Shown piece by piece: positions 1-64,000 of a stretch of 64,000 bases of DNA (position 1 is its first letter; the number at the start of each line of letters is the position of its first letter). The notes under the pieces are model-generated. The model was not told the origin of the DNA and did not search any database. It saw nothing but the letters and a program-made list of their open reading frames with translations. The DNA comes from Nitratireductor mangrovi (lineage in GTDB: Bacteria > Pseudomonadota > Alphaproteobacteria > Rhizobiales > Rhizobiaceae), in assembly GCF_007922615.2 (NCBI RefSeq), contig NZ_CP042301.2, positions 1,302,001 through 1,366,000 of the forward strand. The letters are read 5' to 3'. The position numbers were made by a program, and so were the translations under genes.

Positions 1-698
1 GCGAAGCCGCCCGTCTCAACCGCGCCGAAGACCAGCACTGCCGCCGTCGCCGTCGGCACCAGGAAGATGTAGCCGGCGAAGCTGCCCCGGCGCGTCGGCC
101 CGGCGATCGCCGGGCTTTCCTTCCAGGCCGCCAGCACGGGGATCGCGGAGGCGAGCGTGATCGCGAAGCCGACCGCGAATGGCAGGATGCCGTCGCTGCC
201 GAGGCGCGAGAACAGCCACGGCCCGAAGGCGAAGCCGAGCGAAAGAACGGTGGCGTAGATGCCGAGCGCCAGGCCGCGCTTGCTCGGCGGCGCCGACGCG
301 CTGATCCAGAATTCGGACAGGATGAACAGCGTCGTGATCGCGGCGTGGAGCACGATGCGCAGCGGGAACCACATCCAGAACGAGCTGGCGAAATAGAAGC
401 TGACGAAGGAGACGGCGCCGGCGACGATCGCGAACAGCATGGTGCGCACCACCCCGAGCCGGACGGCGAGCGGAATGGCCAGCGGCGCCATGGCGATTGA
501 AGCGGCGCCGGCGACCGCCGTGTTGAGCCCGATCATCGTGGCCGAGAAGCCGCGCGCCTCGAGGATCACGCTCAGCAGCGGGATGCCGAGGCCGATGGCG
601 ATGCCGACGGCGCTGATCGAGGCAATGGCCGCGCCGAGCGCCAGCCAGCGGACCGGTTCCTCGGTCGATCCCGCTTCGCTGGTCGAGATCCCCGCCAT
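1..698 (-). CDS. MFS transporter, C-terminal part cut by the window edge
   Basis: The reading frame starts at the ATG at 698 and runs off the left edge, giving about 232 residues of an integral membrane protein. Successive hydrophobic segments (the first has an Ala/Ile/Gly-rich stretch with a GIAIGLGIPLL motif) are separated by short charged loops such as SKRGLALGIYATVLSLGFAFGP, which resembles the loop and helix pattern of major facilitator efflux proteins. It follows the NUDIX gene with a gap of 21 bases and is the last visible member of the topA operon. Substrate cannot be told. The start is supported only by a weak GGACAGGG upstream. Confidence 0.75.
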   Translation of the reverse strand, partial: MAGISTSEAGSTEEPVRWLALGAAIASISAVGIAIGLGIPLLSVILEARGFSATMIGLNTAVAGAASIAMAPLAIPLAVRLGVVRTMLFAIVAGAVSFVSFYFASSFWMWFPLRIVLHAAITTLFILSEFWISASAPPSKRGLALGIYATVLSLGFAFGPWLFSRLGSDGILPFAVGFAITLASAIPVLAAWKESPAIAGPTRRGSFAGYIFLVPTATAAVLVFGAVETGGF

Positions 699-719
699 CG
701 CCCTGTCCGTGCCGGATGA

Positions 720-1460
720 TCAGACCAGAACGCGCACGAAGCGGTTGTGGAGCATGCGGTAGAAGGGCGCTTCGCCGCCCGGCGAAAGCTCCGGGTCGTC
801 CTTCAGCCGCGCCTGCAACTCGCCAAGCACGGTGCGCGTGATCGCCGGGATTTCGGCTTCGAGCGCTTCCGGGAGCGGCAGCCAGACGAGTTCTTCGAGT
901 TCGTTGGTCGGTCCGCCGTCGGGCAGTTCCAGCGCCACGTCGCTGCGCCATGCCGACAGGAAGCGCGTGTCGAAGCGGCGCACGCGGCCGGGCGGGGTGA
1001 TGGCGCGGGCGACAAAACGCAACCGGTCGAGCGTCGGCTGGATGCCGTGCTCGGCAAATGCCTCCCAGCCGGGATTGCGGGTCGCAAACGCCTCGCGGCG
1101 GCCGATCATCAGCCCGGCTTCCTCATAGGCCTCGCGGATTGCCGACAGCGCGATGGCGCGGGCACGCGCCGGCGTGGCACGGGCGCCGTCGCCCGCGATC
1201 CGGCGCTCCTCGTCGGGGTGCAGCGGCGCGGCGGTGACGATGCGGCTGTCGGCCGGGTCGGTGCGCCCGCCCGGAAAAACGAACTTGCCGGGCATGAAGG
1301 CATGGGCGCGGTGGCGCCGCCCGAGCAGGACGCGGGTTTGGCCGCGGTCGCGGTCGAGCAGGATCAGCGTTGCCGCGTCGCGCGGCCGCATCGGCTTGCC
1401 GCCAAGCGCGAAATCCTTCGATTCGACGCGGTCGACCTCGGCGCGGCTCATGCCGTCCAT
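720..1460 (-). CDS. NUDIX hydrolase
   Basis: 246 residues. It hydrolyses nucleoside diphosphates linked to another moiety; the substrate is unknown. The Nudix box is visible as REAYEEAGL, fitting REUXEEXGU, in the middle of the protein, preceded by a PGKFVFPGG motif near residue 70. I chose the ATG at 1460 because GGAGG lies 7 bases before it; a start at 1493 would overlap the DUF983 stop codon as ATGA and add 11 residues, so translational coupling from there is the alternative. It belongs to the topA-rnr-DUF983-NUDIX run common in Rhizobiales. Confidence 0.88.
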   Translation of the reverse strand: MDGMSRAEVDRVESKDFALGGKPMRPRDAATLILLDRDRGQTRVLLGRRHRAHAFMPGKFVFPGGRTDPADSRIVTAAPLHPDEERRIAGDGARATPARARAIALSAIREAYEEAGLMIGRREAFATRNPGWEAFAEHGIQPTLDRLRFVARAITPPGRVRRFDTRFLSAWRSDVALELPDGGPTNELEELVWLPLPEALEAEIPAITRTVLGELQARLKDDPELSPGGEAPFYRMLHNRFVRVLV

Positions 1461-1489
1461 CACGTTTCCTCCGCCCTTTTTCGCGCCGC

Positions 1490-1924
1490 TCATAGTTCGG
1501 GATGGGTCTCCGGCGCGTCGCTCTGCCCGCCGAAGCCGTGCATGAAGAGCGCCCATTGCAGACCGACCACGGAGCCCTTGACCGGGCGCAGCAGCGCCAG
1601 CGACGACAGGATGGTGATCGGCACCCAGATGGCGAGATGCTGCCAGGTGGACAGCGAGGTCGTGGCTTCGACGCCCATGAAGGCGCCGACCACGATGTGG
1701 CCGACGATGACCACGACGAGATAGGCCGGCAAATCGTCGGCGCGGTGATGGTGAAATTCTTCCCCGCAGGCTTCGCAATGTTCGGCCGTCTTTACGAAGC
1801 CGGCAAACAGCCGCCCCTCTCCGCAATGCGGGCAGCGCCCGAAAAAGCCGCGCTTCATCGCCTGCCAGACCGGGCGGACCGGCCTCGTGGATGCGGCGTC
1901 GCCGCCAAAACTCTCGACCGTCAT
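1490..1924 (-). CDS. DUF983 family membrane protein
   Basis: About 144 residues. A zinc-ribbon-like N-terminal part (CPHCGEGRLF near residue 30, CEACGEEF about 20 residues later) is followed by two hydrophobic helices, the classic DUF983 layout. Function is unknown. AAGGAG lies 6 bases before the ATG at 1924; a second ATG at 1927 is just 3 bases from it. The start overlaps the rnr stop codon, so the two are probably translationally coupled. Confidence 0.85.
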   Translation of the reverse strand: MTVESFGGDAASTRPVRPVWQAMKRGFFGRCPHCGEGRLFAGFVKTAEHCEACGEEFHHHRADDLPAYLVVVIVGHIVVGAFMGVEATTSLSTWQHLAIWVPITILSSLALLRPVKGSVVGLQWALFMHGFGGQSDAPETHPEL

Positions 1925-4209
1925 CATCGTCTCCTTGCGCGGCCCGTCGCGCGCTGCCGCGATGCGCCCGTCCGCGACCGTGACATCCTCTTTGCCTTGT
2001 GGAAAGAGCGTGTCGGCGCCGCCAGCGGCCTGGGCTCGCTCAGCATCTCGAAGCGCAGGGCGCCCGCCAGCGGCGCGACCTCGACCAGCCGGACCTCGAC
2101 CCGGTCGCCCAGCCTGAAGCCTTTCGAACTCTTGTTGCCGACGAGCGAATGGGCCGATTCGTCGTAAACGTAGTAATCGTCACCCAGAGATGACACCGGT
2201 ATGAAGCCATCGGCGCCGTAAGCCGGCAATTGGACAAAAAGTCCCGCCTTGGTGACGCCCGATATGCGCCCGTCGAAGCTCTCGCCGCGGCGGGTGGCGA
2301 GATGCCCGGCGATCAGCCGGTCGACGGTGTCGCGCTCGGCCGCCATCGCCCGGCGCTCGGCGGCCGAGATCAGCGCGGCGGTGTCGTCCAGACGCTCTTC
2401 CTCGGCCGGCGTCAGCCCGTCCTTGCCGAGCCCCAGCGCGCCGATCAGCGCCCGGTGGACGATCAGGTCGGCATAGCGACGGATCGGCGAGGTGAAATGC
2501 GCGTAGCGCCTGAGGTTGAGGCCGAAATGGCCGATATTGTCGGGCGAATATTCGGCCTGGCTCTGCGAGCGCAGCACAACCTCGTTGACCAGCACCTCGT
2601 GGTCCTCGCCCTTCACCTTGCCGAGGATGGTGTTGAACTGCGCCGGGCGCAGTTGCGCGCCGCGCGCCAGCGACATGCCGATCGTCTTGAGGAACTCGCG
2701 CAGCGATTCCTGCTTGGCAAGCGACGGCGCGTCGTGGATGCGGTAGACCAGCGCCTGGCGTTTGCCTTCCAGCGTCTCGGCGGCCGCGACATTGGCCTGG
2801 ATCATGAATTCCTCGATCAGCCGGTGAGCGGCGAGCCGTTCGGGCACCACCACGCGGTCGACCTTGCCCTCGGCGTCGAGCAGGATCTTGCGCTCGGGCA
2901 GGTCCAGTTCCAGCGGCTTGCGGCTGTCGCGACCGCGCCCAAGCACCTCATACGCGGCCCAGAGCGGCTTCAGGACCTCGTCCAGCAGCGGCCCGGTCTT
3001 GTCGTCCGGCGCGCCGTCGATCGCGGCCTGCGCCTGCGGGTAGGAGAGCCTTGCGGCGGAGCGCATCATGATCCGGTGGAAGGAATGCCGGACTTTGCGG
3101 CCGTCGGCGGCGAACACCATGCGCACGGCAAGGGCAGGGCGGTCCTCCGCCTCGCGCAGCGAGCAAAGGTCGTTGGAGATGCGTTCCGGCAGCATCGGCA
3201 CCACGCGGTCAGGGAAATAGACCGAATTGCCGCGCTTCAGCGCCTCGCGATCGAGCGCCGAGCCCGGTCGGACATAGGCCGCGACGTCGGCGATGGCGAC
3301 GGTGACGATGATGCCGCCGGGATTGGCGGGGTCCTCGTCCGGCTGGCCGTGGACGGCATCGTCGTGGTCCTTGGCATCGGCCGGGTCGATGGTGACGAGC
3401 GGCAGCTCGCGCCAGTCCTCGCGGCCCGATAGGGTGGCCGGCCTGGCGGCCTCGGCCTCGCCCAGCACCTCGGGCGGGAAGATGTGCGGGATGTCATGGG
3501 CGTGGATGGCGATCATCGAGACCGCCTTCTCGCTGGTCAGCGAGCCGATGACGTTGAGCACCTTGCCATGCGGCGCTCCGTAGCGGTTCGGGCGCCGCGT
3601 CTCCAGTTCGACAAGGTCGCCGGTTTCGGCGCCATTGAGTGCTTCCGTCGGGATGGTCACTTCCGGCTGGCGCCGCTCGACCGGCTCGGCGACGAAGCTG
3701 CCGTCCTGACGCCTGGCGATGACGCCGAGGATGGCGTCGCGGCGCTTGTCGAACACCTTCATGACGCGCGCCGTGTAGGCGGGACCGTCGGCAGCATCGC
3801 GGGCGAAGATGCGCGCCAGCACCCGGTCGCCGACGCCGGCAGTGGCCGCCTTGCCGCCGCGCGCCTGGCCGAGCGCGATCACCACCGGCTCGGCCTCCTC
3901 GTCGGTCTCCGAAGGCCGGGCGAGCAGGCCGCCGTCGGCATCGCGGCCGAAGACGTCGAGGACGGCGACCGGCGGCAGCGCGCCGGGCCGGCGCAGCCGC
4001 TTGCCCTGGCGGGCGAGCAGGCCCTCACCCTCGAAGTCGCGCAGAAGCTGCTTCAGCCAGATGCGGTCGTCGCCCTTGAGCGAAAACGCCTTGGCGATGT
4101 CGCGTTTGGTGGCGCGGTCGGGATTGTCGGCGATGAAGCGCAGCACATCGTCGCGGGTGGGGCGTTCGCCGCCGCCGTTCCTGTCCGTCCTCTTCGGCTT
4201 CTTCGTCAC
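1924..4209 (-). CDS. rnr: ribonuclease R
   Basis: 761 residues, the usual size for alphaproteobacterial RNase R. It is a processive 3'-to-5' exoribonuclease that degrades structured RNA. An N-terminal winged-helix region (about 1-70) is followed by cold-shock-like domains, then the RNB catalytic domain with the acidic cluster DPADAKDHDD at about residues 275-284, and a C-terminal S1 domain (about 640-725) with GLFVQLPAYGADGFIPVSSL. The tail is basic, as in other RNase R proteins. The ATG overlaps the topA stop codon as ATGA, so it is coupled to topA. Confidence 0.95.
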   Translation of the reverse strand: MTKKPKRTDRNGGGERPTRDDVLRFIADNPDRATKRDIAKAFSLKGDDRIWLKQLLRDFEGEGLLARQGKRLRRPGALPPVAVLDVFGRDADGGLLARPSETDEEAEPVVIALGQARGGKAATAGVGDRVLARIFARDAADGPAYTARVMKVFDKRRDAILGVIARRQDGSFVAEPVERRQPEVTIPTEALNGAETGDLVELETRRPNRYGAPHGKVLNVIGSLTSEKAVSMIAIHAHDIPHIFPPEVLGEAEAARPATLSGREDWRELPLVTIDPADAKDHDDAVHGQPDEDPANPGGIIVTVAIADVAAYVRPGSALDREALKRGNSVYFPDRVVPMLPERISNDLCSLREAEDRPALAVRMVFAADGRKVRHSFHRIMMRSAARLSYPQAQAAIDGAPDDKTGPLLDEVLKPLWAAYEVLGRGRDSRKPLELDLPERKILLDAEGKVDRVVVPERLAAHRLIEEFMIQANVAAAETLEGKRQALVYRIHDAPSLAKQESLREFLKTIGMSLARGAQLRPAQFNTILGKVKGEDHEVLVNEVVLRSQSQAEYSPDNIGHFGLNLRRYAHFTSPIRRYADLIVHRALIGALGLGKDGLTPAEEERLDDTAALISAAERRAMAAERDTVDRLIAGHLATRRGESFDGRISGVTKAGLFVQLPAYGADGFIPVSSLGDDYYVYDESAHSLVGNKSSKGFRLGDRVEVRLVEVAPLAGALRFEMLSEPRPLAAPTRSFHKAKRMSRSRTGASRQRATGRARRR

Positions 4210-6815
4210 GAACCGGCCGCTTGTCCGCTTTTATCGGCGGATTTTTTCCCGGTTTTTGGGGCCTTTCCGCCGGTCTTCGCCGACTTGCCGCGTTTCGCGC
4301 CGCCCGACTTGCCGGCCTTCTCCGCGATCAGAGCCAGCGCCTCTTCCATCGTCACCGCCATCGGGTCCTTGCCCTTGGGCAGGGTCGCGTTGACCTTGCC
4401 GTGATTGACATAGGGACCGTAGCGGCCGTCGCGCACGGTGATCGCGCCGCCGTCGGGATGATCGCCGAGTTCCTTGAGCGCTGCCGGCTTGCCACCGCGG
4501 CCGCGGACGCCCTTGGCCTGCTTTTCGGCGATCAGCGACACCGCGCGGTTGATGCCGACGGAAAACACATCCTCGATGGAGTCGAGATTGGCGTAGGCCC
4601 CGTCATGCAGAAGGAACGGGCCGTAGCGTCCGAGCCCGGCCGAGATCATCTTGCCGGTCTCGGGATGCGGGCCGACATTGCGCGGCAGCGACAGCAGCGC
4701 CAGCGCGCGCTCATGGTCGATGGAGTCGGGCGTCCAGCCCTTGGGCAGGCTGGAGCGCTTGGCCTCCTTGCCCTCGCCGCGCTGGACATAGGGCCCGAAA
4801 CGGCCGCTCTTAAGGACGATCGCCTCGCCGGTATAAGGGTCGGTGCCGAGCTCGCGGTCGCCGGTCTCGCCGACGGCCTCGCCATTGCCGTTGTCGGCGC
4901 CAAGCTGGCGGGTGTAGCCGCATTCGGGATAGTTGGAGCAGCCGATAAAGGCGCCGTAGCGGCCGAGCTTGAGCGACAGCTGGCCGGCGCCGCATTTGGG
5001 GCAAAGGCGCGGGTCGCCGCCATCCTCGCGCGCCGGAAAGACCAGCGGCGCCAGTTCCTCGTTGAGCGCGTCCAGCACTTCCGAAACGCGCAATTCCTTG
5101 ATGCCGTCGACGGCGCCGGAGAATTCGCGCCAGAAATCGCGCAGCACGTCCTTCCAGGCAAGCTTGCCGTCCGAGATCTGGTCGAGCTTTTCCTCCAGCG
5201 CGGCGGTGAAGTCGTATTCGACATAGCGGTCGAAGAAGCTTTCCAGGAAGGTTGTCACCAGCCGGCCCTTGGCCTCCGGCACCAGCCTGCGCTTGTCGAT
5301 CTGGACGTAGCCGCGATCCTCGAGCGTCTTCAGCGTCGCTGCATAGGTGGAGGGACGGCCGATGCCGAGCTCCTCCATCTTCTTGATCAGCGAGGCTTCC
5401 GAATAGCGCGGCGGCGGCTCTGTGGTGTGCTGGGTGACGTCGATCGCCTCGCGTGCCAGCCGCTCCCCGGAATTGATCTCCGGCAGGCGCCGGCTTTCCT
5501 CGTCCTCGGCGTCCTCGTCCTTGCGGTCGGCATAGGCGGCCAGGAAGCCGTCGAACTTGATGACCGAGCCGACCGCGCGCAGCGACGCCGAGCGGGCGCC
5601 ATTGCGGGCGTCGATCTCGACCGTCGTGCGCTCGATTTCGGCCGAAACCATCTGGCTGGAAATGGCGCGCTTCCAGATCAGGTCGTAGAGCCTGGCCTGG
5701 TCGGCCTCCAGATATTGGCGCACGCTGTCGGGCGTGCGCGAGAAATCGGTCGGGCGGATCGCCTCGTGCGCCTCCTGGGCGTTCTTGGCCTTGGTCGAAT
5801 AGAAGCGGGGCTTTTCGGGGAGGTAGCGTGCGCCAAAGGCGCTGGCAATGGTCTCGCGGGCGCCGTCGATGGCCTCGGGCGCGATCTGAACGCCGTCGGT
5901 GCGCATATAGGTGATGAGGCCGGCGGTCTCGCCGCCGATTTCGACGCCCTCGTAGAGCCGCTGCGCCACCTGCATGGTGCGCGAGGCGGAGAAACCGAGC
6001 CGCGAGGAGGCAGCCTGCTGGAGGGTCGAGGTGGTGAAGGGCGGCACCGGATTGCGCTTTGTCGGCTTCGCCTCGACCGAGGCGGCGCCGAACTCGGCCC
6101 CGTCCAGCATCTCCTTGATCGCGTCGGCCTCCTCCTGGCTCTTGATGTCGAGCTTCTGGAGCTTGCGGCCCTCGAAAGCGGTCAGCCGTGCCTCGAAGCT
6201 TTCCTTGCGCGGCGTGCCGAGCGTGGCGGCGACCAGCCAGTAATCCTCGCGCACGAAGCGCTCGATCTCGGCCTCGCGGTCGCAGACCAGCCGCAGCGCC
6301 ACCGACTGCACGCGGCCGGCCGAACGGGCGCCCGGCAGCTTGCGCCACAGCACCGGCGACAGGGTGAAGCCGACCAGATAATCGAGCGCCCGACGGGCGA
6401 GATAGGCATCGACCAGCGGCACGTCGATGTCGCGCGGCTGGGCCATGGCGTCGAGCACGGCCTTCTTAGTGATGGCGTTGAAGACCACGCGGCGCACCGG
6501 CTTGTCCTTGAGCGCCTTCTTCTGGCGCAGCACTTCCAGCACATGCCAGGAGATCGCCTCGCCCTCGCGGTCGGGGTCGGTGGCAAGGACCAGCCCGTCG
6601 GCGTCCTTGACGGCGCGGGCGATGTCGGTGAGGCGCTTCGACGACTTGCCGTCGACCTCCCAGGACATCGAAAAATCCTCGTCCGGGCGTACCGAACCGT
6701 CCTTGGCCGGCAGATCGCGCACGTGGCCGAACGACGCCAGGACGGTATAGTCGCGGCCCAGATATTTGTTGATGGTTTTCGCCTTGGCTGGCGACTCGAC
6801 GATGACGACGTCCAT
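4206..6815 (-). CDS. topA: DNA topoisomerase I (type IA)
   Basis: 869 residues; relaxes negative supercoils by cutting one strand. Toprim acidic motif DPDREGE at about 80-86, catalytic Tyr303 in GLITYMRTDG, a four-cysteine zinc ribbon (CPKCGAG ... CSNYPECGY, about 605-632), three later glycine-rich repeats of the GRYGP/GRFGP type, and a Lys/Gly/Ser-rich disordered tail of about 35 residues. The start at 6815 matches the conserved opening MDVVIVESPAKAKT; an open frame continues to 6890 without family-like residues. It heads the minus-strand operon. In many relatives dprA sits just upstream; here it does not. Confidence 0.96.
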   Translation of the reverse strand: MDVVIVESPAKAKTINKYLGRDYTVLASFGHVRDLPAKDGSVRPDEDFSMSWEVDGKSSKRLTDIARAVKDADGLVLATDPDREGEAISWHVLEVLRQKKALKDKPVRRVVFNAITKKAVLDAMAQPRDIDVPLVDAYLARRALDYLVGFTLSPVLWRKLPGARSAGRVQSVALRLVCDREAEIERFVREDYWLVAATLGTPRKESFEARLTAFEGRKLQKLDIKSQEEADAIKEMLDGAEFGAASVEAKPTKRNPVPPFTTSTLQQAASSRLGFSASRTMQVAQRLYEGVEIGGETAGLITYMRTDGVQIAPEAIDGARETIASAFGARYLPEKPRFYSTKAKNAQEAHEAIRPTDFSRTPDSVRQYLEADQARLYDLIWKRAISSQMVSAEIERTTVEIDARNGARSASLRAVGSVIKFDGFLAAYADRKDEDAEDEESRRLPEINSGERLAREAIDVTQHTTEPPPRYSEASLIKKMEELGIGRPSTYAATLKTLEDRGYVQIDKRRLVPEAKGRLVTTFLESFFDRYVEYDFTAALEEKLDQISDGKLAWKDVLRDFWREFSGAVDGIKELRVSEVLDALNEELAPLVFPAREDGGDPRLCPKCGAGQLSLKLGRYGAFIGCSNYPECGYTRQLGADNGNGEAVGETGDRELGTDPYTGEAIVLKSGRFGPYVQRGEGKEAKRSSLPKGWTPDSIDHERALALLSLPRNVGPHPETGKMISAGLGRYGPFLLHDGAYANLDSIEDVFSVGINRAVSLIAEKQAKGVRGRGGKPAALKELGDHPDGGAITVRDGRYGPYVNHGKVNATLPKGKDPMAVTMEEALALIAEKAGKSGGAKRGKSAKTGGKAPKTGKKSADKSGQAAGS

Positions 6816-6969
6816 GATTCCCGTGGTGATCCTGCGCGGCGCCGGAACGCCGCAACCCATGCGCGACACGCCGCCTTCGACCCAAAACACTGCGTCAAAT
6901 GGCTGGCGTTTGGGGCGCGGTCAAGCCCTCGGCCGGCAAAGGCGCGCCCGAGCAGCTCGCCTCACGACG

Positions 6970-6995
6970 GGTTGTATAGACATATATATACAACC
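6970..6995. promoter_or_regulatory. inverted repeat, candidate operator
   Basis: GGTTGTATA at 6970-6978 is mirrored exactly by TATACAACC at 6987-6995 across an 8-base AT-rich spacer. It lies in the 290-base gap between divergent topA and the small gene at 7106. TTGTATA half-sites are typical of GntR-family operators, but the binding protein is unknown. The rest of the gap (6816-7105) shows nothing else I can name. Confidence 0.4.
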
Positions 6996-7105
6996 AATGG
7001 TAAGGAAAGGTGTGCCTTTTGCACCGGCCCGCTGGCAAGGTCCGGGGGCGAAGAGGCGGCGCATCGCCGGCGCGTCCACCCACGAATCAGGCCAGACGAG
7101 CGGGA

Positions 7106-7327
7106 ATGTCACAGGATCGCAGCTACAACCGCACCGAGACACTCGATTTCATACAGTCGATGCTGGGCCAGTTGCGTACCATGGCCGAGGCGGAACGGCT
7201 CGATATGCTCTCCTACCTGATCGAAATGGCCTATGTGGAGGCGGGCGATATCATCCGCGGCGACCGCCCGCTCAGGCAAGGCTCGGCATTGCAGGATCCC
7301 GCGCGCAATCGGCGCTACGGCGCCTGA
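7106..7327 (+). CDS. small conserved rhizobial protein, unknown function
   Basis: 73 residues, soluble, mostly helical by composition, with the core TLDFIQSMLGQLRTMAEAER followed by LDMLSYLIEMAYVEAGDI. The pattern resembles a small hypothetical protein I remember from many Rhizobiales, but no function is known to me. The ATG at 7106 follows a weak GCGGGA. It stands alone between topA and the DUF6481-like gene. Confidence 0.6.
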   Translation: MSQDRSYNRTETLDFIQSMLGQLRTMAEAERLDMLSYLIEMAYVEAGDIIRGDRPLRQGSALQDPARNRRYGA

Positions 7328-7448
7328 CGGCATTTTCGAGCCGGCGAGGCGCGCAATCGGTCGCCGCAAACGGCGCGACCGCGCAGGCGAAAGCGTGCAA
7401 AGGCGCTGTGCCAGTCAAAAATTTTCGTGGGGGGCTTGATCCTGCCGA

Positions 7449-7473
7449 GCGGGCGCATCATGTATGCGCCCGC
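7449..7473. repeat. perfect 10-bp inverted repeat in a gene leader
   Basis: GCGGGCGCAT, a 5-base loop, then ATGCGCCCGC. It sits 30 bases before the TTG start of the next gene and would be in that gene's mRNA leader. No T-run follows on either strand, so it is not a standard terminator. Confidence 0.4.
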
Positions 7474-7503
7474 AAATCACCAGCAGAAATTTACGGGTTA
7501 GCA

Positions 7504-7914
7504 TTGAGGAAGACCAAGGAACAGGACTTCGTCGAAAGACGCAAGGATGCAATGTCGGCCAAGCTGGCGTTGCTTGAGCGGTTCAAGAACCGGCCGGACG
7601 AGAACGATCCCGAAGTGCAGGCGCGAATCGCCGAACGCAAGGCGATCGCCGAGGCGCGCGAACAGCGCCAGAAGGAAAAGGAAGCGCGCCGGCAGGCCAA
7701 GCTCGCCGAAGAGGCGCGGCTGAAGGCCGAGCGCGAGGCCGCGATCGAATCCGAACGCCGGGCGCGCGAGGAAGAGGAACGCCGCGAGGCTGCTCGCCGC
7801 CAGGCCGAAGAGCTCGCGCGGCGTGCCGACCGCCTGGCCGACGACGCGGCCCGCAAGGCTGCGCGTGACGCCCGCTATGCGGCCCGCAAGGCGCGGGTAC
7901 GCAAGATCGGCTAA
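7504..7914 (+). CDS. DUF6481-like coiled-coil protein
   Basis: 136 residues dominated by Ala, Arg, Glu and Lys; almost the whole chain from residue 30 on reads as a charged helix or coiled coil. The opening (TTG)RKTKEQDFVERRKDA and the close RDARYAARKARVRKIG match my memory of the rhizobial DUF6481 family, which starts RNTNEKDF and ends in a similar RYANRKARQ motif. That decides for the TTG at 7504 over the ATG at 7552. Function is unknown. It ends 27 bases from the convergent putR. Confidence 0.6.
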   Translation: MRKTKEQDFVERRKDAMSAKLALLERFKNRPDENDPEVQARIAERKAIAEAREQRQKEKEARRQAKLAEEARLKAEREAAIESERRAREEEERREAARRQAEELARRADRLADDAARKAARDARYAARKARVRKIG

Positions 7915-7941
7915 AGGACCAGCGGTCCGGCGTTGGTCGGA

Positions 7942-8391
7942 CTAGCGGTCCTTGACCGTCTCCATGGCCACGAAGGTCGACGTCTGCGCGACATGGGGGA
8001 GCGCGGACAGCTTTTCGCCGAGAACACGGCGGTAGGCGGCGATGTCCCTCGTGCGCACCTTCAAAAGATAGTCGAAGCTCGCCGCGATCATGTGGCACTG
8101 CTCGATCTCGGGCACGGCAACGACGGCGCGGTTGAACGCGTCGAGCGCGGCCGAGCGCGTGTCCGACAGCTTGACCTGGACGAAGGCGACATGGCCTTCG
8201 CCCATGCGCTCCCTATCGACAATGGCGCCATAGCCGCGGATGTAGCCGTCCGCCTCCAGCCGCCGGACCCGTGCCTGCACCGGCGTCTTGGACAGACCGA
8301 CCTTTTCGGCCAGTTCGGCCATCGACAGGCGGCCCTGCCGCGACAGCGCGGCAACGATGTTGCGGTCAATGCGATCTAATTGATCTGCCAT
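7942..8391 (-). CDS. putR: Lrp/AsnC regulator of proline catabolism
   Basis: 149 residues. The N-terminal helix-turn-helix (LDRIDRNIVAALSRQGRLSM, then AELAEKVGLSKTPVQARVRRLEADGYI) is followed by the RAM effector domain (about 65-145). It is divergent from putA. In alphaproteobacteria such as Agrobacterium and Rhodobacter an Lrp-type PutR activates putA when proline is present; the same role is inferred here from position, and is needed because this PutA lacks its own DNA-binding domain. Confidence 0.88.
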   Translation of the reverse strand: MADQLDRIDRNIVAALSRQGRLSMAELAEKVGLSKTPVQARVRRLEADGYIRGYGAIVDRERMGEGHVAFVQVKLSDTRSAALDAFNRAVVAVPEIEQCHMIAASFDYLLKVRTRDIAAYRRVLGEKLSALPHVAQTSTFVAMETVKDR

Positions 8392-8565
8392 GGATCAAAT
8401 CATGCGTTCTTTGTTCGAAGTATGCCCTCATCTTTAGATCAAGCGGACTGCAATCGCCAGGTCTTTGGTCCGTTTGCGGTGCGACCCGATGCTATGAATC
8501 GGGCCGGCTAACGCCCTTGACCCGCTGCGGGGACGGCAGCCTATTCTCGCTCAGGAGGCCCGACC

Positions 8566-11500
8566 ATGTCCGCACTCGATACGCTGCGCCAGACCATTCG
8601 CGCCAACTATCTTCCTGACGAGGCCAAGACCGTCGACCGCCTGGTCGGCGAGGCCGACCTTTCCGAAGCCGAGCGCGCCGCCATCTCCAACGACGCTGCC
8701 GAACTGGTGCGTGCGGTGCGCGGCGCGGCCGATCTTCATCTGATGGAGGTTTTTCTTTCCGAATACGGGCTGTCGACGCAGGAGGGGGTAGCGCTGATGT
8801 GCCTGGCGGAGGCGCTTTTGCGGGTGCCGGACGCCGAAACGGTCGACGACCTGATCCGCGACAAGATCGCGCCGCATGACTGGTCGGCGCATTCGGGCGA
8901 ATCGAGCTCGATCTTCGTCAACGCCTCGACCTGGGCGCTGATGCTGACCGGCCGCGTGCTCGACGAGGGCGAGGGTGGCATCGAGCGGACGCTGCGCGGC
9001 ATGGTGCGTCGCCTCGGAGAGCCGGTGATCCGCACCGCCGTCTCGGCGGCGATGCGCGAAATGGGCGAGCAGTTCGTGCTCGGCCGCACCATTGCCGAAG
9101 CCGTCAAGCGCGGACGCGGCTACAGCCAGAAAGGCTATCTCTATTCCTACGACATGCTGGGCGAGGCGGCCCGAACCGAGGCCGACGCCAAGCGCTATCA
9201 CCGGGCCTATGCCGACGCCATCGCCGCCCTTGCCGGCGGCTCGGCGGGCGACGACATCCGCCGCAATCCCGGCATCTCGGTCAAGCTGTCGGCGCTGCAC
9301 CCGCGGTACGAATTCGCGCAGCGCGAGACGATGCTGCCGGTGATGGCGGAGCGGCTGCTGTCGCTTGCGGTCGCGGCACGGGAGGCGCGGATGGGCCTCA
9401 ACATCGACGCCGAGGAAGCCGACCGGCTCGACCTGTCGCTCGACGTCATCGAAAAGGTGCTTGCCGATCCCCAACTGGCCGGCTGGGACGGCTTTGGCGT
9501 CGTCGTCCAGGCCTACGGGCCGCGCGCGGCCTTCGTGCTCGACTGGCTGCATGCGCTCGCCGAGCGCCTCGATCGCAAGATCATGGTGCGGCTGGTCAAG
9601 GGCGCCTATTGGGACACCGAGATCAAGCGCGCCCAGGTGATGGGGCTTTCCGGCTATCCGGTCTTCACCCGCAAGGCCAACACCGACATTTCCTACATCG
9701 CCTGCGCGCGCAAGCTGCTCGCCATGACCGACCGCATCTATCCGCAATTCGCCACCCACAATGCGCATACGGTGGCGGCGATCCTGGCCATGGCCGACGA
9801 CAGGGAAGCGTTTGAATTCCAGCGCTTGCACGGCATGGGCGATGCGTTGCATGAGGCGGTGCGCAAGCGCGAGGGCACACGCTGCCGCATCTACGCGCCG
9901 GTCGGGGCGCATTCCGACCTGCTCGCCTATCTGGTGCGGCGGCTGCTCGAGAACGGCGCCAACTCCTCCTTCGTGCACCAGATCGTCGACGAGGATGTGA
10001 GCCCGCAGGAGATCGCCCGCGACCCGTTCGAAACCGTGGCGCGGCAGGGGCCGGCGCACAATCCGGCCATTCCGATGCCTGCCGCGATCTATGGCCGCGA
10101 CAGGCTGAACGCGAAGGGCTGGGACCTGACCGACCCGGAGACTTTCGCGGCGATCGAGCGCCAGCGCGCCGCTTTCGAAGAGGGCGAGATCTGGACCGCA
10201 AAGCCGCTGACGCCGGCGACCGGCAACGGCACGGCACGCGCCGTCACCAACCCGGCGCGTCCGGACGAGCGCGTCGGCACGGTGGTCGAGGCCAATGCCG
10301 AGTTCGTCGCCGGCGCGGTGCCGGCCGCCGCAAGCGCGCAGCCGGCATGGGCCGCACGCCCGGTGGCCGAGCGCGCGGCGATCCTGGTGAGGGCGGCGGA
10401 GCTCTACGAGGAAAATGCCGTCGAACTCTTCGCGCTCTGCACCCGCGAGGCCGGCAAGACGCTCGCCGACGGTGTGGCCGAATTGCGCGAGGCCGTCGAT
10501 TTCCTGCGCTATTATGCGCGCGAGGCCGCGTCGGCGGAGGCCGGCACCGAGGCGCGCGGCGTGATCGCCTGCATCTCGCCCTGGAATTTTCCGCTGGCGA
10601 TCTTCACCGGCCAGGTGGCGGCGGGGCTTGTGACCGGCAACGCCGTCATCGCCAAGCCGGCCGAGCAGACGCCGCTGATCGCGGCGCGCGCGGTAGCGCT
10701 GCTGCACGAGGCCGGCGTGCCGGCCGACATCCTGCAACTGCTGCCCGGCGACGGGCCGTCGGTCGGCGCGCCGCTGGTCGCCCATCCAGACATCGCCGGC
10801 GTCTGCTTCACCGGCTCGACCGAGGTGGCGCGCATCATCGAGCGCCAGCTTGCCGAGACCGCCGCGCCCGACGCGATGCTGATCGCGGAGACCGGCGGGC
10901 TCAACGCCATGGTGGTCGATTCAACGGCGCTGCCGGAGCAGGCGGTGCGCGACATCCTCGCCTCGGCCTTTCAGAGCGCCGGCCAGCGCTGCTCGGCGCT
11001 GCGCTGCCTCTATGTGCAGAAGGATGTCGAGCGCAAGGTGATGGAGATGCTGCGCGGCGCGATGGAGGCGATGGTGGTCGGCGACCCGCGCGACATCGCC
11101 TCCGATGTCGGACCGCTGATCGACGCCGAGGCCCAGGAGGCGATTTCCGCCTATTGCGCGGACATGGACGCCAAGGGCCGGCTCGTCGCAAGGCTGGCGG
11201 CGCCGGACGAGGGGCGGTTCGTGGCGCCGCACATCTTCAAGGTGTCGGGCATAGGCGACCTCGAAAGGGAGGTGTTCGGCCCGGTGCTGCACGTCGCCAG
11301 CTTCGAGGCCGACGAGATCGACCGCGTCATCGCCGCCGTCAACATGAAGGGCTATGGCCTGACCTTCGGGCTGCACACGCGGATCGAGGAGCGCGTGCAG
11401 CGCTTCGTCGACGGCATCCATGCCGGCAATCTCTACGTCAACCGCAACCAGGTCGGCGCCGTGGTCGGCGCGCAGCCCTTCGGCGGCGAGGGGCTTTCGG

Positions 11501-12177
11501 GCACCGGACCCAAGGCCGGCGGCCCGCATTATCTGAGGCGGTTCCGCAAGGCGGATGCGCCGCGTCCGGAGATGCCGGCCGGCGAACCGGTGATCCCGAC
11601 CACGATCGCCGAGCATTTTCCGGACAACCAGCGCTCCGGCTGGGCGGCGCGCGGCGACCGCATCGCGGTGCTGCGCAAGCACCTGCGCGGCAAGGCGCCG
11701 GCCGCCATGGCGGCGGCCGCGAGCCTCGACCTCGGCCCCTACGACCTCTCAGGCCCGACCGGCGAGGCCAACACGCTGATGCTGCCGGCGCGCGGCCGCG
11801 TGCTCTGCCTTGGCCCGGACGCCGACACGCTTTTGGCGCAGGCCGTGCAGGCGCTCGCCGCAGGCAACGCGGTGCTGGCGGTAGCACCGGGCGCGCCCGC
11901 GGCATTGCAGCCGCTGCTCGCCAAGGGCATGCCGGTCAACGCCATCGACGGAGGGGTCGATCCGGAGGTCCTGTCCCAGATCGCGGTCGACGTCGTCGCA
12001 TCGGCGGCCGCCGACGGCGAACTGCGCCGCCAGCGCCAGGCGCTGGCAAAGCGCAGCGGACCGATCGTGCCGATCGTTTCGGAGGTGATCTATCCGGCGG
12101 CCTACGCGCATGAGCGTGCGGTCTGCGTCGACACCACGGCGGCCGGCGGCAATGCCAGCCTGCTGGCGGCGGCGTAA
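8566..12177 (+). CDS. putA: bifunctional proline dehydrogenase / glutamate-semialdehyde dehydrogenase
   Basis: 1203 residues. Converts proline to glutamate in two linked steps, FAD-dependent then NAD-dependent. The proline dehydrogenase barrel covers about 70-470 (KLSALHPRYE, later the FATHNAHTVA region). The aldehyde dehydrogenase half covers about 550-1000, with ISPWNFPLAIFTG, Glu775 in AETGG and nucleophile Cys809 in SAGQRCSALR. A further 200-residue C-terminal domain makes it the long non-regulatory type; there is no N-terminal ribbon-helix-helix. AGGAGG sits 8 bases before the ATG. Confidence 0.97.
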   Translation: MSALDTLRQTIRANYLPDEAKTVDRLVGEADLSEAERAAISNDAAELVRAVRGAADLHLMEVFLSEYGLSTQEGVALMCLAEALLRVPDAETVDDLIRDKIAPHDWSAHSGESSSIFVNASTWALMLTGRVLDEGEGGIERTLRGMVRRLGEPVIRTAVSAAMREMGEQFVLGRTIAEAVKRGRGYSQKGYLYSYDMLGEAARTEADAKRYHRAYADAIAALAGGSAGDDIRRNPGISVKLSALHPRYEFAQRETMLPVMAERLLSLAVAAREARMGLNIDAEEADRLDLSLDVIEKVLADPQLAGWDGFGVVVQAYGPRAAFVLDWLHALAERLDRKIMVRLVKGAYWDTEIKRAQVMGLSGYPVFTRKANTDISYIACARKLLAMTDRIYPQFATHNAHTVAAILAMADDREAFEFQRLHGMGDALHEAVRKREGTRCRIYAPVGAHSDLLAYLVRRLLENGANSSFVHQIVDEDVSPQEIARDPFETVARQGPAHNPAIPMPAAIYGRDRLNAKGWDLTDPETFAAIERQRAAFEEGEIWTAKPLTPATGNGTARAVTNPARPDERVGTVVEANAEFVAGAVPAAASAQPAWAARPVAERAAILVRAAELYEENAVELFALCTREAGKTLADGVAELREAVDFLRYYAREAASAEAGTEARGVIACISPWNFPLAIFTGQVAAGLVTGNAVIAKPAEQTPLIAARAVALLHEAGVPADILQLLPGDGPSVGAPLVAHPDIAGVCFTGSTEVARIIERQLAETAAPDAMLIAETGGLNAMVVDSTALPEQAVRDILASAFQSAGQRCSALRCLYVQKDVERKVMEMLRGAMEAMVVGDPRDIASDVGPLIDAEAQEAISAYCADMDAKGRLVARLAAPDEGRFVAPHIFKVSGIGDLEREVFGPVLHVASFEADEIDRVIAAVNMKGYGLTFGLHTRIEERVQRFVDGIHAGNLYVNRNQVGAVVGAQPFGGEGLSGTGPKAGGPHYLRRFRKADAPRPEMPAGEPVIPTTIAEHFPDNQRSGWAARGDRIAVLRKHLRGKAPAAMAAAASLDLGPYDLSGPTGEANTLMLPARGRVLCLGPDADTLLAQAVQALAAGNAVLAVAPGAPAALQPLLAKGMPVNAIDGGVDPEVLSQIAVDVVASAAADGELRRQRQALAKRSGPIVPIVSEVIYPAAYAHERAVCVDTTAAGGNASLLAAA

Positions 12178-12193
12178 GGGCTAGTCCGGATCT

Positions 12194-12508
12194 CTAAGCT
12201 CCCTCGACCGCCGAAAAGCCCTCGAAATGGGGATGGCCGAGATAGAGCGGCTTGTTGCTGCCGGCGTTCCTGTGCGCGGCGCGGAACTGTTCCGACCTTG
12301 TCCAGGCGACGAAATCCTCGTGGTTCGCCCACACGGTATGCGAGGCGTAGAGCGTGTAACCTTCTTCCTCGTTGGCCGGTCCGCGCAGGAGATGAAAGGT
12401 TTCAAAACCCTTCATCTCGGCGAGGCTGGAATCGCGGCCTTTCCAGACTTCCTCGAAGGCCTGTTCCGAGCCGGTTTTCACCTTGAAGCGGTTCATGGCG
12501 ATATACAT
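12194..12508 (-). CDS. hmuQ: heme-degrading monooxygenase HmuQ
   Basis: 104 residues of the dimeric alpha/beta-barrel (ABM/IsdG-like) fold. It starts MYIAMNRFKVKTGSE and contains FEEVWKGRDSSL, TLYASHTVWA and FRAAHRNAGSNKPLYLGHPHFEGF, all very like rhizobial HmuQ, which opens heme to release iron. The ATG at 12508 follows AAAGGATCAAGGACC. It is the last gene of the minus-strand hmuR-exbBD-tonB run, which fits a role in using imported heme in the cytoplasm. Confidence 0.88.
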   Translation of the reverse strand: MYIAMNRFKVKTGSEQAFEEVWKGRDSSLAEMKGFETFHLLRGPANEEEGYTLYASHTVWANHEDFVAWTRSEQFRAAHRNAGSNKPLYLGHPHFEGFSAVEGA

Positions 12509-12522
12509 GGTCCTTGATCCTT

Positions 12523-12792
12523 TCAGCGCGTTGCGCGCGATCTTGAAGATTGAGGAGCGGGAACGGAAGAGGGCCCCTTGAAGGCGACGACGCCCTCGGG
12601 CAGTTCCCCCGGGCACGTGCCGAGCGGGTTGGGGCCGGCCTGGACGGCATGGTCGCCGGCAAAGGCCGCCATGTCGATGACGCCGGCGCGCTGCGCCTCG
12701 AGGCGCTCGGCCAGCAGTTCGCGCAGGCGCGGATGCAGCCCTTCGCCGGTCCGGTCCGCCGCAAGGCGGTCAAGTGCCATCATGCCGATCAT
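12523..12792 (-). CDS. unknown 89-residue protein between tonB and hmuQ
   Basis: Starts MIGMMALDRLAADRTGEG after AAAGGA. An N-terminal helical part (LRELLAERLEAQRAG) is followed by a loop with AGPNPLGTCPGELPEGVVAF and a Ser/Pro/Arg tail. No signal peptide or membrane span. I do not recognise it. Its gaps of 23 and 14 bases to tonB and hmuQ place it in the heme operon, so a cytoplasmic role with heme or with HmuQ is a guess from position. Confidence 0.6.
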   Translation of the reverse strand: MIGMMALDRLAADRTGEGLHPRLRELLAERLEAQRAGVIDMAAFAGDHAVQAGPNPLGTCPGELPEGVVAFKGPSSVPAPQSSRSRATR

Positions 12793-12815
12793 GAAAATCG
12801 TCCTTTGCTGGGCGG

Positions 12816-14057
12816 TCAGCGGGCGAGGCCGAGCGGAACCGAAAAGTTCCACGACGAGCGGCCGGCGCCGGCCGGGATGGGAGGGAAGGGGGCGGCACGG
12901 CGCACCGAGGCGAGCGCGGCCTTGTCGAGTTCGGCCGAGCCGGAGCTCTGGATGATGCGAACCGAGCCGAGACCGCCGCTGCTGGTGACCACGAAGCGGA
13001 CGTGGACGTCGCGCTTGGCGCCGCGCCGCGCGGAGCGCGACACGCCGCGCAGCGCGCGCCGCAGCTTGCGCGCCACCTTGCCGGGATAGTTGGAGACGTC
13101 GGCATTGCCCGCCGTGCCGCTCTTGCGGCTGCCGCTGCCCTGGGCCGCAGCGCGGCCGCGCTCGCTGCCGTCGGCCTGGCCGCGGCGCGTGCTGTTGCGG
13201 CTCTTGCCGCCCTGTCCCGCCGACTGCTTCTGGCGCGCCCGCTCTCGCGGCTTTTCCGCCTTTTCGCGGCGCGGCGCGCTGCGTTCGGTCTTTTTCGGCC
13301 GGACCGGTTCGGGCCGCACGATCGCCTCGCGCACCTCGGGCGGTTCGGGCCGCGCGGTCGGGACCGGCACGTCCTCGGGAATGGGGATTTCGTCCACCGG
13401 TTCGATCGCTGGCGTCGCCTCGATCGCTTCAACGGCCTCGACGACCGGCGAGATCACCGCGCGCGCCGTCTCGACCGGCTTCGCGGCTTCGGGATCCGCC
13501 GTCGCCGCATTCGGATTTTCAACGACTTCGGCGGGCTCGGTCTCGACGTTCGCCGTAGCGGCTTCGGGTTTGACCGGTTCGGCTTGCTGCGGTTCGGCTG
13601 GCGCCGGTATCAACACCTGGGCCGGCGCCGCGGGCGCGGCTTCGAGCGGTTCCCCGACCTCGGCTGCCAATGCGGGCGGTGCGTCTGCGGGCGCGGGGGC
13701 CGGCGCGGCGGTCGCGGGCCCGGCGATTTCGGCCTGGGGGGTCTCCACCGCCTGCGCAGTGGTCGGCTCGGGCGTCTCGACCGGTTCGGCGATCTCCTCG
13801 ACCGGCTGCATCGTTTCGGCCGTGTCAGGCTCCACCTTCTCGGGTGGTGTCCGCTCGGGCTCGATGACCTCGGCCCGCTCGACCGGTTCGCCGGCGGCAA
13901 AGGTTTCCTCGAACGAGCCGAGCAGGGCGACCTCCATCGCGGCCGAGCCCGTCATCTGGATGTCTTCGTCCGGGTTGCGCAGGAGATAGCCCGCCGCACC
14001 GGCATGGAAGATGCCGGAGGCGAGGATGGCGAGCGCCCATTTGCCGCCCGGTCTCAT
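12816..14057 (-). CDS. tonB: TonB energy-transducing protein
   Basis: 413 residues, longer than the E. coli protein. One N-terminal membrane helix (about 7-25, WALAILASGIFHAGAAGYLL), a very long periplasmic linker rich in Pro, Glu, Ala and Val (about 60-240), a basic Ser/Gly-rich stretch (about 245-320) and the C-terminal TonB domain (about 325-413: VHVRFVVTSSGGLGSVRIIQSSGSAELDKAAL). It transfers proton-motive energy from ExbB/ExbD to HmuR. The ATG overlaps the stop of the second exbD as ATGA. Confidence 0.93.
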   Translation of the reverse strand: MRPGGKWALAILASGIFHAGAAGYLLRNPDEDIQMTGSAAMEVALLGSFEETFAAGEPVERAEVIEPERTPPEKVEPDTAETMQPVEEIAEPVETPEPTTAQAVETPQAEIAGPATAAPAPAPADAPPALAAEVGEPLEAAPAAPAQVLIPAPAEPQQAEPVKPEAATANVETEPAEVVENPNAATADPEAAKPVETARAVISPVVEAVEAIEATPAIEPVDEIPIPEDVPVPTARPEPPEVREAIVRPEPVRPKKTERSAPRREKAEKPRERARQKQSAGQGGKSRNSTRRGQADGSERGRAAAQGSGSRKSGTAGNADVSNYPGKVARKLRRALRGVSRSARRGAKRDVHVRFVVTSSGGLGSVRIIQSSGSAELDKAALASVRRAAPFPPIPAGAGRSSWNFSVPLGLAR

Positions 14058-14452
14058 GGCGCCTCGCGTTCGGTCACGACAGCGATGCGGGTCGCGCCGG
14101 CATCGCGCAACGCGGCCACGATCTCGACCAGCTGCAGGGCCGGCAAGTCGCGGTCGGCGGCGAGCTTGACGACGCGCTCGGCGCCATTGTCGCTTGCGGC
14201 AAGGCCGTCGACATAGGCCGCCGCCGTGGTCTCGACGCCGGCCGCCTTCAGCGCCCCGTCGCTGGTGACGAACAATGCATGCGGCGGCTCGGCGCGGTCG
14301 GACTCGGCGGTGGTGATCAGCGCCACGTCGCGCTCCATCGGCGGCGTCAGCGTGCCGGCGATCAGGAAGAAGATCAGCATCAGAAAGACGATGTTGATCA
14401 GCGTGATGGTCGATTCCTGGCGGGTGCGGGCGAGCGGACGCGGCAGTCTCAT
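14054..14452 (-). CDS. exbD: ExbD-like protein lacking the membrane Asp
   Basis: 132 residues: short basic N-terminus, one membrane helix (about 16-36, TITLINIVFLMLIFFLIAG) and a periplasmic domain. Where ExbD proteins carry the essential membrane Asp (Asp20 in the neighbouring copy), this one has Asn20. It is the second of two tandem exbD genes and starts 4 bases after the first, with GAGGTAA before the ATG. It probably pairs with the other copy in one ExbBD complex. Confidence 0.87.
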   Translation of the reverse strand: MRLPRPLARTRQESTITLINIVFLMLIFFLIAGTLTPPMERDVALITTAESDRAEPPHALFVTSDGALKAAGVETTAAAYVDGLAASDNGAERVVKLAADRDLPALQLVEIVAALRDAGATRIAVVTEREAP

Positions 14453-14456
14453 CGCG

Positions 14457-14840
14457 TTACCTCGCCACCGAGAGGGAAAGCGCGGTGTCGCGCCGGATGG
14501 CCTCGATCGCCGAGACCAGGTCCTGCGAGGTGATTTCGCCACGCACCAGGATCACGGCGGTCCTGGCGCCGGCCGTCTCCAGACGCGTAAGTTCCGCCGT
14601 TGCGTCCGTCGCGGCAAAGCCGGCGCCGTTGATAAGCCAGTCCTCGCCGGCAAGCCGGATGATCACGTCTGGCGCCGGGCCGGCCGCATCGGCGCCGGCC
14701 CGGCCGCCGGTGATCTCGACCTCGGAGAACCGGGTAAAGGTAGACGACAGCATGAAGAACAGCAAAAGCAGGAAAATGACGTCGATCAGCGAGGTGACGG
14801 AGACCGGCCGCCGGCGGCGTGCGACCGCTTCAATGCGCAT
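14457..14840 (-). CDS. exbD: ExbD with conserved membrane Asp
   Basis: 127 residues. Basic N-terminus, one membrane helix with the canonical SLIDVIFLLLLFFMLS (Asp20 is the expected proton-carrying residue), then a periplasmic domain. The ATG at 14840 overlaps the end of exbB by 11 bases. It works with ExbB to energise TonB. Confidence 0.92.
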   Translation of the reverse strand: MRIEAVARRRRPVSVTSLIDVIFLLLLFFMLSSTFTRFSEVEITGGRAGADAAGPAPDVIIRLAGEDWLINGAGFAATDATAELTRLETAGARTAVILVRGEITSQDLVSAIEAIRRDTALSLSVAR

Positions 14841-15543
14841 GGCTCCGTTCCCCGGTAAAGGTGACGCCGACATCGTGCTCCCCGGCAGGCAGACCGGCGC
14901 GCGCCGCTCCCAGCGCCTGCTGCGAGAGGAAGGAGGTGGTGACAGTCTCTATCGCGACGCGCTCGTTCTCGACCCGGGTCTCGAACCAGGTCAGCACCAG
15001 CGAAACCGGCATGGCGACAGCAAGCCCAGCCGCTGTTGTCAGGAGCGCGACCCAGATGCCGCCGGCAAGGATCGACGGGTCGACCGCGCTGCCGGCGTCC
15101 TGAAGCTTCTGGAACGCCTCGATCATGCCGAGCACGGTGCCGAACAGTCCGAGCAGCGGCGCGATCTGGGCGATGGCGTCGAGGGCCCGGAAGCCGCGCT
15201 GCAGATCGTGCAGGCGCCCGACGGCCACCCGGCCGACCTCGTCCTCGACCACCTCCTTGGCGCCCCCGCGCGCGACAGACAGGCGCATGGCGGTGGCAAG
15301 TGCGGCGCCGACCGGCGAGGGATCGGCTTCGGCGGTGTGGCGCGCGTCGCCATGGCTGCCGTGAATCCACTGGTGCAGTGCCCGATTGGCGGGCCCGTGA
15401 AAGCCCACGCGCTCGCGCCAGAACTGCACCAGCTTGATGAGGATCAGCGCCAGCGCGAAGACGGAAAGCACCAGCAGGATCGCCACCACCGGCCCGCCGA
15501 GCGCAATGAAGGACCGCATGCTGTCGAGAATGGTCATGTCCAT
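14830..15543 (-). CDS. exbB: ExbB/MotA/TolQ-family proton channel
   Basis: 237 residues. N-terminal membrane segment GGPVVAILLVLSVFALALILIK, a cytoplasmic loop, then two close helices containing LLGLFGTVLGMIEAF and GGIWVALLTTAAGLAVAMPVSLVLTWF, the signature of this family. It starts 4 bases after the upstream exported-protein gene and overlaps exbD. Energises TonB for heme uptake. Confidence 0.94.
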   Translation of the reverse strand: MDMTILDSMRSFIALGGPVVAILLVLSVFALALILIKLVQFWRERVGFHGPANRALHQWIHGSHGDARHTAEADPSPVGAALATAMRLSVARGGAKEVVEDEVGRVAVGRLHDLQRGFRALDAIAQIAPLLGLFGTVLGMIEAFQKLQDAGSAVDPSILAGGIWVALLTTAAGLAVAMPVSLVLTWFETRVENERVAIETVTTSFLSQQALGAARAGLPAGEHDVGVTFTGERSHAH

Positions 15544-15547
15544 GAGA

Positions 15548-16000
15548 TCAGCTTCCGAATTCGACGACGGTCCTGGTCGAGGCCTTCAGCATGCCGATGC
15601 AGGCGCCGGCATCGATGCCGGCTCCGCTGCATTCGGTGGCGTCGTTGACCAGCACCCGGACGAGGCCTGCGCAGTCGACGCCCGGAAGGTCGAACTGGCG
15701 CACCTTGGTCTTGCCGTCGGGCAGTTCCTTGAAGTCCAGGGTGACCAGTCGGCTGACCAGGCCGGCCTTGTCGAACAGCACGATCTCGAAACCTGCCTTG
15801 TCGAGCGGTGCGCCGAGGCCGTTGGCGATCACGAAGGTGAAGCGGCAGCCGGCGTCGGTCGCGTCGAGGCCGTTCAGTTCGAGGGAAAGCGAGGGGACCG
15901 GCTCGGCTTCCCCACCGAAGGCCGGCCCGCTCGCCACGGGCGATGCCGCAAGGGTCGCGGCCAGAAGACGGCTTGCAGACATCGCCAGTTTTTTCATCAT
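15548..16000 (-). CDS. exported protein of the heme locus, unknown function
   Basis: 150 residues. Signal peptide about 1-29 (MMKKLAMSASRLLAATLAASPVASG type, with an Ala-rich end). The mature part has three to four cysteines (DAGCRFTF, GVDCAG, TECSGAG, GACIGML) and a beta-rich pattern such as SLSLELNGLDATDAGC and FEIVLFDKAGLVSRLVTLDF. I know similar unnamed proteins beside exbB and the heme receptor in other Rhizobiales but no function. It is coupled to hmuR by an ATGATG overlap, so a periplasmic role in heme transfer is inferred. Confidence 0.75.
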   Translation of the reverse strand: MMKKLAMSASRLLAATLAASPVASGPAFGGEAEPVPSLSLELNGLDATDAGCRFTFVIANGLGAPLDKAGFEIVLFDKAGLVSRLVTLDFKELPDGKTKVRQFDLPGVDCAGLVRVLVNDATECSGAGIDAGACIGMLKASTRTVVEFGS

Positions 16001-18153
16001 TGCCACCCGAACTGCTTGGAAAGGGAAACCTTCAACGTCCGTCCCCTGGAGGCGTCGTTGTGGAGGAATTCCTTGTATTGCTCGTTGAAGATGTTCTCGA
16101 CGCCGACATTCGCTTCCCAGCCGGCGAACTGGCCTTGCTGTGGCGTCCAGGTCAGGAACACGTCGTGGACGTTGAAGGATTCGGCAAAGCGCGTCGAACC
16201 CGAGGGCGGCGGCGTTGCGCTGTCGCGCGCCGGATCCTGCGGGCCGGCGACGAAGCGGGCCTTCCAACCGAACTTCAAATCCTTTTCGGGCATCTTGCCG
16301 CCGATGGTCAGCGCCAGTTCGTGCGGAGCGACGGTGGTCAGGTACATGCCCGTCGTCTCGTCCTTGCCGATGACGTGCGAATAGCCGGCGCTGGCGAAGA
16401 CGTAGTCGGAATCGTAGGCCAGTTCGACCTCAACGCCGTAGATGCGGGCCTCGTCGATGTTGACATAGCCCGGAATGAAGTTCGGGCCGGCAACCAGCGC
16501 CGGGTTGAGGCTGATCAGGTCGGTGATGTCGTTGTAGAAGCCGGTCGTCTTCAACTGGACGCCGTCGCCCTCCTGGAAGATGTCGTAGCCGGAGAGCGCG
16601 AAGCCGATTTCGAAGTTGTTCGACTTTTCCTTTTCCAGTCCCAGGCTCGGCAGGAAGCTGTTGCTGGACCCGCCGGTCGAAAACACCTCGTCGATGGTCG
16701 GGAACCGCTCGGTATGGGCGATCGAACCGAATACCGCGACGTAATCATTGAAGCGATAGTGCGCAGCGATCTTGGGTGACACCGCGGTATCCGTCATCGA
16801 ACCGGTGACACCGGTCGAACCGTCGGGCGTCAGTTCATGCCAGTCGAGGCGGACACCGGGGATGATGGTCAGGCGCTCGTCCCAGACGAACTCGTTCTGC
16901 ACGAAGACGCCGGTCTTGAGATCGGTACCTTCGGGATGGAAGTTGATGCCTGCCGGCGTGCCACCCAGCGTGACCGATTCGGCGGTGCGGATCTGGTAGG
17001 AAGTCTGCCAGCCATAGGTCAGGAAGTTCTCCCAGTTGTCGCCGCTCCATTCCGACGTGTTCTGCACGTTGAACTGCCAGGTCTGGTAGCCGTATTCGGT
17101 GTCGCAGAAGAGCAGGCTGGTCGCGCAGGTGAGGCCGAACATGGGCGCACCCGAGGCGTCCGTCTGGTCGACATTGGTGTCGGAGAAGGAGGCCGACACC
17201 TTCAGGTCGAGCCAGTCATTGTCTGTGAACGGGTTCTCGTAGGAAATGACGGCCGTGCGGTCGATCACGTGGCGGTCGACGGTGCCGAAGATCGGCTGCG
17301 TGCCGACCTGCGCGTAGTCCTGATCGTCGGCGTCGGAATCCCATTGCTGGTATGAGAGACGCAGCTTGCCTTCCTCGCCGACATTGAACGTCGCCTTGGC
17401 AAGACCCGACCAGCTCTGGAAATCGGAACTGCGGACCACCGAGCCGTTGCCGGTCTTGTAGGCGTCGGCCGTGCGATAATTGCCGGCGAGGAGGAACTCG
17501 GCGTCTTCGCCGAAGCGCTGGGCAAAGATCACCGAGCCGAGATAGCCGTTGCGGTTGGAGTTGAAGCCGCCCTTCAGGCGCAGCGCGCCGCTGTCGCCCT
17601 CGGCGATGAAGTCAGAGGCGTCCTTGGTGACGAAGTTGATGACGCCGCCGAGCGCGCCCGAACCGTAGAGCGTCGACGACGCCGGTCCGCGCAGCACCTC
17701 GACCTTCTTGTAGAGTTCCGGGTCGGAGAAGAAGCCGCCCATGCGGTACTGCTCGTAGAACTTGGTCGCGCCGTCGACGGTGACGATGATGCGGCCTTCC
17801 TCGTTGGCCGATTCCGGCGCGCCGATGCCGCGGATGTTGAAAGTCTGCCCGAAGACGCGATCCGAACCCGAGGTGTTGACGCCGGGAATGCGTTTGAGCA
17901 CGTCGCCCACGGTCGTCGCCTGCTCCTGGTCGATGTCTTCCTGCTCGACCACGGTCACCGATTGCGGCGTGTCGATCGCGACCTTCTCGACGCCGGCGCC
18001 CAGCACCAGGCGGTCGAGCAGCGTCACCCGTCCCTTCTTTTCCGATTCATTGGTCTGCGCGCCGTCCTGCGCCTGCGCAGCCATGGAGGCCAGCATGGTG
18101 CCGATTGCGACACTTCCGAAAAGGCCGATTACGTTCCGAGCGTGAAGCCCCAT
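15997..18153 (-). CDS. hmuR: TonB-dependent heme receptor
   Basis: 718 residues. Signal peptide ending near AQAQDG (about residue 29), plug domain (about 55-175: SVTVVEQEDIDQ, RIPGVN, FNIRGIG, VEVLRGPASSTLYGSGALGG, GVINFVTKDA) and a 22-strand barrel ending in the aromatic ...KQFGWQ. A TonB-box-like VTLLDRLVL lies just after the signal peptide. The FRAP region of heme receptors is degenerate here (ERFPTIDEVF). GGAG lies 7 bases before the ATG at 18153; a GTG directly upstream is the alternative. It is divergent from hmuP. Confidence 0.92.
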   Translation of the reverse strand: MGLHARNVIGLFGSVAIGTMLASMAAQAQDGAQTNESEKKGRVTLLDRLVLGAGVEKVAIDTPQSVTVVEQEDIDQEQATTVGDVLKRIPGVNTSGSDRVFGQTFNIRGIGAPESANEEGRIIVTVDGATKFYEQYRMGGFFSDPELYKKVEVLRGPASSTLYGSGALGGVINFVTKDASDFIAEGDSGALRLKGGFNSNRNGYLGSVIFAQRFGEDAEFLLAGNYRTADAYKTGNGSVVRSSDFQSWSGLAKATFNVGEEGKLRLSYQQWDSDADDQDYAQVGTQPIFGTVDRHVIDRTAVISYENPFTDNDWLDLKVSASFSDTNVDQTDASGAPMFGLTCATSLLFCDTEYGYQTWQFNVQNTSEWSGDNWENFLTYGWQTSYQIRTAESVTLGGTPAGINFHPEGTDLKTGVFVQNEFVWDERLTIIPGVRLDWHELTPDGSTGVTGSMTDTAVSPKIAAHYRFNDYVAVFGSIAHTERFPTIDEVFSTGGSSNSFLPSLGLEKEKSNNFEIGFALSGYDIFQEGDGVQLKTTGFYNDITDLISLNPALVAGPNFIPGYVNIDEARIYGVEVELAYDSDYVFASAGYSHVIGKDETTGMYLTTVAPHELALTIGGKMPEKDLKFGWKARFVAGPQDPARDSATPPPSGSTRFAESFNVHDVFLTWTPQQGQFAGWEANVGVENIFNEQYKEFLHNDASRGRTLKVSLSKQFGWQ

Positions 18154-18272
18154 CACCCAACTCCTGATTCAAATGGTGCTGGCTGGCCCGGGGGCTTGCT
18201 CGCATTTTCATATCCTTGCCGGCAGAGGAAAACATGACTCTGTTACTCCGGTATTGCGCCCCGTAATAAACA

Positions 18273-18288
18273 TGATAAAACATGTCAA
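18273..18288 (-). promoter_or_regulatory. iron box (TGA-N9-TCA) over the hmuR -35 element
   Basis: TGA-N9-TCA occupies 18273-18287 and is the iron-rhodo-box pattern bound by RirA in rhizobia. On the minus strand TTGACA (18288-18283) begins one base outside the box, so a repressor there would block a promoter reading into hmuR about 120 bases away. The same 204-base gap also serves hmuP. Confidence 0.6.
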
Positions 18289-18359
18289 GAAATCAATCGA
18301 CGATTCACGACGCCAAGCCAGCCAGACGGCAAGCCCGGCGCGACCAGAGGCAAAGTGAC

Positions 18360-18569
18360 GTGAACACCGACCGATTCTCCTTCACCTCCTACAGAAACGA
18401 CCGCCGCGACGGCGCGTCCGCGCGCGCCGTCCACCACGATCCGGAAAGCCTGCGCACGCTGAGCAGCGAGTCGCTTTTCGACGGTGAGCACGAAATCGGG
18501 ATCAAGCATGCCGGCGCGCTCTACCGGCTGAAGATCACCCGTCAGGGCAAGCTGATCCTCAACAAATAA
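18360..18569 (+). CDS. hmuP: hemin uptake protein HemP/HmuP
   Basis: 69 residues. The C-terminal half has the family hallmark SESLFDGEHEIGIKHAGALY followed by RLKITRQGKLILNK. In Bradyrhizobium and Sinorhizobium HmuP is needed with Irr to activate the heme receptor promoter. The GTG at 18360 is chosen because AGAGG precedes it by 9 bases and the chain then begins NTDRFSF; an ATG at 18282 would add 26 residues and overlap the iron box. It heads hmuPSTUV. Confidence 0.88.
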   Translation: MNTDRFSFTSYRNDRRDGASARAVHHDPESLRTLSSESLFDGEHEIGIKHAGALYRLKITRQGKLILNK

Positions 18570-18585
18570 GCAGTCGGGTGTATCG

Positions 18586-19638
18586 ATGACCGAGAAAGCC
18601 AAGCCCTCCGCCGCCGACATCCGTCATGCGCGTCAGGAAAATCCGAAGATGCGCGAGCGTGATCTCGCCAGCCAGCTGGGCATTACCGAGGCGGAGCTCG
18701 TCGCGGCCCATTGCGGCCATGGCGTGCGACGGGTCAATGTCGACCTCGAACGGCTGCTTCCGGGGCTGGAAGCGGTCGGCGAGGTGATGGCGCTGACCCG
18801 CAACGAAAGTGCGGTGCACGAAAAGATCGGCGTCTACGACAAGCCGGTCATCGGCAAGCACGCCTCGATGATGCTCGGGGCCGAGATCGATCTGCGGCTG
18901 TTTCCGAAGCATTTCGTCCACGGCTTCGCGGTTGAAAAACGCGACGGCGACGAGGTCAGGCGCAGCCTGCAGGTCTTCGACGCCGCGGGCGATGCCGTGC
19001 ACAAGGTCCATCTGCGCCCGGCATCGGACGTCAACGCCTATGAGGCGCTGGTGGCCGGCATGCTCGCCGACGACCAGGAGCCGGGCATCGACATCGCGGG
19101 CATCGAAGCGGCCGAACAAGCCGGCGAGGTCGCCGACATTTCAGAACTGCGCGGCCGCTGGGAGAAGATGACCGACGTGCACCAGTTCGTCGGCATTCTG
19201 CGCGATCTCAGACTGACGCGTCGGCGCGCGGTCGAACTCGTCGGGCAGGATTTCGCCCGGCGCCTCGGCAATGACGCGGTGACGGACATGTTGCACCGGG
19301 TGGCCGAGACCGAACTGCCGATCATGTGTTTTGTCGGCAGCCGCGGCTGCATCCAGATACACTCCGGGCCGATCACGTCGGTGAAACCGATGGGGCTGTG
19401 GATCAACGTGCTCGATCCGACCTTCCACCTGCACCTGCGCACCGACCACATCAGCGATGTCTGGGCGGTGAAGAAACCCAACTCCGACGGCCACGTCACC
19501 TCGATCGAGGCCTATGACGCCGACGGCAACCTCATCATCCAGTTCTTCGGTGAGCGCCAGGAAGGGACCGACGAACGCGCCGAATGGCGCTCGCTCGTCG
19601 CCGGCCTGCCCAGTCTTGCCCAGTCATCCGCTGCCTGA
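18586..19638 (+). CDS. hmuS: hemin-degrading / heme-trafficking factor HmuS
   Basis: 350 residues, the normal family length. Two related halves: the first with LERLLPGLEAVGEVMALTRN, the second with VSLD-like GRCPI-type sequence replaced by SRGCIQIHSGPITSVKPMG and WVLDPTFHLH-like NVLDPTFHLHL. HmuS accepts heme in the cytoplasm and assists its breakdown. It starts 16 bases after hmuP and ends 12 bases before hmuT. Confidence 0.93.
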   Translation: MTEKAKPSAADIRHARQENPKMRERDLASQLGITEAELVAAHCGHGVRRVNVDLERLLPGLEAVGEVMALTRNESAVHEKIGVYDKPVIGKHASMMLGAEIDLRLFPKHFVHGFAVEKRDGDEVRRSLQVFDAAGDAVHKVHLRPASDVNAYEALVAGMLADDQEPGIDIAGIEAAEQAGEVADISELRGRWEKMTDVHQFVGILRDLRLTRRRAVELVGQDFARRLGNDAVTDMLHRVAETELPIMCFVGSRGCIQIHSGPITSVKPMGLWINVLDPTFHLHLRTDHISDVWAVKKPNSDGHVTSIEAYDADGNLIIQFFGERQEGTDERAEWRSLVAGLPSLAQSSAA

Positions 19639-19650
19639 GGAGTGCCCATC

Positions 19651-20574
19651 ATGAACCTGCCGATTTCACGCCGCGGACTGTTGCGCGCCGGCTCGGTCGC
19701 GCTGACGATCGCCCTCACGCTGGCGCCGATGATCGCCCCACCGCCTGCCGGCAGTGCGTTTGCCTCCGACGCCAGGCCGATCGCCGACGCGAAACGGCTG
19801 GTGTCGATCGGCGGTTCGCTGACCGAGATCATCTACGCGCTCGGCGAGGAGGGGCGCCTGGTGGCGCGCGATTCCACCGGCCAGTACCCGGACGCGGCCA
19901 TGAAGCTTCCCGATGTCGGCTACATGCGACGCCTGTCGCCGGAAGGTGTGCTGTCGGTCGATCCCGACGCCATCATCGCGCTTGAGGGCAGTGGCCCGCC
20001 GGAAGCGATCGACGTCCTGGCAAAGGCCAGCGTGCCGATGGTGATGGTGCCCGAACGCTTCGATCGCGACGGCATCGTCGACAAGGTCCGCGCCGTCGGC
20101 GAGGCGCTCGGGGTCGAGGACAAGGCCGCCGGCCTCGCCAGCGAAGTCGGCGCCGAACTCGACGCCGCGCAGGCGCTGACCGAGGGCTTGAGCGAACGCA
20201 AGCGCATCCTGTTCGTGCTCAGCCTGCAGGGCGGCAAGATCATGGCGTCGGGCTCCAACTCGGCCGCCGACGGCATCATCAAGCTTGCCGGCGGCGTCAA
20301 TGCCATCACCGGCTTCGAGGGTTACAAGCAACTGACCGACGAGGCGGTGATCGAGGCCAGGCCCGACGTCGTTCTGATGATGGCGCGCAGCGACGGGCTC
20401 GAGATTTCCGAGGACGAGCTCTTCGGCCATCCGGCGATCGCGCCGACGCCGGCCGCCGCCAACCGGGAACTCGTGCGCATGAACGGCCTCTACCTGCTGG
20501 GCTTCGGACCGCGCACCGCCTCGGCGGCTCGCGATCTCGCCGTGCGCCTTTATGGCGACAAGATCTCCAACTGA
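19651..20574 (+). CDS. hmuT: heme ABC transporter, periplasmic binding protein
   Basis: 307 residues. Export signal with twin arginine (SRRGLLRAGSVALTIALTL), then a class III binding protein fold: RLVSIGGSLTEIIYALGEEGRLVARDSTGQYP near the start, and PDVVLMMARSDGL later. AGGAG lies 8 bases before the ATG at 19651. It delivers heme to HmuUV. Confidence 0.93.
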   Translation: MNLPISRRGLLRAGSVALTIALTLAPMIAPPPAGSAFASDARPIADAKRLVSIGGSLTEIIYALGEEGRLVARDSTGQYPDAAMKLPDVGYMRRLSPEGVLSVDPDAIIALEGSGPPEAIDVLAKASVPMVMVPERFDRDGIVDKVRAVGEALGVEDKAAGLASEVGAELDAAQALTEGLSERKRILFVLSLQGGKIMASGSNSAADGIIKLAGGVNAITGFEGYKQLTDEAVIEARPDVVLMMARSDGLEISEDELFGHPAIAPTPAAANRELVRMNGLYLLGFGPRTASAARDLAVRLYGDKISN

Positions 20575-20584
20575 CGGCGCCGGC

Positions 20585-21691
20585 ATGACCGACAATGCTG
20601 CCGCCGTGCCGGCGGCGTGGAGCCGTGCGCGGCCCGCCGAGGGCGACCGCTCGGGCCGCGCTCGCGCGGCGATAGTCATCCTTGCCGCGCTGCTGGCGAT
20701 CACTGCCGTCATCAGCCTCGGCCACGGCGCCTCCGATGCCTCGGTCTGGGGCGTGGTCGGCGACCTCCTGGCGCGCGGAGCGGGCGAGGAAAGCACCATG
20801 TCGCTGCGCGACCGGGTCATCGTCTACGACATCCGCATGCCGCGTACCATCCTGGGCATCCTGATCGGCGCCGCGCTCGCGGTCTCGGGCGCGGTCATGC
20901 AGGGCCTGTTCCGCAACCCGCTCGCCGATCCGGGCATCATCGGCGTCTCCAGCGGCGCAAGCCTCGGCGCGGTTTCGGTGATCGTGCTCGGCGGTACCGC
21001 CCTGGCTCCCTTCACGGCGATCTTCGGCGTCTTCGCGCTGCCGGTGGCGGCCTTCGTCGGCGGGCTGGCGATCACGCTGGTGCTTTATCGCGTCTCGACG
21101 CGCAGCGGCCGCACCTCGGTTGCGACAATGCTGCTGGCCGGCATCGCGCTCGGTGCGCTGGCCATGGCCTTTACCGGCGTACTGGTCTTCATGGCCGACG
21201 ACCGCCAGCTGCGCGACCTGACCTTCTGGACGCTCGGCTCGCTGGCCGGCGCGACCTGGCCCAAGATCGGCGCCGCAGGCTCGGTGATCGTGGCGGCGCT
21301 CGCCGTCGCGCCGTTCATCGCACGCGGGCTCAACGCGCTCAGCCTCGGCGAGGCCACCGCGCACCATCTCGGCATCCCGGTGCAGCGGCTGAAGGGCGTG
21401 GCGATCGTCGCGGTCGCGGCAGCCGTCGGCGCCGCGGTCGCCGTTTCCGGCGGCATCGGCTTCGTCGGCATCGTGGTGCCGCACCTGCTCAGGCTGCTGA
21501 TCGGGCCGGACAACCGCTATCTGCTACCGGCCTCGGCGCTGCTGGGCGCCAGCCTGCTGCTTCTGGCCGACGCGGTGAGCCGCACCATCGTGGCCCCGGC
21601 CGAACTGCCGATCGGCATCGTCACGGCGGTGGTCGGCGCGCCCTTCTTCCTGTGGATACTGCTGCGCCGCCGCGGCATCCTCGACCTCTAG
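20585..21691 (+). CDS. hmuU: heme ABC transporter permease
   Basis: 368 residues, FecCD/BtuC family with about ten membrane helices. Typical motifs are RMPRTILGILIGAALAVSGAVMQGLFRNPLADPGIIGVSSGASLG (read in segments) and GGIGFVGIVVPHLLRLLIGPDNRYLLP. The ATG at 20585 follows hmuT by 10 bases; the frame is open further upstream inside hmuT but without family residues. Confidence 0.94.
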   Translation: MTDNAAAVPAAWSRARPAEGDRSGRARAAIVILAALLAITAVISLGHGASDASVWGVVGDLLARGAGEESTMSLRDRVIVYDIRMPRTILGILIGAALAVSGAVMQGLFRNPLADPGIIGVSSGASLGAVSVIVLGGTALAPFTAIFGVFALPVAAFVGGLAITLVLYRVSTRSGRTSVATMLLAGIALGALAMAFTGVLVFMADDRQLRDLTFWTLGSLAGATWPKIGAAGSVIVAALAVAPFIARGLNALSLGEATAHHLGIPVQRLKGVAIVAVAAAVGAAVAVSGGIGFVGIVVPHLLRLLIGPDNRYLLPASALLGASLLLLADAVSRTIVAPAELPIGIVTAVVGAPFFLWILLRRRGILDL

Positions 21692-21706
21692 AATTCCGGT
21701 GCCCGC

Positions 21707-22495
21707 ATGATCGAAGCCCGCAACGTTACAGTTTCCATCGGCCGCAAGACGATCGTTGCCGACGCCGATTTCGAGGCGCCGCCGGGATCGCTGGTGGCGA
21801 TCGTCGGGCCGAACGGTTCCGGCAAGACCACCTTCATGCGGGCGCTCACCGGCGATTTGCCGTTTGCCGGCGCCATCTCCATCAATGGCCACGATCTGCG
21901 GAATGCGAAGCCGTGGCAACTGGCGGCGATGCGTGCCGTGCTGCCGCAGTCGACGGTCCTTTCCTTTCCCTTCACCGTGCGTGAAGTGGTCAAGCTCGGC
22001 CTCGTCGGCGGGCGCTCGGGCGCGCTGGCGGGCGAGCAGGAACGGCTGCCGGAGCGCGCGCTCGCCAAGGTCGATCTCGAAGGCTTCGCCGGCCGCTTCT
22101 ACCAGGAACTCTCCGGCGGCGAGCAGCAGCGGGTGCAGCTGGCGCGCGTCCTCTGCCAGGTCTGGTCGCCGGTGCTCGAAGGCCAGCCGCGCTACCTCTT
22201 CCTCGACGAGCCGATCTCCAGCCTCGACATCAAGCACCAGCTGGTGATCATGCGCATCGCGCGCGAATACGCGGCGCGGGGAGGGGGCGTCGTCGCCATC
22301 CTGCACGACCTCAATCTGGCGGCGATGTTCGCCGACCGCATGGTGGTCATGCATCGCGGCCGCGTCGCCGCCGCCGGCGTACCGCAGGAGGTGGTCAGCG
22401 ACCGGCTCCTGTCGCGCGTGTTCGAATGCGACATGCGGGTCGGTCTGCCGCCGCCAACGGGCACGCCGTTCGTGCTGCCGCAGACGGCGAGCTAG
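21707..22495 (+). CDS. hmuV: heme ABC transporter ATP-binding protein
   Basis: 262 residues. Walker A GPNGSGKTT, signature ELSGGEQQRVQLARVL, Walker B YLFLDEPISSLD, H-loop in VVAILHDLNLAAMFADR. Starts 15 bases after hmuU and is the last gene of the heme uptake operon. Confidence 0.95.
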   Translation: MIEARNVTVSIGRKTIVADADFEAPPGSLVAIVGPNGSGKTTFMRALTGDLPFAGAISINGHDLRNAKPWQLAAMRAVLPQSTVLSFPFTVREVVKLGLVGGRSGALAGEQERLPERALAKVDLEGFAGRFYQELSGGEQQRVQLARVLCQVWSPVLEGQPRYLFLDEPISSLDIKHQLVIMRIAREYAARGGGVVAILHDLNLAAMFADRMVVMHRGRVAAAGVPQEVVSDRLLSRVFECDMRVGLPPPTGTPFVLPQTAS

Positions 22496-22562
22496 GAGCA
22501 AAGGCCTACGGGCGGCCGCACGTTAAGAAGGGACAGGGAGGTCGTCGCCGAACGGCCCTTAA

Positions 22563-22591
22563 TTGACTTTTACGTAAACGCCGTGTCAAAT
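22563..22591 (+). promoter_or_regulatory. promoter with palindromic operator before the MerR gene
   Basis: TTGACT (22563-22568) and TCAAAT (22586-22591) are spaced by 17. Between them lies the 10-bp palindrome TTTACGTAAA (22569-22578), and the whole span is framed by TTGAC and GTCAA. MerR-family regulators bind palindromes in the promoter spacer, so autoregulation is plausible. TTTACGTAAA resembles LiuR-type sites. Confidence 0.45.
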
Positions 22592-22625
22592 CCTTATCGG
22601 TTGAATCGCGTGCCGGGACCTTTTG

Positions 22626-23012
22626 ATGCGGGAATATTATTCGATTACGGAACTCACCCGTGAGTTCGGCATTTCGACCCGGACGTTACGCTTCTACGAG
22701 GATGAAGGGCTGATCCATCCGTTGCGCCGCGGGCGCACGCGGCTCTTCCGCCCGTCGGACCGTCACCTCGTCAAGCAGATCATGCGCGGCAAGCGCCTCG
22801 GCTTTTCCATCAACGAGATCCGCGAGATCATCCAGATGTACAAGGAGCCGCCCGGCGAGGTCGGGCAGCTCAAGCTGATGATCACGCGCATCGAGGAAAA
22901 ACGCGGCGATTTGCGGCAGAAGCGGCGCGACCTTGAAGAAACGCTGGCGGAACTCGACCAGGCCGAGGAGTCGTGCGTCGAGCGGCTTGCCGAGCTTGGC
23001 GTCACCACCTGA
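22626..23012 (+). CDS. MerR-family transcriptional regulator
   Basis: 128 residues. N-terminal winged helix-turn-helix YSITELTREFGISTRTLRFYEDEGLI, wing RRGRTRLFRPSDRHLV, then a long helix (about 75-120: LKLMITRIEEKRGDLRQKRRDLEETLAELD). No cysteine pattern for metal sensing. It is of the LiuR-like type that controls acyl-CoA breakdown in proteobacteria, but no such genes are adjacent, so its targets are unknown. Start ATG at 22626 gives the usual MREYYSITE opening. Confidence 0.85.
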   Translation: MREYYSITELTREFGISTRTLRFYEDEGLIHPLRRGRTRLFRPSDRHLVKQIMRGKRLGFSINEIREIIQMYKEPPGEVGQLKLMITRIEEKRGDLRQKRRDLEETLAELDQAEESCVERLAELGVTT

Positions 23013-23021
23013 GCCGGACCG

Positions 23022-23498
23022 TCAGATCCAGCGCCGCACCTTTTTCGCGTAATCACGATATTTCTTGCCGAAGCGCAGTTCGAGGTGCTTTTCCTCGCGC
23101 TCGATCGCGGCCTTCTGGGTGAGGAAGGCTGCGACGACGGCCAGCACCAGGAACCAGATGATGCCCGACATCAGCCCGACGCCGATCATCAGCAGTGTGT
23201 TGGCGAGGTAGATCGGGTTGCGCGTGAAGGCATAAGGGCCGCCGGTCACCAGATGCTCGGAGGCCCGATGCGGCATGATCGTCGTCCTGGCACGCGACAG
23301 CGCGCGCATCGCGGAAAGGTCGATCAGCACGACGCCGACCAGCGTGATGATGCCGACCGCGAACAAGAGGTCGGAGAGCGGACGGCCGATCCAGGGCAGC
23401 GGCACCAGCCATGCCAGCACGATCGCCAGGGCGATGGCCGCCACGTAGATCACCGGCGGCCATGGAAAACGGTTGGGCCGTGCCTCCAGTTCGCTCAT
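23022..23498 (-). CDS. isoprenylcysteine methyltransferase-like membrane protein
   Basis: 158 residues with four to five membrane helices. The C-terminal half has the ICMT/PEMT signature LVTGGPYAFTRNPIYLANTLLM and EEKHLELRFGKKYRDYAKKVRRWI, which form the SAM pocket. The substrate is unknown; bacterial members methylate lipids or small molecules. The ATG overlaps the upstream acyltransferase stop as ATGA. Confidence 0.87.
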   Translation of the reverse strand: MSELEARPNRFPWPPVIYVAAIALAIVLAWLVPLPWIGRPLSDLLFAVGIITLVGVVLIDLSAMRALSRARTTIMPHRASEHLVTGGPYAFTRNPIYLANTLLMIGVGLMSGIIWFLVLAVVAAFLTQKAAIEREEKHLELRFGKKYRDYAKKVRRWI

Positions 23499-24490
23499 TC
23501 GTCCTCTCCGTCCCGCAACAGCCGCTCGGTGTCGGCCGTGCAAACCCGTGCGAATCCGGCGAGCTTCTCGCTGGTCCCGCCGTCCTGCCGTCCCGCGAGC
23601 ACGCTGCCGAGCAGTCCCTCGGCCTCGATCCTGTCGAGCACGCAAACGCAGTAGAACGCGCAGAATTCCTCGCCGCGATCCTGCCGGCAACGATCCTCGC
23701 AGGCAAGCCGTACCTGCACCTGCGGTGTCTCGGTCTGGGCCGGAAAGACCTGCGAAAAGAGGAACACGCTGGCGATCAGCACCGGCTGGTGAACAAGATA
23801 GACGGCGAGGCTGTGGCGCCCGGCAAGGGCGAGCGGATCGGTCCATCGCGGCATCGTGCGCTCGGCGAGCCATTTAAGGGCGCCGGCCCTCGCCGCCAGT
23901 TGCGCCAGCGCGATGCCGGCGAGCACGGCGCCGAACCAGGGAAACACCGGCACGTAGTCGTTGGAACGCGGCAGGGCCTGCGACAGGCCTGTCCACCACC
24001 AGGCGGGATGGTCGAGCAGCGGCGTGCGCAAGACAAACGCGGCGGTGATGAAAGCCGCCGCCGCCACGGCGGTCGCCCACCATGGCAAGCGCAGGAAGAA
24101 GAGGCCAAGCAGGCTCGCCAGCGCGATCTGGTGCAGGATACCGAAGAAGATGAAGGCATCGGGCATGGCGAAATAGGTCGCCAGGGTGATCGCCGCCGCG
24201 GCAGCGACGATCATCGCCAGCCGGCGCCCGAAGGCCGACCAGCGCACGCCGCGCGCATGGGCCAGGAAAAGGCTGACGCCGGCGAGCCCCAGGAAGGAAG
24301 AGGCGATGGCGCGGGCGAAATATTTCCAGCCGCCGGCGGCCGTCAGCCCCGGTTCGGCATAGCCGAAAAATTCAAGGTCCCAGGTGAAGTGGTAGACCGC
24401 CATGGCAAGGAGCGCGGCGCCACGGGCGACGTCGAGCGAGGCGATGCGGGTGCTAGTTACGGCGCGCGTCATCAGGTTCGCAGCCGCCAT
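23495..24490 (-). CDS. DUF1624 / heparan-alpha-glucosaminide acetyltransferase-like membrane protein
   Basis: 331 residues. The first 240 hold seven to eight membrane helices starting RIASLDVARGAALLAMAVYHFTWD, the opening of this acyltransferase family, later with FFGILHQIALASLL and LALAGRHSLAVYLVHQPVLI. The last 90 residues are soluble and Cys-rich (RLACEDRC, EEFCAFYCVCVLDR), an extension typical of the rhizobial proteins. The substrate is unknown. ATGs at 24490 and 24472 are both possible starts. Confidence 0.82.
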   Translation of the reverse strand: MAAANLMTRAVTSTRIASLDVARGAALLAMAVYHFTWDLEFFGYAEPGLTAAGGWKYFARAIASSFLGLAGVSLFLAHARGVRWSAFGRRLAMIVAAAAAITLATYFAMPDAFIFFGILHQIALASLLGLFFLRLPWWATAVAAAAFITAAFVLRTPLLDHPAWWWTGLSQALPRSNDYVPVFPWFGAVLAGIALAQLAARAGALKWLAERTMPRWTDPLALAGRHSLAVYLVHQPVLIASVFLFSQVFPAQTETPQVQVRLACEDRCRQDRGEEFCAFYCVCVLDRIEAEGLLGSVLAGRQDGGTSEKLAGFARVCTADTERLLRDGEDE

Positions 24491-24619
24491 ACGGCAAGTT
24501 CGGTCGTTTCGGCCGGCATTATGAGTGGTTTTCCCGATTCCTGCCGCTTGCCGAGGTTGACATCCAGCGGGCGGCGCTGAAGTCTAGATTGGTGTCGCGG
24601 CGGGAAGGACGCTGTTGTC

Positions 24620-25570
24620 ATGGATGCAGGCTTGCCGCGGGACGGAAACAAGGTCCAGGCGCCGTACGAGCTCCACTGGGTCAACATCGTCAGCATTTCC
24701 GTCTTTCATCTCGTCGCCCTGCTCGCCTTCGTTCCCTACTTCTTCGACTGGCGTTCGGTCATCATCTGCGTGGCCGGCACGGTCGTTTTCGGCACGCTTG
24801 GCATCCAGCTCTTCTATCACCGTTGCCTCACGCACAAGGGCTTCCAGTGCCCGAAATGGCTCGCGCGGTGTTTCGCCATCCTCGCGGTCTGCTCGTTCCA
24901 GGACACACCGGCGCATTGGGTGGCGGTGCATCGCAAACACCACGAACATGCCGATGACGAGCCAGACCCGCATTCGCCGATCCGCAGCTTTCTGTGGGCG
25001 CATATCGGCTGGCTGCTGGTCAAGACCCCGGAGACCTCGCGCTATGAAATTTATGCGCGTTACGCCAAGGACGTGCTGCGCGACCCGTTCTATCGCCGCC
25101 TCGAAAGCCGGAAATGGTATCTGGGCATCGTCGGGGGGCAGATGGTGGTCTTCCTGCTGGCGGGCATCTCGGTCGAACTGCTCGGCGGAGCCGCCTGGCC
25201 TGAGGCACTTCGCTTCGGCCTCAGCCTGCTGGTGTGGGGTGTGTTCGTACGCATCGTGCTCTACTGGCACAATTCCTGGGCGATCAACTCCATCACCCAT
25301 CTGTGGGGCTATCGCAACTACGAGACCGGCGAGCACAGCCGCAACAATGTGCTGTTCGGGCTGATCGCGCTTGGCGAGGGCTGGCACAACAACCATCACG
25401 CCGATCCGCGCTCGGCGCGCCATGGCCATCGCTGGTGGGAACTCGACGGCACCTACTGGATCATCCGGCTGCTCGGCGCGCTCGGGCTGGCATGGCGAAT
25501 CGCCGAGCCGAATGTCCGTCCGAACCCGACGATGACGCCGCGCCCACTGCGCGCAGCCGGCGAGAGCTGA
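24620..25570 (+). CDS. acyl-CoA / fatty acid desaturase
   Basis: 316 residues, membrane di-iron enzyme. Three histidine boxes are intact: HRCLTH (67-72), HRKHHEH (104-110) and HNNHHAD (256-262). Hydrophobic pairs at about 23-60 and 135-220. It most likely introduces a delta-9 double bond into acyl chains. Divergent from the acyltransferase-like gene with a 129-base gap. Confidence 0.9.
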   Translation: MDAGLPRDGNKVQAPYELHWVNIVSISVFHLVALLAFVPYFFDWRSVIICVAGTVVFGTLGIQLFYHRCLTHKGFQCPKWLARCFAILAVCSFQDTPAHWVAVHRKHHEHADDEPDPHSPIRSFLWAHIGWLLVKTPETSRYEIYARYAKDVLRDPFYRRLESRKWYLGIVGGQMVVFLLAGISVELLGGAAWPEALRFGLSLLVWGVFVRIVLYWHNSWAINSITHLWGYRNYETGEHSRNNVLFGLIALGEGWHNNHHADPRSARHGHRWWELDGTYWIIRLLGALGLAWRIAEPNVRPNPTMTPRPLRAAGES

Positions 25571-25674
25571 GGCGCGCGGGCGCGCACGACCGAATCTGCC
25601 CACCTGGATGATTGATCGGCGCGCCGCGACGGCTTAGGCCGTGAGATGGAACGCGCAGCTATTGGAGTGGTACG

Positions 25675-26511
25675 ATGATGATGGAGCATGTCGAAGCCAA
25701 TGGCGCGTCGATCCCCGCACTCGGGCTCGGAACCTGGACGCTGAAGGGCAGGCACTGCGCCGACCTCGTTGCGCATGCGCTGTCGCTCGGCTACCGCCAT
25801 CTCGATACCGCCGCCATGTACGACAACGAGGAAGCAGTGGGCGAGGGGCTGCGCGCCAGCGGGCTGAAGCGCGACGACGTCTTCGTGACGACCAAGGTCT
25901 GGTACACCGACATTGCGCCCGGCGACCTCGAACGCTCGGCCAGGGAGAGCCTTAGGCGGCTCGGGCTCGATCATGTCGACCTGCTTCTGATCCACTGGCC
26001 GAACCCGGCGATCCCGGTGGCCGACTCGATCGGCGCGCTCAACGCGGTGCGCGCGGCGGGGCTGACGCGCCATATCGGCGTGTCGAACTTCACCACCGGG
26101 CTGCTGGCCGAGGCCATTGCGGCGAGCGAGCATCCGCTGGTCGCCAATCAGGTCGAGTATCATCCCAGGCTCTCGCAGGCGAAGGTGCTGGCCGCCTGCC
26201 GGGCCGCGGGGATGGCGATGGTCTCCTACTGCCCGCTTTACCGCGGCGGGGCGCTGTTTGCCGAGCCGGCGATCGCCGAGGCGGCGCGCCGCACCGGACG
26301 CACGCCGGCGCAGATCGTGCTGCGCTGGCACGTCCAGCAGGACGGCGTGGTGGCAATCCCGCGCACCACGCGCAAGGAAAGGCTGGCCGAAAACGCAGCG
26401 ATCTTCGATTTTACGCTGACGGAGGACGAGATGGCGGCGATCTCGGCGCTGTCTTCGGCGCAAAGCCGCATCTGCGACTTCGCCTTCTCGCCCGAATGGG
26501 ACGCGGCGTGA
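25675..26511 (+). CDS. aldo/keto reductase
   Basis: 278 residues. NADPH-dependent carbonyl reductase of the 2,5-diketo-gluconate reductase type: LGLGTWTL, YRHLDTAAMYDNEEAVGEGL (catalytic Asp and Tyr), LLIHWPNP (catalytic His), GVSNF, and the cofactor loop AIPRTTRKERLAENAAIFDF. GGAG lies 7 bases before the ATG at 25675. The real substrate is unknown. Confidence 0.92.
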   Translation: MMMEHVEANGASIPALGLGTWTLKGRHCADLVAHALSLGYRHLDTAAMYDNEEAVGEGLRASGLKRDDVFVTTKVWYTDIAPGDLERSARESLRRLGLDHVDLLLIHWPNPAIPVADSIGALNAVRAAGLTRHIGVSNFTTGLLAEAIAASEHPLVANQVEYHPRLSQAKVLAACRAAGMAMVSYCPLYRGGALFAEPAIAEAARRTGRTPAQIVLRWHVQQDGVVAIPRTTRKERLAENAAIFDFTLTEDEMAAISALSSAQSRICDFAFSPEWDAA

Positions 26512-26632
26512 CCGCGCTGCCACGCAGGCGCAAAATCCTTGGCCAGCCAACGATTGGATGAGCGTCGCTTTAAGCCTTCATTAACCAAATCGGCCCGAAC
26601 ATTTCACCCGGGAGGTAACCGGGGAGAACGAC

Positions 26633-26968
26633 ATGTTCCTGGCTGGCAAATCCTCCGCGATCGCATCAATGCTGTTCCTTGCCGGTGCCGCCGGCGCCCT
26701 TGCCCACGACGCGCTGCCGACGGCGGCGCAGCCGCAGGGCTGGACCTATCCCTTCGCCTGCTGCTCGGGCTACGACTGCCGCATGGTGCCGACCAGGCAG
26801 GTGAGCGAGCGCCCGGAAGGTTATGTGATCGCCAGCACCGGCGAGATCGTCGGTTATGCCGACAAGCGGGTGCGCAATTCGCCCGACGGCGATTTCCACT
26901 GGTGCTCGGTGGCCGGCAAGAACGACGGCAAGACCATCTGCCTGTTCGTGCCGCCGCGGGCGTTCTGA
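26633..26968 (+). CDS. exported Cys-containing protein, unknown function
   Basis: 111 residues. Signal peptide about 1-24 ending ...GALAHDA. The mature part has YPFACCSGYDCRMV and DFHWCSVAGKNDGKTICLFVPP: five or six cysteines that could form disulfides. The CCSG-x-DC pattern recurs in short secreted proteins of Rhizobiales. GGGGAGAACGAC precedes the ATG. No operon partner. Confidence 0.75.
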   Translation: MFLAGKSSAIASMLFLAGAAGALAHDALPTAAQPQGWTYPFACCSGYDCRMVPTRQVSERPEGYVIASTGEIVGYADKRVRNSPDGDFHWCSVAGKNDGKTICLFVPPRAF

Positions 26969-27207
26969 GGCCGACGAGGCGGCAGGGCGGGGCCCGGCCG
27001 CTCACGCGCAGCTCACCCGTGCTTGAGGAGATGTGTGCCAGCCGCGGTCGCGCCGGCTCTTGAACGGCGGGCCGGCGATACACATCTCGAAGGGGCCGGC
27101 GGGAGAGGCCGGCAAGCCAGTCGGACGGCGCGCGCGAGCGATCGCCGGTCCGATGCGTCGACAGGGACGGGCGCCGGGCTTGCGAGCCCCTGAGATGGAG
27201 CCAGACC

Positions 27208-27345
27208 GTGTCCTGTTCGACCCTTGCCGCCCGCGACGAGCGGGTCGCCAATCGCGAAATCCCGGGCCGGGCCGTGCGCCCCGGCGAAGCCGCCGTCGGA
27301 GCCGTGCTGCTGGGCATTGTCGCCCTCATGATCGCGCTCATGTGA
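27208..27345 (+). CDS. small single-span membrane protein
   Basis: 45 residues from a GTG start with GGAG 7 bases upstream: a polar N-terminus (MSCSTLAARDERVANREIPG) followed by one hydrophobic helix VGAVLLGIVALMIALM at the end. Codon positions show the third-base G/C bias of the neighbours. The remaining bases of the gap 26969-27207 show nothing I can name. Function unknown. Confidence 0.5.
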   Translation: MSCSTLAARDERVANREIPGRAVRPGEAAVGAVLLGIVALMIALM

Positions 27346-27369
27346 GCAAGGCCGGAGGCCGGCCGGCGA

Positions 27370-28179
27370 TCAGCCTCCCACCCGCTGCATCAGCGCCATC
27401 GCGCCGAACGGCGCGCGGGTCTTTCCCTCGGTGATGAAATAGACGAACACGTCGCGCGGCTTCCTTTCGGCCGGCGCGCCGGGATCGGCATAGGCGAGAT
27501 CGTCGGGCGCGCCGCCTTCGGCCCAGAGCTTCGCGCGCTCGGCCCAGCGGTCGAGATCGTGCTCGTTGTAACAATTCTCGTTGTCGTCGGAGCCGGTCTG
27601 CAGCCGCGCATAGACGAAATCGCCGCTGAGATCGGCGATCGCCGGATATTTGGCGTGCTCGGCATAAACGATCGCGACACCGTGGCGGCGCGCCAGGGCG
27701 ACGAATTCCGGCACGGCGAAGCTGGCGTTGCGGACCTCGACCGCGTGCCGCAGCTTCAGGCCGTCGCGGCTTTCGGGCAAAAGCGCCAGGAACGCGCCGA
27801 AATCCTCGGTGTCGAACTTCTTGGTCGGCGCGAACTGCCACAGGATCGGCCCGAGCTTGTCGCCGAGCGCGGTGATGCCCTGGCCGACGAAACGCTCGAC
27901 CGACTCGCCAGCCTCGGCCAGCACGCGCCGGTTGGTGACGAAGCGGTTGCCCTTGAGCGCAAACACGAAACCGTCCGGCGATTCGCTCGCCCATTTCAGG
28001 AAGGTCGGCTCCTTGAAGCCGGAATAATAGGTGCCGTTGACCTCGATGGTCGGCACCTGGCGCGAGGCGTGCTCGAGCTGGCGTTTTTTTGCAAGCTTTT
28101 CCGGGTAGAAGCTGCCTTCCCAGGGCTCGAAGGTCCAGCCGCCCATGCCGGCGCGGATTTTTGATGTGCCTGAGGTCAT
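27370..28179 (-). CDS. DUF72 family protein
   Basis: 269 residues, TIM-barrel-like DUF72 (YecE) family. Motifs: RAGMGGWTFEPWEGSFYP near the start, VNGTYYSG, SPDGFVFALKGNRFVTN, LGPILWQFAP, AVEVRNASF and DVFVYFITEGKTRAPFGAMAL. Molecular function is not established for the family. GGGAACC lies just before the ATG. Confidence 0.88.
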   Translation of the reverse strand: MTSGTSKIRAGMGGWTFEPWEGSFYPEKLAKKRQLEHASRQVPTIEVNGTYYSGFKEPTFLKWASESPDGFVFALKGNRFVTNRRVLAEAGESVERFVGQGITALGDKLGPILWQFAPTKKFDTEDFGAFLALLPESRDGLKLRHAVEVRNASFAVPEFVALARRHGVAIVYAEHAKYPAIADLSGDFVYARLQTGSDDNENCYNEHDLDRWAERAKLWAEGGAPDDLAYADPGAPAERKPRDVFVYFITEGKTRAPFGAMALMQRVGG

Positions 28180-28451
28180 CGCGCGTGGTTCCCGTTCTCT
28201 TGTCTGTCCTCAAACGCCGGCGGGCGCATCCGCGCCCCTGGCTTTCCGCGCCACGAGGCGCGGCGGCCGGTCGGCCTTGCGGTCGCTGCGCGACCGGAGC
28301 GGGAGCGAGTAGCGGTGACGGCGTGCATCATCCCGTTCCTGAGGTTTTGCCGGCGGAAAATGCGGCTTCGGCCGGCGCTTGTCCATCCGGCGGCGGGCGA
28401 CTGCTGACAGGGCGCAGCCTGCCGATCCATGACGTCCTCCGGACCCGTTCA

Positions 28452-28477
28452 GGAACGGCGGGAGTCCAAGCTAGGTT
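28452..28477 (+). promoter_or_regulatory. second, weaker EcfG-like promoter match
   Basis: GGAAC at 28452-28456 and GGTT at 28474-28477 are separated by 17 bases. This is one mismatch from the consensus -10, so it may be chance. It lies 60 bases upstream of the better match. Confidence 0.25.
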
Positions 28478-28510
28478 CGGAGGGGCGGGAACAAATTGCC
28501 AGCGGGCGAG

Positions 28511-28535
28511 GGAACCGGCGCGGTGTCTGCCCGTT
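28511..28535 (+). promoter_or_regulatory. EcfG (general stress response) promoter of the PRC-barrel gene
   Basis: GGAAC (28511-28515), 16 bases, CGTT (28532-28535) is the exact GGAAC-N16-CGTT pattern recognised by the alphaproteobacterial stress sigma factor EcfG. It leaves a leader of about 30 bases before the PRC-barrel gene. The rest of the 390-base gap from 28180 shows no gene. Confidence 0.65.
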
Positions 28536-28571
28536 TTCGTCGCGGGCGCGACAACAACGAGGACCATGACC

Positions 28572-28949
28572 ATGCAGACACAGCAGAAAGCCGACCTACA
28601 TGAAAGCCACGACCTGATCGCCAGCGACAAGGTCGTGGGAACCAATGTGTACGATCCCAAGGGCGACCATATCGGCTCGGTGGAGCGCCTCATCCTTGAA
28701 AAGCGCGGCGGCCGCGTCGCCTACGCGGTGCTCAGCTTCGGCGGGTTCCTGGGGATCGGGCACGACCACTACCCGCTGCCGTGGGCCAAGCTCGACTACA
28801 ACGAGGAGCTGGACGGGTTCCAGGTCGACGTGACCAAGGAGCAGGTCGAAGGCGCGCCGAAATATGAGCGCGACCGCGACTACGACTGGAACCGGGACAA
28901 CGGCCGCGCGATCCACGATTATTACGGGATCGCGCCCTACTGGATGTAG
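28572..28949 (+). CDS. PRC-barrel domain protein
   Basis: 125 residues, soluble. The PRC-barrel core is visible as LIASDKVVGTNVYDPKGDHIGSVERLILEKRGGRVAYAVLSFGG (read in segments), ending with a charged DRDYDWNRDNGRAIHDYYGIAPYW tail. GAGG is 9 bases from the ATG at 28572 and only 3 from the ATG at 28566, which would add two residues. The EcfG promoter upstream fits the known stress induction of such proteins in rhizobia. Exact role unknown. Confidence 0.88.
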   Translation: MQTQQKADLHESHDLIASDKVVGTNVYDPKGDHIGSVERLILEKRGGRVAYAVLSFGGFLGIGHDHYPLPWAKLDYNEELDGFQVDVTKEQVEGAPKYERDRDYDWNRDNGRAIHDYYGIAPYWM

Positions 28950-28975
28950 GCTGCAACGCAGGCCCGGCCCGATAA

Positions 28976-29009
28976 CGCCCGGCGCACACGCGCCGGGCGT
29001 TTCGTTTTG
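28976..29009 (+). terminator. intrinsic terminator after the PRC-barrel gene
   Basis: CGCCCGGCGC, loop ACAC, GCGCCGGGCG, then TTTCGTTTTG: a perfect 10-bp G+C stem with a T-rich tail, 26 bases after the stop codon. Downstream to 29287 there is no gene; it holds a 60-base stretch similar to 28441-28500. Confidence 0.8.
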
Positions 29010-29287
29010 TGAGTGCGCCGTCAAGCGTGCTGGCCGGGACGCGCTTCGGCGCCTCGCGTGCTGTTCGATGGCAGCCGGCAAGTCCATCGCCGTCTGCGGG
29101 ACCCGTTCAAATCCGGCGGGATTTCAAGGGACGGTGGAGAGGCGGGGACAAGTCGAAAGGCCTCGCCCCGACCAACAACGCAATGTGATGGTCACAATTG
29201 CGCCCAGCACTTCGTGGTTGATGACATCCGGCTGCCGCAGGGTCAGCCTGGATCGTTTGTGAAAAAAGCTTGAGAAGGAACTTTCAT

Positions 29288-29722
29288 ATGAAGAAACGCG
29301 TACTTTCGCTTGCTGCCGGAGCTTTCGCTCTTGTCTCCCTCGGTGGCGCGGGACTTGCCCAGGACGGCAGCCAGCTCACCGCCGCGGAGGCCGCAAAGAC
29401 CCGGGCCATGCTCCAGGTCGCGACCGGCGTCATCACGCTCGGCCGGTCCAACAAGGACCCGATGATGCTGATCGTCGGCGCCAAGATCCTTTCCGGACTC
29501 GGCGCCGTGAGCAGCGAGGGCGAGGCAAGCAGTGCGCTCGACATCGCGACGGTCCTTGACGAGGCCAAGGGGCTGGCCGGCGACAACCAGTATCTGCTGG
29601 ACGAGATCGCCGCGGTTCCGGCCGAGACGGAACGCGGCGCGCGCTACTGCAACTGGTATCAGGACTGCGGCTACTCGATCGTCGACCCGTACGCGTGCCG
29701 GGAAGTGATGGTCTGCAACTAG
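29288..29722 (+). CDS. exported protein, unknown function
   Basis: 144 residues. Signal peptide about 1-24 (MKKRVLSLAAGAFALVSLGG, cut after GLAQ). The mature part is helical (LTAAEAAKTRAMLQVATGVITLGRSN, LDIATVLDEAKGLAGDNQYLLDEI) with a C-terminal Cys-rich end (YCNWYQDCGYSI, YACREVMVCN) that could form two disulfides. Not recognised. AAGGAAC lies before the ATG at 29288. Confidence 0.75.
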   Translation: MKKRVLSLAAGAFALVSLGGAGLAQDGSQLTAAEAAKTRAMLQVATGVITLGRSNKDPMMLIVGAKILSGLGAVSSEGEASSALDIATVLDEAKGLAGDNQYLLDEIAAVPAETERGARYCNWYQDCGYSIVDPYACREVMVCN

Positions 29723-29757
29723 GCCGGCCCGCGTCGCAAGATCCCGAATTTTCGGCT

Positions 29758-29800
29758 AAGGGCGCGCAGGCGGCAATTGGTCGTTCTGCGCGCCTTTGCT
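29758..29800 (+). terminator. intrinsic terminator
   Basis: GGCGCGCAG (29761-29769) pairs with CTGCGCGCC (29786-29794), flanked by AAG and followed by TTTGCT. It ends the exported-protein transcript and marks the last native sequence before the AT-richer operon. 29801-29973 holds nothing I recognise. Confidence 0.55.
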
Positions 29801-29973
29801 GTCCGTACCGGCGGGGCGGCTGAGAGCGCGGCCAGCACGCGCTGCGGCGCGGTGCGGTGACGCCCGATCGCAGGCTGTCAGGGCGGCGCCCTTCCGTTTG
29901 AGGGCGACGGGATTGTAGGGGAGGCTGGAGGGGTGGCGATAAGAGTTGGAGCCATTGTTAGCAGAACGTCATC

Positions 29974-30633
29974 CTAGAAGGCGAGATTCAGTTGTGCTGA
30001 TTGTTTGTTCGCTTCACGAGACCACACCCACGCATCAAATTCCCGCCGTGAGATGGAGAGTAGATCGGCTGCAAAGCAGAACGCGTTCTTTAGGAAGCTG
30101 TACTCGTCTCTGTCGACACCCGCCTTCGCCGCAAACGTCCTGATATGCCGATCTACGGCAATCGACTCGATTCCTACCAAGCAAGACATGTAATCGATCG
30201 TCTTCAGACCTACACCCTTCAATAGCAGAAGATCGGCGCAGAACGTATCAGTCTTGAGAACTCGCCGTATATCTTCAATCGTATCCACTTCTGACGCATG
30301 CAGGAAGTCGACCAGGCTCTCAAAACGCGCAACTTTGGTGGGGTGCTGCCAATCGAGCAGAGCCTCGGTTCGACCGTTCCGGATGACACAGATAAGAGCA
30401 CTGACGCGATCCGCTTGGGGAAACTCCTTTAGGATGCGGCCCACACGCGGCCAGACCACTGTACGGTAGCTAAGCCCCGCTTGGAGCACCGCATCCGCAA
30501 GTAGTGCTCCGGCGTGGTCATATGTTGAACGGCGCACGGAATATGTCGACGGGACACCCTGCGTGGACGCAAAGTCTGCCACTCGACGTGCGGCCCTCAG
30601 TAGTTCAACTCGGTCCATCTTAGCTCCGGTCAT
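29974..30633 (-). CDS. HhH-GPD (OGG-like) DNA glycosylase/lyase homologue
   Basis: 219 residues. A helix-hairpin-helix LLLLKGVGLKTIDYMSCL (about 135-152) is followed by the GPD Asp in SIAVDRHIRTFAAKAG. Lys144 (GLK) and Asp161 (VDRH) fall where bifunctional OGG1-type glycosylase/AP lyases keep their catalytic Lys and Asp (GTKVADC and VPVDVH in OGG1), so the protein looks catalytically competent. It should remove a base from DNA, or act on a nucleotide with the same fold. The first gene is elsewhere in the operon; this is the last one, overlapping the QueC-like stop as ATGA. OGG-like proteins are ancillary in some type IV CBASS operons. Confidence 0.75.
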   Translation of the reverse strand: MTGAKMDRVELLRAARRVADFASTQGVPSTYSVRRSTYDHAGALLADAVLQAGLSYRTVVWPRVGRILKEFPQADRVSALICVIRNGRTEALLDWQHPTKVARFESLVDFLHASEVDTIEDIRRVLKTDTFCADLLLLKGVGLKTIDYMSCLVGIESIAVDRHIRTFAAKAGVDRDEYSFLKNAFCFAADLLSISRREFDAWVWSREANKQSAQLNLAF

Positions 30634-31256
30634 CGCAGCAGGCCGGTTTGCCGAAGCGCTCCTAGGCGCTCAACGCAGTTTGGGCAAGCTCCACAAGGAA
30701 GATTGCTAGACGCTTGGCAGGAGAACGTCCTACCGATGGGGACGCCGAGCCGTATGGCCTCTTGAGTGACCTCTGTCTTCGATGAGTATCGATAGGGCGA
30801 CATAAACCGAACTGGTCCGATAGCGTCAGTCAGCCCGTCAAGTTTGTTCATAAACTCGGCAGTGCAGTCAATTTCCTTAGCATGGTTGCTATTAATGAAA
30901 CCTGTATAGACCTCGAATATACCTAAGGTCTGCGCCCTAGCGGCTGCTGCTGCATAGAACAGAAGTGTTCGGTAAGGGATGTACAAATCATCGTCACGTA
31001 CATCGTCCGTCCAGAGGTTGGCTTCAACGATCAATCTCGATTTTGAATCCCGAAAGAGATCGGAGAGATCAACACGCTCGGGGCGTCTCATACCCTTCGG
31101 CAACACTTCATTGACTCGGTCCCATTCGGTCTCGACGCAGTGTTGACCATAGTCAAAAAAAAGTGGGGTTACGTCCTTCCCCTCTGCGTGCAGCCCGAAT
31201 GCGACGGTCGTCGAGTCCAAGCCACCAGATGCAAGAAGCATCACGCCTTGAGTCAT
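30630..31256 (-). CDS. QueC-like 7-cyano-7-deazaguanine synthase homologue
   Basis: 208 residues, slightly shorter than housekeeping QueC. PP-loop SGGLDST (10-16), FFDYGQ (33-38), zinc site Cys180, Cys188, Cys191, Cys194 in SCQASSNLPCGACPNC. The QueC motif usually read as VPxRN is IPYRT here, and the substrate-region D-x-SGYPDC pattern is replaced by SNHAKEIDC, so the substrate has probably shifted. Family knowledge: QueC makes preQ0 from 7-carboxy-7-deazaguanine with ATP; QueC-like Cap9 and QatC work in defence systems. The gene lies far from queA/tgt (47875-50081) and in foreign-looking DNA, so it is unlikely to be the housekeeping queC. Confidence 0.85.
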   Translation of the reverse strand: MTQGVMLLASGGLDSTTVAFGLHAEGKDVTPLFFDYGQHCVETEWDRVNEVLPKGMRRPERVDLSDLFRDSKSRLIVEANLWTDDVRDDDLYIPYRTLLFYAAAAARAQTLGIFEVYTGFINSNHAKEIDCTAEFMNKLDGLTDAIGPVRFMSPYRYSSKTEVTQEAIRLGVPIGRTFSCQASSNLPCGACPNCVERLGALRQTGLLR

Positions 31257-32581
31257 GTTGAAGCGTCCCTATGGAGCTTCGATAGGGCGTCAAACATTCC
31301 ATTCAAACAAAGGTCGAGGTCGGGCGAATATGTGGAACTTCCTTTGACCACCATTGTGTTCCGGTTCTCATTACGAGGATCAAAGGTGACAACCGGCTTT
31401 CCCATCTCAATCGCAAGACCAATCTCAACCAGCGTTCCGGGATCGCGTTCAATCGGAATCGCGAAAACTGCTGCACATTCCCCTAGCAACCGCACGTCGC
31501 TGATGTAGTAGGCAGTGAGAGACGCAACTGGAGAGTCTCGATCAGCCTCGCCATTTTCCTTTACCGGCCTTCTGACACAGAAGTTGTGGTACTCCAACGC
31601 TTCAACAGCTGCGCGAATTTCAGCATGATCTGCATACGAGAAGTCTGGCGCCGCTAAATAAATTTGCAGACCCCGGCGCGCATGCCAAGGCAGTGTGACG
31701 CCGCCCAAACCGCGGACGACGTCGATAGGCAACCGTAGTTCTCGTTCAATGCCCCGTTTAAGATCATCCGGCCACGTAGTTTGTGAATAGATCGTTGCGG
31801 CTTGCATACCTCGCCAAGCAGCATCTCGGATGCTGCTGTCGAGTGTGCCAAACACGGCTGTGAAGACGTCCCCCACGCCCACCGAGTTTGTAGTGACGTC
31901 TAGTCTGGCTGGAACATATTCGATGTCGCCAGTACCGAGATCGAATAGCCTACTGCCGCCGCGGTTCTCTTTCAGCAGTAGGTGCCTCGCGCCGATGTCC
32001 TTCGCCAATTCCAGCATTGGGGCAACGTCGCTCGATGCAATGCTGGAGAACAATTCAGACGAAGTCGAGATTGCCACCGAGTCGATTCGACCGGAAAGCG
32101 AACGAAGGAATTCAGCGTCATCCACGTCGTAGGCGATATCGATTGTGACTAGAGCATCGGGGTCGAGCTGACGAACCACGTCGGCTAAATCATAGCGACC
32201 CGGGAAGATTACGACAGAATGAAATCGACCCAAATCCGCGTGCTCGCGATTTGGAACAACTTTTCTCTCGTCACGCAGGAGGTCTTCGTAGCCTTGATGT
32301 CCAACCTCTTTCACGTCGGCAATTGCGATGACGTTGGGCGCACCTGTTACCTCCCCTAGGAGGATAAAGTCTCTACAGCCGTGCTTAGTCAGATAATCCT
32401 GCGCTTGCTCGATCAGGTACGCTGGGCAAAATACCCCGACAGCGTAGTTCTGCCCAGAAGCCCACAGGCCCCGAGCAGCATGCACCACGCCGCCAAGTCT
32501 TACCTTTGCTTCCGTGCTGCGTGTCGGCATCGTGAAGTCGACCGTGACTTCACCAATCAGTATCGGAACTGAACCTGGCAT
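31253..32581 (-). CDS. fusion of PfkB-type kinase domain and nucleoside deoxyribosyltransferase domain
   Basis: 442 residues. Residues 1-290 look like a PfkB/ribokinase domain: ILIGEVTVDF at the start, LGGVVHAARGL, and the signature NSVGVGDVFTAVFG (232-245) with the expected catalytic Asp238. Residues 303-440 look like a nucleoside 2-deoxyribosyltransferase (DRHyd) domain: IYLAAPDF, then ERDPGTLVEIGLAIEMGKPVVTF with Glu386 in the place of the catalytic Glu. One half would phosphorylate a nucleoside or sugar, the other break or exchange an N-glycosidic bond. It starts immediately after the stop of the Gly-rich gene without a clear ribosome site, so it is probably coupled, and overlaps the QueC-like gene by ATGA. 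Confidence 0.7.
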   Translation of the reverse strand: MPGSVPILIGEVTVDFTMPTRSTEAKVRLGGVVHAARGLWASGQNYAVGVFCPAYLIEQAQDYLTKHGCRDFILLGEVTGAPNVIAIADVKEVGHQGYEDLLRDERKVVPNREHADLGRFHSVVIFPGRYDLADVVRQLDPDALVTIDIAYDVDDAEFLRSLSGRIDSVAISTSSELFSSIASSDVAPMLELAKDIGARHLLLKENRGGSRLFDLGTGDIEYVPARLDVTTNSVGVGDVFTAVFGTLDSSIRDAAWRGMQAATIYSQTTWPDDLKRGIERELRLPIDVVRGLGGVTLPWHARRGLQIYLAAPDFSYADHAEIRAAVEALEYHNFCVRRPVKENGEADRDSPVASLTAYYISDVRLLGECAAVFAIPIERDPGTLVEIGLAIEMGKPVVTFDPRNENRNTMVVKGSSTYSPDLDLCLNGMFDALSKLHRDAST

Positions 32582-32953
32582 CTAGTCAGCAACAAAATCG
32601 GCCTGGACCTGAGGATTACTACCGTTCGAGGATGCAGTCACGATTCCCGTATAGGTGAACCCATCCTCCAAGCAGCCGGCAAGATAGTTGAGGCGTGTCG
32701 GCAGAGATCCAACCGACTCCGATCCTATGACTGCAACAACCCGCCCCTTGACCTGAACAGATAGCTTAGCACCAACCGCAGGACTGGATTTATGGTTCTT
32801 GTAGTAGTCGTGGCTAGCTACGTCCTCAAGACTAGCGGAAAACGCTTCACGGCACTTATCGGAGCCGCTTGAGCCACCGGCCGCTCCACTACCTGATCCG
32901 GTTTTCTTATTGCCAGAATAGTCGCTAAAACGTCCCGAGCCGCCGCTACCCAT
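32582..32953 (-). CDS. small Gly/Ser-rich protein with Met-Gly start, unknown function
   Basis: 123 residues. The first 31 are almost only Gly, Ser and small polar residues (MGSGGSGRFSDYSG, then KKTGSGSGAAGGSSGS) and look unfolded; Met removal would expose Gly2. The rest (32-123) is a compact, probably beta-rich domain with SVQVKGRVVAVIGS, VGSLPTRLNYLAGCLEDGF and TYTGIVTASS. I do not recognise the fold. As first gene of the operon, with GGAGA 6 bases before its ATG, it is the likely partner or substrate of the enzymes downstream. QatB of the Qat system also starts with Met-Gly, as far as I recall. Confidence 0.75.
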   Translation of the reverse strand: MGSGGSGRFSDYSGNKKTGSGSGAAGGSSGSDKCREAFSASLEDVASHDYYKNHKSSPAVGAKLSVQVKGRVVAVIGSESVGSLPTRLNYLAGCLEDGFTYTGIVTASSNGSNPQVQADFVAD

Positions 32954-32978
32954 TGCTCTCTCCCGTAAGTCGAGCGCA

Positions 32979-33008
32979 ATATTACCTATGGCAGTTTCAC
33001 CTTATCAA
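32979..33008 (-). promoter_or_regulatory. sigma-70 type promoter of the island operon
   Basis: Read on the minus strand: TTGATA (33008-33003), 18 bases, TAATAT (32984-32979), about 25 bases before the Gly-rich gene. The gap to uvrA (32954-33060) is otherwise empty. Confidence 0.5.
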
Positions 33009-33060
33009 GTATTGATTTACTCAATGCACAACCAGCTGCTCCGCCAATCCGAGCGAAGGT

Positions 33061-35985
<2,925 letters not shown>

Positions 35986-36126
35986 GCCGCCTGATGCCAT
36001 GTCGGGTGTCGGTTGGGATGGGCGCTGCGCGACCAGGCCCGCCTTTACATAGGTCGCCCCGCCGTCGCGTCGAGGGCTTCCCGCCAGCCGAGTTAGACTC
36101 CTTTGAGCGGGCAGGGCAAGTCAAAA

Positions 36127-36141
36127 GAACAAAGGCCGAAC
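36127..36141 (-). promoter_or_regulatory. SOS (LexA) box of uvrA
   Basis: GAAC, 7 bases, GAAC; read on the minus strand this is GTTC-N7-GTTC, the alphaproteobacterial LexA site. It is 142 bases before the uvrA start, and TTGACT lies 7 bases downstream of it on the minus strand. Confidence 0.7.
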
Positions 36142-36557
36142 GGGCTCCTGACAACCCGCTTGTGGACAATTGACCGCCGCGTGCGATCACATTTTGCCCC
36201 GCCCGGGCGCGCTTTTGTTGACAGGCCGGCCGGCGAGGGCGCAGAGTCCCGGAAGTTCCGCAGCCGCCTCGGGTCAACCGCAAGCCGGGACCGCCCGTGA
36301 GACGACGCGGGTGCGAGGAATGAGCGCGGAACGGTGTCGGTACCAACAGCAGAGGAGAGAGGCATGAATCCGCCGGACAGTCCCTGCAGGTCCCGTTTCA
36401 CGGCGGGACCACGTCGGACCTGACGGACGCCTGAGCGCCCGACGGGGCCGCACGTCGAAATCAAACCACATCGTTGAAGAATGCACCGGAGCGAGACCCT
36501 GACCGGCTCCTCCGGGAAGATCACCTGATACACCCGGAGATCGGGAAAAACCCAGGA

Positions 36558-36603
36558 AGGCCTCGCGCGCTCGGAACAGGCAGCGGCGAGGCCTCACTTT
36601 TTT
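36558..36603 (+). terminator. strong intrinsic terminator with no assigned gene
   Basis: AGGCCTCGC (36558-36566) pairs perfectly with GCGAGGCCT (36586-36594), followed by CAC and six T. It points rightwards, where the nearest gene is on the other strand, so it must end a plus-strand transcript from within 36001-36557. Confidence 0.7.
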
Positions 36604-36741
36604 CGGGGGCTATGTCGTCTGGGCGCGATGTTTCGCGTGGGCGACTTCCAGCCGTCATGCGTCAGCCGTCGAGCAGCCGCGCGGCGAGCGATAGTCTTCG
36701 CGTGCCGCCTGGGGCCGTGCTTCAGACGGAGCGGGACGTCC

Positions 36742-37059
36742 CTATCGGGAGATGGAGGCGTTGGGACCGGGCTGTTGCGGGTTCACGACCGGGCTCGAGC
36801 GGCCGTCATGGCGATAGCCGCCGAAGCCGATCTGGTAGGAGACGCTGCCCGAAATGGTCACGTCCCAATTGCCGACCTTGTACGAGCCCGGCGTCGAGCC
36901 GACCGGCACGCCGTCCTCGGGCTCGCCGATCAGGATGTCGGTCGTGACCGTGCCGGCGCCGTGCTTCACGCCCGGCAGGCTGTCATCGGCCGAGGCCAGC
37001 GGCATGGCGGCAAGCGACGCGGCGGCGACGACGATGGCGGTTGCGAAAAATCTGGGCAT
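36742..37059 (-). CDS. small exported protein, unknown function
   Basis: 105 residues. Signal peptide about 1-26 (MPRFFATAIVVAAASLAAMP, cut after ASA). The mature part has KVGNWDVTISGSVSYQIGFGGY, which looks like a short beta segment of a porin-like protein, then a Pro/Ser end. GGAG lies 7 bases before the ATG at 37059; a longer frame to 37098 lacks a ribosome site. Not recognised. Confidence 0.65.
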   Translation of the reverse strand: MPRFFATAIVVAAASLAAMPLASADDSLPGVKHGAGTVTTDILIGEPEDGVPVGSTPGSYKVGNWDVTISGSVSYQIGFGGYRHDGRSSPVVNPQQPGPNASISR

Positions 37060-37142
37060 GACCGGGCTCCGGGGATCGAGGCGTAGAGATAATATCAACC
37101 GCGCCGTTTGCCAATCGGGGCGCGATCACGATCCGCGCAGCG

Positions 37143-37183
37143 CTTGCAATCGTGGCCCGGCCCATATAGAACAAAAAAAGAAC
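37143..37183 (+). promoter_or_regulatory. ssb promoter with SOS (LexA) box
   Basis: CTTGCA (37143-37148), 16 bases, TATAGA (37165-37170). The SOS box GAAC-N7-GAAC (37169-37183, all seven spacer bases A) begins inside the -10 element, so LexA would block the promoter. ssb starts 118 bases after the box. Confidence 0.65.
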
Positions 37184-37300
37184 AAACTGCTTGTGGACAG
37201 AGCCGCGATAACGCGGAAGCACCGCGCGGCGGCGGCGGCGATCGGATAGGATGCGCGCCGATCAGCAATTTTCCGTTTCGGACGAGCGTGGAGGCGAGTG

Positions 37301-37789
37301 ATGGCGGGTAGCGTGAACAAGGTCATTCTGGTGGGCAATCTGGGCGCGGACCCGGAAATTCGCCGCCTCAATTCCGGCGACCCGGTCGTCAACATGCGGA
37401 TCGCGACCTCCGAGACGTGGCGCGACCGCCAGTCCGGCGAACGGCGCGAGCGCACCGAATGGCACAATGTCGTGATCTTCAACGACAATCTCGCCAAGGT
37501 GGCCGAGCAATATCTGAAGAAGGGCGCCAAGGTTTATATCGAGGGCCAGTTGCAGACCCGCAAATGGCAGGACCAGCAGGGCCAGGACCGCTACACCACC
37601 GAGGTCGTGCTGCAGAAATTCCGCGGCGAGCTGCAGATGCTGGATTCGCGCAACCAGGGCGAGGGCGGCCAGTACAGCGCGCCGGCCAATCGCGGTTCGG
37701 ATTTCGGTTCCTCCGGCCCCGGCGATGCCCAGCGTGGCGGCGGGGGCGGCGGTTTCTCGCGCGACCTCGACGACGAAATCCCGTTCTGA
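37301..37789 (+). CDS. ssb: single-stranded DNA-binding protein
   Basis: 162 residues. OB-fold (about 1-110: [50 protein letters not shown]), a Gly-rich linker and the protein-interaction tip DDEIPF. The ATG follows GGAGGCGAGTG; an in-frame GTG directly before it is unlikely. Divergent from uvrA across 1.3 kb, as in related genomes. Confidence 0.97.
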
Positions 37790-37799
37790 GCGGTCAGTG

Positions 37800-38219
37800 A
37801 TGCAGCGCATCGCGCACGTCATGGTCGTGGTGCGCGACTATGACGAGGCCATCGCGTTTTATTGCGGCAAGCTCGGCTTCGAACTGCTGGAAGACAGCTA
37901 CCAGCCCGAACAGGACAAGCGCTGGGTGGTCGTCGCGCCACCGGGTGGCGGCACCTCGCTGGTGCTCGGCCGGGCATCGGACGACGGGCAGGCGGCGGCG
38001 GTCGGCAACCAGACCGGCGGCCGCGTCTTCCTGTTCCTGCAGACCGACGATTTCGAGCGCGACCACAAGCGCTATCTTGGCGAAGGCGTCGAGTTCGTGC
38101 GTGACCCGAAGGTCATGGATTACGGCACGGTCGCCGTGTTCCGGGACCTCTACGGCAACCAGTGGGACCTGATCGAATTCGCTGCCGGCCATCCGCTCGC
38201 GTTCGCGGCAAAACCCTGA
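37800..38219 (+). CDS. VOC (glyoxalase/bleomycin-resistance) superfamily protein
   Basis: 139 residues, one VOC module: RIAHVMVVVRDYDEAIAFYCGKLGFELLED at the start and VAVFRDLYGNQWDLIEF at the end. Putative metal ligands His6 and the late Glu are present. Starts 11 bases after ssb. The substrate is unknown. Confidence 0.85.
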   Translation: MQRIAHVMVVVRDYDEAIAFYCGKLGFELLEDSYQPEQDKRWVVVAPPGGGTSLVLGRASDDGQAAAVGNQTGGRVFLFLQTDDFERDHKRYLGEGVEFVRDPKVMDYGTVAVFRDLYGNQWDLIEFAAGHPLAFAAKP

Positions 38220-38267
38220 CGGGTTCGTGATTGGCGCTTGAGCGCGTCCTGCCGCAGAACGGCAGGC

Positions 38268-38648
38268 ATGGCTCTGATCAGACATTTAACCGCCGCGTTC
38301 TGCGTTGCCTTGCTGGCGGCCGGAGGCGCGGCCCATGCCGGCGACGCCGATGTCGTGGATGCGCGCGCCGAGCGGGCGCAGGACGGCACCTATCGCTTCG
38401 ATGTCACCGTGCGTCACGCCGACGAGGGCTGGGACCATTACGCCGACCGCTGGGAGGTGCTCGGACCGGACGGCAAGGTGCTGGGCGAGCGCGTGCTGTT
38501 GCATCCGCATGTCGACGAGCAGCCCTTCACGCGAAGCCAGAGCGGCATCGCAATTCCCGATGATGTGCGTGAGGTGACCATCCGCGCGAATGACAAGGTG
38601 CACGGCTTCGGCGGGCGCGAGATGACGGTGGCCTTGCCTGGGCGGTGA
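38268..38648 (+). CDS. exported protein, unknown function
   Basis: 126 residues. Signal peptide about 1-22 (MALIRHLTAAFCVALLAAGG, cut after AHA). The mature domain has YRFDVTVRHADEGWDHYADRWEVLGPDGKVLGERVLLHPHVDEQPFTRS (in segments) and VREVTIRANDKVHGFGGREMTV: a beta-sandwich-like exported domain found unnamed in many alphaproteobacteria. Confidence 0.75.
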   Translation: MALIRHLTAAFCVALLAAGGAAHAGDADVVDARAERAQDGTYRFDVTVRHADEGWDHYADRWEVLGPDGKVLGERVLLHPHVDEQPFTRSQSGIAIPDDVREVTIRANDKVHGFGGREMTVALPGR

Positions 38649-38771
38649 CAAGCCATTGCGAGAATGTTCTATTCCCATTGGCGGGCCCAACGGTAGATGT
38701 CTGCCCACATTTGTGCCGCGGATTGTTGGCCGGTTCCTGATGCCTGCCTGTGAAATGGAGGTGGTCGGACT

Positions 38772-39473
38772 ATGCGCGCACTCTTGTTCACTACTGGCTC
38801 GCCATTTGCGAGAGCCGTCCGTATTGTTCTCGACGAACTCGCGCTCGACTATGAGAGGCGTGAGGAGATCACAACGCCGAGCGTCGAAGAACGAGTCGCA
38901 GCGACACCAACTCTGCAGGTACCTACTTTCTGGGACGGAGACCTGACACTTTGGGAAAGTGGCTTGATCGTTGAGTACCTGCTGTCGACCTATCGGCAGA
39001 ACGGAGCAGCTGGATTGCCACTGGCAACCCACGCCTTCCGGCCGGAGTTCGAATGGCATGACAAGTTGGTATTCGCGACGATCCAGACGTTCGGAAATGC
39101 GGCAACGACCATTTCTCAGATGAGATGGTCGGGAATTGCCCTACAGCAGAACGCACATCTGCAGAGATCGGCAGAGAAGCTGTTTCGCATCTTGAACTGG
39201 CTTGAGGGTCAGCTAGGTGATGGCGACGGTTTCGTGCCAGGCTACGTGTCTATGCAGGATATCTTTCTGGCATCACACGTCCGTTTCGTGCAGGCGCGTC
39301 CCCTCGGCATCGAGCTTGGTCTCGAGAGCTTTGCCAGGGTTTCGACGTTGCTTGAGCGACTTGACGAGCGGGAGAGCTTCAAGGCGAACCCGATCTGGTG
39401 GTGGGAGCCGGGGGTAGTGGCGTATGAGCCGGATGGCACCCCGATCTACAAGAAGGATGCCGGCTCGAGATAA
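38772..39473 (+). CDS. glutathione S-transferase family protein of atypical composition
   Basis: 233 residues. Thioredoxin-like N-terminus (ALLFTTGSPFARAVRIVLDELAL, TLQVPTFWDGDLTLWESGLIVEYL with the glutathione-binding cis-Pro and ES pair) and a helical C-terminal domain (about 95-215). GGAGG lies 10 bases before the ATG. A spot count gives 30 of 60 G+C at 39061-39120, clearly lower than the neighbours, which suggests transfer. Substrate unknown. Confidence 0.88.
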   Translation: MRALLFTTGSPFARAVRIVLDELALDYERREEITTPSVEERVAATPTLQVPTFWDGDLTLWESGLIVEYLLSTYRQNGAAGLPLATHAFRPEFEWHDKLVFATIQTFGNAATTISQMRWSGIALQQNAHLQRSAEKLFRILNWLEGQLGDGDGFVPGYVSMQDIFLASHVRFVQARPLGIELGLESFARVSTLLERLDERESFKANPIWWWEPGVVAYEPDGTPIYKKDAGSR

Positions 39474-39533
39474 ACAAAAACGGGGTCGCGTAGTCACTGC
39501 ATCAGTGCGGATACGGCGACGCGAAGCTGGGGG

Positions 39534-39713
39534 TCAAACCGCAATAACCGTGATTATCGCCGGCGCCCGCTCAGCCAGCCGCGAACGACAGGCGGACTGA
39601 GTCGTCTCGTTGCCGCGCGTTCTGCGCGGCACGGTGCGCACGGCAAGGTCCGGCAATTCGTCGGCGAAGAAGGCCCAGAAGGCGCGCCGGTGGGCGGTGA
39701 GTTCCGAGACCAT
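39534..39713 (-). pseudogene. possible gene fragment next to the GST
   Basis: A 59-codon frame directly downstream of marC begins MVSELTAHRRAFWAFFADEL, which reads like real protein, and then degrades into Arg/Ser-rich text after residue 30. It may be the 5' end of a gene cut when the AT-richer GST segment came in. It could also be chance. Confidence 0.25.
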
Positions 39714-39723
39714 GCCGGCGGCC

Positions 39724-40353
39724 TCACGCCGCCATCAGCGCCTTGATGCCGTCGGCGACGAACTGGACGGCGAGGGCGGCAAGGATGACGCCGAGCAGGC
39801 GGGTGAGGATCGAGCGCCCGGTCTGGCCAAGAAAACCATCGACCCGTTCGGCGAGCAGGAACACCAGATAGGTGAGCAAAATGCCGGCGAGGATGACCGC
39901 CACCAGGGCGGCCTGGCCGACGGCGCCTTCGAACGAGCCTGACAGCAGCACCGTGGCCGAGATCGCACCGGGGCCGGCAATCAGCGGGATCGCGAGCGGG
40001 AAGGCGGCGATGTTGTGGATCATGTCCTTGGTGATGGCGACGTCGGCGCTCTTTTCCTTGCGCTCCTGACGGCGCTCGAAAACCATCTCGAAGGCGATGA
40101 AGAACAGGAGCAGGCCGCCGGCGACCCGGAAGGCGGGCAAGGTGATGCCGAAGACCGACAGGATCGCGGCGCCGGCGAGCGCGAACAGGGCAAGCAGCAG
40201 GAAGCCGATGACCGAGGCGCGCAGTGCGACCTGCTGGCGCTCGGCCCGGTTCATGCCGCGGGTCAGCGCCAGGAACAGCGGCGCCAGCCCGGGCGGGTCG
40301 ATCGTCACCAGGATGGTAACGAATGCGTTGAAGATCTGGTCGAGGCTCGGCAT
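39724..40353 (-). CDS. MarC family membrane protein
   Basis: 209 residues, six membrane helices. Family motifs: FVTILVTIDPPGLAPLFLALT, ALRASVIGFLLLALFALAG, FRVAGGLLLFFIAFEMVF, AAFPLAIPLIAGPGAISATVLL. GGGGGAACTTG precedes the ATG. Despite the name, MarC proteins are not shown to give antibiotic resistance; transport of a small metabolite is assumed. Confidence 0.92.
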   Translation of the reverse strand: MPSLDQIFNAFVTILVTIDPPGLAPLFLALTRGMNRAERQQVALRASVIGFLLLALFALAGAAILSVFGITLPAFRVAGGLLLFFIAFEMVFERRQERKEKSADVAITKDMIHNIAAFPLAIPLIAGPGAISATVLLSGSFEGAVGQAALVAVILAGILLTYLVFLLAERVDGFLGQTGRSILTRLLGVILAALAVQFVADGIKALMAA

Positions 40354-40456
40354 CAAGTTCCCCCCGCGTCCGGCCAGATGTACCGCCGGCAGCGCCGCTT
40401 GGCCAGCCGGTCGCAGCGGCGGGGGAGGGGCCGACGGGCGGCCGACCGTCGCGTGC

Positions 40457-40831
40457 TCAACTCTCCTGCCGGTAAGCCTCCAGCCGGTAGCCGTCGGGAT
40501 CGACGACGAAGGCGGCGTAATAGCCGTTGCCATAGTCGGCGCGTAGCCCCGGCCGACCGTTGTCGGAACCGCCGCCGGCAAGCGCGGCGGCGTGAAAGCG
40601 GTCGACGGCGCCCCGATCCGGGGCGGTCAGGCAGAGGTGCAGGCCGGAGCCCGGATCGGCGACGACAGGTGTCTTCGCGGCCAGCACCCACAGGCCGATG
40701 CGATCCGTGCCGTAGCCGAGCGAGGTTTGGTCCTGATGCAGCAGAGACAGACCGAGCGCGGCGAGCGCCGTATCATAAAATTTGCGGCTGCGGGCGAGAT
40801 CGGCCACGCCGATCGAGACATGATCGAACAT
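40457..40831 (-). CDS. VOC family protein
   Basis: 124 residues. MFDHVSIGVADLARSRKFYDTALAALGLSLL at the start, GLHLCLTAPDRGAVDRFHAAALAGGG in the middle and YYAAFVVDPDGYRLEAY at the end, the usual VOC layout with metal ligands His4 and a late Glu. Runs after the DUF1579-like gene on the same strand with a 24-base gap. Confidence 0.88.
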   Translation of the reverse strand: MFDHVSIGVADLARSRKFYDTALAALGLSLLHQDQTSLGYGTDRIGLWVLAAKTPVVADPGSGLHLCLTAPDRGAVDRFHAAALAGGGSDNGRPGLRADYGNGYYAAFVVDPDGYRLEAYRQES

Positions 40832-40855
40832 CGTTCGTTTCTCCTTTTTTGAAGC

Positions 40856-41392
40856 TCAGGCGACGCGGCGGGCGAAGAATTCGACGATGCGGCGCCAGTC
40901 GCCGCCTTCCGCGTCGCGGACCTCACCGATCCAGTGAAAACTGTCCGCAGTGATTTCGGTGAAGCGCCAGCGGTTTTGCACGCCGTCCTCGTCGACGCCT
41001 TCCTGGACGATGTCCTTTCCCGCCGCACGGCCGATCTGGCGCGAATAGACGTGGCGGACCGGATCGGCATAGATGATGCGCCAGGCGTCGAGCTTCGGAT
41101 CGAAGATGCGCAGCGTGGTGCCATGCATCAGGGCCGCGGCGGGATCGTCGGCGCCGGGGTCGCGGAAACCGGGGATGCGCCAGATGTCCTGCATTACGCG
41201 GCCTTGCAGCACCCAGCCGAAATGGGCGCTGCCGTGGCCAGTTGCGGTCGTGCCGTCGGGCAGGTGCCGGACGACGTCCATCTCCCAGTCGCCGACCAGC
41301 CAGCCATAGAGTTCCGCCTTGGCGGCGATCTCCGCGGCCGGCCCGTCGGCATGCAGCAAGCGGGGCAGGCTGCGGGTTGCGATCGTGTTCAT
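40856..41392 (-). CDS. DUF1579-like protein
   Basis: 178 residues, soluble. A lipocalin-like beta pattern: LVGDWEMDVVRHLPDGTTATGHGSAHFGWVLQGR, TTLRIFDPKLDAWRIIYADP, RWRFTEITADSFHWIGEVRDAEGGDWRRIVEF (in segments). The family has no known activity. Divergent from the AraC regulator with an 84-base gap, so it and the VOC gene may be its targets. Confidence 0.72.
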   Translation of the reverse strand: MNTIATRSLPRLLHADGPAAEIAAKAELYGWLVGDWEMDVVRHLPDGTTATGHGSAHFGWVLQGRVMQDIWRIPGFRDPGADDPAAALMHGTTLRIFDPKLDAWRIIYADPVRHVYSRQIGRAAGKDIVQEGVDEDGVQNRWRFTEITADSFHWIGEVRDAEGGDWRRIVEFFARRVA

Positions 41393-41476
41393 GCTCCTGA
41401 CCTTTCTGTCATGATGATCGCCCTGTTAGCCGCGCGGCCGATGGTCCGGCTTGGGAGAAATTGCTATTCTGCATGC

Positions 41477-42298
41477 ATGGGAATCCTCGGGCGCGAACTG
41501 GCGACCGGCGACGGCTGGTACGTGAAGGACATCGTCTGCGATCCCGGGCCGAACGACCGGCCGTTCGAGGAGCAGCACGCGAATTTCTGCGTCGCCTTGG
41601 TGAGCGGCGGCAGCTTCCGCTACCGCTCCTCGACCGGCGAGGCGCTGCTGGCGCCCGGCGCGATGTTGTTCGGCCGGCAGGGCGCCTGCTTCGAATGCGG
41701 GCATGATCACTCGGTGGGCGACCGCTGCATCTCCTTCCACTTTTCCGGCGATTACATCGAGGAAACGGCACGCGAGGTAGCCGGCGCACGCGGCAGCGGT
41801 TTCGCCCGCGCCGCATTGCCGCCCGGCACCGCAACGGCGCGACTGGCCAGCGATCTCGCGGTGGCCGCGGAAGACGATGACCGGCCGGCCTTCGCCGAAC
41901 TCGCGCTGCGCGTGGCGTCGGCCGCGCTCGCCGGTGCGGCGGCGGACAGGATGAAGGCACCGACGGCACGCGAGGAACGCGCGGTGAGTGCGGCGTTGCA
42001 AAGGATCGAGGCCGATGTCGCGATGGAGGTGTCGCTGGCCGCTTTGGCCGAGGAGGCAAGGCTGAGCCGGTTCCACTTCTTGCGCGTATTTCGCCAGGTG
42101 ACCGGGACGACTCCTTACCAGTACCTGCTGTTGCGGCGCCTGCACCGCGCCGCCGCCGCGCTGCGCCACGGACGCGACGGTGTCGCGGCGATCGCCTACG
42201 ACGCCGGTTTTGGCGACCTGTCGACCTTCAACCGCCGGTTCCGCCGTGTCTTCGGCGTGTCGCCGAGCACGTTGCGACGCGCGAAGCCGGCCGCCTGA
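41477..42298 (+). CDS. AraC-family transcriptional regulator
   Basis: 273 residues. N-terminal cupin-like sensing part (about 1-120: CVALVSGGSFRYRSSTGEALLAPGAMLFG) and two C-terminal helix-turn-helix motifs (about 175-270: VSLAALAEEARLSRFHFLRVFRQVTGTTPYQYLLLRRLHRAA and VAAIAYDAGFGDLSTFNRRFRRVFGVSPSTLRR). Position suggests control of the divergent DUF1579/VOC pair. Confidence 0.9.
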   Translation: MGILGRELATGDGWYVKDIVCDPGPNDRPFEEQHANFCVALVSGGSFRYRSSTGEALLAPGAMLFGRQGACFECGHDHSVGDRCISFHFSGDYIEETAREVAGARGSGFARAALPPGTATARLASDLAVAAEDDDRPAFAELALRVASAALAGAAADRMKAPTAREERAVSAALQRIEADVAMEVSLAALAEEARLSRFHFLRVFRQVTGTTPYQYLLLRRLHRAAAALRHGRDGVAAIAYDAGFGDLSTFNRRFRRVFGVSPSTLRRAKPAA

Positions 42299-42452
42299 CC
42301 GGACGCTGGCGACGCAGGTTCCCCGTGGCGCACGGCGACCGATTCGGGCAGTTTTCCGGCACTCCCCGGAAGGCAATCGGAACTGAAAAAGAATGCGCGC
42401 GTAATGCGTTGTTTTCAAAGCACTTTTGAGCGCCGAAAATCAGGCGTCGAGG

Positions 42453-42480
42453 TTGGAGAATTTCGCCGGCATCCTATATA
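42453..42480 (+). promoter_or_regulatory. gyrA promoter
   Basis: TTGGAG (42453-42458), 16 bases, TATATA (42475-42480). Transcription would begin near 42487, a few bases before the leader ATG at 42490, making that ORF nearly leaderless. Another promoter further up would leave AAGGAGG in the mRNA. Confidence 0.5.
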
Positions 42481-42489
42481 AGGAGGCCG

Positions 42490-42518
42490 ATGATTCCTCA
42501 TTTCGATCGTGACCTGAT

Positions 42519-42522
<4 letters not shown>
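42490..42522 (+). CDS. 10-codon leader ORF overlapping the gyrA start
   Basis: ATG at 42490 with AAGGAGG just before it encodes [10 protein letters not shown] and stops at a TGA that overlaps the gyrA TTG as TTGA. gyrA itself has no ribosome site, so it probably depends on ribosomes finishing this ORF. Confidence 0.5.
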
Positions 42523-45311
<2,789 letters not shown>

Positions 45312-45323
45312 GCCAAAGAAAAA

Positions 45324-45344
45324 GGGCCGCCCGGCGGGCGGCCC
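45324..45344 (-). terminator. terminator between gyrA and the convergent small gene
   Basis: GGGCCGCCC (45324-45332), 3-base loop, GGGCGGCCC (45336-45344). The T-run (TTTTTCTTT) follows on the minus strand, so it best serves the small gene at 45396; gyrA may use it too. Confidence 0.65.
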
Positions 45345-45395
45345 CAAGTTTCAGGCTTCCGGAACAACCGCAAGCCCTGGGAGGATGGTCAGAAA

Positions 45396-45536
45396 TCAGC
45401 GGTGCGGCGGACCGAAGCGGCGGCCGCGCGTGGCGCGCACCTCAAGCTTCTGGCGCTGCGCCTCTTCATAGAAACCGAACGCGGTGGCAATCAGCATGGC
45501 GATGGTCATGGCCGCGGCGAGCAAGGTGATCAGCAT
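45396..45536 (-). CDS. small single-span membrane protein
   Basis: 46 residues: hydrophobic helix MLITLLAAAMTIAMLIATAF then a basic tail FYEEAQRQKLEVRATRGRRFGPP. GGAG lies 9 bases before the ATG at 45536. A longer frame to 45587 lacks a ribosome site. Similar unnamed proteins sit beside gyrA in other rhizobia. A possible SOS box lies about 100 bases upstream. Confidence 0.65.
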   Translation of the reverse strand: MLITLLAAAMTIAMLIATAFGFYEEAQRQKLEVRATRGRRFGPPHR

Positions 45537-45639
45537 GGCATTGGTCTCCTTTGCTTCGAGAACGCATTGAAGCGCGTTTGGTTTCATGCGTCTGTGAGAA
45601 GTCTTACTTTGCGCGCCTTGAACGCCTGCTGATCGACCC

Positions 45640-45654
45640 GTTCATCCACCGTTC
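45640..45654. promoter_or_regulatory. possible third SOS (LexA) box
   Basis: GTTC-N7-GTTC, followed by a third GTTC at 45669. It lies upstream of both the small membrane protein (minus) and coaD (plus). One such match in this window could be chance. Confidence 0.35.
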
Positions 45655-45718
45655 ATCTTCGCCAGAACCGTTCATCGTTTCACAGAATCGTCGACTGGCT
45701 CCAACCGCTTGTTTCTGC

Positions 45719-45762
45719 GCAATTCCGGACGGAAAACCGGTTTCCACTTTTCCTGGAATTGC
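45719..45762. repeat. rhizobial intergenic palindromic repeat
   Basis: Ends GCAATTCC (45719-45726) and GGAATTGC (45755-45762) are perfect inverted repeats around an inner GGACGGAAAACCGG-type core. I recall near-identical 44-base units as a high-copy intergenic repeat in Mesorhizobium-type genomes. Only one copy was noticed here. Confidence 0.6.
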
Positions 45763-45835
45763 TTAAGAGCGCGGTCCGGCCCCTCGGTTTGCCGCCGATT
45801 GCGTTTGACCCCAAGCATGGCTAGAAGCCGAGGGC

Positions 45836-46351
45836 ATGAAACAGCACGTTGCCATCTATGCCGGGTCGTTCGACCCGCTCACCAACGGCCACCTCGATGT
45901 TCTCAAGGGCGCGCTCGCCATCGTCGACACGGTAATCGTCGCCATCGGCATCCAGCCCGGCAAGACGCCGGTCTTCTCCTTCGAGGAGCGGCTGAAGCTG
46001 ATCGAGGCGGTGGCCGCGAACGAGTTCGACGGCCAGGGCAGCCGGCTCAAGGTCGTGTCCTTCGACGGGCTCCTGGTCGATGCCGCACGCAAGCACGGCG
46101 CCACCATCATGATCCGCGGCCTGCGGGACGGCACCGACCTCGACTACGAGATGCAGATGGCCGGCATGAACGAGACCATGGCGCCGGAACTGCAGACCGT
46201 CTTCATTCCGGCGAGCCCGCAAGTCCGCACCATTACCGCCACACTCGTGCGCCAGATAGCCGCGATGGGCGGTGAGATCGGGGCTTTCGTGCCCGACGTG
46301 GTCAAGGCCGCCCTCGACAGGAAGTTTCCCCGCGGAAGGACAGGTTCATGA
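45836..46351 (+). CDS. coaD: phosphopantetheine adenylyltransferase
   Basis: 171 residues. Fourth step of coenzyme A synthesis. Nucleotidyltransferase motif [16 protein letters not shown] at the start and [21 protein letters not shown] in the middle; the usual ISSTLVRE is TITATLVRQ. Overlaps the next gene by ATGA and starts the coaD-ppi-ppi-queA-tgt run common in Rhizobiales. Confidence 0.96.
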
Positions 46352-46935
46352 TTTTCGACCGTTTGCATCATTTCACCGCCGCCCTTGTGGTAGCCGCGGG
46401 GCTCACCGGCAACGCCATCGCCGCAGAGCCCGAAAACACCATGGTGATCACGCTCAAGGACGGCGACGTGACCATCGCGCTCAGGCCCGACCTTGCACCG
46501 CAACATGTCGAGCAGATCAAGGCGCTGGTGCGCGAAGGCGCCTATGACAATGTCGCGTTCCACCGCGTCATCGAAGGGTTCATGGCGCAGACCGGCGACG
46601 TCCAGTTCGGCGATATGGCCGACGGTTTCAACGCGCGGCGCGTGGGCACCGGCGGATCGTCGCGCAGCAACCTGCCGGCGGAGTTTTCCGACGAGCATTT
46701 CGTGCGCGGCACGGTCGGCATGGCGCGGGCACAGAACCCGAACTCGGCCAATTCGCAATTCTTCATCATGTTCGCGCCGGCGCCCAATCTCGACGGCGCC
46801 TACACGATCATTGGCGAGGTCGAGGACGGCATGGAACTGGTCGACCGGATCAAGCGCGGCGACCCGGCGCAGAACGGTGTCGTCAGCGATCCCGACCGCA
46901 TGCTCGACGTGAAGATCGCCGCCGACGGCAACTGA
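46348..46935 (+). CDS. exported cyclophilin-type peptidyl-prolyl isomerase
   Basis: 195 residues. Signal peptide about 1-25 ending GNAIAAEP, then a cyclophilin domain: [37 protein letters not shown], with the catalytic Arg in FHRV. Acts in the periplasm on proline bonds. The following gene is a cytoplasmic homologue, so this is a duplicated pair. Confidence 0.93.
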
Positions 46936-46970
46936 CCCGCGAGACGGGCAACCAAGCGAAAGGACTTTTC

Positions 46971-47483
46971 ATGGCCGAGATCAAGGATCCGGAAAACACC
47001 CTCCTCATGGAGACCACCAAGGGCAAGGTGGTAATCGAGCTCCTGCCGGACCTGGCGCCCGGGCATGTCGGCCGCATCAAGGAACTGACCCGCGAAGGCG
47101 CCTATGACGGCGTGGTCTTCCACCGCGTCATCGACGGCTTCATGGCCCAGACCGGCGACGTGCGCTACGGCAAGTCGGACGGGAAGGCCTTCGACCCGTC
47201 GCGCGCCGGCATGGGCGGTTCCGACAAGCCCGACCTGAAGGCCGAGTTCTCCAACGCCAATCACGGCCGCGGCACCTGCTCGATGGCGCGGGCCCAGAAC
47301 CCGAACTCGGCCAATTCGCAGTTCTTCATCTGCTTCGACGATGCATCCTTCCTGAACCGCCAATATTCGGTCTGGGGTCAGGTCGTCGAAGGCATGGAGC
47401 ATGTCGACAAGATCAAGCGCGGCGAGCCGGTGCAGGACCCCGACAAGATCATCTCCATGCGCGTGGCGGCGGACGCCGCCTGA
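46971..47483 (+). CDS. ppiB: cytoplasmic cyclophilin-type peptidyl-prolyl isomerase
   Basis: 170 residues without a signal peptide. [37 protein letters not shown] and [17 protein letters not shown] are the cyclophilin core. Stop overlaps the next ATG by one base. Confidence 0.94.
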
Positions 47484-47878
47484 TGCGCCGGTCCGCCCTT
47501 GCCGCGGCCGCCCTTTTGCTGGCGTCGACACCGGCCTGGGCGACGGGCGAGATCTATTGCACGGGCGAGGGCGTCAACGTGCATCTGCTCGTCGGCCGCG
47601 CCGAAGCGCTGTCGGTGCTGCGGGCGACGGTGACGATCGGCGACAAGTCCTGGTCGAGCCAGCCCGACGCCGTGCCGGGCATGCCGATCGCCCTCGGCCA
47701 GGCTTTCGAGGGCGACGGGCGGCTGCTGGTCGACCTCACCGACGAACCGGCCGGCGAGATCATCGCCGCCCGTCTGCGCGCCTTCTCGCTGGACGAGGGG
47801 GACCATTTCGCCTCCGGGGGCGTGTTTTCCTTCCGGGGCGAGGGCGCTTTCGTGGTCGACTGTTCCGAACGGGGATGA
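47483..47878 (+). CDS. exported protein, unknown function
   Basis: 131 residues. Signal peptide about 1-21 ([20 protein letters not shown]). The mature part starts [30 protein letters not shown] and ends [15 protein letters not shown], with one Cys near each end. Unnamed proteins like this sit between ppiB and queA in related genomes. Coupled on both sides (TGATG and ATGA). Confidence 0.75.
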
Positions 47879-48954
47879 AGGTCGAGCTTTTCGATTTCGA
47901 GCTACCGGAGGAGCGGATCGCGTTGCGCCCGGTCGAGCCGCGCGACGCGGCGCGGCTACTGGTCGTTGGCGCGGGCGGAGACCTCGAAGACCGCTCGGTC
48001 GGTGATCTCCCCGGCCTGCTGCGTTCGGGCGATGCCATCGTCTTCAACGACACCAGGGTGATCCCGGCGCAACTGTCGGGGCTGAGGCGCCGCGACGGCG
48101 CGGTCGCCCAGATCGACGCGACGCTGCATATGCGGGTCGCGCCGGATGCCTGGAAGGCCTTCCTGCGCCCGGCCAAGCGGGTGCGCGAGGGCGAGCGCAT
48201 CAGTTTCGGCCATACCGGCAATCTCTGCCTGCTCGGATCGCTCGACGCGACGGTCGAGGAAAAGGGCGAGGCGGGCGAAGCATTGCTGCGCTTCGACCTT
48301 GCCGGCGCGGCACTGGACGAGGCGCTGAAGGCGGCGGGCCATGTGCCGCTGCCGCCCTATATCGCCTCGAAGCGCGACGAGGACGCGCGCGACCGCGAGG
48401 ACTACCAGACCATATACGCCCGCGAGGAAGGGGCTGTCGCCGCGCCGACGGCGGGACTGCATTTTACGCAGGGACTGTTTGCCGCGCTGGACGAGGCGGG
48501 CATCCAGCGTCATTTCGTGACGCTGCATGTCGGGGCCGGCACCTTCCTGCCGGTCAAGGCAGAAGACACCTCCGACCATGTCATGCATGCCGAATTCGGC
48601 CATGTCTCGGCAGAGACGGCGGCGGCGCTCAACGCGGTGCGGGCGCGGGGAGGGCGGATCGTCTCGGTGGGCACGACCTCGCTCCGGCTGCTGGAAAGTG
48701 CCGCGGCCGAGGACGGGACGCTGTCGGCCTGGTCGGGCGCGACGGACATCTTCATCACGCCGGGCTACAGGTTCCGGGCGGTCGACGTGCTGATGACCAA
48801 TTTCCACCTGCCGCGCTCGACGCTGTTCATGCTGGTCTCGGCGTTTTCGGGGCTGGAGACGATGCGGGCCGCCTATGGCCATGCGATCGAACGCGGCTAC
48901 CGCTTCTATTCCTATGGCGATGCCTGTCTTTTGTTTCGGGGAAGCGAAGGTTGA
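47875..48954 (+). CDS. queA: S-adenosylmethionine:tRNA ribosyltransferase-isomerase
   Basis: 359 residues. Converts preQ1-tRNA to epoxyqueuosine-tRNA. Motifs: [70 protein letters not shown] and [21 protein letters not shown]. Overlaps tgt as TTGA. Confidence 0.96.
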
Positions 48955-50081
48955 GCGACCGGTTTTCCTTCGAGGTCCTGGCCACCGACGGCAAGGCGCG
49001 GCGCGGGCTCGTCTCGATGCCGCGCGGCGCGGTGCGCACCCCGGCCTTCATGCCGGTCGGCACCGCCGGCACGGTCAAGGCGATGTATCTCGACCAGGTG
49101 CGCGCGCTCGGCTCCGACATCATCCTCGGCAACACCTACCACCTGATGCTGCGGCCGGGCGCCGAACGCGTGGCGCGGCTTGGCGGACTGCACGATTTCG
49201 CGCGCTGGCCCTACCCGATCCTGACCGATTCCGGCGGCTTCCAGGTGATGTCGCTGGCGCAATTGCGCAAACTGACCGAGAAGGGCGTGACCTTCAAGTC
49301 GCATGTCGACGGGGCCAGATACGAGTTGACGCCGGAGCGCTCGATCGAGATCCAGGGCCTGCTCGATTCCGATATCCAGATGCAGCTCGACGAATGCGTG
49401 GCGCTGCCGGCCGAGGAAACGGCGATCGAAAAGGCGATGGAGCTTTCGCTGCGCTGGGCCGAGCGCTGCAAAGCAGCCTTCGGCGACCAGCCCGGCAAGG
49501 CGATGTTCGGCATCGTGCAGGGGGGCGACCGCCCCGCGCTGCGCGAGCGCTCGGCAGAGGCGCTGAAGGCGATGAGCCTGAAGGGTTACGCCGTCGGCGG
49601 GCTGGCGGTCGGCGAGCCGCAAGCGGTGATGCTCGACATGCTCGATGTCGTCTGCCCGGTGCTGCCGAAGGAGAAGCCGCGCTACCTGATGGGGGTCGGC
49701 ACGCCTGACGACATCGTCAAGGCGGTGATGCGCGGCATCGACATGTTCGACTGCGTGATGCCGACGCGGGCAGGGCGGCACGGGCTGGCCTACACCAGGC
49801 GTGGCAAGATCAACCTGCGCAATGCGCGCCACGCCGAGGACCCGCGGCCGCTCGACGAGGAGAGCGACTGTACCGCGGCGCGCGACTACAGCCGCGCCTA
49901 TCTGCACCATCTGGTGAAGTCGGGCGAGGCACTCGCCGGCATGCTCCTGACCTGGAACAATCTTTCCTACTACCAGTCGCTGATGCAGGGGCTGCGCGAC
50001 GCGATCGAGACGGCAAGGCTGACCGACCATGCTGCTGCCTTGTCCGAAGGCTGGGAGCGCGGCGACATTCCTCCGCGCTGA
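48951..50081 (+). CDS. tgt: tRNA-guanine transglycosylase
   Basis: 376 residues from a TTG start that overlaps the queA stop. Exchanges guanine for preQ1 in t[16 protein letters not shown] holds the catalytic Asp, [13 protein letters not shown] the second region, and the zinc ligands are in the C-terminal [16 protein letters not shown] stretch. It is the housekeeping queuosine enzyme; it shows that 7-deazaguanine bases are available in the cell. Confidence 0.96.
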
Positions 50082-50149
50082 GGCGAAACCGGACGGGGCC
50101 TTGTTGCGTAGTTCTTTTGACTGCGCAATGAAGAGGAGCCCACGACATC

Positions 50150-50554
50150 ATGCGATTTCTCGCCGCCTACGGTATCGCCGCAACCATCTTCCTCGCCATC
50201 GATCTGGTCTGGATCGGGCTGGTGGCGCGCGGCTTTTATGCCTCGCGACTGGGCGAACTCCTGCTGCCGCAACCGCGTGCCGGGGTCGCCGTGATCTTTT
50301 ATGCGGTCTATGTCGCCGGGCTGGTTTATTTCGCTGTCAGCGCGGGTCTGGCGAACGGGTCCTGGCAGACCGCGGCGCTCAACGGCGCGCTGTTCGGCTT
50401 CTTCTGCTACCTCACCTATGACGCGACCAACTATGCCACACTTGCCGGCTACGACCCGGTGGTGGCGATCGTCGACACGCTGTGGGGCACGGTGCTCAGC
50501 GGATTCGTCGCCGGCGCAACCGTGCTGGTCCTGCAAGCCTTCGCGCCCTCCTGA
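50150..50554 (+). CDS. DUF2177 membrane protein
   Basis: 134 residues, four membrane helices. AIDLVWIGLVARGFY, FYAVYVAGLVYF and LYDLTNYATL-like LTYDATNYATLAGYDPVVAIVDTLWGTVL fit the DUF2177 family. Function unknown. Confidence 0.88.
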   Translation: MRFLAAYGIAATIFLAIDLVWIGLVARGFYASRLGELLLPQPRAGVAVIFYAVYVAGLVYFAVSAGLANGSWQTAALNGALFGFFCYLTYDATNYATLAGYDPVVAIVDTLWGTVLSGFVAGATVLVLQAFAPS

Positions 50555-50572
50555 CCGGACCCGCCGCTCGGG

Positions 50573-50992
50573 TCAGGTGCTGAGCGCGCTCGAGGCGCGC
50601 AGGCTGCAGCCGGTGATGCGGAAGACCCCGTCCTCCTGCAGTTCGAGCGTGTAGACCGCCTCGTAGTTCTTGCCGTCGGGGCCGACCAGCAGCACCTGCT
50701 GGATGATCGATGTCGGGCTCAATTCGTGGGTCTTGCCGAAGGCGTAGCTCTGCGGCCGGCGCACCGGCATGTAACCGCCCTCGACCATGGCCATGAAGGA
50801 TTCGACGGACGGAAACATGCGCTTGATGCTGGGCGCGGCGAGGCTGTAGGCGGCGGCCTCGTCATCGGCGAGGAAGGCCTGCAGCTGCTGGTCGATGGTC
50901 GACTGCGCGGCCGATATCTCGGCGTCGCCGGCTGCCGCCGGTGCGGCGGCGAGGCCGGCCAGAACGATCGCCAAACTCAGGGTTTTCCGCAT
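50573..50992 (-). CDS. DUF4864-like exported protein
   Basis: 139 residues. Signal peptide about 1-20 (MRKTLSLAIVLAGLAAAPAA). The mature part is STF2-like: IDQQLQAFLADDEAAAYSLAAPSIKRMFPSVESFMAMV and EAVYTLELQEDGVFRITGCSL. The family is common in alphaproteobacteria with no known role. 50993-51267 holds no other gene that I can support. Confidence 0.78.
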   Translation of the reverse strand: MRKTLSLAIVLAGLAAAPAAAGDAEISAAQSTIDQQLQAFLADDEAAAYSLAAPSIKRMFPSVESFMAMVEGGYMPVRRPQSYAFGKTHELSPTSIIQQVLLVGPDGKNYEAVYTLELQEDGVFRITGCSLRASSALST

Positions 50993-51267
50993 GTTTCCCG
51001 CTCCCTGTTGACGGCGGGACGCCGCACACGGCATCGCGCCTGTTTCGCTATTCTAGCAGATACGGCTTCGGGCGCGTTGGGGTTTCACCCCGGTGCCAAT
51101 GGCGCGGGCCGGAGCATTGCCGATCCGGTGTGCAAACTGCCCACGCTCCGGGCACGAGATGGGGTGAGGCTGGGGCGGTTGGCCGCGAAGCGCTTGAAAT
51201 TTCTCGTCTCCGCGCTTGATTTCCTTCGGTGAAGGCTTTGAAATGGACGGCACAGGGGAACTGCCGC

Positions 51268-52683
51268 GTGGTAGCATTTGACGAGATGCGGCCCGACGGA
51301 TCCACGGTCCGCGGGCCCTATTCGAACTACGAGAAGTGGCTCAACGCACAGGATGCGGCGCGTCTTGTCGAAAAGGCGGGCGACGCCGAACAGGTCTTCC
51401 GCAAGACCGGCATCACCTTCGCCGTCTATGGCGAGGCCGAGGCCGCCGAGCGGCTGATCCCGTTCGATATCGTGCCGCGCATCATCTCCGGGCAAGAATG
51501 GCGACGCCTGACGCAGGGCATCGAACAGCGCGTCATGGCGCTCAACGCCTTCCTAGACGACATCTACCACCGCCAGGAAATCCTGAGGGCGGGGCGCATC
51601 CCCAAGGAACTGATCGCCGAGAACGAGGCCTTCCAGCCCGAGATGATCGGGGTCAGGCCGCCGGCCGGCGTCTACACCCACATCATCGGCGTCGATATCG
51701 TCCGCACGGCCGAGAACGATTTTTTTGTGCTGGAGGACAATGCGCGCACGCCTTCGGGCGTCTCCTACATGCTGGAGAACCGCGAGACCATGATGCAGCT
51801 CTTCCCGGAGCTGTTTCAGGCGATCAAGGTCAAGCCGGTCGAGAATTATCCGCAGCTCCTCCGGCAGTCGCTTGCCCGCGTGCAGCCCGAGGGATGCCGC
51901 AAGGCTTCTCCGCGGGTCGCCGTCCTGACGCCCGGCATCTACAATTCGGCCTATTTCGAACATGCCTTCCTGGCCGACCAGATGGGCGTCGAACTGGTCG
52001 AGGGCTCCGATCTGCGCGTTGTCGACGGTCGCGTCGCGATGCGCACCACCGAGGGCTACAAGGAGATCGACGTGCTCTACAGGCGCGTCGATGACGGCTT
52101 CCTCGATCCGCTGACCTTCCGGCCGGATTCAGCACTAGGCGTGGCGGGGATCATGGATGTCTACCGCGCCGGCAACATCACGATCGCCAATGCGCCCGGA
52201 ACGGGGATCGCCGACGACAAGGCGATCTATTCCTACATGCCTGAGATCGTGGAGTTCTATACCGGGCGCAAGCCGATCCTCGGCAACATCCCGACCTGGC
52301 GCTGCTCCGAACCCGACAGCCTGAAATACGTGCTCGAGCACCTGCACGAACTGGTGGTGAAGGAGGTTCACGGCTCCGGCGGCTACGGCATGCTGGTCGG
52401 GCCGGCGGCGACCAAGAAGGACCGAGAGGCCTTCGCCAAAAAGCTGAAGGCCAAGCCCAACAACTACATCGCGCAGCCGACGCTGTCGCTGTCGACCTGC
52501 CCGATCTTCACCAAGTCGGGCCTGTCGCCGCGCCATGTCGATCTGCGCCCGTTCGTGCTGGTCTCCGACAAGGTGCAGATCGTGCCGGGCGGGCTGACGC
52601 GGGTGGCGCTCAAGAAGGGCTCGCTGGTGGTCAATTCCTCGCAGGGCGGCGGCACCAAGGATACGTGGGTGCTGGATGACTAG
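51268..52683 (+). CDS. circularly permuted ATP-grasp protein
   Basis: 471 residues, COG2308 type. Motifs: VAFDEMRPDG at the start, IYNSAYFEHAFLADQMG, VDVLYRR-like EIDVLYRRVDDGFLDP, IMDVYRAGNITIANAPGTGIADDKAIYSYMPEIVEFY and VVKEVHGSGGYGM. It is thought to form a peptide or amide bond, possibly with the neighbouring alpha-E protein. The GTG at 51268 is chosen since AGGGGAA lies 10 bases before it and members open at the FDEM motif; a GTG at 51229 is possible. Confidence 0.88.
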   Translation: MVAFDEMRPDGSTVRGPYSNYEKWLNAQDAARLVEKAGDAEQVFRKTGITFAVYGEAEAAERLIPFDIVPRIISGQEWRRLTQGIEQRVMALNAFLDDIYHRQEILRAGRIPKELIAENEAFQPEMIGVRPPAGVYTHIIGVDIVRTAENDFFVLEDNARTPSGVSYMLENRETMMQLFPELFQAIKVKPVENYPQLLRQSLARVQPEGCRKASPRVAVLTPGIYNSAYFEHAFLADQMGVELVEGSDLRVVDGRVAMRTTEGYKEIDVLYRRVDDGFLDPLTFRPDSALGVAGIMDVYRAGNITIANAPGTGIADDKAIYSYMPEIVEFYTGRKPILGNIPTWRCSEPDSLKYVLEHLHELVVKEVHGSGGYGMLVGPAATKKDREAFAKKLKAKPNNYIAQPTLSLSTCPIFTKSGLSPRHVDLRPFVLVSDKVQIVPGGLTRVALKKGSLVVNSSQGGGTKDTWVLDD

Positions 52684-52724
52684 GCCCGCAAAGCGCAAGA
52701 ACCTGCGCCGCGGAGCGGCCTGAC

Positions 52725-53666
52725 ATGCTGCTCGGTCGCACCGCCAACGGCCTTTACTGGATGAACCGCTACATCGAGCGGGCCGAAAACATGGCGCGGC
52801 TGGTCGATGCCGGGCTGCGGCTGGCGCTGACCCGCACCACCGCGCCGGCCGAGGAGTGGAGCTCGGTCGTCGTCAGCGCCGGCGCGGAGCAGGATTTCCG
52901 CCAGCGTCACGACGAGTTCACGACCGAGACGGTGTCGGAATATCTGCTGCGCGACATGTCGAATCCGTCGAGCGTCATGGCCTCGATCGAGGCGGCGCGC
53001 AACAATGGCCGCATGGTGCGCACGGCGCTGACCCGCGAGACCTGGGAAAGCATCAACGAAGCGTGGATGGCGATGAAGCGCATGCTGGCCCGGCCGGTCG
53101 ACGCGCGCGACCTGCCCAAGGTGCTGGGCGCCGTGAAACGCCAGACCGCGCTGATCCGTGGCGCCTTCTACAGCACCATGCTGCGCAACGAGATCTTCGA
53201 TTTCGCGCAGATCGGCACCTTCGTCGAGCGCGCCGACAACACCGCCCGCATCCTCGACGTCAAATATTACGTGCTGCTGCCGTCGCTTTCCTGGGTCGGC
53301 TCGACGCTCGACAACCACCAGTGGGAATCGATCCTGCGCTCGGTCGCCGCCTACCGCTCCTATGGCTGGGTCTATGAAGGCGACTACAAGGCGACGAACA
53401 TCGCCGACTTCCTGATCCTCAACGGGCGCATGCCGCGCTCGCTCGCCTTCTGCTACCGCAACATTTCCGAGAGCCTGAATTTTCTGGCCGCCGAGTACGG
53501 TGTGCGCCATCCCTGCCACGACATCGTCGATTCCACCCTCGGCAAGATCAAGGGCAACTCGGCCGAGAAGATCTTCGACGTCGGGCTGCACGAATATCTC
53601 ACCGACTTCATCCGCGAGAACAACCGTCTCGGCAACGAGATCGCCCAGAACTACCGGTTCTACTGA
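52725..53666 (+). CDS. alpha-E domain protein
   Basis: 313 residues, all-helical. Starts MLLGRTANGLYWMNRYIERAENMARLVDAGLR, the hallmark opening, and continues with FAQIGTFVERADNTARILDVKYYVLLP. Always coupled to the permuted ATP-grasp gene; a scaffold or substrate role is assumed. The next gene starts 14 bases downstream. Confidence 0.92.
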   Translation: MLLGRTANGLYWMNRYIERAENMARLVDAGLRLALTRTTAPAEEWSSVVVSAGAEQDFRQRHDEFTTETVSEYLLRDMSNPSSVMASIEAARNNGRMVRTALTRETWESINEAWMAMKRMLARPVDARDLPKVLGAVKRQTALIRGAFYSTMLRNEIFDFAQIGTFVERADNTARILDVKYYVLLPSLSWVGSTLDNHQWESILRSVAAYRSYGWVYEGDYKATNIADFLILNGRMPRSLAFCYRNISESLNFLAAEYGVRHPCHDIVDSTLGKIKGNSAEKIFDVGLHEYLTDFIRENNRLGNEIAQNYRFY

Positions 53667-53680
53667 GGACGCTGGCGACC

Positions 53681-54475
53681 ATGCGGCTGAGGATCACCCA
53701 TCACACCGAATACCGCTACGACGCGCCGTTGCATTATGCGCTGCAGCGGCTCCGGCTCATTCCTGTCGACAGCAAGAACCAGGCCGTGGGCAACTGGGAC
53801 CTTCAGATCGTCGGCGCGCGCGAAGAGGTGCGCTTCCGGGACCAGTTCGCCAACGAGACGGTGCTGATCAGCGCGGAAGGCGAGCCGCATGCGATCTCGA
53901 TCGAGGCGTCGGGCGAGGTCGAGACATTCGATACCGCGGGCGTCGTCGGCGACCATCGCGGCTTCGCGCCGCTCTGGCTGTTCCGGCGCTCCACGCCGCT
54001 GACGACGGCGGGCGCGGGCATCCGCAAGCTCGCGGCCGAGATGAAGGAGAAGGATGGGCTCGAGCGGCTGCACGGGCTGATGGCGACGGTGGCCGAGCGC
54101 GTCACCTACATGACGGGCACCACCGATGCGGCGACCGAGGCCGAGGAGGCGCTGACGCGCGGCAGCGGGGTCTGCCAGGACCACGCCCACATCTTCGTGT
54201 CCGCGGCACGCAAGGCCGGCTTTCCGGCACGCTATGTCAGTGGCTACCTGCATATGGCCGGCACCGACGAGCAGGCGGCGAGCCATGCCTGGGCCGAGGC
54301 GCATGTCGACGATCTCGGCTGGGTTGGTTTCGACCCGGCCAACGGCATCTCGCCGGACGAACGCTATGTGCGCGTCGCGGTCGGGCTCGACTATCGCGAC
54401 GCCAGCCCGATTTCCGGCATCAGGCAGGGAACCGGTGAAGAACAGCTTGCGGTTCGCGTCACTGTCGAGCAGTAA
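53681..54475 (+). CDS. transglutaminase-like cysteine protease
   Basis: 264 residues. N-terminal beta domain (RITHHTEYRYDAPLHYALQRLRL), then the catalytic core with Cys165 in GSGVCQDHAHIF, His in ASHAWAEAHVD and Asp in GFDPANG. The triad is complete. In this cluster it probably hydrolyses what the ATP-grasp enzyme ligates. Confidence 0.93.
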   Translation: MRLRITHHTEYRYDAPLHYALQRLRLIPVDSKNQAVGNWDLQIVGAREEVRFRDQFANETVLISAEGEPHAISIEASGEVETFDTAGVVGDHRGFAPLWLFRRSTPLTTAGAGIRKLAAEMKEKDGLERLHGLMATVAERVTYMTGTTDAATEAEEALTRGSGVCQDHAHIFVSAARKAGFPARYVSGYLHMAGTDEQAASHAWAEAHVDDLGWVGFDPANGISPDERYVRVAVGLDYRDASPISGIRQGTGEEQLAVRVTVEQ

Positions 54476-54507
54476 TCTGCCGGGACTGGTTTTGGCGGAT
54501 TCGCTGC

Positions 54508-55239
54508 ATGACCTATTGCGTTGGGCTCAAACTTGGCCGCGGCATGGCCTTCATGTCGGACACCCGCACCAATGCGGGCGTCGACAGCATCGCCACCTTC
54601 CGCAAGATGTTCTCATGGACCAAGCCGGGCGAGCGCGTGATCGTGCTCCTGGCGGCCGGCAATCTGGCCACAACCCAGGCCGTTGTGAGCCTGCTCGACG
54701 AGCGCGCCAAGGCGCCGCAGGACCGTTCGCCGTCGCTGCTTGAAACGCCGTCCATGTACCAGACCGCCCGCGTGGTCGGAAATCTGCTCAAGGAGGTGAT
54801 CACAGGCTCGGCCCCGGCGGGGCAGAGCCAGGATGCTTTCGGCGCCTCCTTTATCCTTGGCGGCCAGATCAAGGGCACCGAGCCGCGGCTGTTCATGATC
54901 TATCCCGAAGGCAATTTCGTCGAGGCGGGCGATGACACGCCGTTCTTCCAGATCGGCGAGGTCAAATACGGCAAGCCGATCCTGATCCGCGCCTACGACC
55001 CCGAGATGAGCTTTGCCGAGGCGGCGAAGCTGCTGATGGTGTCGTTCGATTCAACCGTGAAGGCCAACCTGTCGGTCGGGTTGCCGCTCGACCTCCTGTT
55101 TTACGAGCGCGACAGTTTCGAGATCGGCTTCCAGCAGCGCATCACGGCAGACAACGCCTATTACCGGACGATTTCGAGCGGCTGGTCGGATGCGCTGCGC
55201 GCCGCGTTCAAGAGCTTGCCGGACTTTCCGATGTCGTGA
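54508..55239 (+). CDS. Anbu-type proteasome-like peptidase
   Basis: 243 residues. Opens MTYCVGLKLGRGMAFMSDTRTNAGVD: Met removal exposes Thr2 as the nucleophile, followed by the proteasome fold with ASFILGGQIKG and the C-terminal helices. Anbu (bacterial proteasome homologue) is regularly linked with the ATP-grasp, alpha-E and transglutaminase genes. Confidence 0.92.
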   Translation: MTYCVGLKLGRGMAFMSDTRTNAGVDSIATFRKMFSWTKPGERVIVLLAAGNLATTQAVVSLLDERAKAPQDRSPSLLETPSMYQTARVVGNLLKEVITGSAPAGQSQDAFGASFILGGQIKGTEPRLFMIYPEGNFVEAGDDTPFFQIGEVKYGKPILIRAYDPEMSFAEAAKLLMVSFDSTVKANLSVGLPLDLLFYERDSFEIGFQQRITADNAYYRTISSGWSDALRAAFKSLPDFPMS

Positions 55240-55367
55240 GGCCGGCGGGCCAATAGCACGTGCAGCATGTCGGGCAGGACCTAGACGCAGTCACGGCTGG
55301 ACCTTGTTTCCAGTTCGGAATTCGCCGGCGCGGTTTTCCGGACGTCAGCTGACCGCCGGTTGCGATC

Positions 55368-55407
55368 TTGACAGCTATAGCTTCAATGTTAACATGTTAA
55401 ATATATC
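55368..55407 (+). promoter_or_regulatory. promoter region with two palindromes
   Basis: TTGACA (55368-55373), the 10-bp palindrome AGCTATAGCT (55373-55382), the 12-bp palindrome TTAACATGTTAA (55389-55400) and an AT-rich TATATC (55402-55407). It lies 37 bases before the CHMI-like gene, inside an otherwise G+C-rich gap (55240-55443). Likely a regulated promoter; the regulator is not adjacent. Confidence 0.5.
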
Positions 55408-55443
55408 TTGCAGGCCGCAGCAACGGTCCGAGGGGAGGAGGCC

Positions 55444-55830
55444 GTGCCGCATTTCACGATCGAATACTCGGCCAATCTGGACGGCAAGGTCGATCTCGAC
55501 GCGCTGTGCCGGACGATCCTGAAGGCCGCGTTGTCGACCGGCGTCTTCGAGACCGGTGCGGTGCGCGTTCGCACCGTGCGCTGCGAGCATTTCGCGATCG
55601 CCGACGACCTGCCTGAGAACGCATTTGTCGACCTTTCTCTGCGCATGGGCACGGGCCGATCGGTCGAGACCAGAAAACAGGCTGGCGAAACGGTGTTCCG
55701 GGCCGTGGAGGATTTCCTGGCGCCGCTGCTTGCGACGCCAAATTTCGCGCTGTCGTTCGAGATCCGCGAGATCGATCCCGAACTGAGCTGGCGCCGGAAC
55801 AGTATCCATCCGCGTCTGCGGCAGACATGA
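55444..55830 (+). CDS. 5-carboxymethyl-2-hydroxymuconate isomerase-like tautomerase
   Basis: 128 residues from a GTG with GGAGG 4-9 bases upstream. Met removal gives N-terminal Pro1, the catalytic base of the tautomerase superfamily; PHFTIEYSANLD is the standard opening of CHMI (HpaF). ETRKQAGETVFRAVEDFLAPLLATPNFALSFEIREID matches the C-terminal half. CHMI works in homoprotocatechuate degradation, but no other hpa gene is in view, so it may act elsewhere. Confidence 0.85.
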   Translation: MPHFTIEYSANLDGKVDLDALCRTILKAALSTGVFETGAVRVRTVRCEHFAIADDLPENAFVDLSLRMGTGRSVETRKQAGETVFRAVEDFLAPLLATPNFALSFEIREIDPELSWRRNSIHPRLRQT

Positions 55831-55933
55831 GGGAAGAGGCCCTTGCAACCCGCGACGGTGCAAGGGCCGGCTCGCCTTGATGACGGGGAGCGCGTCGTCC
55901 TAGATGCTGGCAAGGGAAAGCTGGGGATAGCCC

Positions 55934-57352
55934 ATGGATGAAGAGAGCTTTCGGCACTGGTCGCACCGGGCCGCGGACTGGGGCGCGGATTATCGCGAGA
56001 CCTTGCGCGAGCGCCCTGTCAGGGCCCAGACCGCGCCGGGCGAAATCGCCGCCGCCATTCCGGCCGCGCCGCCCGAGGCCGGCGAGCCTCTGGAAGCGAT
56101 CTTCGCCGATTTCGAAAGGACGATCCTGCCGGGCATGACGCATTGGCAGCATCCGCGCTTCTTCGCCTATTTCCCGGCCAATGCGGCGCCGGTCTCGGTG
56201 ATCGCCGAATATCTGGTCACCGCGATGGGCGCGCAGTGCATGCTGTGGCAGACATCGCCGGCCGCGACCGAGCTCGAGACCCGGGTGCTGGACTGGCTCC
56301 GGCAGGCGCTTGGCCTGCCGGATGGCTTTGCCGGCGTCATCCAGGATTCGGCCTCCTCGGCGACGCTTTCGGCGGTCTTGGTCATGCGCGAGCGCGCCCT
56401 CGGCTGGAAGGGCAACAGCGAAGGGCTCGCCCGCCAGCAGCAATTGCGCGTTTATGCCTCGCGCGAGGTGCACACCTCGATCGACCGGGCGATCTGGGTG
56501 TCGGGCATCGGCGAGGAGAACCTTGTCCGCATTCCCTCCGGCGGCGCATTGCGAGCGATGGATATTGCCGCGCTGGAAGCGGCGATCGAAAACGACAAGG
56601 CGGCAGGCCACCTGCCGGCCGGCATCATCGCCTGCGTTGGCGGCACCAGCGCCGGGGCGACCGATGAGATCGCGGCGGTCTGCGCGGTGGCGAAGCGGCA
56701 CGGGCTCTATGTCCACGTCGATGCCGCCTGGGCAGGCTCGGCGATGATCTGCCCCGAGTTCCGGCATTTCTGGGAGGGAGTGAAGGCAGCGGACTCGATC
56801 GTGCTCAACCCGCATAAATGGCTCGGGGCGCAGTTCGACTGCTCGGCGCATTTTGTGCGCGATCCGGAAAGCCTGGTGAAGACGCTGGCGATCCAGCCCG
56901 AATATCTGAAAACGCATGGCCGCGACGGCATCATCAACTATTCGGAATGGACGGTCCCGCTCGGCCGCCGCTTCCGGGCACTCAAGCTGTGGTTCCTGAT
57001 CCGTGCCCACGGGCTCGACGGGCTGCGCGGCATGATCCGCAACCACGTCGAATGGGCCGGCGCGCTGGCAAGGCGCATCGCGGAGGAGCCGGATTTCGAG
57101 ATCGTGACCGAACCGATGCTGTCGCTGTTCACCTTCCGACGCCTTCCGCCGGAGGGCGAGGATGCCGACGCGCACAACCTCGACCTGGTGCGGGCCATCA
57201 ACGACCGGGGCGCGATCTACCTGACGCAGACGCGGATCGACGGCAAGGTGGCGATCCGCTTCCAAGCGGGTGCGTTTTCGGCCACCGAGGATGACGTGGC
57301 GGCGGCCTTCGAAGCGATCCGCGCCGGCGTCAAAGAGTTGCAAACCGCCTGA
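55934..57352 (+). CDS. PLP-dependent aromatic amino acid decarboxylase family protein
   Basis: 472 residues. THWQHPRFFAYFPANAAPVSVIAEYL, GVIQDSASSATLSAVL, HTSIDRA, YVHVDAAWAGSA and NPHKWLG with the PLP lysine Lys295 are the signatures of the DOPA/tyrosine/tryptophan decarboxylase group. It would make an aromatic amine from an amino acid; which one cannot be told. Next to the CHMI-like gene, it may feed aromatic catabolism. Confidence 0.9.
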   Translation: MDEESFRHWSHRAADWGADYRETLRERPVRAQTAPGEIAAAIPAAPPEAGEPLEAIFADFERTILPGMTHWQHPRFFAYFPANAAPVSVIAEYLVTAMGAQCMLWQTSPAATELETRVLDWLRQALGLPDGFAGVIQDSASSATLSAVLVMRERALGWKGNSEGLARQQQLRVYASREVHTSIDRAIWVSGIGEENLVRIPSGGALRAMDIAALEAAIENDKAAGHLPAGIIACVGGTSAGATDEIAAVCAVAKRHGLYVHVDAAWAGSAMICPEFRHFWEGVKAADSIVLNPHKWLGAQFDCSAHFVRDPESLVKTLAIQPEYLKTHGRDGIINYSEWTVPLGRRFRALKLWFLIRAHGLDGLRGMIRNHVEWAGALARRIAEEPDFEIVTEPMLSLFTFRRLPPEGEDADAHNLDLVRAINDRGAIYLTQTRIDGKVAIRFQAGAFSATEDDVAAAFEAIRAGVKELQTA

Positions 57353-57399
57353 AGGCAGTGATCAGCACCGTTTGCCGACGCTGACGGCCTTGCTTTTTT

Positions 57400-57442
57400 C
57401 CCGTTTTCGTTTTTCCTTACAAGAAACAAAAACGAAAACGGG
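57400..57442. promoter_or_regulatory. 15-bp perfect inverted repeat at the glpR start, candidate GlpR operator
   Basis: CCCGTTTTCGTTTTT (57400-57414) and AAAAACGAAAACGGG (57428-57442) flank a 13-base spacer. The right arm runs into the GGAGG of glpR. TTTTCG half-sites recur before glpD, which fits a DeoR-type operator; as RNA the hairpin would also hide the glpR ribosome site or end the upstream transcript. Confidence 0.6.
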
Positions 57443-57450
57443 AGGCCGTC

Positions 57451-58215
57451 ATGTATCTTTCGCCTCGCCATACGGCGATCATCGAAATGGCCAAGGCGCA
57501 GGGCAGGGTGCTGGTCGAGGACCTGGCCGCGCATTTCGACGTGACGCCGCAGACGATCCGCAAGGACCTCAATGATCTGTGCGACCAGCGGATGCTGACG
57601 CGCATTCATGGCGGCGCCCTGTTTCCCTCCGGCATCGAGAACATGGAATACGAGGCGCGGCGCAATATCGCCTCGGACGAGAAGGAGGCGATCGGACGCG
57701 CGGCGTCGCGCCTGATCCCGGACGGCGCGTCGCTGTTCATCAATATCGGCACCACCACCGAGGCGGTGTCAAAATCGCTCCTCGACCACAATGGCCTGAT
57801 GGTCATCACCAATAACATCAATGTTGCCAACAGGATGCGCGTCTATCCGACGATCGAGGTGGTGATCGCCGGCGGGGTCGTGCGCGGCTCCGATGGCGGC
57901 ATCGTCGGCGAGGCGGCGGTGGACTTCATCCGGCAGTTCAAGGTCGATTACGCCGTCATCGGCGCCTCGGCGATCGACCATGACGGCGCCTTGCTCGATT
58001 TCGATTTCCGCGAGGTGAAGGTCGCGCAGGCGATTATCGCCAACGCACGGCACGTGATCCTGGTCTCCGATTCGACCAAGTTCGAGCGTACCGCGCCGGT
58101 GCGCATCGGCCATCTTTCGCAGGTCGATACCTTCATCACAGACCGCTGCGAGATCGCGAATATCCGCAAGATCTGCGACGAAGCCGAAGTGAAGCTGATG
58201 GAGACCGTGCGCTAG
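57451..58215 (+). CDS. glpR: DeoR-family glycerol regulon repressor
   Basis: 254 residues. Helix-turn-helix VLVEDLAAHFDVTPQTIRKDLNDLCDQRMLTRIHGGAL, then the DeoR sensor domain with INIGTTTEAVSKSLLDHNGLMVITNNINVAN and VIGASAIDHDGALLDFDFREVKVAQAIIANA. It should respond to glycerol-3-phosphate and repress glpD-glpSTPQU. Confidence 0.9.
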   Translation: MYLSPRHTAIIEMAKAQGRVLVEDLAAHFDVTPQTIRKDLNDLCDQRMLTRIHGGALFPSGIENMEYEARRNIASDEKEAIGRAASRLIPDGASLFINIGTTTEAVSKSLLDHNGLMVITNNINVANRMRVYPTIEVVIAGGVVRGSDGGIVGEAAVDFIRQFKVDYAVIGASAIDHDGALLDFDFREVKVAQAIIANARHVILVSDSTKFERTAPVRIGHLSQVDTFITDRCEIANIRKICDEAEVKLMETVR

Positions 58216-58234
58216 GCGCAAACCGCCTTATCAA

Positions 58235-58269
58235 TTTCGTTTGACATTCGCTTGGTTTTCGAATTATTT
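58235..58269 (+). promoter_or_regulatory. glpD promoter with TTTCG operators
   Basis: TTGACA (58241-58246), 17 bases, TTATTT (58264-58269). TTTCG half-sites at 58235-58239 and 58257-58261 are 22 bases apart (two helical turns) and bracket the -35, matching the half-sites in the glpR leader repeat. Confidence 0.6.
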
Positions 58270-58324
58270 CTCTCGCCGCTTTCGGCAGCCGTAGAATGCT
58301 GCATTGCGAAAGCGGGAGGAATTC

Positions 58325-59854
58325 TTGGGCGGCGAGCAGCTCTACGACATTCTGGTCATAGGCGGCGGGATCAACGGCTGCGGCATCGCGCGCGACGCGG
58401 CCGGGCGTGGCTTCTCCGTCGTTCTCGCCGAAATGAACGATCTCGCCAGCGGCACGTCGTCGTGGTCGACCAAGCTGATCCATGGCGGCCTGCGCTATCT
58501 GGAGTACTACGAGTTCCGACTGGTGCGGGAGGCGTTGATGGAGCGCGAGGTGCTGTGGTCCAATGCGCCGCACATCATCTGGCCGATGCGCTTCGTGCTG
58601 CCGCATCACAAGGGCCTGCGTCCGGCCTGGCTGCTGCGGCTCGGCCTGTTCCTCTACGATCACATCGGGGGACGCAGGAAGCTTCCGCCGACGCGCACAC
58701 TGAACATGCGCCGCGACAAGGCCGGCGCCCCGCTGAAACCGCTCTTCTCGCGTGCCTTCGAATATTCCGATTGCTGGGTCAACGATGCCCGCTTCGTCGT
58801 GCTCAACGCGCGCGATGCTGCCGACCGCGGCGCTGTTGTCCGCACCCGGACCAAGGTGGCGCGGGCGCGGCGCGAGGACGGGCAGTGGACGGCCGAACTC
58901 GAGGACCGGGTCTCCGGAGCGGTCGAGACGGTGAAGGCGCGCCTGATCGTCAATGCGGCCGGGCCCTGGGTCGACGAGGTGCTGGCGACGGCGCTCGGCC
59001 GCAACAGCGTCGACAACGTACGGCTGGTGCAGGGCAGCCATATCGTCATCCGCAAGAAGTTCGACGATCCGCGCGCCTATTTCTTCCAGAACCGCGACGG
59101 CCGCATCATCTTCGCCATCCCCTACGAGGACGACTTCACGCTGATCGGCACCACCGACCACGATTTCGAGGGCGACCCGGGCGACGTCACGATCACCGAT
59201 CCCGAGATCGACTATCTGTGCGAGGCGGCGAGCGAATATTTCGTCGAGCCGGTGCGCCGCGAGGACATCGTGTGGACCTATTCCGGCGTGCGGCCGCTTT
59301 TCGACGACGGCGCCAGCAAGGCGCAGGAAGCGACCCGCGACTACGTGCTGAAGTCGGAAGGCGGCGACGGCGAGGCGCCGCTGCTCAACATCTTCGGCGG
59401 CAAGATCACCACCTACCGGCGGCTTTCCGAGGCGATGCTTGAGAAGATCGAGGGTTTCCTCGGCCGCAAGGGCGCGCCGTGGACGGAGAGGGCGCCGCTG
59501 CCGGGCGGCAATTTTCCGGCCGATGGCTATGAGGCGGAGGTCGCGCGGCTCAGCGCCGACTTTTCTTTTCTCGACAAGACCCATGCGCGCCGGCTGGTGC
59601 GCCTCTACGGCACCGACGCGCGGACGATCCTCGGCAAGGCGAAGTCGCGCGAGGATCTCGGCCAGTGGTTCGGCGCCGACCTGTTCGAATGCGAGGTCAG
59701 GCACCTGATGGGGCGGGAGTGGGCGCGCACGGCCGAGGACGTGCTGTGGCGGCGCACCAAGCGTGGCCTGCGGCTTTCGAAGGCGGAGGCGGCGACGCTC
59801 GACAAATACATGCGCTCGGCGGGCGGCGACGCCTCGACGGCGGCTGCGGAATAG
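58325..59854 (+). CDS. glpD: glycerol-3-phosphate dehydrogenase (FAD)
   Basis: 509 residues. Rossmann FAD site DILVIGGGINGCGIARDAAGRG, then SSWSTKLIHGGLRYLE, LIVNAAGPWVDEV, FAIPYEDDFTLIGTTDHDF and IFGGKITTYRRL. Oxidises glycerol-3-phosphate at the membrane. The TTG start at 58325 follows GGGAGGAATTC; a longer frame to 58304 would remove this ribosome site. Confidence 0.95.
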   Translation: MGGEQLYDILVIGGGINGCGIARDAAGRGFSVVLAEMNDLASGTSSWSTKLIHGGLRYLEYYEFRLVREALMEREVLWSNAPHIIWPMRFVLPHHKGLRPAWLLRLGLFLYDHIGGRRKLPPTRTLNMRRDKAGAPLKPLFSRAFEYSDCWVNDARFVVLNARDAADRGAVVRTRTKVARARREDGQWTAELEDRVSGAVETVKARLIVNAAGPWVDEVLATALGRNSVDNVRLVQGSHIVIRKKFDDPRAYFFQNRDGRIIFAIPYEDDFTLIGTTDHDFEGDPGDVTITDPEIDYLCEAASEYFVEPVRREDIVWTYSGVRPLFDDGASKAQEATRDYVLKSEGGDGEAPLLNIFGGKITTYRRLSEAMLEKIEGFLGRKGAPWTERAPLPGGNFPADGYEAEVARLSADFSFLDKTHARRLVRLYGTDARTILGKAKSREDLGQWFGADLFECEVRHLMGREWARTAEDVLWRRTKRGLRLSKAEAATLDKYMRSAGGDASTAAAE

Positions 59855-59867
59855 GGCGGGGACCGGA

Positions 59868-60944
59868 ATGCTCGAACTGAGAAACGTGTCGAAGGTCGTG
59901 GGAGGCGAGACGCATATCGGCGACGTCTCGCTTGCGCTCGATCACGGCACGCTCAACGTGCTGCTCGGGCCGACGCTTTCGGGCAAGACCAGCCTGATGC
60001 GGCTGATGGCGGGCCTCGACGTGCCGACATCGGGCGGCGTGTTCTTCGACGGCCAGGACGTGACCGGCATGCCGGTGCAGAAGCGCAACGTCGCCATGGT
60101 CTACCAGCAGTTCATCAACTACCCGGCGATGACCGTCTACGAGAACATTGCCTCGCCGCTGCGCGTGGCGGGCGCGGCACGCGAGGCGATCGACAAGGAG
60201 GTGCGCCGCGCGGCCGAACTGCTGCGGCTGACACCCTATCTCGACCGCACGCCGCTCAGCCTGTCCGGCGGCCAGCAGCAGCGCACCGCGCTTGCCCGGG
60301 CGATCGTCAAGAATGCCGGACTGGTGCTGCTCGACGAACCGCTGGCCAATCTCGACTACAAGCTGCGCGAGGAACTGCGCGACGAATTGCCGAAGATATT
60401 CGCCGAATCCGGGGCGATCTTCGTCTATGCGACCACGGAACCGCACGAGGCGCTGCTTCTGGGCGGCAACACGGCGACGCTGTCGGAAGGCCGGGTGACG
60501 CAGTTCGGTTCGACCATCGAGGTCTTCCGCGACCCGGTCGACCTGATCACCGCCCGCACCTTCTCCGACCCGCCGCTCAACACGATCGAGCTCGAAAAGC
60601 GCGGCGACGGCTTCGAGATCGGCGGGGTCAGGCTGTCGCTGCCGGAAAGGCTCGCGGGCATAGCCGACGGCAGCTACACGGTCGGCTTCCGACCACACCA
60701 TCTGACGCTCGAAAGCCCGGTTGCCGGCGCGGTTCCGATCTCAGCGCGCGTTTCGGTGACGGAACTGACCGGGTCGGAGAGCTTCGTGCATCTCGACTTC
60801 GCCGACCGGCGCTGGGTCATGCTGGCGCCCGGCATCCACGATTTCGAGGCCGGGGCCGAGGTGCAGGTCTTCATCGACAGCCGGCACCTGCTGGTCTTCG
60901 ACGCGGCCGGACGCTCGGTCGCGCCCGCCGGCAAGGCGGATTGA
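59868..60944 (+). CDS. glpS: glycerol ABC transporter ATP-binding protein GlpS
   Basis: 358 residues. Walker A is GPTLSGKT (34-41) rather than the usual GxSGxGKT form, signature LSLSGGQQQRTALARAIV, Walker B LVLLDEPLANLD. The switch His is in YATTEPHEAL. C-terminal TOBE-like domain from about 240. First of the two unlike ATPases of the rhizobial glpSTPQUV glycerol importer. Confidence 0.92.
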   Translation: MLELRNVSKVVGGETHIGDVSLALDHGTLNVLLGPTLSGKTSLMRLMAGLDVPTSGGVFFDGQDVTGMPVQKRNVAMVYQQFINYPAMTVYENIASPLRVAGAAREAIDKEVRRAAELLRLTPYLDRTPLSLSGGQQQRTALARAIVKNAGLVLLDEPLANLDYKLREELRDELPKIFAESGAIFVYATTEPHEALLLGGNTATLSEGRVTQFGSTIEVFRDPVDLITARTFSDPPLNTIELEKRGDGFEIGGVRLSLPERLAGIADGSYTVGFRPHHLTLESPVAGAVPISARVSVTELTGSESFVHLDFADRRWVMLAPGIHDFEAGAEVQVFIDSRHLLVFDAAGRSVAPAGKAD

Positions 60945-60955
60945 GGGGGAGGGGT

Positions 60956-62026
60956 ATGGCACGCATCGATCTCGATCACATCCGGCACTCCTACCTCGCC
61001 AATCCCTCGCGCGACGAGGACTACGCACTGAAGGAGGTGCATCACACCTTCGAGGATGGCGGCGCCTACGCGCTGCTCGGGCCGTCTGGTTGCGGCAAGA
61101 CCACGCTGCTCAACATCATCTCCGGCCTGCTGCATGCCTCCGAAGGCCGGCTGCTTTTCGACGGCGAGGATGTGTCCGGCTATTCGACCGAGGCGCGCAA
61201 CATCGCCCAGGTGTTCCAGTTCCCTGTCGTCTACGACACGATGACCGTCTACGACAATCTGGCCTTCCCGCTGCGCAACCGCGGCGTGCCGGAGGCGCAG
61301 GTCGACAGCAAGGTGCGCGAGACACTGGAGATGATCGACCTCGCCGCCTGGTCGAACCGCAAGGCGCAAGGGCTCACCGCGGACCAGAAGCAGAAGATCT
61401 CGCTCGGCCGCGGCCTGGTGCGTTCCGACGTCAATGCGATCCTGTTCGACGAGCCGCTGACGGTCATCGATCCGCACATGAAATGGGTGCTGCGCTCGCA
61501 ACTGAAGCTGCTGCACAAGCGCTTCGGCCACACCATGGTCTATGTCACCCACGACCAGACCGAAGCGCTCACCTTCGCCGATGCCGTGGTCGTCATGTAT
61601 GAGGGCGAGATCGTCCAGATCGGCACACCGGGCGAACTGTTCGAACGGCCCAAGCACACTTTCGTAGGCTATTTCATCGGCTCGCCCGGCATGAATGTCG
61701 TACCGGTGTCGATTGCCGGGCGCGAAGCGAAGTTCGGCGACCAGACGATCGAACTGCCGGGTGTGCCGCAGACGCCGATGGGCGGGGCCATCGAACTCGG
61801 CATCAGGCCCGAATTCGTGCGCATCGGCCGCGAGGGCATGCCGGCGACGATCGACAAGGTCGAGGATATCGGCCGCCAGAAGATCGTGCGCGCGGTCGTC
61901 AACGGCCAACGCATCGCGGCGGTGGTTCCCGAGGGCGGCGACATCCCCTCCGAGGCGCATGTCAGCTTCGATCCGGACGGCATCAACATCTATGCCGGCT
62001 CGTGGCGCGTCGAGATGGAGCGCTGA
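60956..62026 (+). CDS. glpT: glycerol ABC transporter ATP-binding protein GlpT
   Basis: 356 residues. Walker A GPSGCGKTT and Walker B AILFDEPLTVIDP are normal, H-loop in YVTHDQTEAL. The ABC signature LSGGQ is replaced by LTADQ (140-144). Start ATG at 60956 follows GGGGGAGGGG. Pairs with GlpS; this is not the GlpT antiporter of E. coli. Confidence 0.9.
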   Translation: MARIDLDHIRHSYLANPSRDEDYALKEVHHTFEDGGAYALLGPSGCGKTTLLNIISGLLHASEGRLLFDGEDVSGYSTEARNIAQVFQFPVVYDTMTVYDNLAFPLRNRGVPEAQVDSKVRETLEMIDLAAWSNRKAQGLTADQKQKISLGRGLVRSDVNAILFDEPLTVIDPHMKWVLRSQLKLLHKRFGHTMVYVTHDQTEALTFADAVVVMYEGEIVQIGTPGELFERPKHTFVGYFIGSPGMNVVPVSIAGREAKFGDQTIELPGVPQTPMGGAIELGIRPEFVRIGREGMPATIDKVEDIGRQKIVRAVVNGQRIAAVVPEGGDIPSEAHVSFDPDGINIYAGSWRVEMER

Positions 62027-62027
62027 G

Positions 62028-62887
62028 ATGACCAAGACCTGGAACAACAAGGCCTGGTTCATGGTGCTGCCGGTGCTGGCGCTGGTGGCTTTCAACGCCA
62101 TCATCCCGCTGATGACGGTGGTCAACTATTCGGTCCAGGAGACCTTCGGCAACAATCTGTTCTTCTTCGAAGGCGTGAAGTGGTACCGCGAGGTGCTGGC
62201 GTCCGAACGCTTCCACGCCTCGCTGCTGCGCCAGTTTGCCTTCACCTTCATCATCATCGCGATCGAGATCCCGCTCGGCGTCGCGATCGCGCTGACGATG
62301 CCGCGCGAGGGCCGCTGGGTCTCGGTCTGCCTGGTGCTGATGGCGCTGCCGCTGCTGATCCCGTGGAACGTGGTCGGCGCCATGTGGAACATCATGGCAC
62401 TGCCCGACATCGGCCTGCTCGGCCACACGCTGCGCGAACTCGGCATCAACTACAACTTCACCCGGCAGCCATTCTCGGCCTGGTTCACCATCGTGCTGAT
62501 GGACGTCTGGCACTGGACCTCGCTGGTGGTGCTTTTGGCCTATGCCGGCCTGCGTTCGATCCCCGACGCCTATTACCAGGCGGCCAAGATCGACGGCGCG
62601 TCGTCCTGGTCGGTGTTCCGCTACATCCAGCTTCCGAAGATGAAGCGTGTGCTGACCATCGCCGTGCTGCTGCGTTTCATGGATTCCTTCATGATCTACA
62701 CGGAGCCGTTCGTGCTCACCGGCGGCGGGCCCGGCAACGCCACGACGCTGCTTTCGATCGACCTGGTCAAGGCCGCGCTCGGCGAGTTCAACCTCGGCAT
62801 CGCTGCCGCCATGTCGATCATCTACTTCCTGATGACGCTTCTGGTGTGCTGGGTCTTCTACACGCTGATGATGCGGGGAGAGGAACA

Positions 62888-62891
<4 letters not shown>
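62028..62891 (+). CDS. glpP: glycerol ABC transporter permease GlpP
   Basis: 287 residues, six membrane helices. The permease EAA loop is YYQAAKIDGASSWSVFRYIQLPKMKRVL. Starts right after the glpT stop and overlaps glpQ as ATGA. Confidence 0.93.
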
Positions 62892-63688
<797 letters not shown>

Positions 63689-63709
63689 CGGCTGCAAGGA
63701 GGACGGATC

Positions 63710-63991
63710 ATGGACCTCACATGGATGGCCTGGACCTGGCAGACGGCGGCCTTCTTCGCCTTCATCGCGCTGGCGCTGAGCGCCATGACGCTGTGGGAAT
63801 GGGCGCGGCCGGGCGGCGGCCCGCGCCATGGCGTCCTCGGTCTCGAGACGACCAGGGGCGACCGGCTGTTCATTTCGCTGCTCGGCAGCGCCTACATCCA
63901 CCTCGCATGGCTCGCCTTCACCGGCGCGCCGCTGTGGGGTGCCACCATCGTTGCGATCGTCTTTGCCCTGGCGGTGTTCCGCTGGGTCTGA
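63710..63991 (+). CDS. glpU: DUF2160 membrane protein GlpU
   Basis: 93 residues, three membrane helices (WTWQTAAFFAFIALALSAMTLW, LGSAYIHLAWLAFTG, ATIVAIVFALAVF) with TRGDRLFISLLGSAYIH in between, matching the DUF2160 family that sits between glpQ and the binding-protein gene in rhizobia. Its role in glycerol uptake is not defined. Confidence 0.88.
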   Translation: MDLTWMAWTWQTAAFFAFIALALSAMTLWEWARPGGGPRHGVLGLETTRGDRLFISLLGSAYIHLAWLAFTGAPLWGATIVAIVFALAVFRWV

Positions 63992-64000
63992 GGCGTTTGC

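Follow-up and report, generated by a model that had tools for sequence, protein, structure and literature searches.

A four-gene operon of Nitratireductor mangrovi has the look of an undescribed form of immunity: a relative of an enzyme for tRNA modification would attach a tag to the N-terminal residue of a DNA-binding protein. The genes are genuine, were acquired, and stay together as a conserved set; the key part among them is a Gly-tailed protein with a HIRAN-like domain. Nucleobase conjugation to a protein N-terminus was reported in 2025 for type IV CBASS (PMC11996544) and proposed in 2026 for Qat (PMC13279940, PMC13329287), and we rate the operon as a putative third QueC-based conjugation system, with predicted chemistry; if it works likewise, the HIRAN-like acceptor hints at the purpose of the tag, and the enzymes of the operon make the conjugation chemistry testable. 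In the open-access literature, supplements aside, we found no description of a HIRAN, PfkB-NDT, QueC, and glycosylase set. The features within the window (the whole stretch of 64,000 nucleotides that was analyzed) are as follows.

32582..32953, minus strand: gene 1, 123 aa, Gly/Ser tail and HIRAN-like domain
31253..32581, minus strand: gene 2, 442 aa, PfkB (about 1-290) fused to nucleoside 2-deoxyribosyltransferase (NDT, about 300-442)
30630..31256, minus strand: gene 3, 208 aa, QueC-like ATP-dependent ligase
29974..30633, minus strand: gene 4, 219 aa, HhH-GPD DNA glycosylase/AP-lyase-like (OGG-like)
32979..33008, minus strand: promoter-like TTGATA-18-TAATAT directly ahead of gene 1, weak and not above chance
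29723..33060, no strand: stretch with the low-G+C operon, flanked by a short open reading frame (ORF) and uvrA

The four minus-strand ORFs of a preliminary description of this DNA were confirmed, with genes 1 and 2 abutting and the 2/3 and 3/4 junctions each overlapping by 4 bases, as was a base composition unlike that of the flanks (G+C of 52-55% across 30000-32999 vs 62-68% across 28000-29999 and 33000-34999). The single promoter claimed there is not above chance: two sigma-70-like sites were seen where 1.6 are expected. The uvrA 3' end is common to four relatives, all without the operon, and the next shared block lies at 27378-28417; in the wider comparison of related strains that had been suggested, the operon is missing from all 60 other relatives searched (one of 61, own genome included). 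Direct repeats near the insertion are just short two-copy matches, an Rfam scan of the 64-kb window gave 0 matches, and the four flanking ORFs scanned include no defense gene. In a Pfam scan of the operon, gene 3 matched QueC (101 bits) and gene 2 matched Nuc_deoxyrib_tr (49 bits), with no match for genes 1 and 4.

Gene 1 had been described only as a Gly-rich partner; the Gly tail stands, and the HIRAN-like fold and QueC-acceptor-like N-terminus had gone unseen. The tail (residues 1-31) starts MGSGGSGRFSDY and is of low confidence (disordered) in the predicted structure, and the HIRAN-like domain spans residues ∼35-123. The conserved start is MGSxGSGxFSDY, in which G2, S3, and Y12 are kept at 99-100%, and MGS or VGS begins 90 of 92 tail proteins; 85 of the 92 are distinct, near-duplicates being present among the 96 loci. 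The fold was recognized with Foldseek (E 0.008-0.03; rmsd to HLTF mostly 3.5-5.8 Å), and a gene 1 sequence profile searched against the PDB gave chance-like matches only. HIRAN domains bind DNA 3' ends. The gene 1 domain resembles those of HLTF, Rad5, and Hachiman HamB in fold but differs in standing alone, with no helicase in the same protein, and in having a QueC-acceptor-like tail. We propose that the gene 1 protein is both the acceptor of N-terminal nucleobase conjugation and a DNA-end sensor.

The gene 3 protein keeps the SGGLDS loop, R96, D130, and the Zn cysteines 180/188/191/194 (as for gene 2, conservation was computed with three fused Bacillota proteins omitted). The YPDC motif of QueC is E128-I-D-C here; E-[I/V/L]-D-C is found in 15 of 15 window-clade members and YxDC in 12 of 13 canonical QueC and in the QueC of a type IV CBASS locus (L164), the base-stacking Tyr of QueC/Cap9 being replaced by Glu128, which is invariant in the window clade. 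Housekeeping QueC identity is ruled out by a sub-threshold score against TIGR00364 (86 bits, with 150 needed) and by a clade of its own (support 99/99) in a tree of 39 of 43 rows, from which three QatC sequences and a canonical one on a long branch had been removed. The position outside housekeeping QueC that the preliminary description had assumed is thus upheld; of the comparison with Cap9, QatC, and QueC that it had called for, the separate clade emerged but a grouping with Cap9 was not recovered, and the branch joining the window clade to a sister clade (87/93) is not firm. By itself, the gene 3 protein has Cap9 as its best solved relative, and a 13-sequence profile of both clades places QueC 2pg3 first and Cap9 second. 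A first QueC tree drew the long-branched QatC to the window clade. The PADLOC QueC model at E 1e-30 matched nothing anywhere, controls included, and is therefore uninformative; the PADLOC QatC model had no match in the window's genome.

The PfkB-NDT and OGG-like calls made earlier are borne out, both with the help of profiles. The PfkB half of gene 2 is recognized by profile (E 6e-8 to 2qcv) and does not reach PF00294; its GxGD motif, which we take to be the PfkB/ribokinase anion hole/base, keeps G235, G237, and D238 at 99%. The NDT part alone, as a single sequence, had no match in the PDB, and a profile was used instead (E 7e-16); D362, D380, and E386, presumably the NDT catalytic acidic residues, are aligned and invariant, and N408 is also conserved. 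For gene 4, the profile (E 7e-6) and predicted model agree on an HhH-GPD glycosylase, the best 50 Foldseek matches listed all belonging by title to the HhH-GPD superfamily, two of them with E < 0.001. K144 and D161, which we assume are the HhH Lys and the catalytic Asp, are 100% conserved. Gene 4 is missing at three Bacillota loci and was unseen in five of 20 sister loci.

The absence of a CD-NTase, TGT-like protein, QatA, or QatD from the operon and the four flanking ORFs scanned agrees with the earlier view of a separate module. In type IV CBASS, Cap9 is QueC-like, Cap10 is TGT-like, and the CD-NTase has an MGGS tail, an N-terminal Gly tail being the acceptor for QueC-type protein conjugation (PMC11996544, PMC13279940); for Qat, an N-terminal Gly tail has been proposed as acceptor (PMC13279940, PMC13329287). 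The window operon is like type IV CBASS in that a QueC-like ligase lies beside a Gly-tailed protein (MGGSGGGFFSNS in L164, MGSSGSGxFSDY here), the Zn-motif spacing of the QueC-like protein is Cap9-like, and a base-exchange-family enzyme is present. However, the acceptor candidate is a HIRAN-like protein rather than a CD-NTase, the enzyme of the base-exchange family is an NDT-kinase fusion, there is no CBASS effector, and the QueC-like protein, with E-I-D-C in place of YxDC, falls in a separate clade. OGG-type glycosylases are type IV CBASS accessories; none was found among six L164 proteins, and the one that occupies the Cap10 position there is without a Pfam match. Type IV CBASS membership is ruled out, as the operon lacks a CD-NTase, Cap10, and the YxDC pocket. 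Qat likewise pairs a QueC-family protein with a disordered-tail partner that has a conserved MG start (MGTS in Qat), and the base pocket is altered in both, but QatC has about 400 aa against 208 aa here, and QatB is helical whereas the partner here is a HIRAN-like beta domain; with no QatA or QatD beside the QueC-like protein and no QatC match, Qat membership is also ruled out.

On balance, we consider it somewhat more probable than not that the operon confers a mobile form of immunity, centered on the conjugation of a nucleobase to a protein. Removal of Met would expose Gly2 of the HIRAN protein as the acceptor amine, to which the QueC-like enzyme, with ATP, would join an activated carboxylated guanine-like nucleobase. 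Judging from its fold, the HIRAN domain may direct the tagged protein to invader DNA that is damaged or replicating, or to DNA ends. PfkB-NDT, in place of Cap10, could read, load, or process the tag, or free the base from a nucleoside, and the glycosylase, expected to remove DNA bases, would in its simplest role be an effector making abasic sites and nicks. Points against this explanation are the lack of defense genes in the window operon's flanks, the missing QueD and QueC of this genome and of 12 of 50 carriers, the tree position apart from Cap9, the loci in which no glycosylase was seen, the modest Foldseek E-values and rmsd for HIRAN, the PADLOC cross-hits, the lack of PfkB-NDT matches in phage records, and the sister tails that do not start with MG.

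In a narrow form of this explanation, the base joined to Gly2 is CDG or another 7-deazaguanine (N-terminal deazaguanylation), which we regard as possible but doubtful. Invariant D130 is the counterpart of the Cap9/QueC Asp that reads the Watson-Crick edge (PMC13279940), and among 50 carriers that we chose from 80, 37 have PTPS/QueD and 29 have QueC over the curated cutoff. The window's genome has one TGT-family match (window 48993-50045, 16 kb away; 492 bits, positions 2-352 of 357) and a Vut_1/YhhQ-family (queuosine-precursor-transporter family) protein, so that salvaged 7-deazaguanine is possible, and a VUT queuosine-precursor transporter adjoins the operon on two related sister plasmids. 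Against this, neither QueD nor a housekeeping QueC is present in 12 of the 50 carriers, and the window's genome has no QueD match and no second QueC above the weak-match range. The genome also has no match to the QueE model TIGR03365, which is weak for many true QueE; because it passes its cutoff in only three of seven PTPS-positive carriers, QueE absence elsewhere is weak evidence. Moreover, the base-stacking Tyr is Glu in 15 of 15 window-clade members, and E. coli QueC loses its activity when Ala replaces this Tyr (PMC13329287). The lack of QueD and of a housekeeping QueC and the invariant Glu leave the deazaguanine chemistry of the preliminary description unsupported. That some hosts of the operon lack the known precursor pathway raises the question as to whether the tag must be a 7-deazaguanine.

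In a more elaborate scheme, which we think rather unlikely and which is not described in the literature that we found, the three enzymes would work one after another on a single tail: QueC would place the base on Gly2, NDT would add deoxyribose, and the kinase phosphate, and HIRAN would take the protein-linked deoxynucleotide to 3' ends. Invader DNA might in that case be blocked or marked, and the glycosylase would open or clear sites.

All four genes recur in the same order at 74 of 80 genome loci, as the preliminary description would predict; these are the best 80 of 102 found via the QueC-like protein, and the co-occurrence is conditional on that protein. The order is kept across several phyla, and a chance gene cluster is excluded by this ordered recurrence. 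Conversely, a PfkB-NDT profile found six of 398 genomes, own included, and the other five loci, all sister-type, have the tail protein and QueC. The sister clade shares this core but has different added enzymes, and hhalign relates its small tail proteins to gene 1 with a probability of 96.6. These tails start mostly with MSG, but also with MGG, MCG, MTG, and MSS, which means that not every sister protein has Gly2. Libby et al. 2026 filed a group of QueC proteins with PfkB-NDT neighbors, Cluster 4, under purine salvage (PMC13329287); it shares the PfkB-NDT and QueC pair with the window operon, and its motif CHx5CxxCxGC(xK) is found in nine of 11 sister-clade sequences and none of 15 window-clade sequences. 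The Results and Discussion of that paper do not mention a tail protein, glycosylase, or defense role for Cluster 4.

A role in purine/7-deazapurine salvage, suggested for these Cluster 4 neighbors (PMC13329287), would suit the PfkB and NDT, which are salvage-type enzymes with residues intact, and a host that appears to live by salvage. It is nonetheless improbable, as it leaves unaccounted for the HIRAN-like protein with its fixed N-terminus, the DNA glycosylase, the defense neighbors (see below), carriage on plasmids and in viral contigs, and the patchy presence in relatives and in the 398 genomes. If the operon works as proposed, it suggests a re-reading of the published cluster from salvage to immunity.

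We hold it to be similarly improbable that the operon modifies or repairs DNA bases, with the glycosylase opening a site and NDT/PfkB and the QueC-like protein providing the DNA of host or phage with a modified deoxynucleotide. The glycosylase is found in both clades, an adenine methylase adjoins four sister operons, and many phages have annotated QueC-like genes, but the operon has no TGT/DpdA-like inserter, the fixed MGS start is unaccounted for, and we know of no case of an NDT acting within DNA.

The reading as a defense module is supported by neighborhoods: as had been anticipated, operon copies elsewhere are rich in defense genes by PADLOC when set against control stretches (20 hand-picked places rather than random draws), with counts that cover the first 25 families listed, omit three near-duplicate loci, and are inflated by ABC-type ATPase cross-hits. 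A toxin-antitoxin-like unit, with the glycosylase as a toxin restrained by the other proteins and with mobility due to addiction rather than immunity, would fit the compact, mostly overlapping genes and their carriage on plasmids and in viral contigs but is very improbable, since four conserved genes with three enzymes exceed an antidote's needs and some loci lack the glycosylase. No PfkB-NDT protein was found in 50,697 phage records, and Kosakonia operon DNA had no match in 20,395 E. coli records. The distribution is patchy and mobile, with copies in viral contigs and on plasmids (two of the four "plasmid" records are 4-Mb Proteus records and probably chromosomes), and in a PHROGs scan of 102 ORFs from nine of 16 viral loci, taken without operon genes and three ORFs of locus L096, phage genes surround some operon copies.

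The operon (window 29974–32953, minus strand) is an acquired set of genes that sits at a variable site in a genome assembled as one contig of 4.86 Mb. The four-ORF layout given in the preliminary description was found at the positions it named, and the odd base composition was borne out, with 52 to 55% G+C in the operon stretch against 62 to 68% in the flanks. The 3′ end of uvrA is kept as far as about base 33061 in four relatives, of which three belong to the genus and one to the family; the next shared block is window 27378–28417, and the operon is absent in between. A search of the 60 other relatives, among them three members of the genus, did not find the PfkB-NDT protein.

The supposition that the four genes form one module holds up well, as all four are present in the same order at 74 of 80 genome loci (the best 80 of 102, retrieved by QueC alignment). 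Two of these 80 are cut by contig ends, and in three, all Bacillota, NDT is fused to QueC and the glycosylase is missing. The last is a Bradyrhizobium locus (L051, 7450–9268), where QueC and the glycosylase directly follow a cut-off dGTPase-like frame and neither tail protein nor PfkB-NDT was found. Viral contigs carry all four genes in 13 of 16 cases, the other three ending within or beside the operon, and plasmid-borne copies are also present.

PfkB-NDT-QueC single proteins of Bacillota (about 660 amino acids; glycosylase missing)
L066, 6648–8630
L069, 6648–8630
L070, 6648–8618

At all three of these loci the tail gene has a NUDIX-family gene immediately upstream.

The tail protein is most constrained at its N-terminus. 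Among 92 sequences (85 distinct) from Proteobacteria, Bacteroidota, Bacillota, Candidatus Acidiferrum, and TM6 loci, 90 start M/V-G-S, with one of the others starting MGT and one cut by a contig end; G2, S3, and Y12 are conserved at 99 to 100% and G5, G7, F9, and D11 at 86 to 92%, followed by a variable linker. This start is genuine: the codon is ATG in 89 of 91 and GTG in two, and a Shine-Dalgarno-like 4-mer precedes it in 71/91, compared with 83/455 random places. The tail, MGSSGSGxFS, closely resembles the CD-NTase stretch MGGSGGGFFS. A published account (PMC13279940) describes the MGGS start of the CD-NTase as the acceptor in type IV CBASS, and the MGTS start of QatB as essential in Qat. 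We found an MGTS protein immediately ahead of QatC and in the same orientation at 3/3 intact QatC loci, and on a Pseudanabaena plasmid with type IV CBASS (L164) a SMODS CD-NTase with N-terminus MGGSGGGFFSNS lies two genes after the QueC-family gene; the protein between them, in the place of Cap10, has no Pfam match.

By analogy of enzyme, tail, and gene neighborhood, we class the operon as a putative third conjugation system built on QueC, one that comprises two clades. The reading we moderately favor is that a nucleobase would be conjugated to the N-terminus of the HIRAN-like protein, whose role in the system is suggested by its fold; PfkB-NDT, with intact active sites, may be the base-handling partner, and the glycosylase, its active site also intact, the likely DNA-damaging arm. 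An open-access literature search found no paper joining HIRAN, QueC, PfkB, and glycosylase, and in PADLOC 2023 the QueC-like protein is the only one flagged, besides a chance-level Cas1 match of gene 4.

CDG, on which QueC and Cap9 act, is a product of QueD and QueE. In the window's genome, searches for QueD and with one QueE model found no match, and any further QueC matches were weak and partial; because QueC and QueD are missing while TGT (48993–50045, plus strand, within a 691-aa open frame; the genome's only TGT-family match) and a Vut_1/YhhQ-family protein are present, the host appears to salvage queuosine precursors. Among 50 carriers tested, 37 have PTPS, 29 have QueC over the cut-off, and 12 have neither; in those 12 the QueE model found nothing over the cut-off (best E, 3e-9), and it matched all seven PTPS-positive carriers searched with it at 6e-12 or better, three of them over the cut-off. 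Many carriers are drafts or MAGs, and one of those lacking both PTPS and QueC is a complete genome (L071). These searches indicate that the system probably does not need de novo CDG in every host, unless it lies idle where the pathway is missing. The base would be a salvaged one, one that the NDT domain releases, or another base altogether; the retained Asp130 suggests a guanine-like edge on the substrate.

A sister clade was reached through distant plasmid PfkB-NDT genes and a PfkB-NDT profile survey of 398 Pseudomonadota genomes (six positive, own included). The QueC-like protein falls outside canonical QueC, and also outside Cap9: the window clade (support 99/99) and sister clade (100/99) are joined at 87/93. 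Libby et al. (2026; PMC13329287) record a PfkB-NDT neighbor for Cluster 4 and propose salvage; the Cluster 4 motif occurs in 9/11 sister-clade sequences and 0/15 window-clade sequences. A small tail protein, PfkB-NDT, and QueC are together at 20/20 sister loci, and the small proteins, starting mostly MSG (also MGG, MCG, MTG, and MSS), show a relationship to gene 1 both in hhalign (probability 96.6, E 5e-10) and in single hits reaching E 2e-8. A nitroreductase-like protein is encoded at 14/20 loci and an HhH-GPD glycosylase at 15/20 (three cut by the locus end), both identities having Pfam support; extras are a Dam-like methylase (4/20), dGTPase (3/20), restriction endonuclease (3/20), and VUT transporter (2/20). 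Tail frames are unannotated on three plasmids, so annotation-based neighborhood surveys would miss this protein.

Features of sister-clade plasmids
L103, 6171–7443, and L150, 5572–6844: nitroreductase-like gene and VUT-family queuosine-precursor transporter directly behind the operon (Rhodobacterales)
L103, 4033–4404; L150, 3434–3805; L153, 3413–3808: intact tail-protein frames absent from distributed gene tables
L104, 3745–4380 (211 aa); L151, 2688–3776 (362 aa); L154, 3128–3787 (219 aa): long tail proteins (haloarchaeal)

Judged by eye, the L104 protein has two core-domain copies in tandem. On a Synechocystis plasmid (L102, 1135–3943), a multiubiquitin/ThiF/DUF6527 cluster adjoins the sister operon.

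The two genes flanking the operon on each side (278 proteins, searched as two sets of 139) match 385 and 274 PADLOC families, counts that overstate protein numbers since one ATPase can match many models; 132 control genes taken at 20 sites elsewhere in the carriers' genomes match 20 families, one protein each. Strong matches include dGTPase (seven proteins), PtuA/PtuB (five and four), GajA (four), and HEC-01A (five), and dGTPase relatives lie in the fetched flanks of 13/96 loci, near-duplicates included. No defense gene was seen in the window's own operon flanks. Portal, terminase, head-protease, and tape-measure genes are among 102 ORFs around nine viral copies, and PfkB-NDT has no match in 50,697 phage records. 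DUF6441 has a phage role, and a DUF6441 gene (5506–6138; Pfam) lies just upstream of the operon at three Rhodobacterales loci (L041, L042, and L047), which suggests a shared prophage slot. Two viral loci (L093 and L098) have a candidate ORF at the same place.
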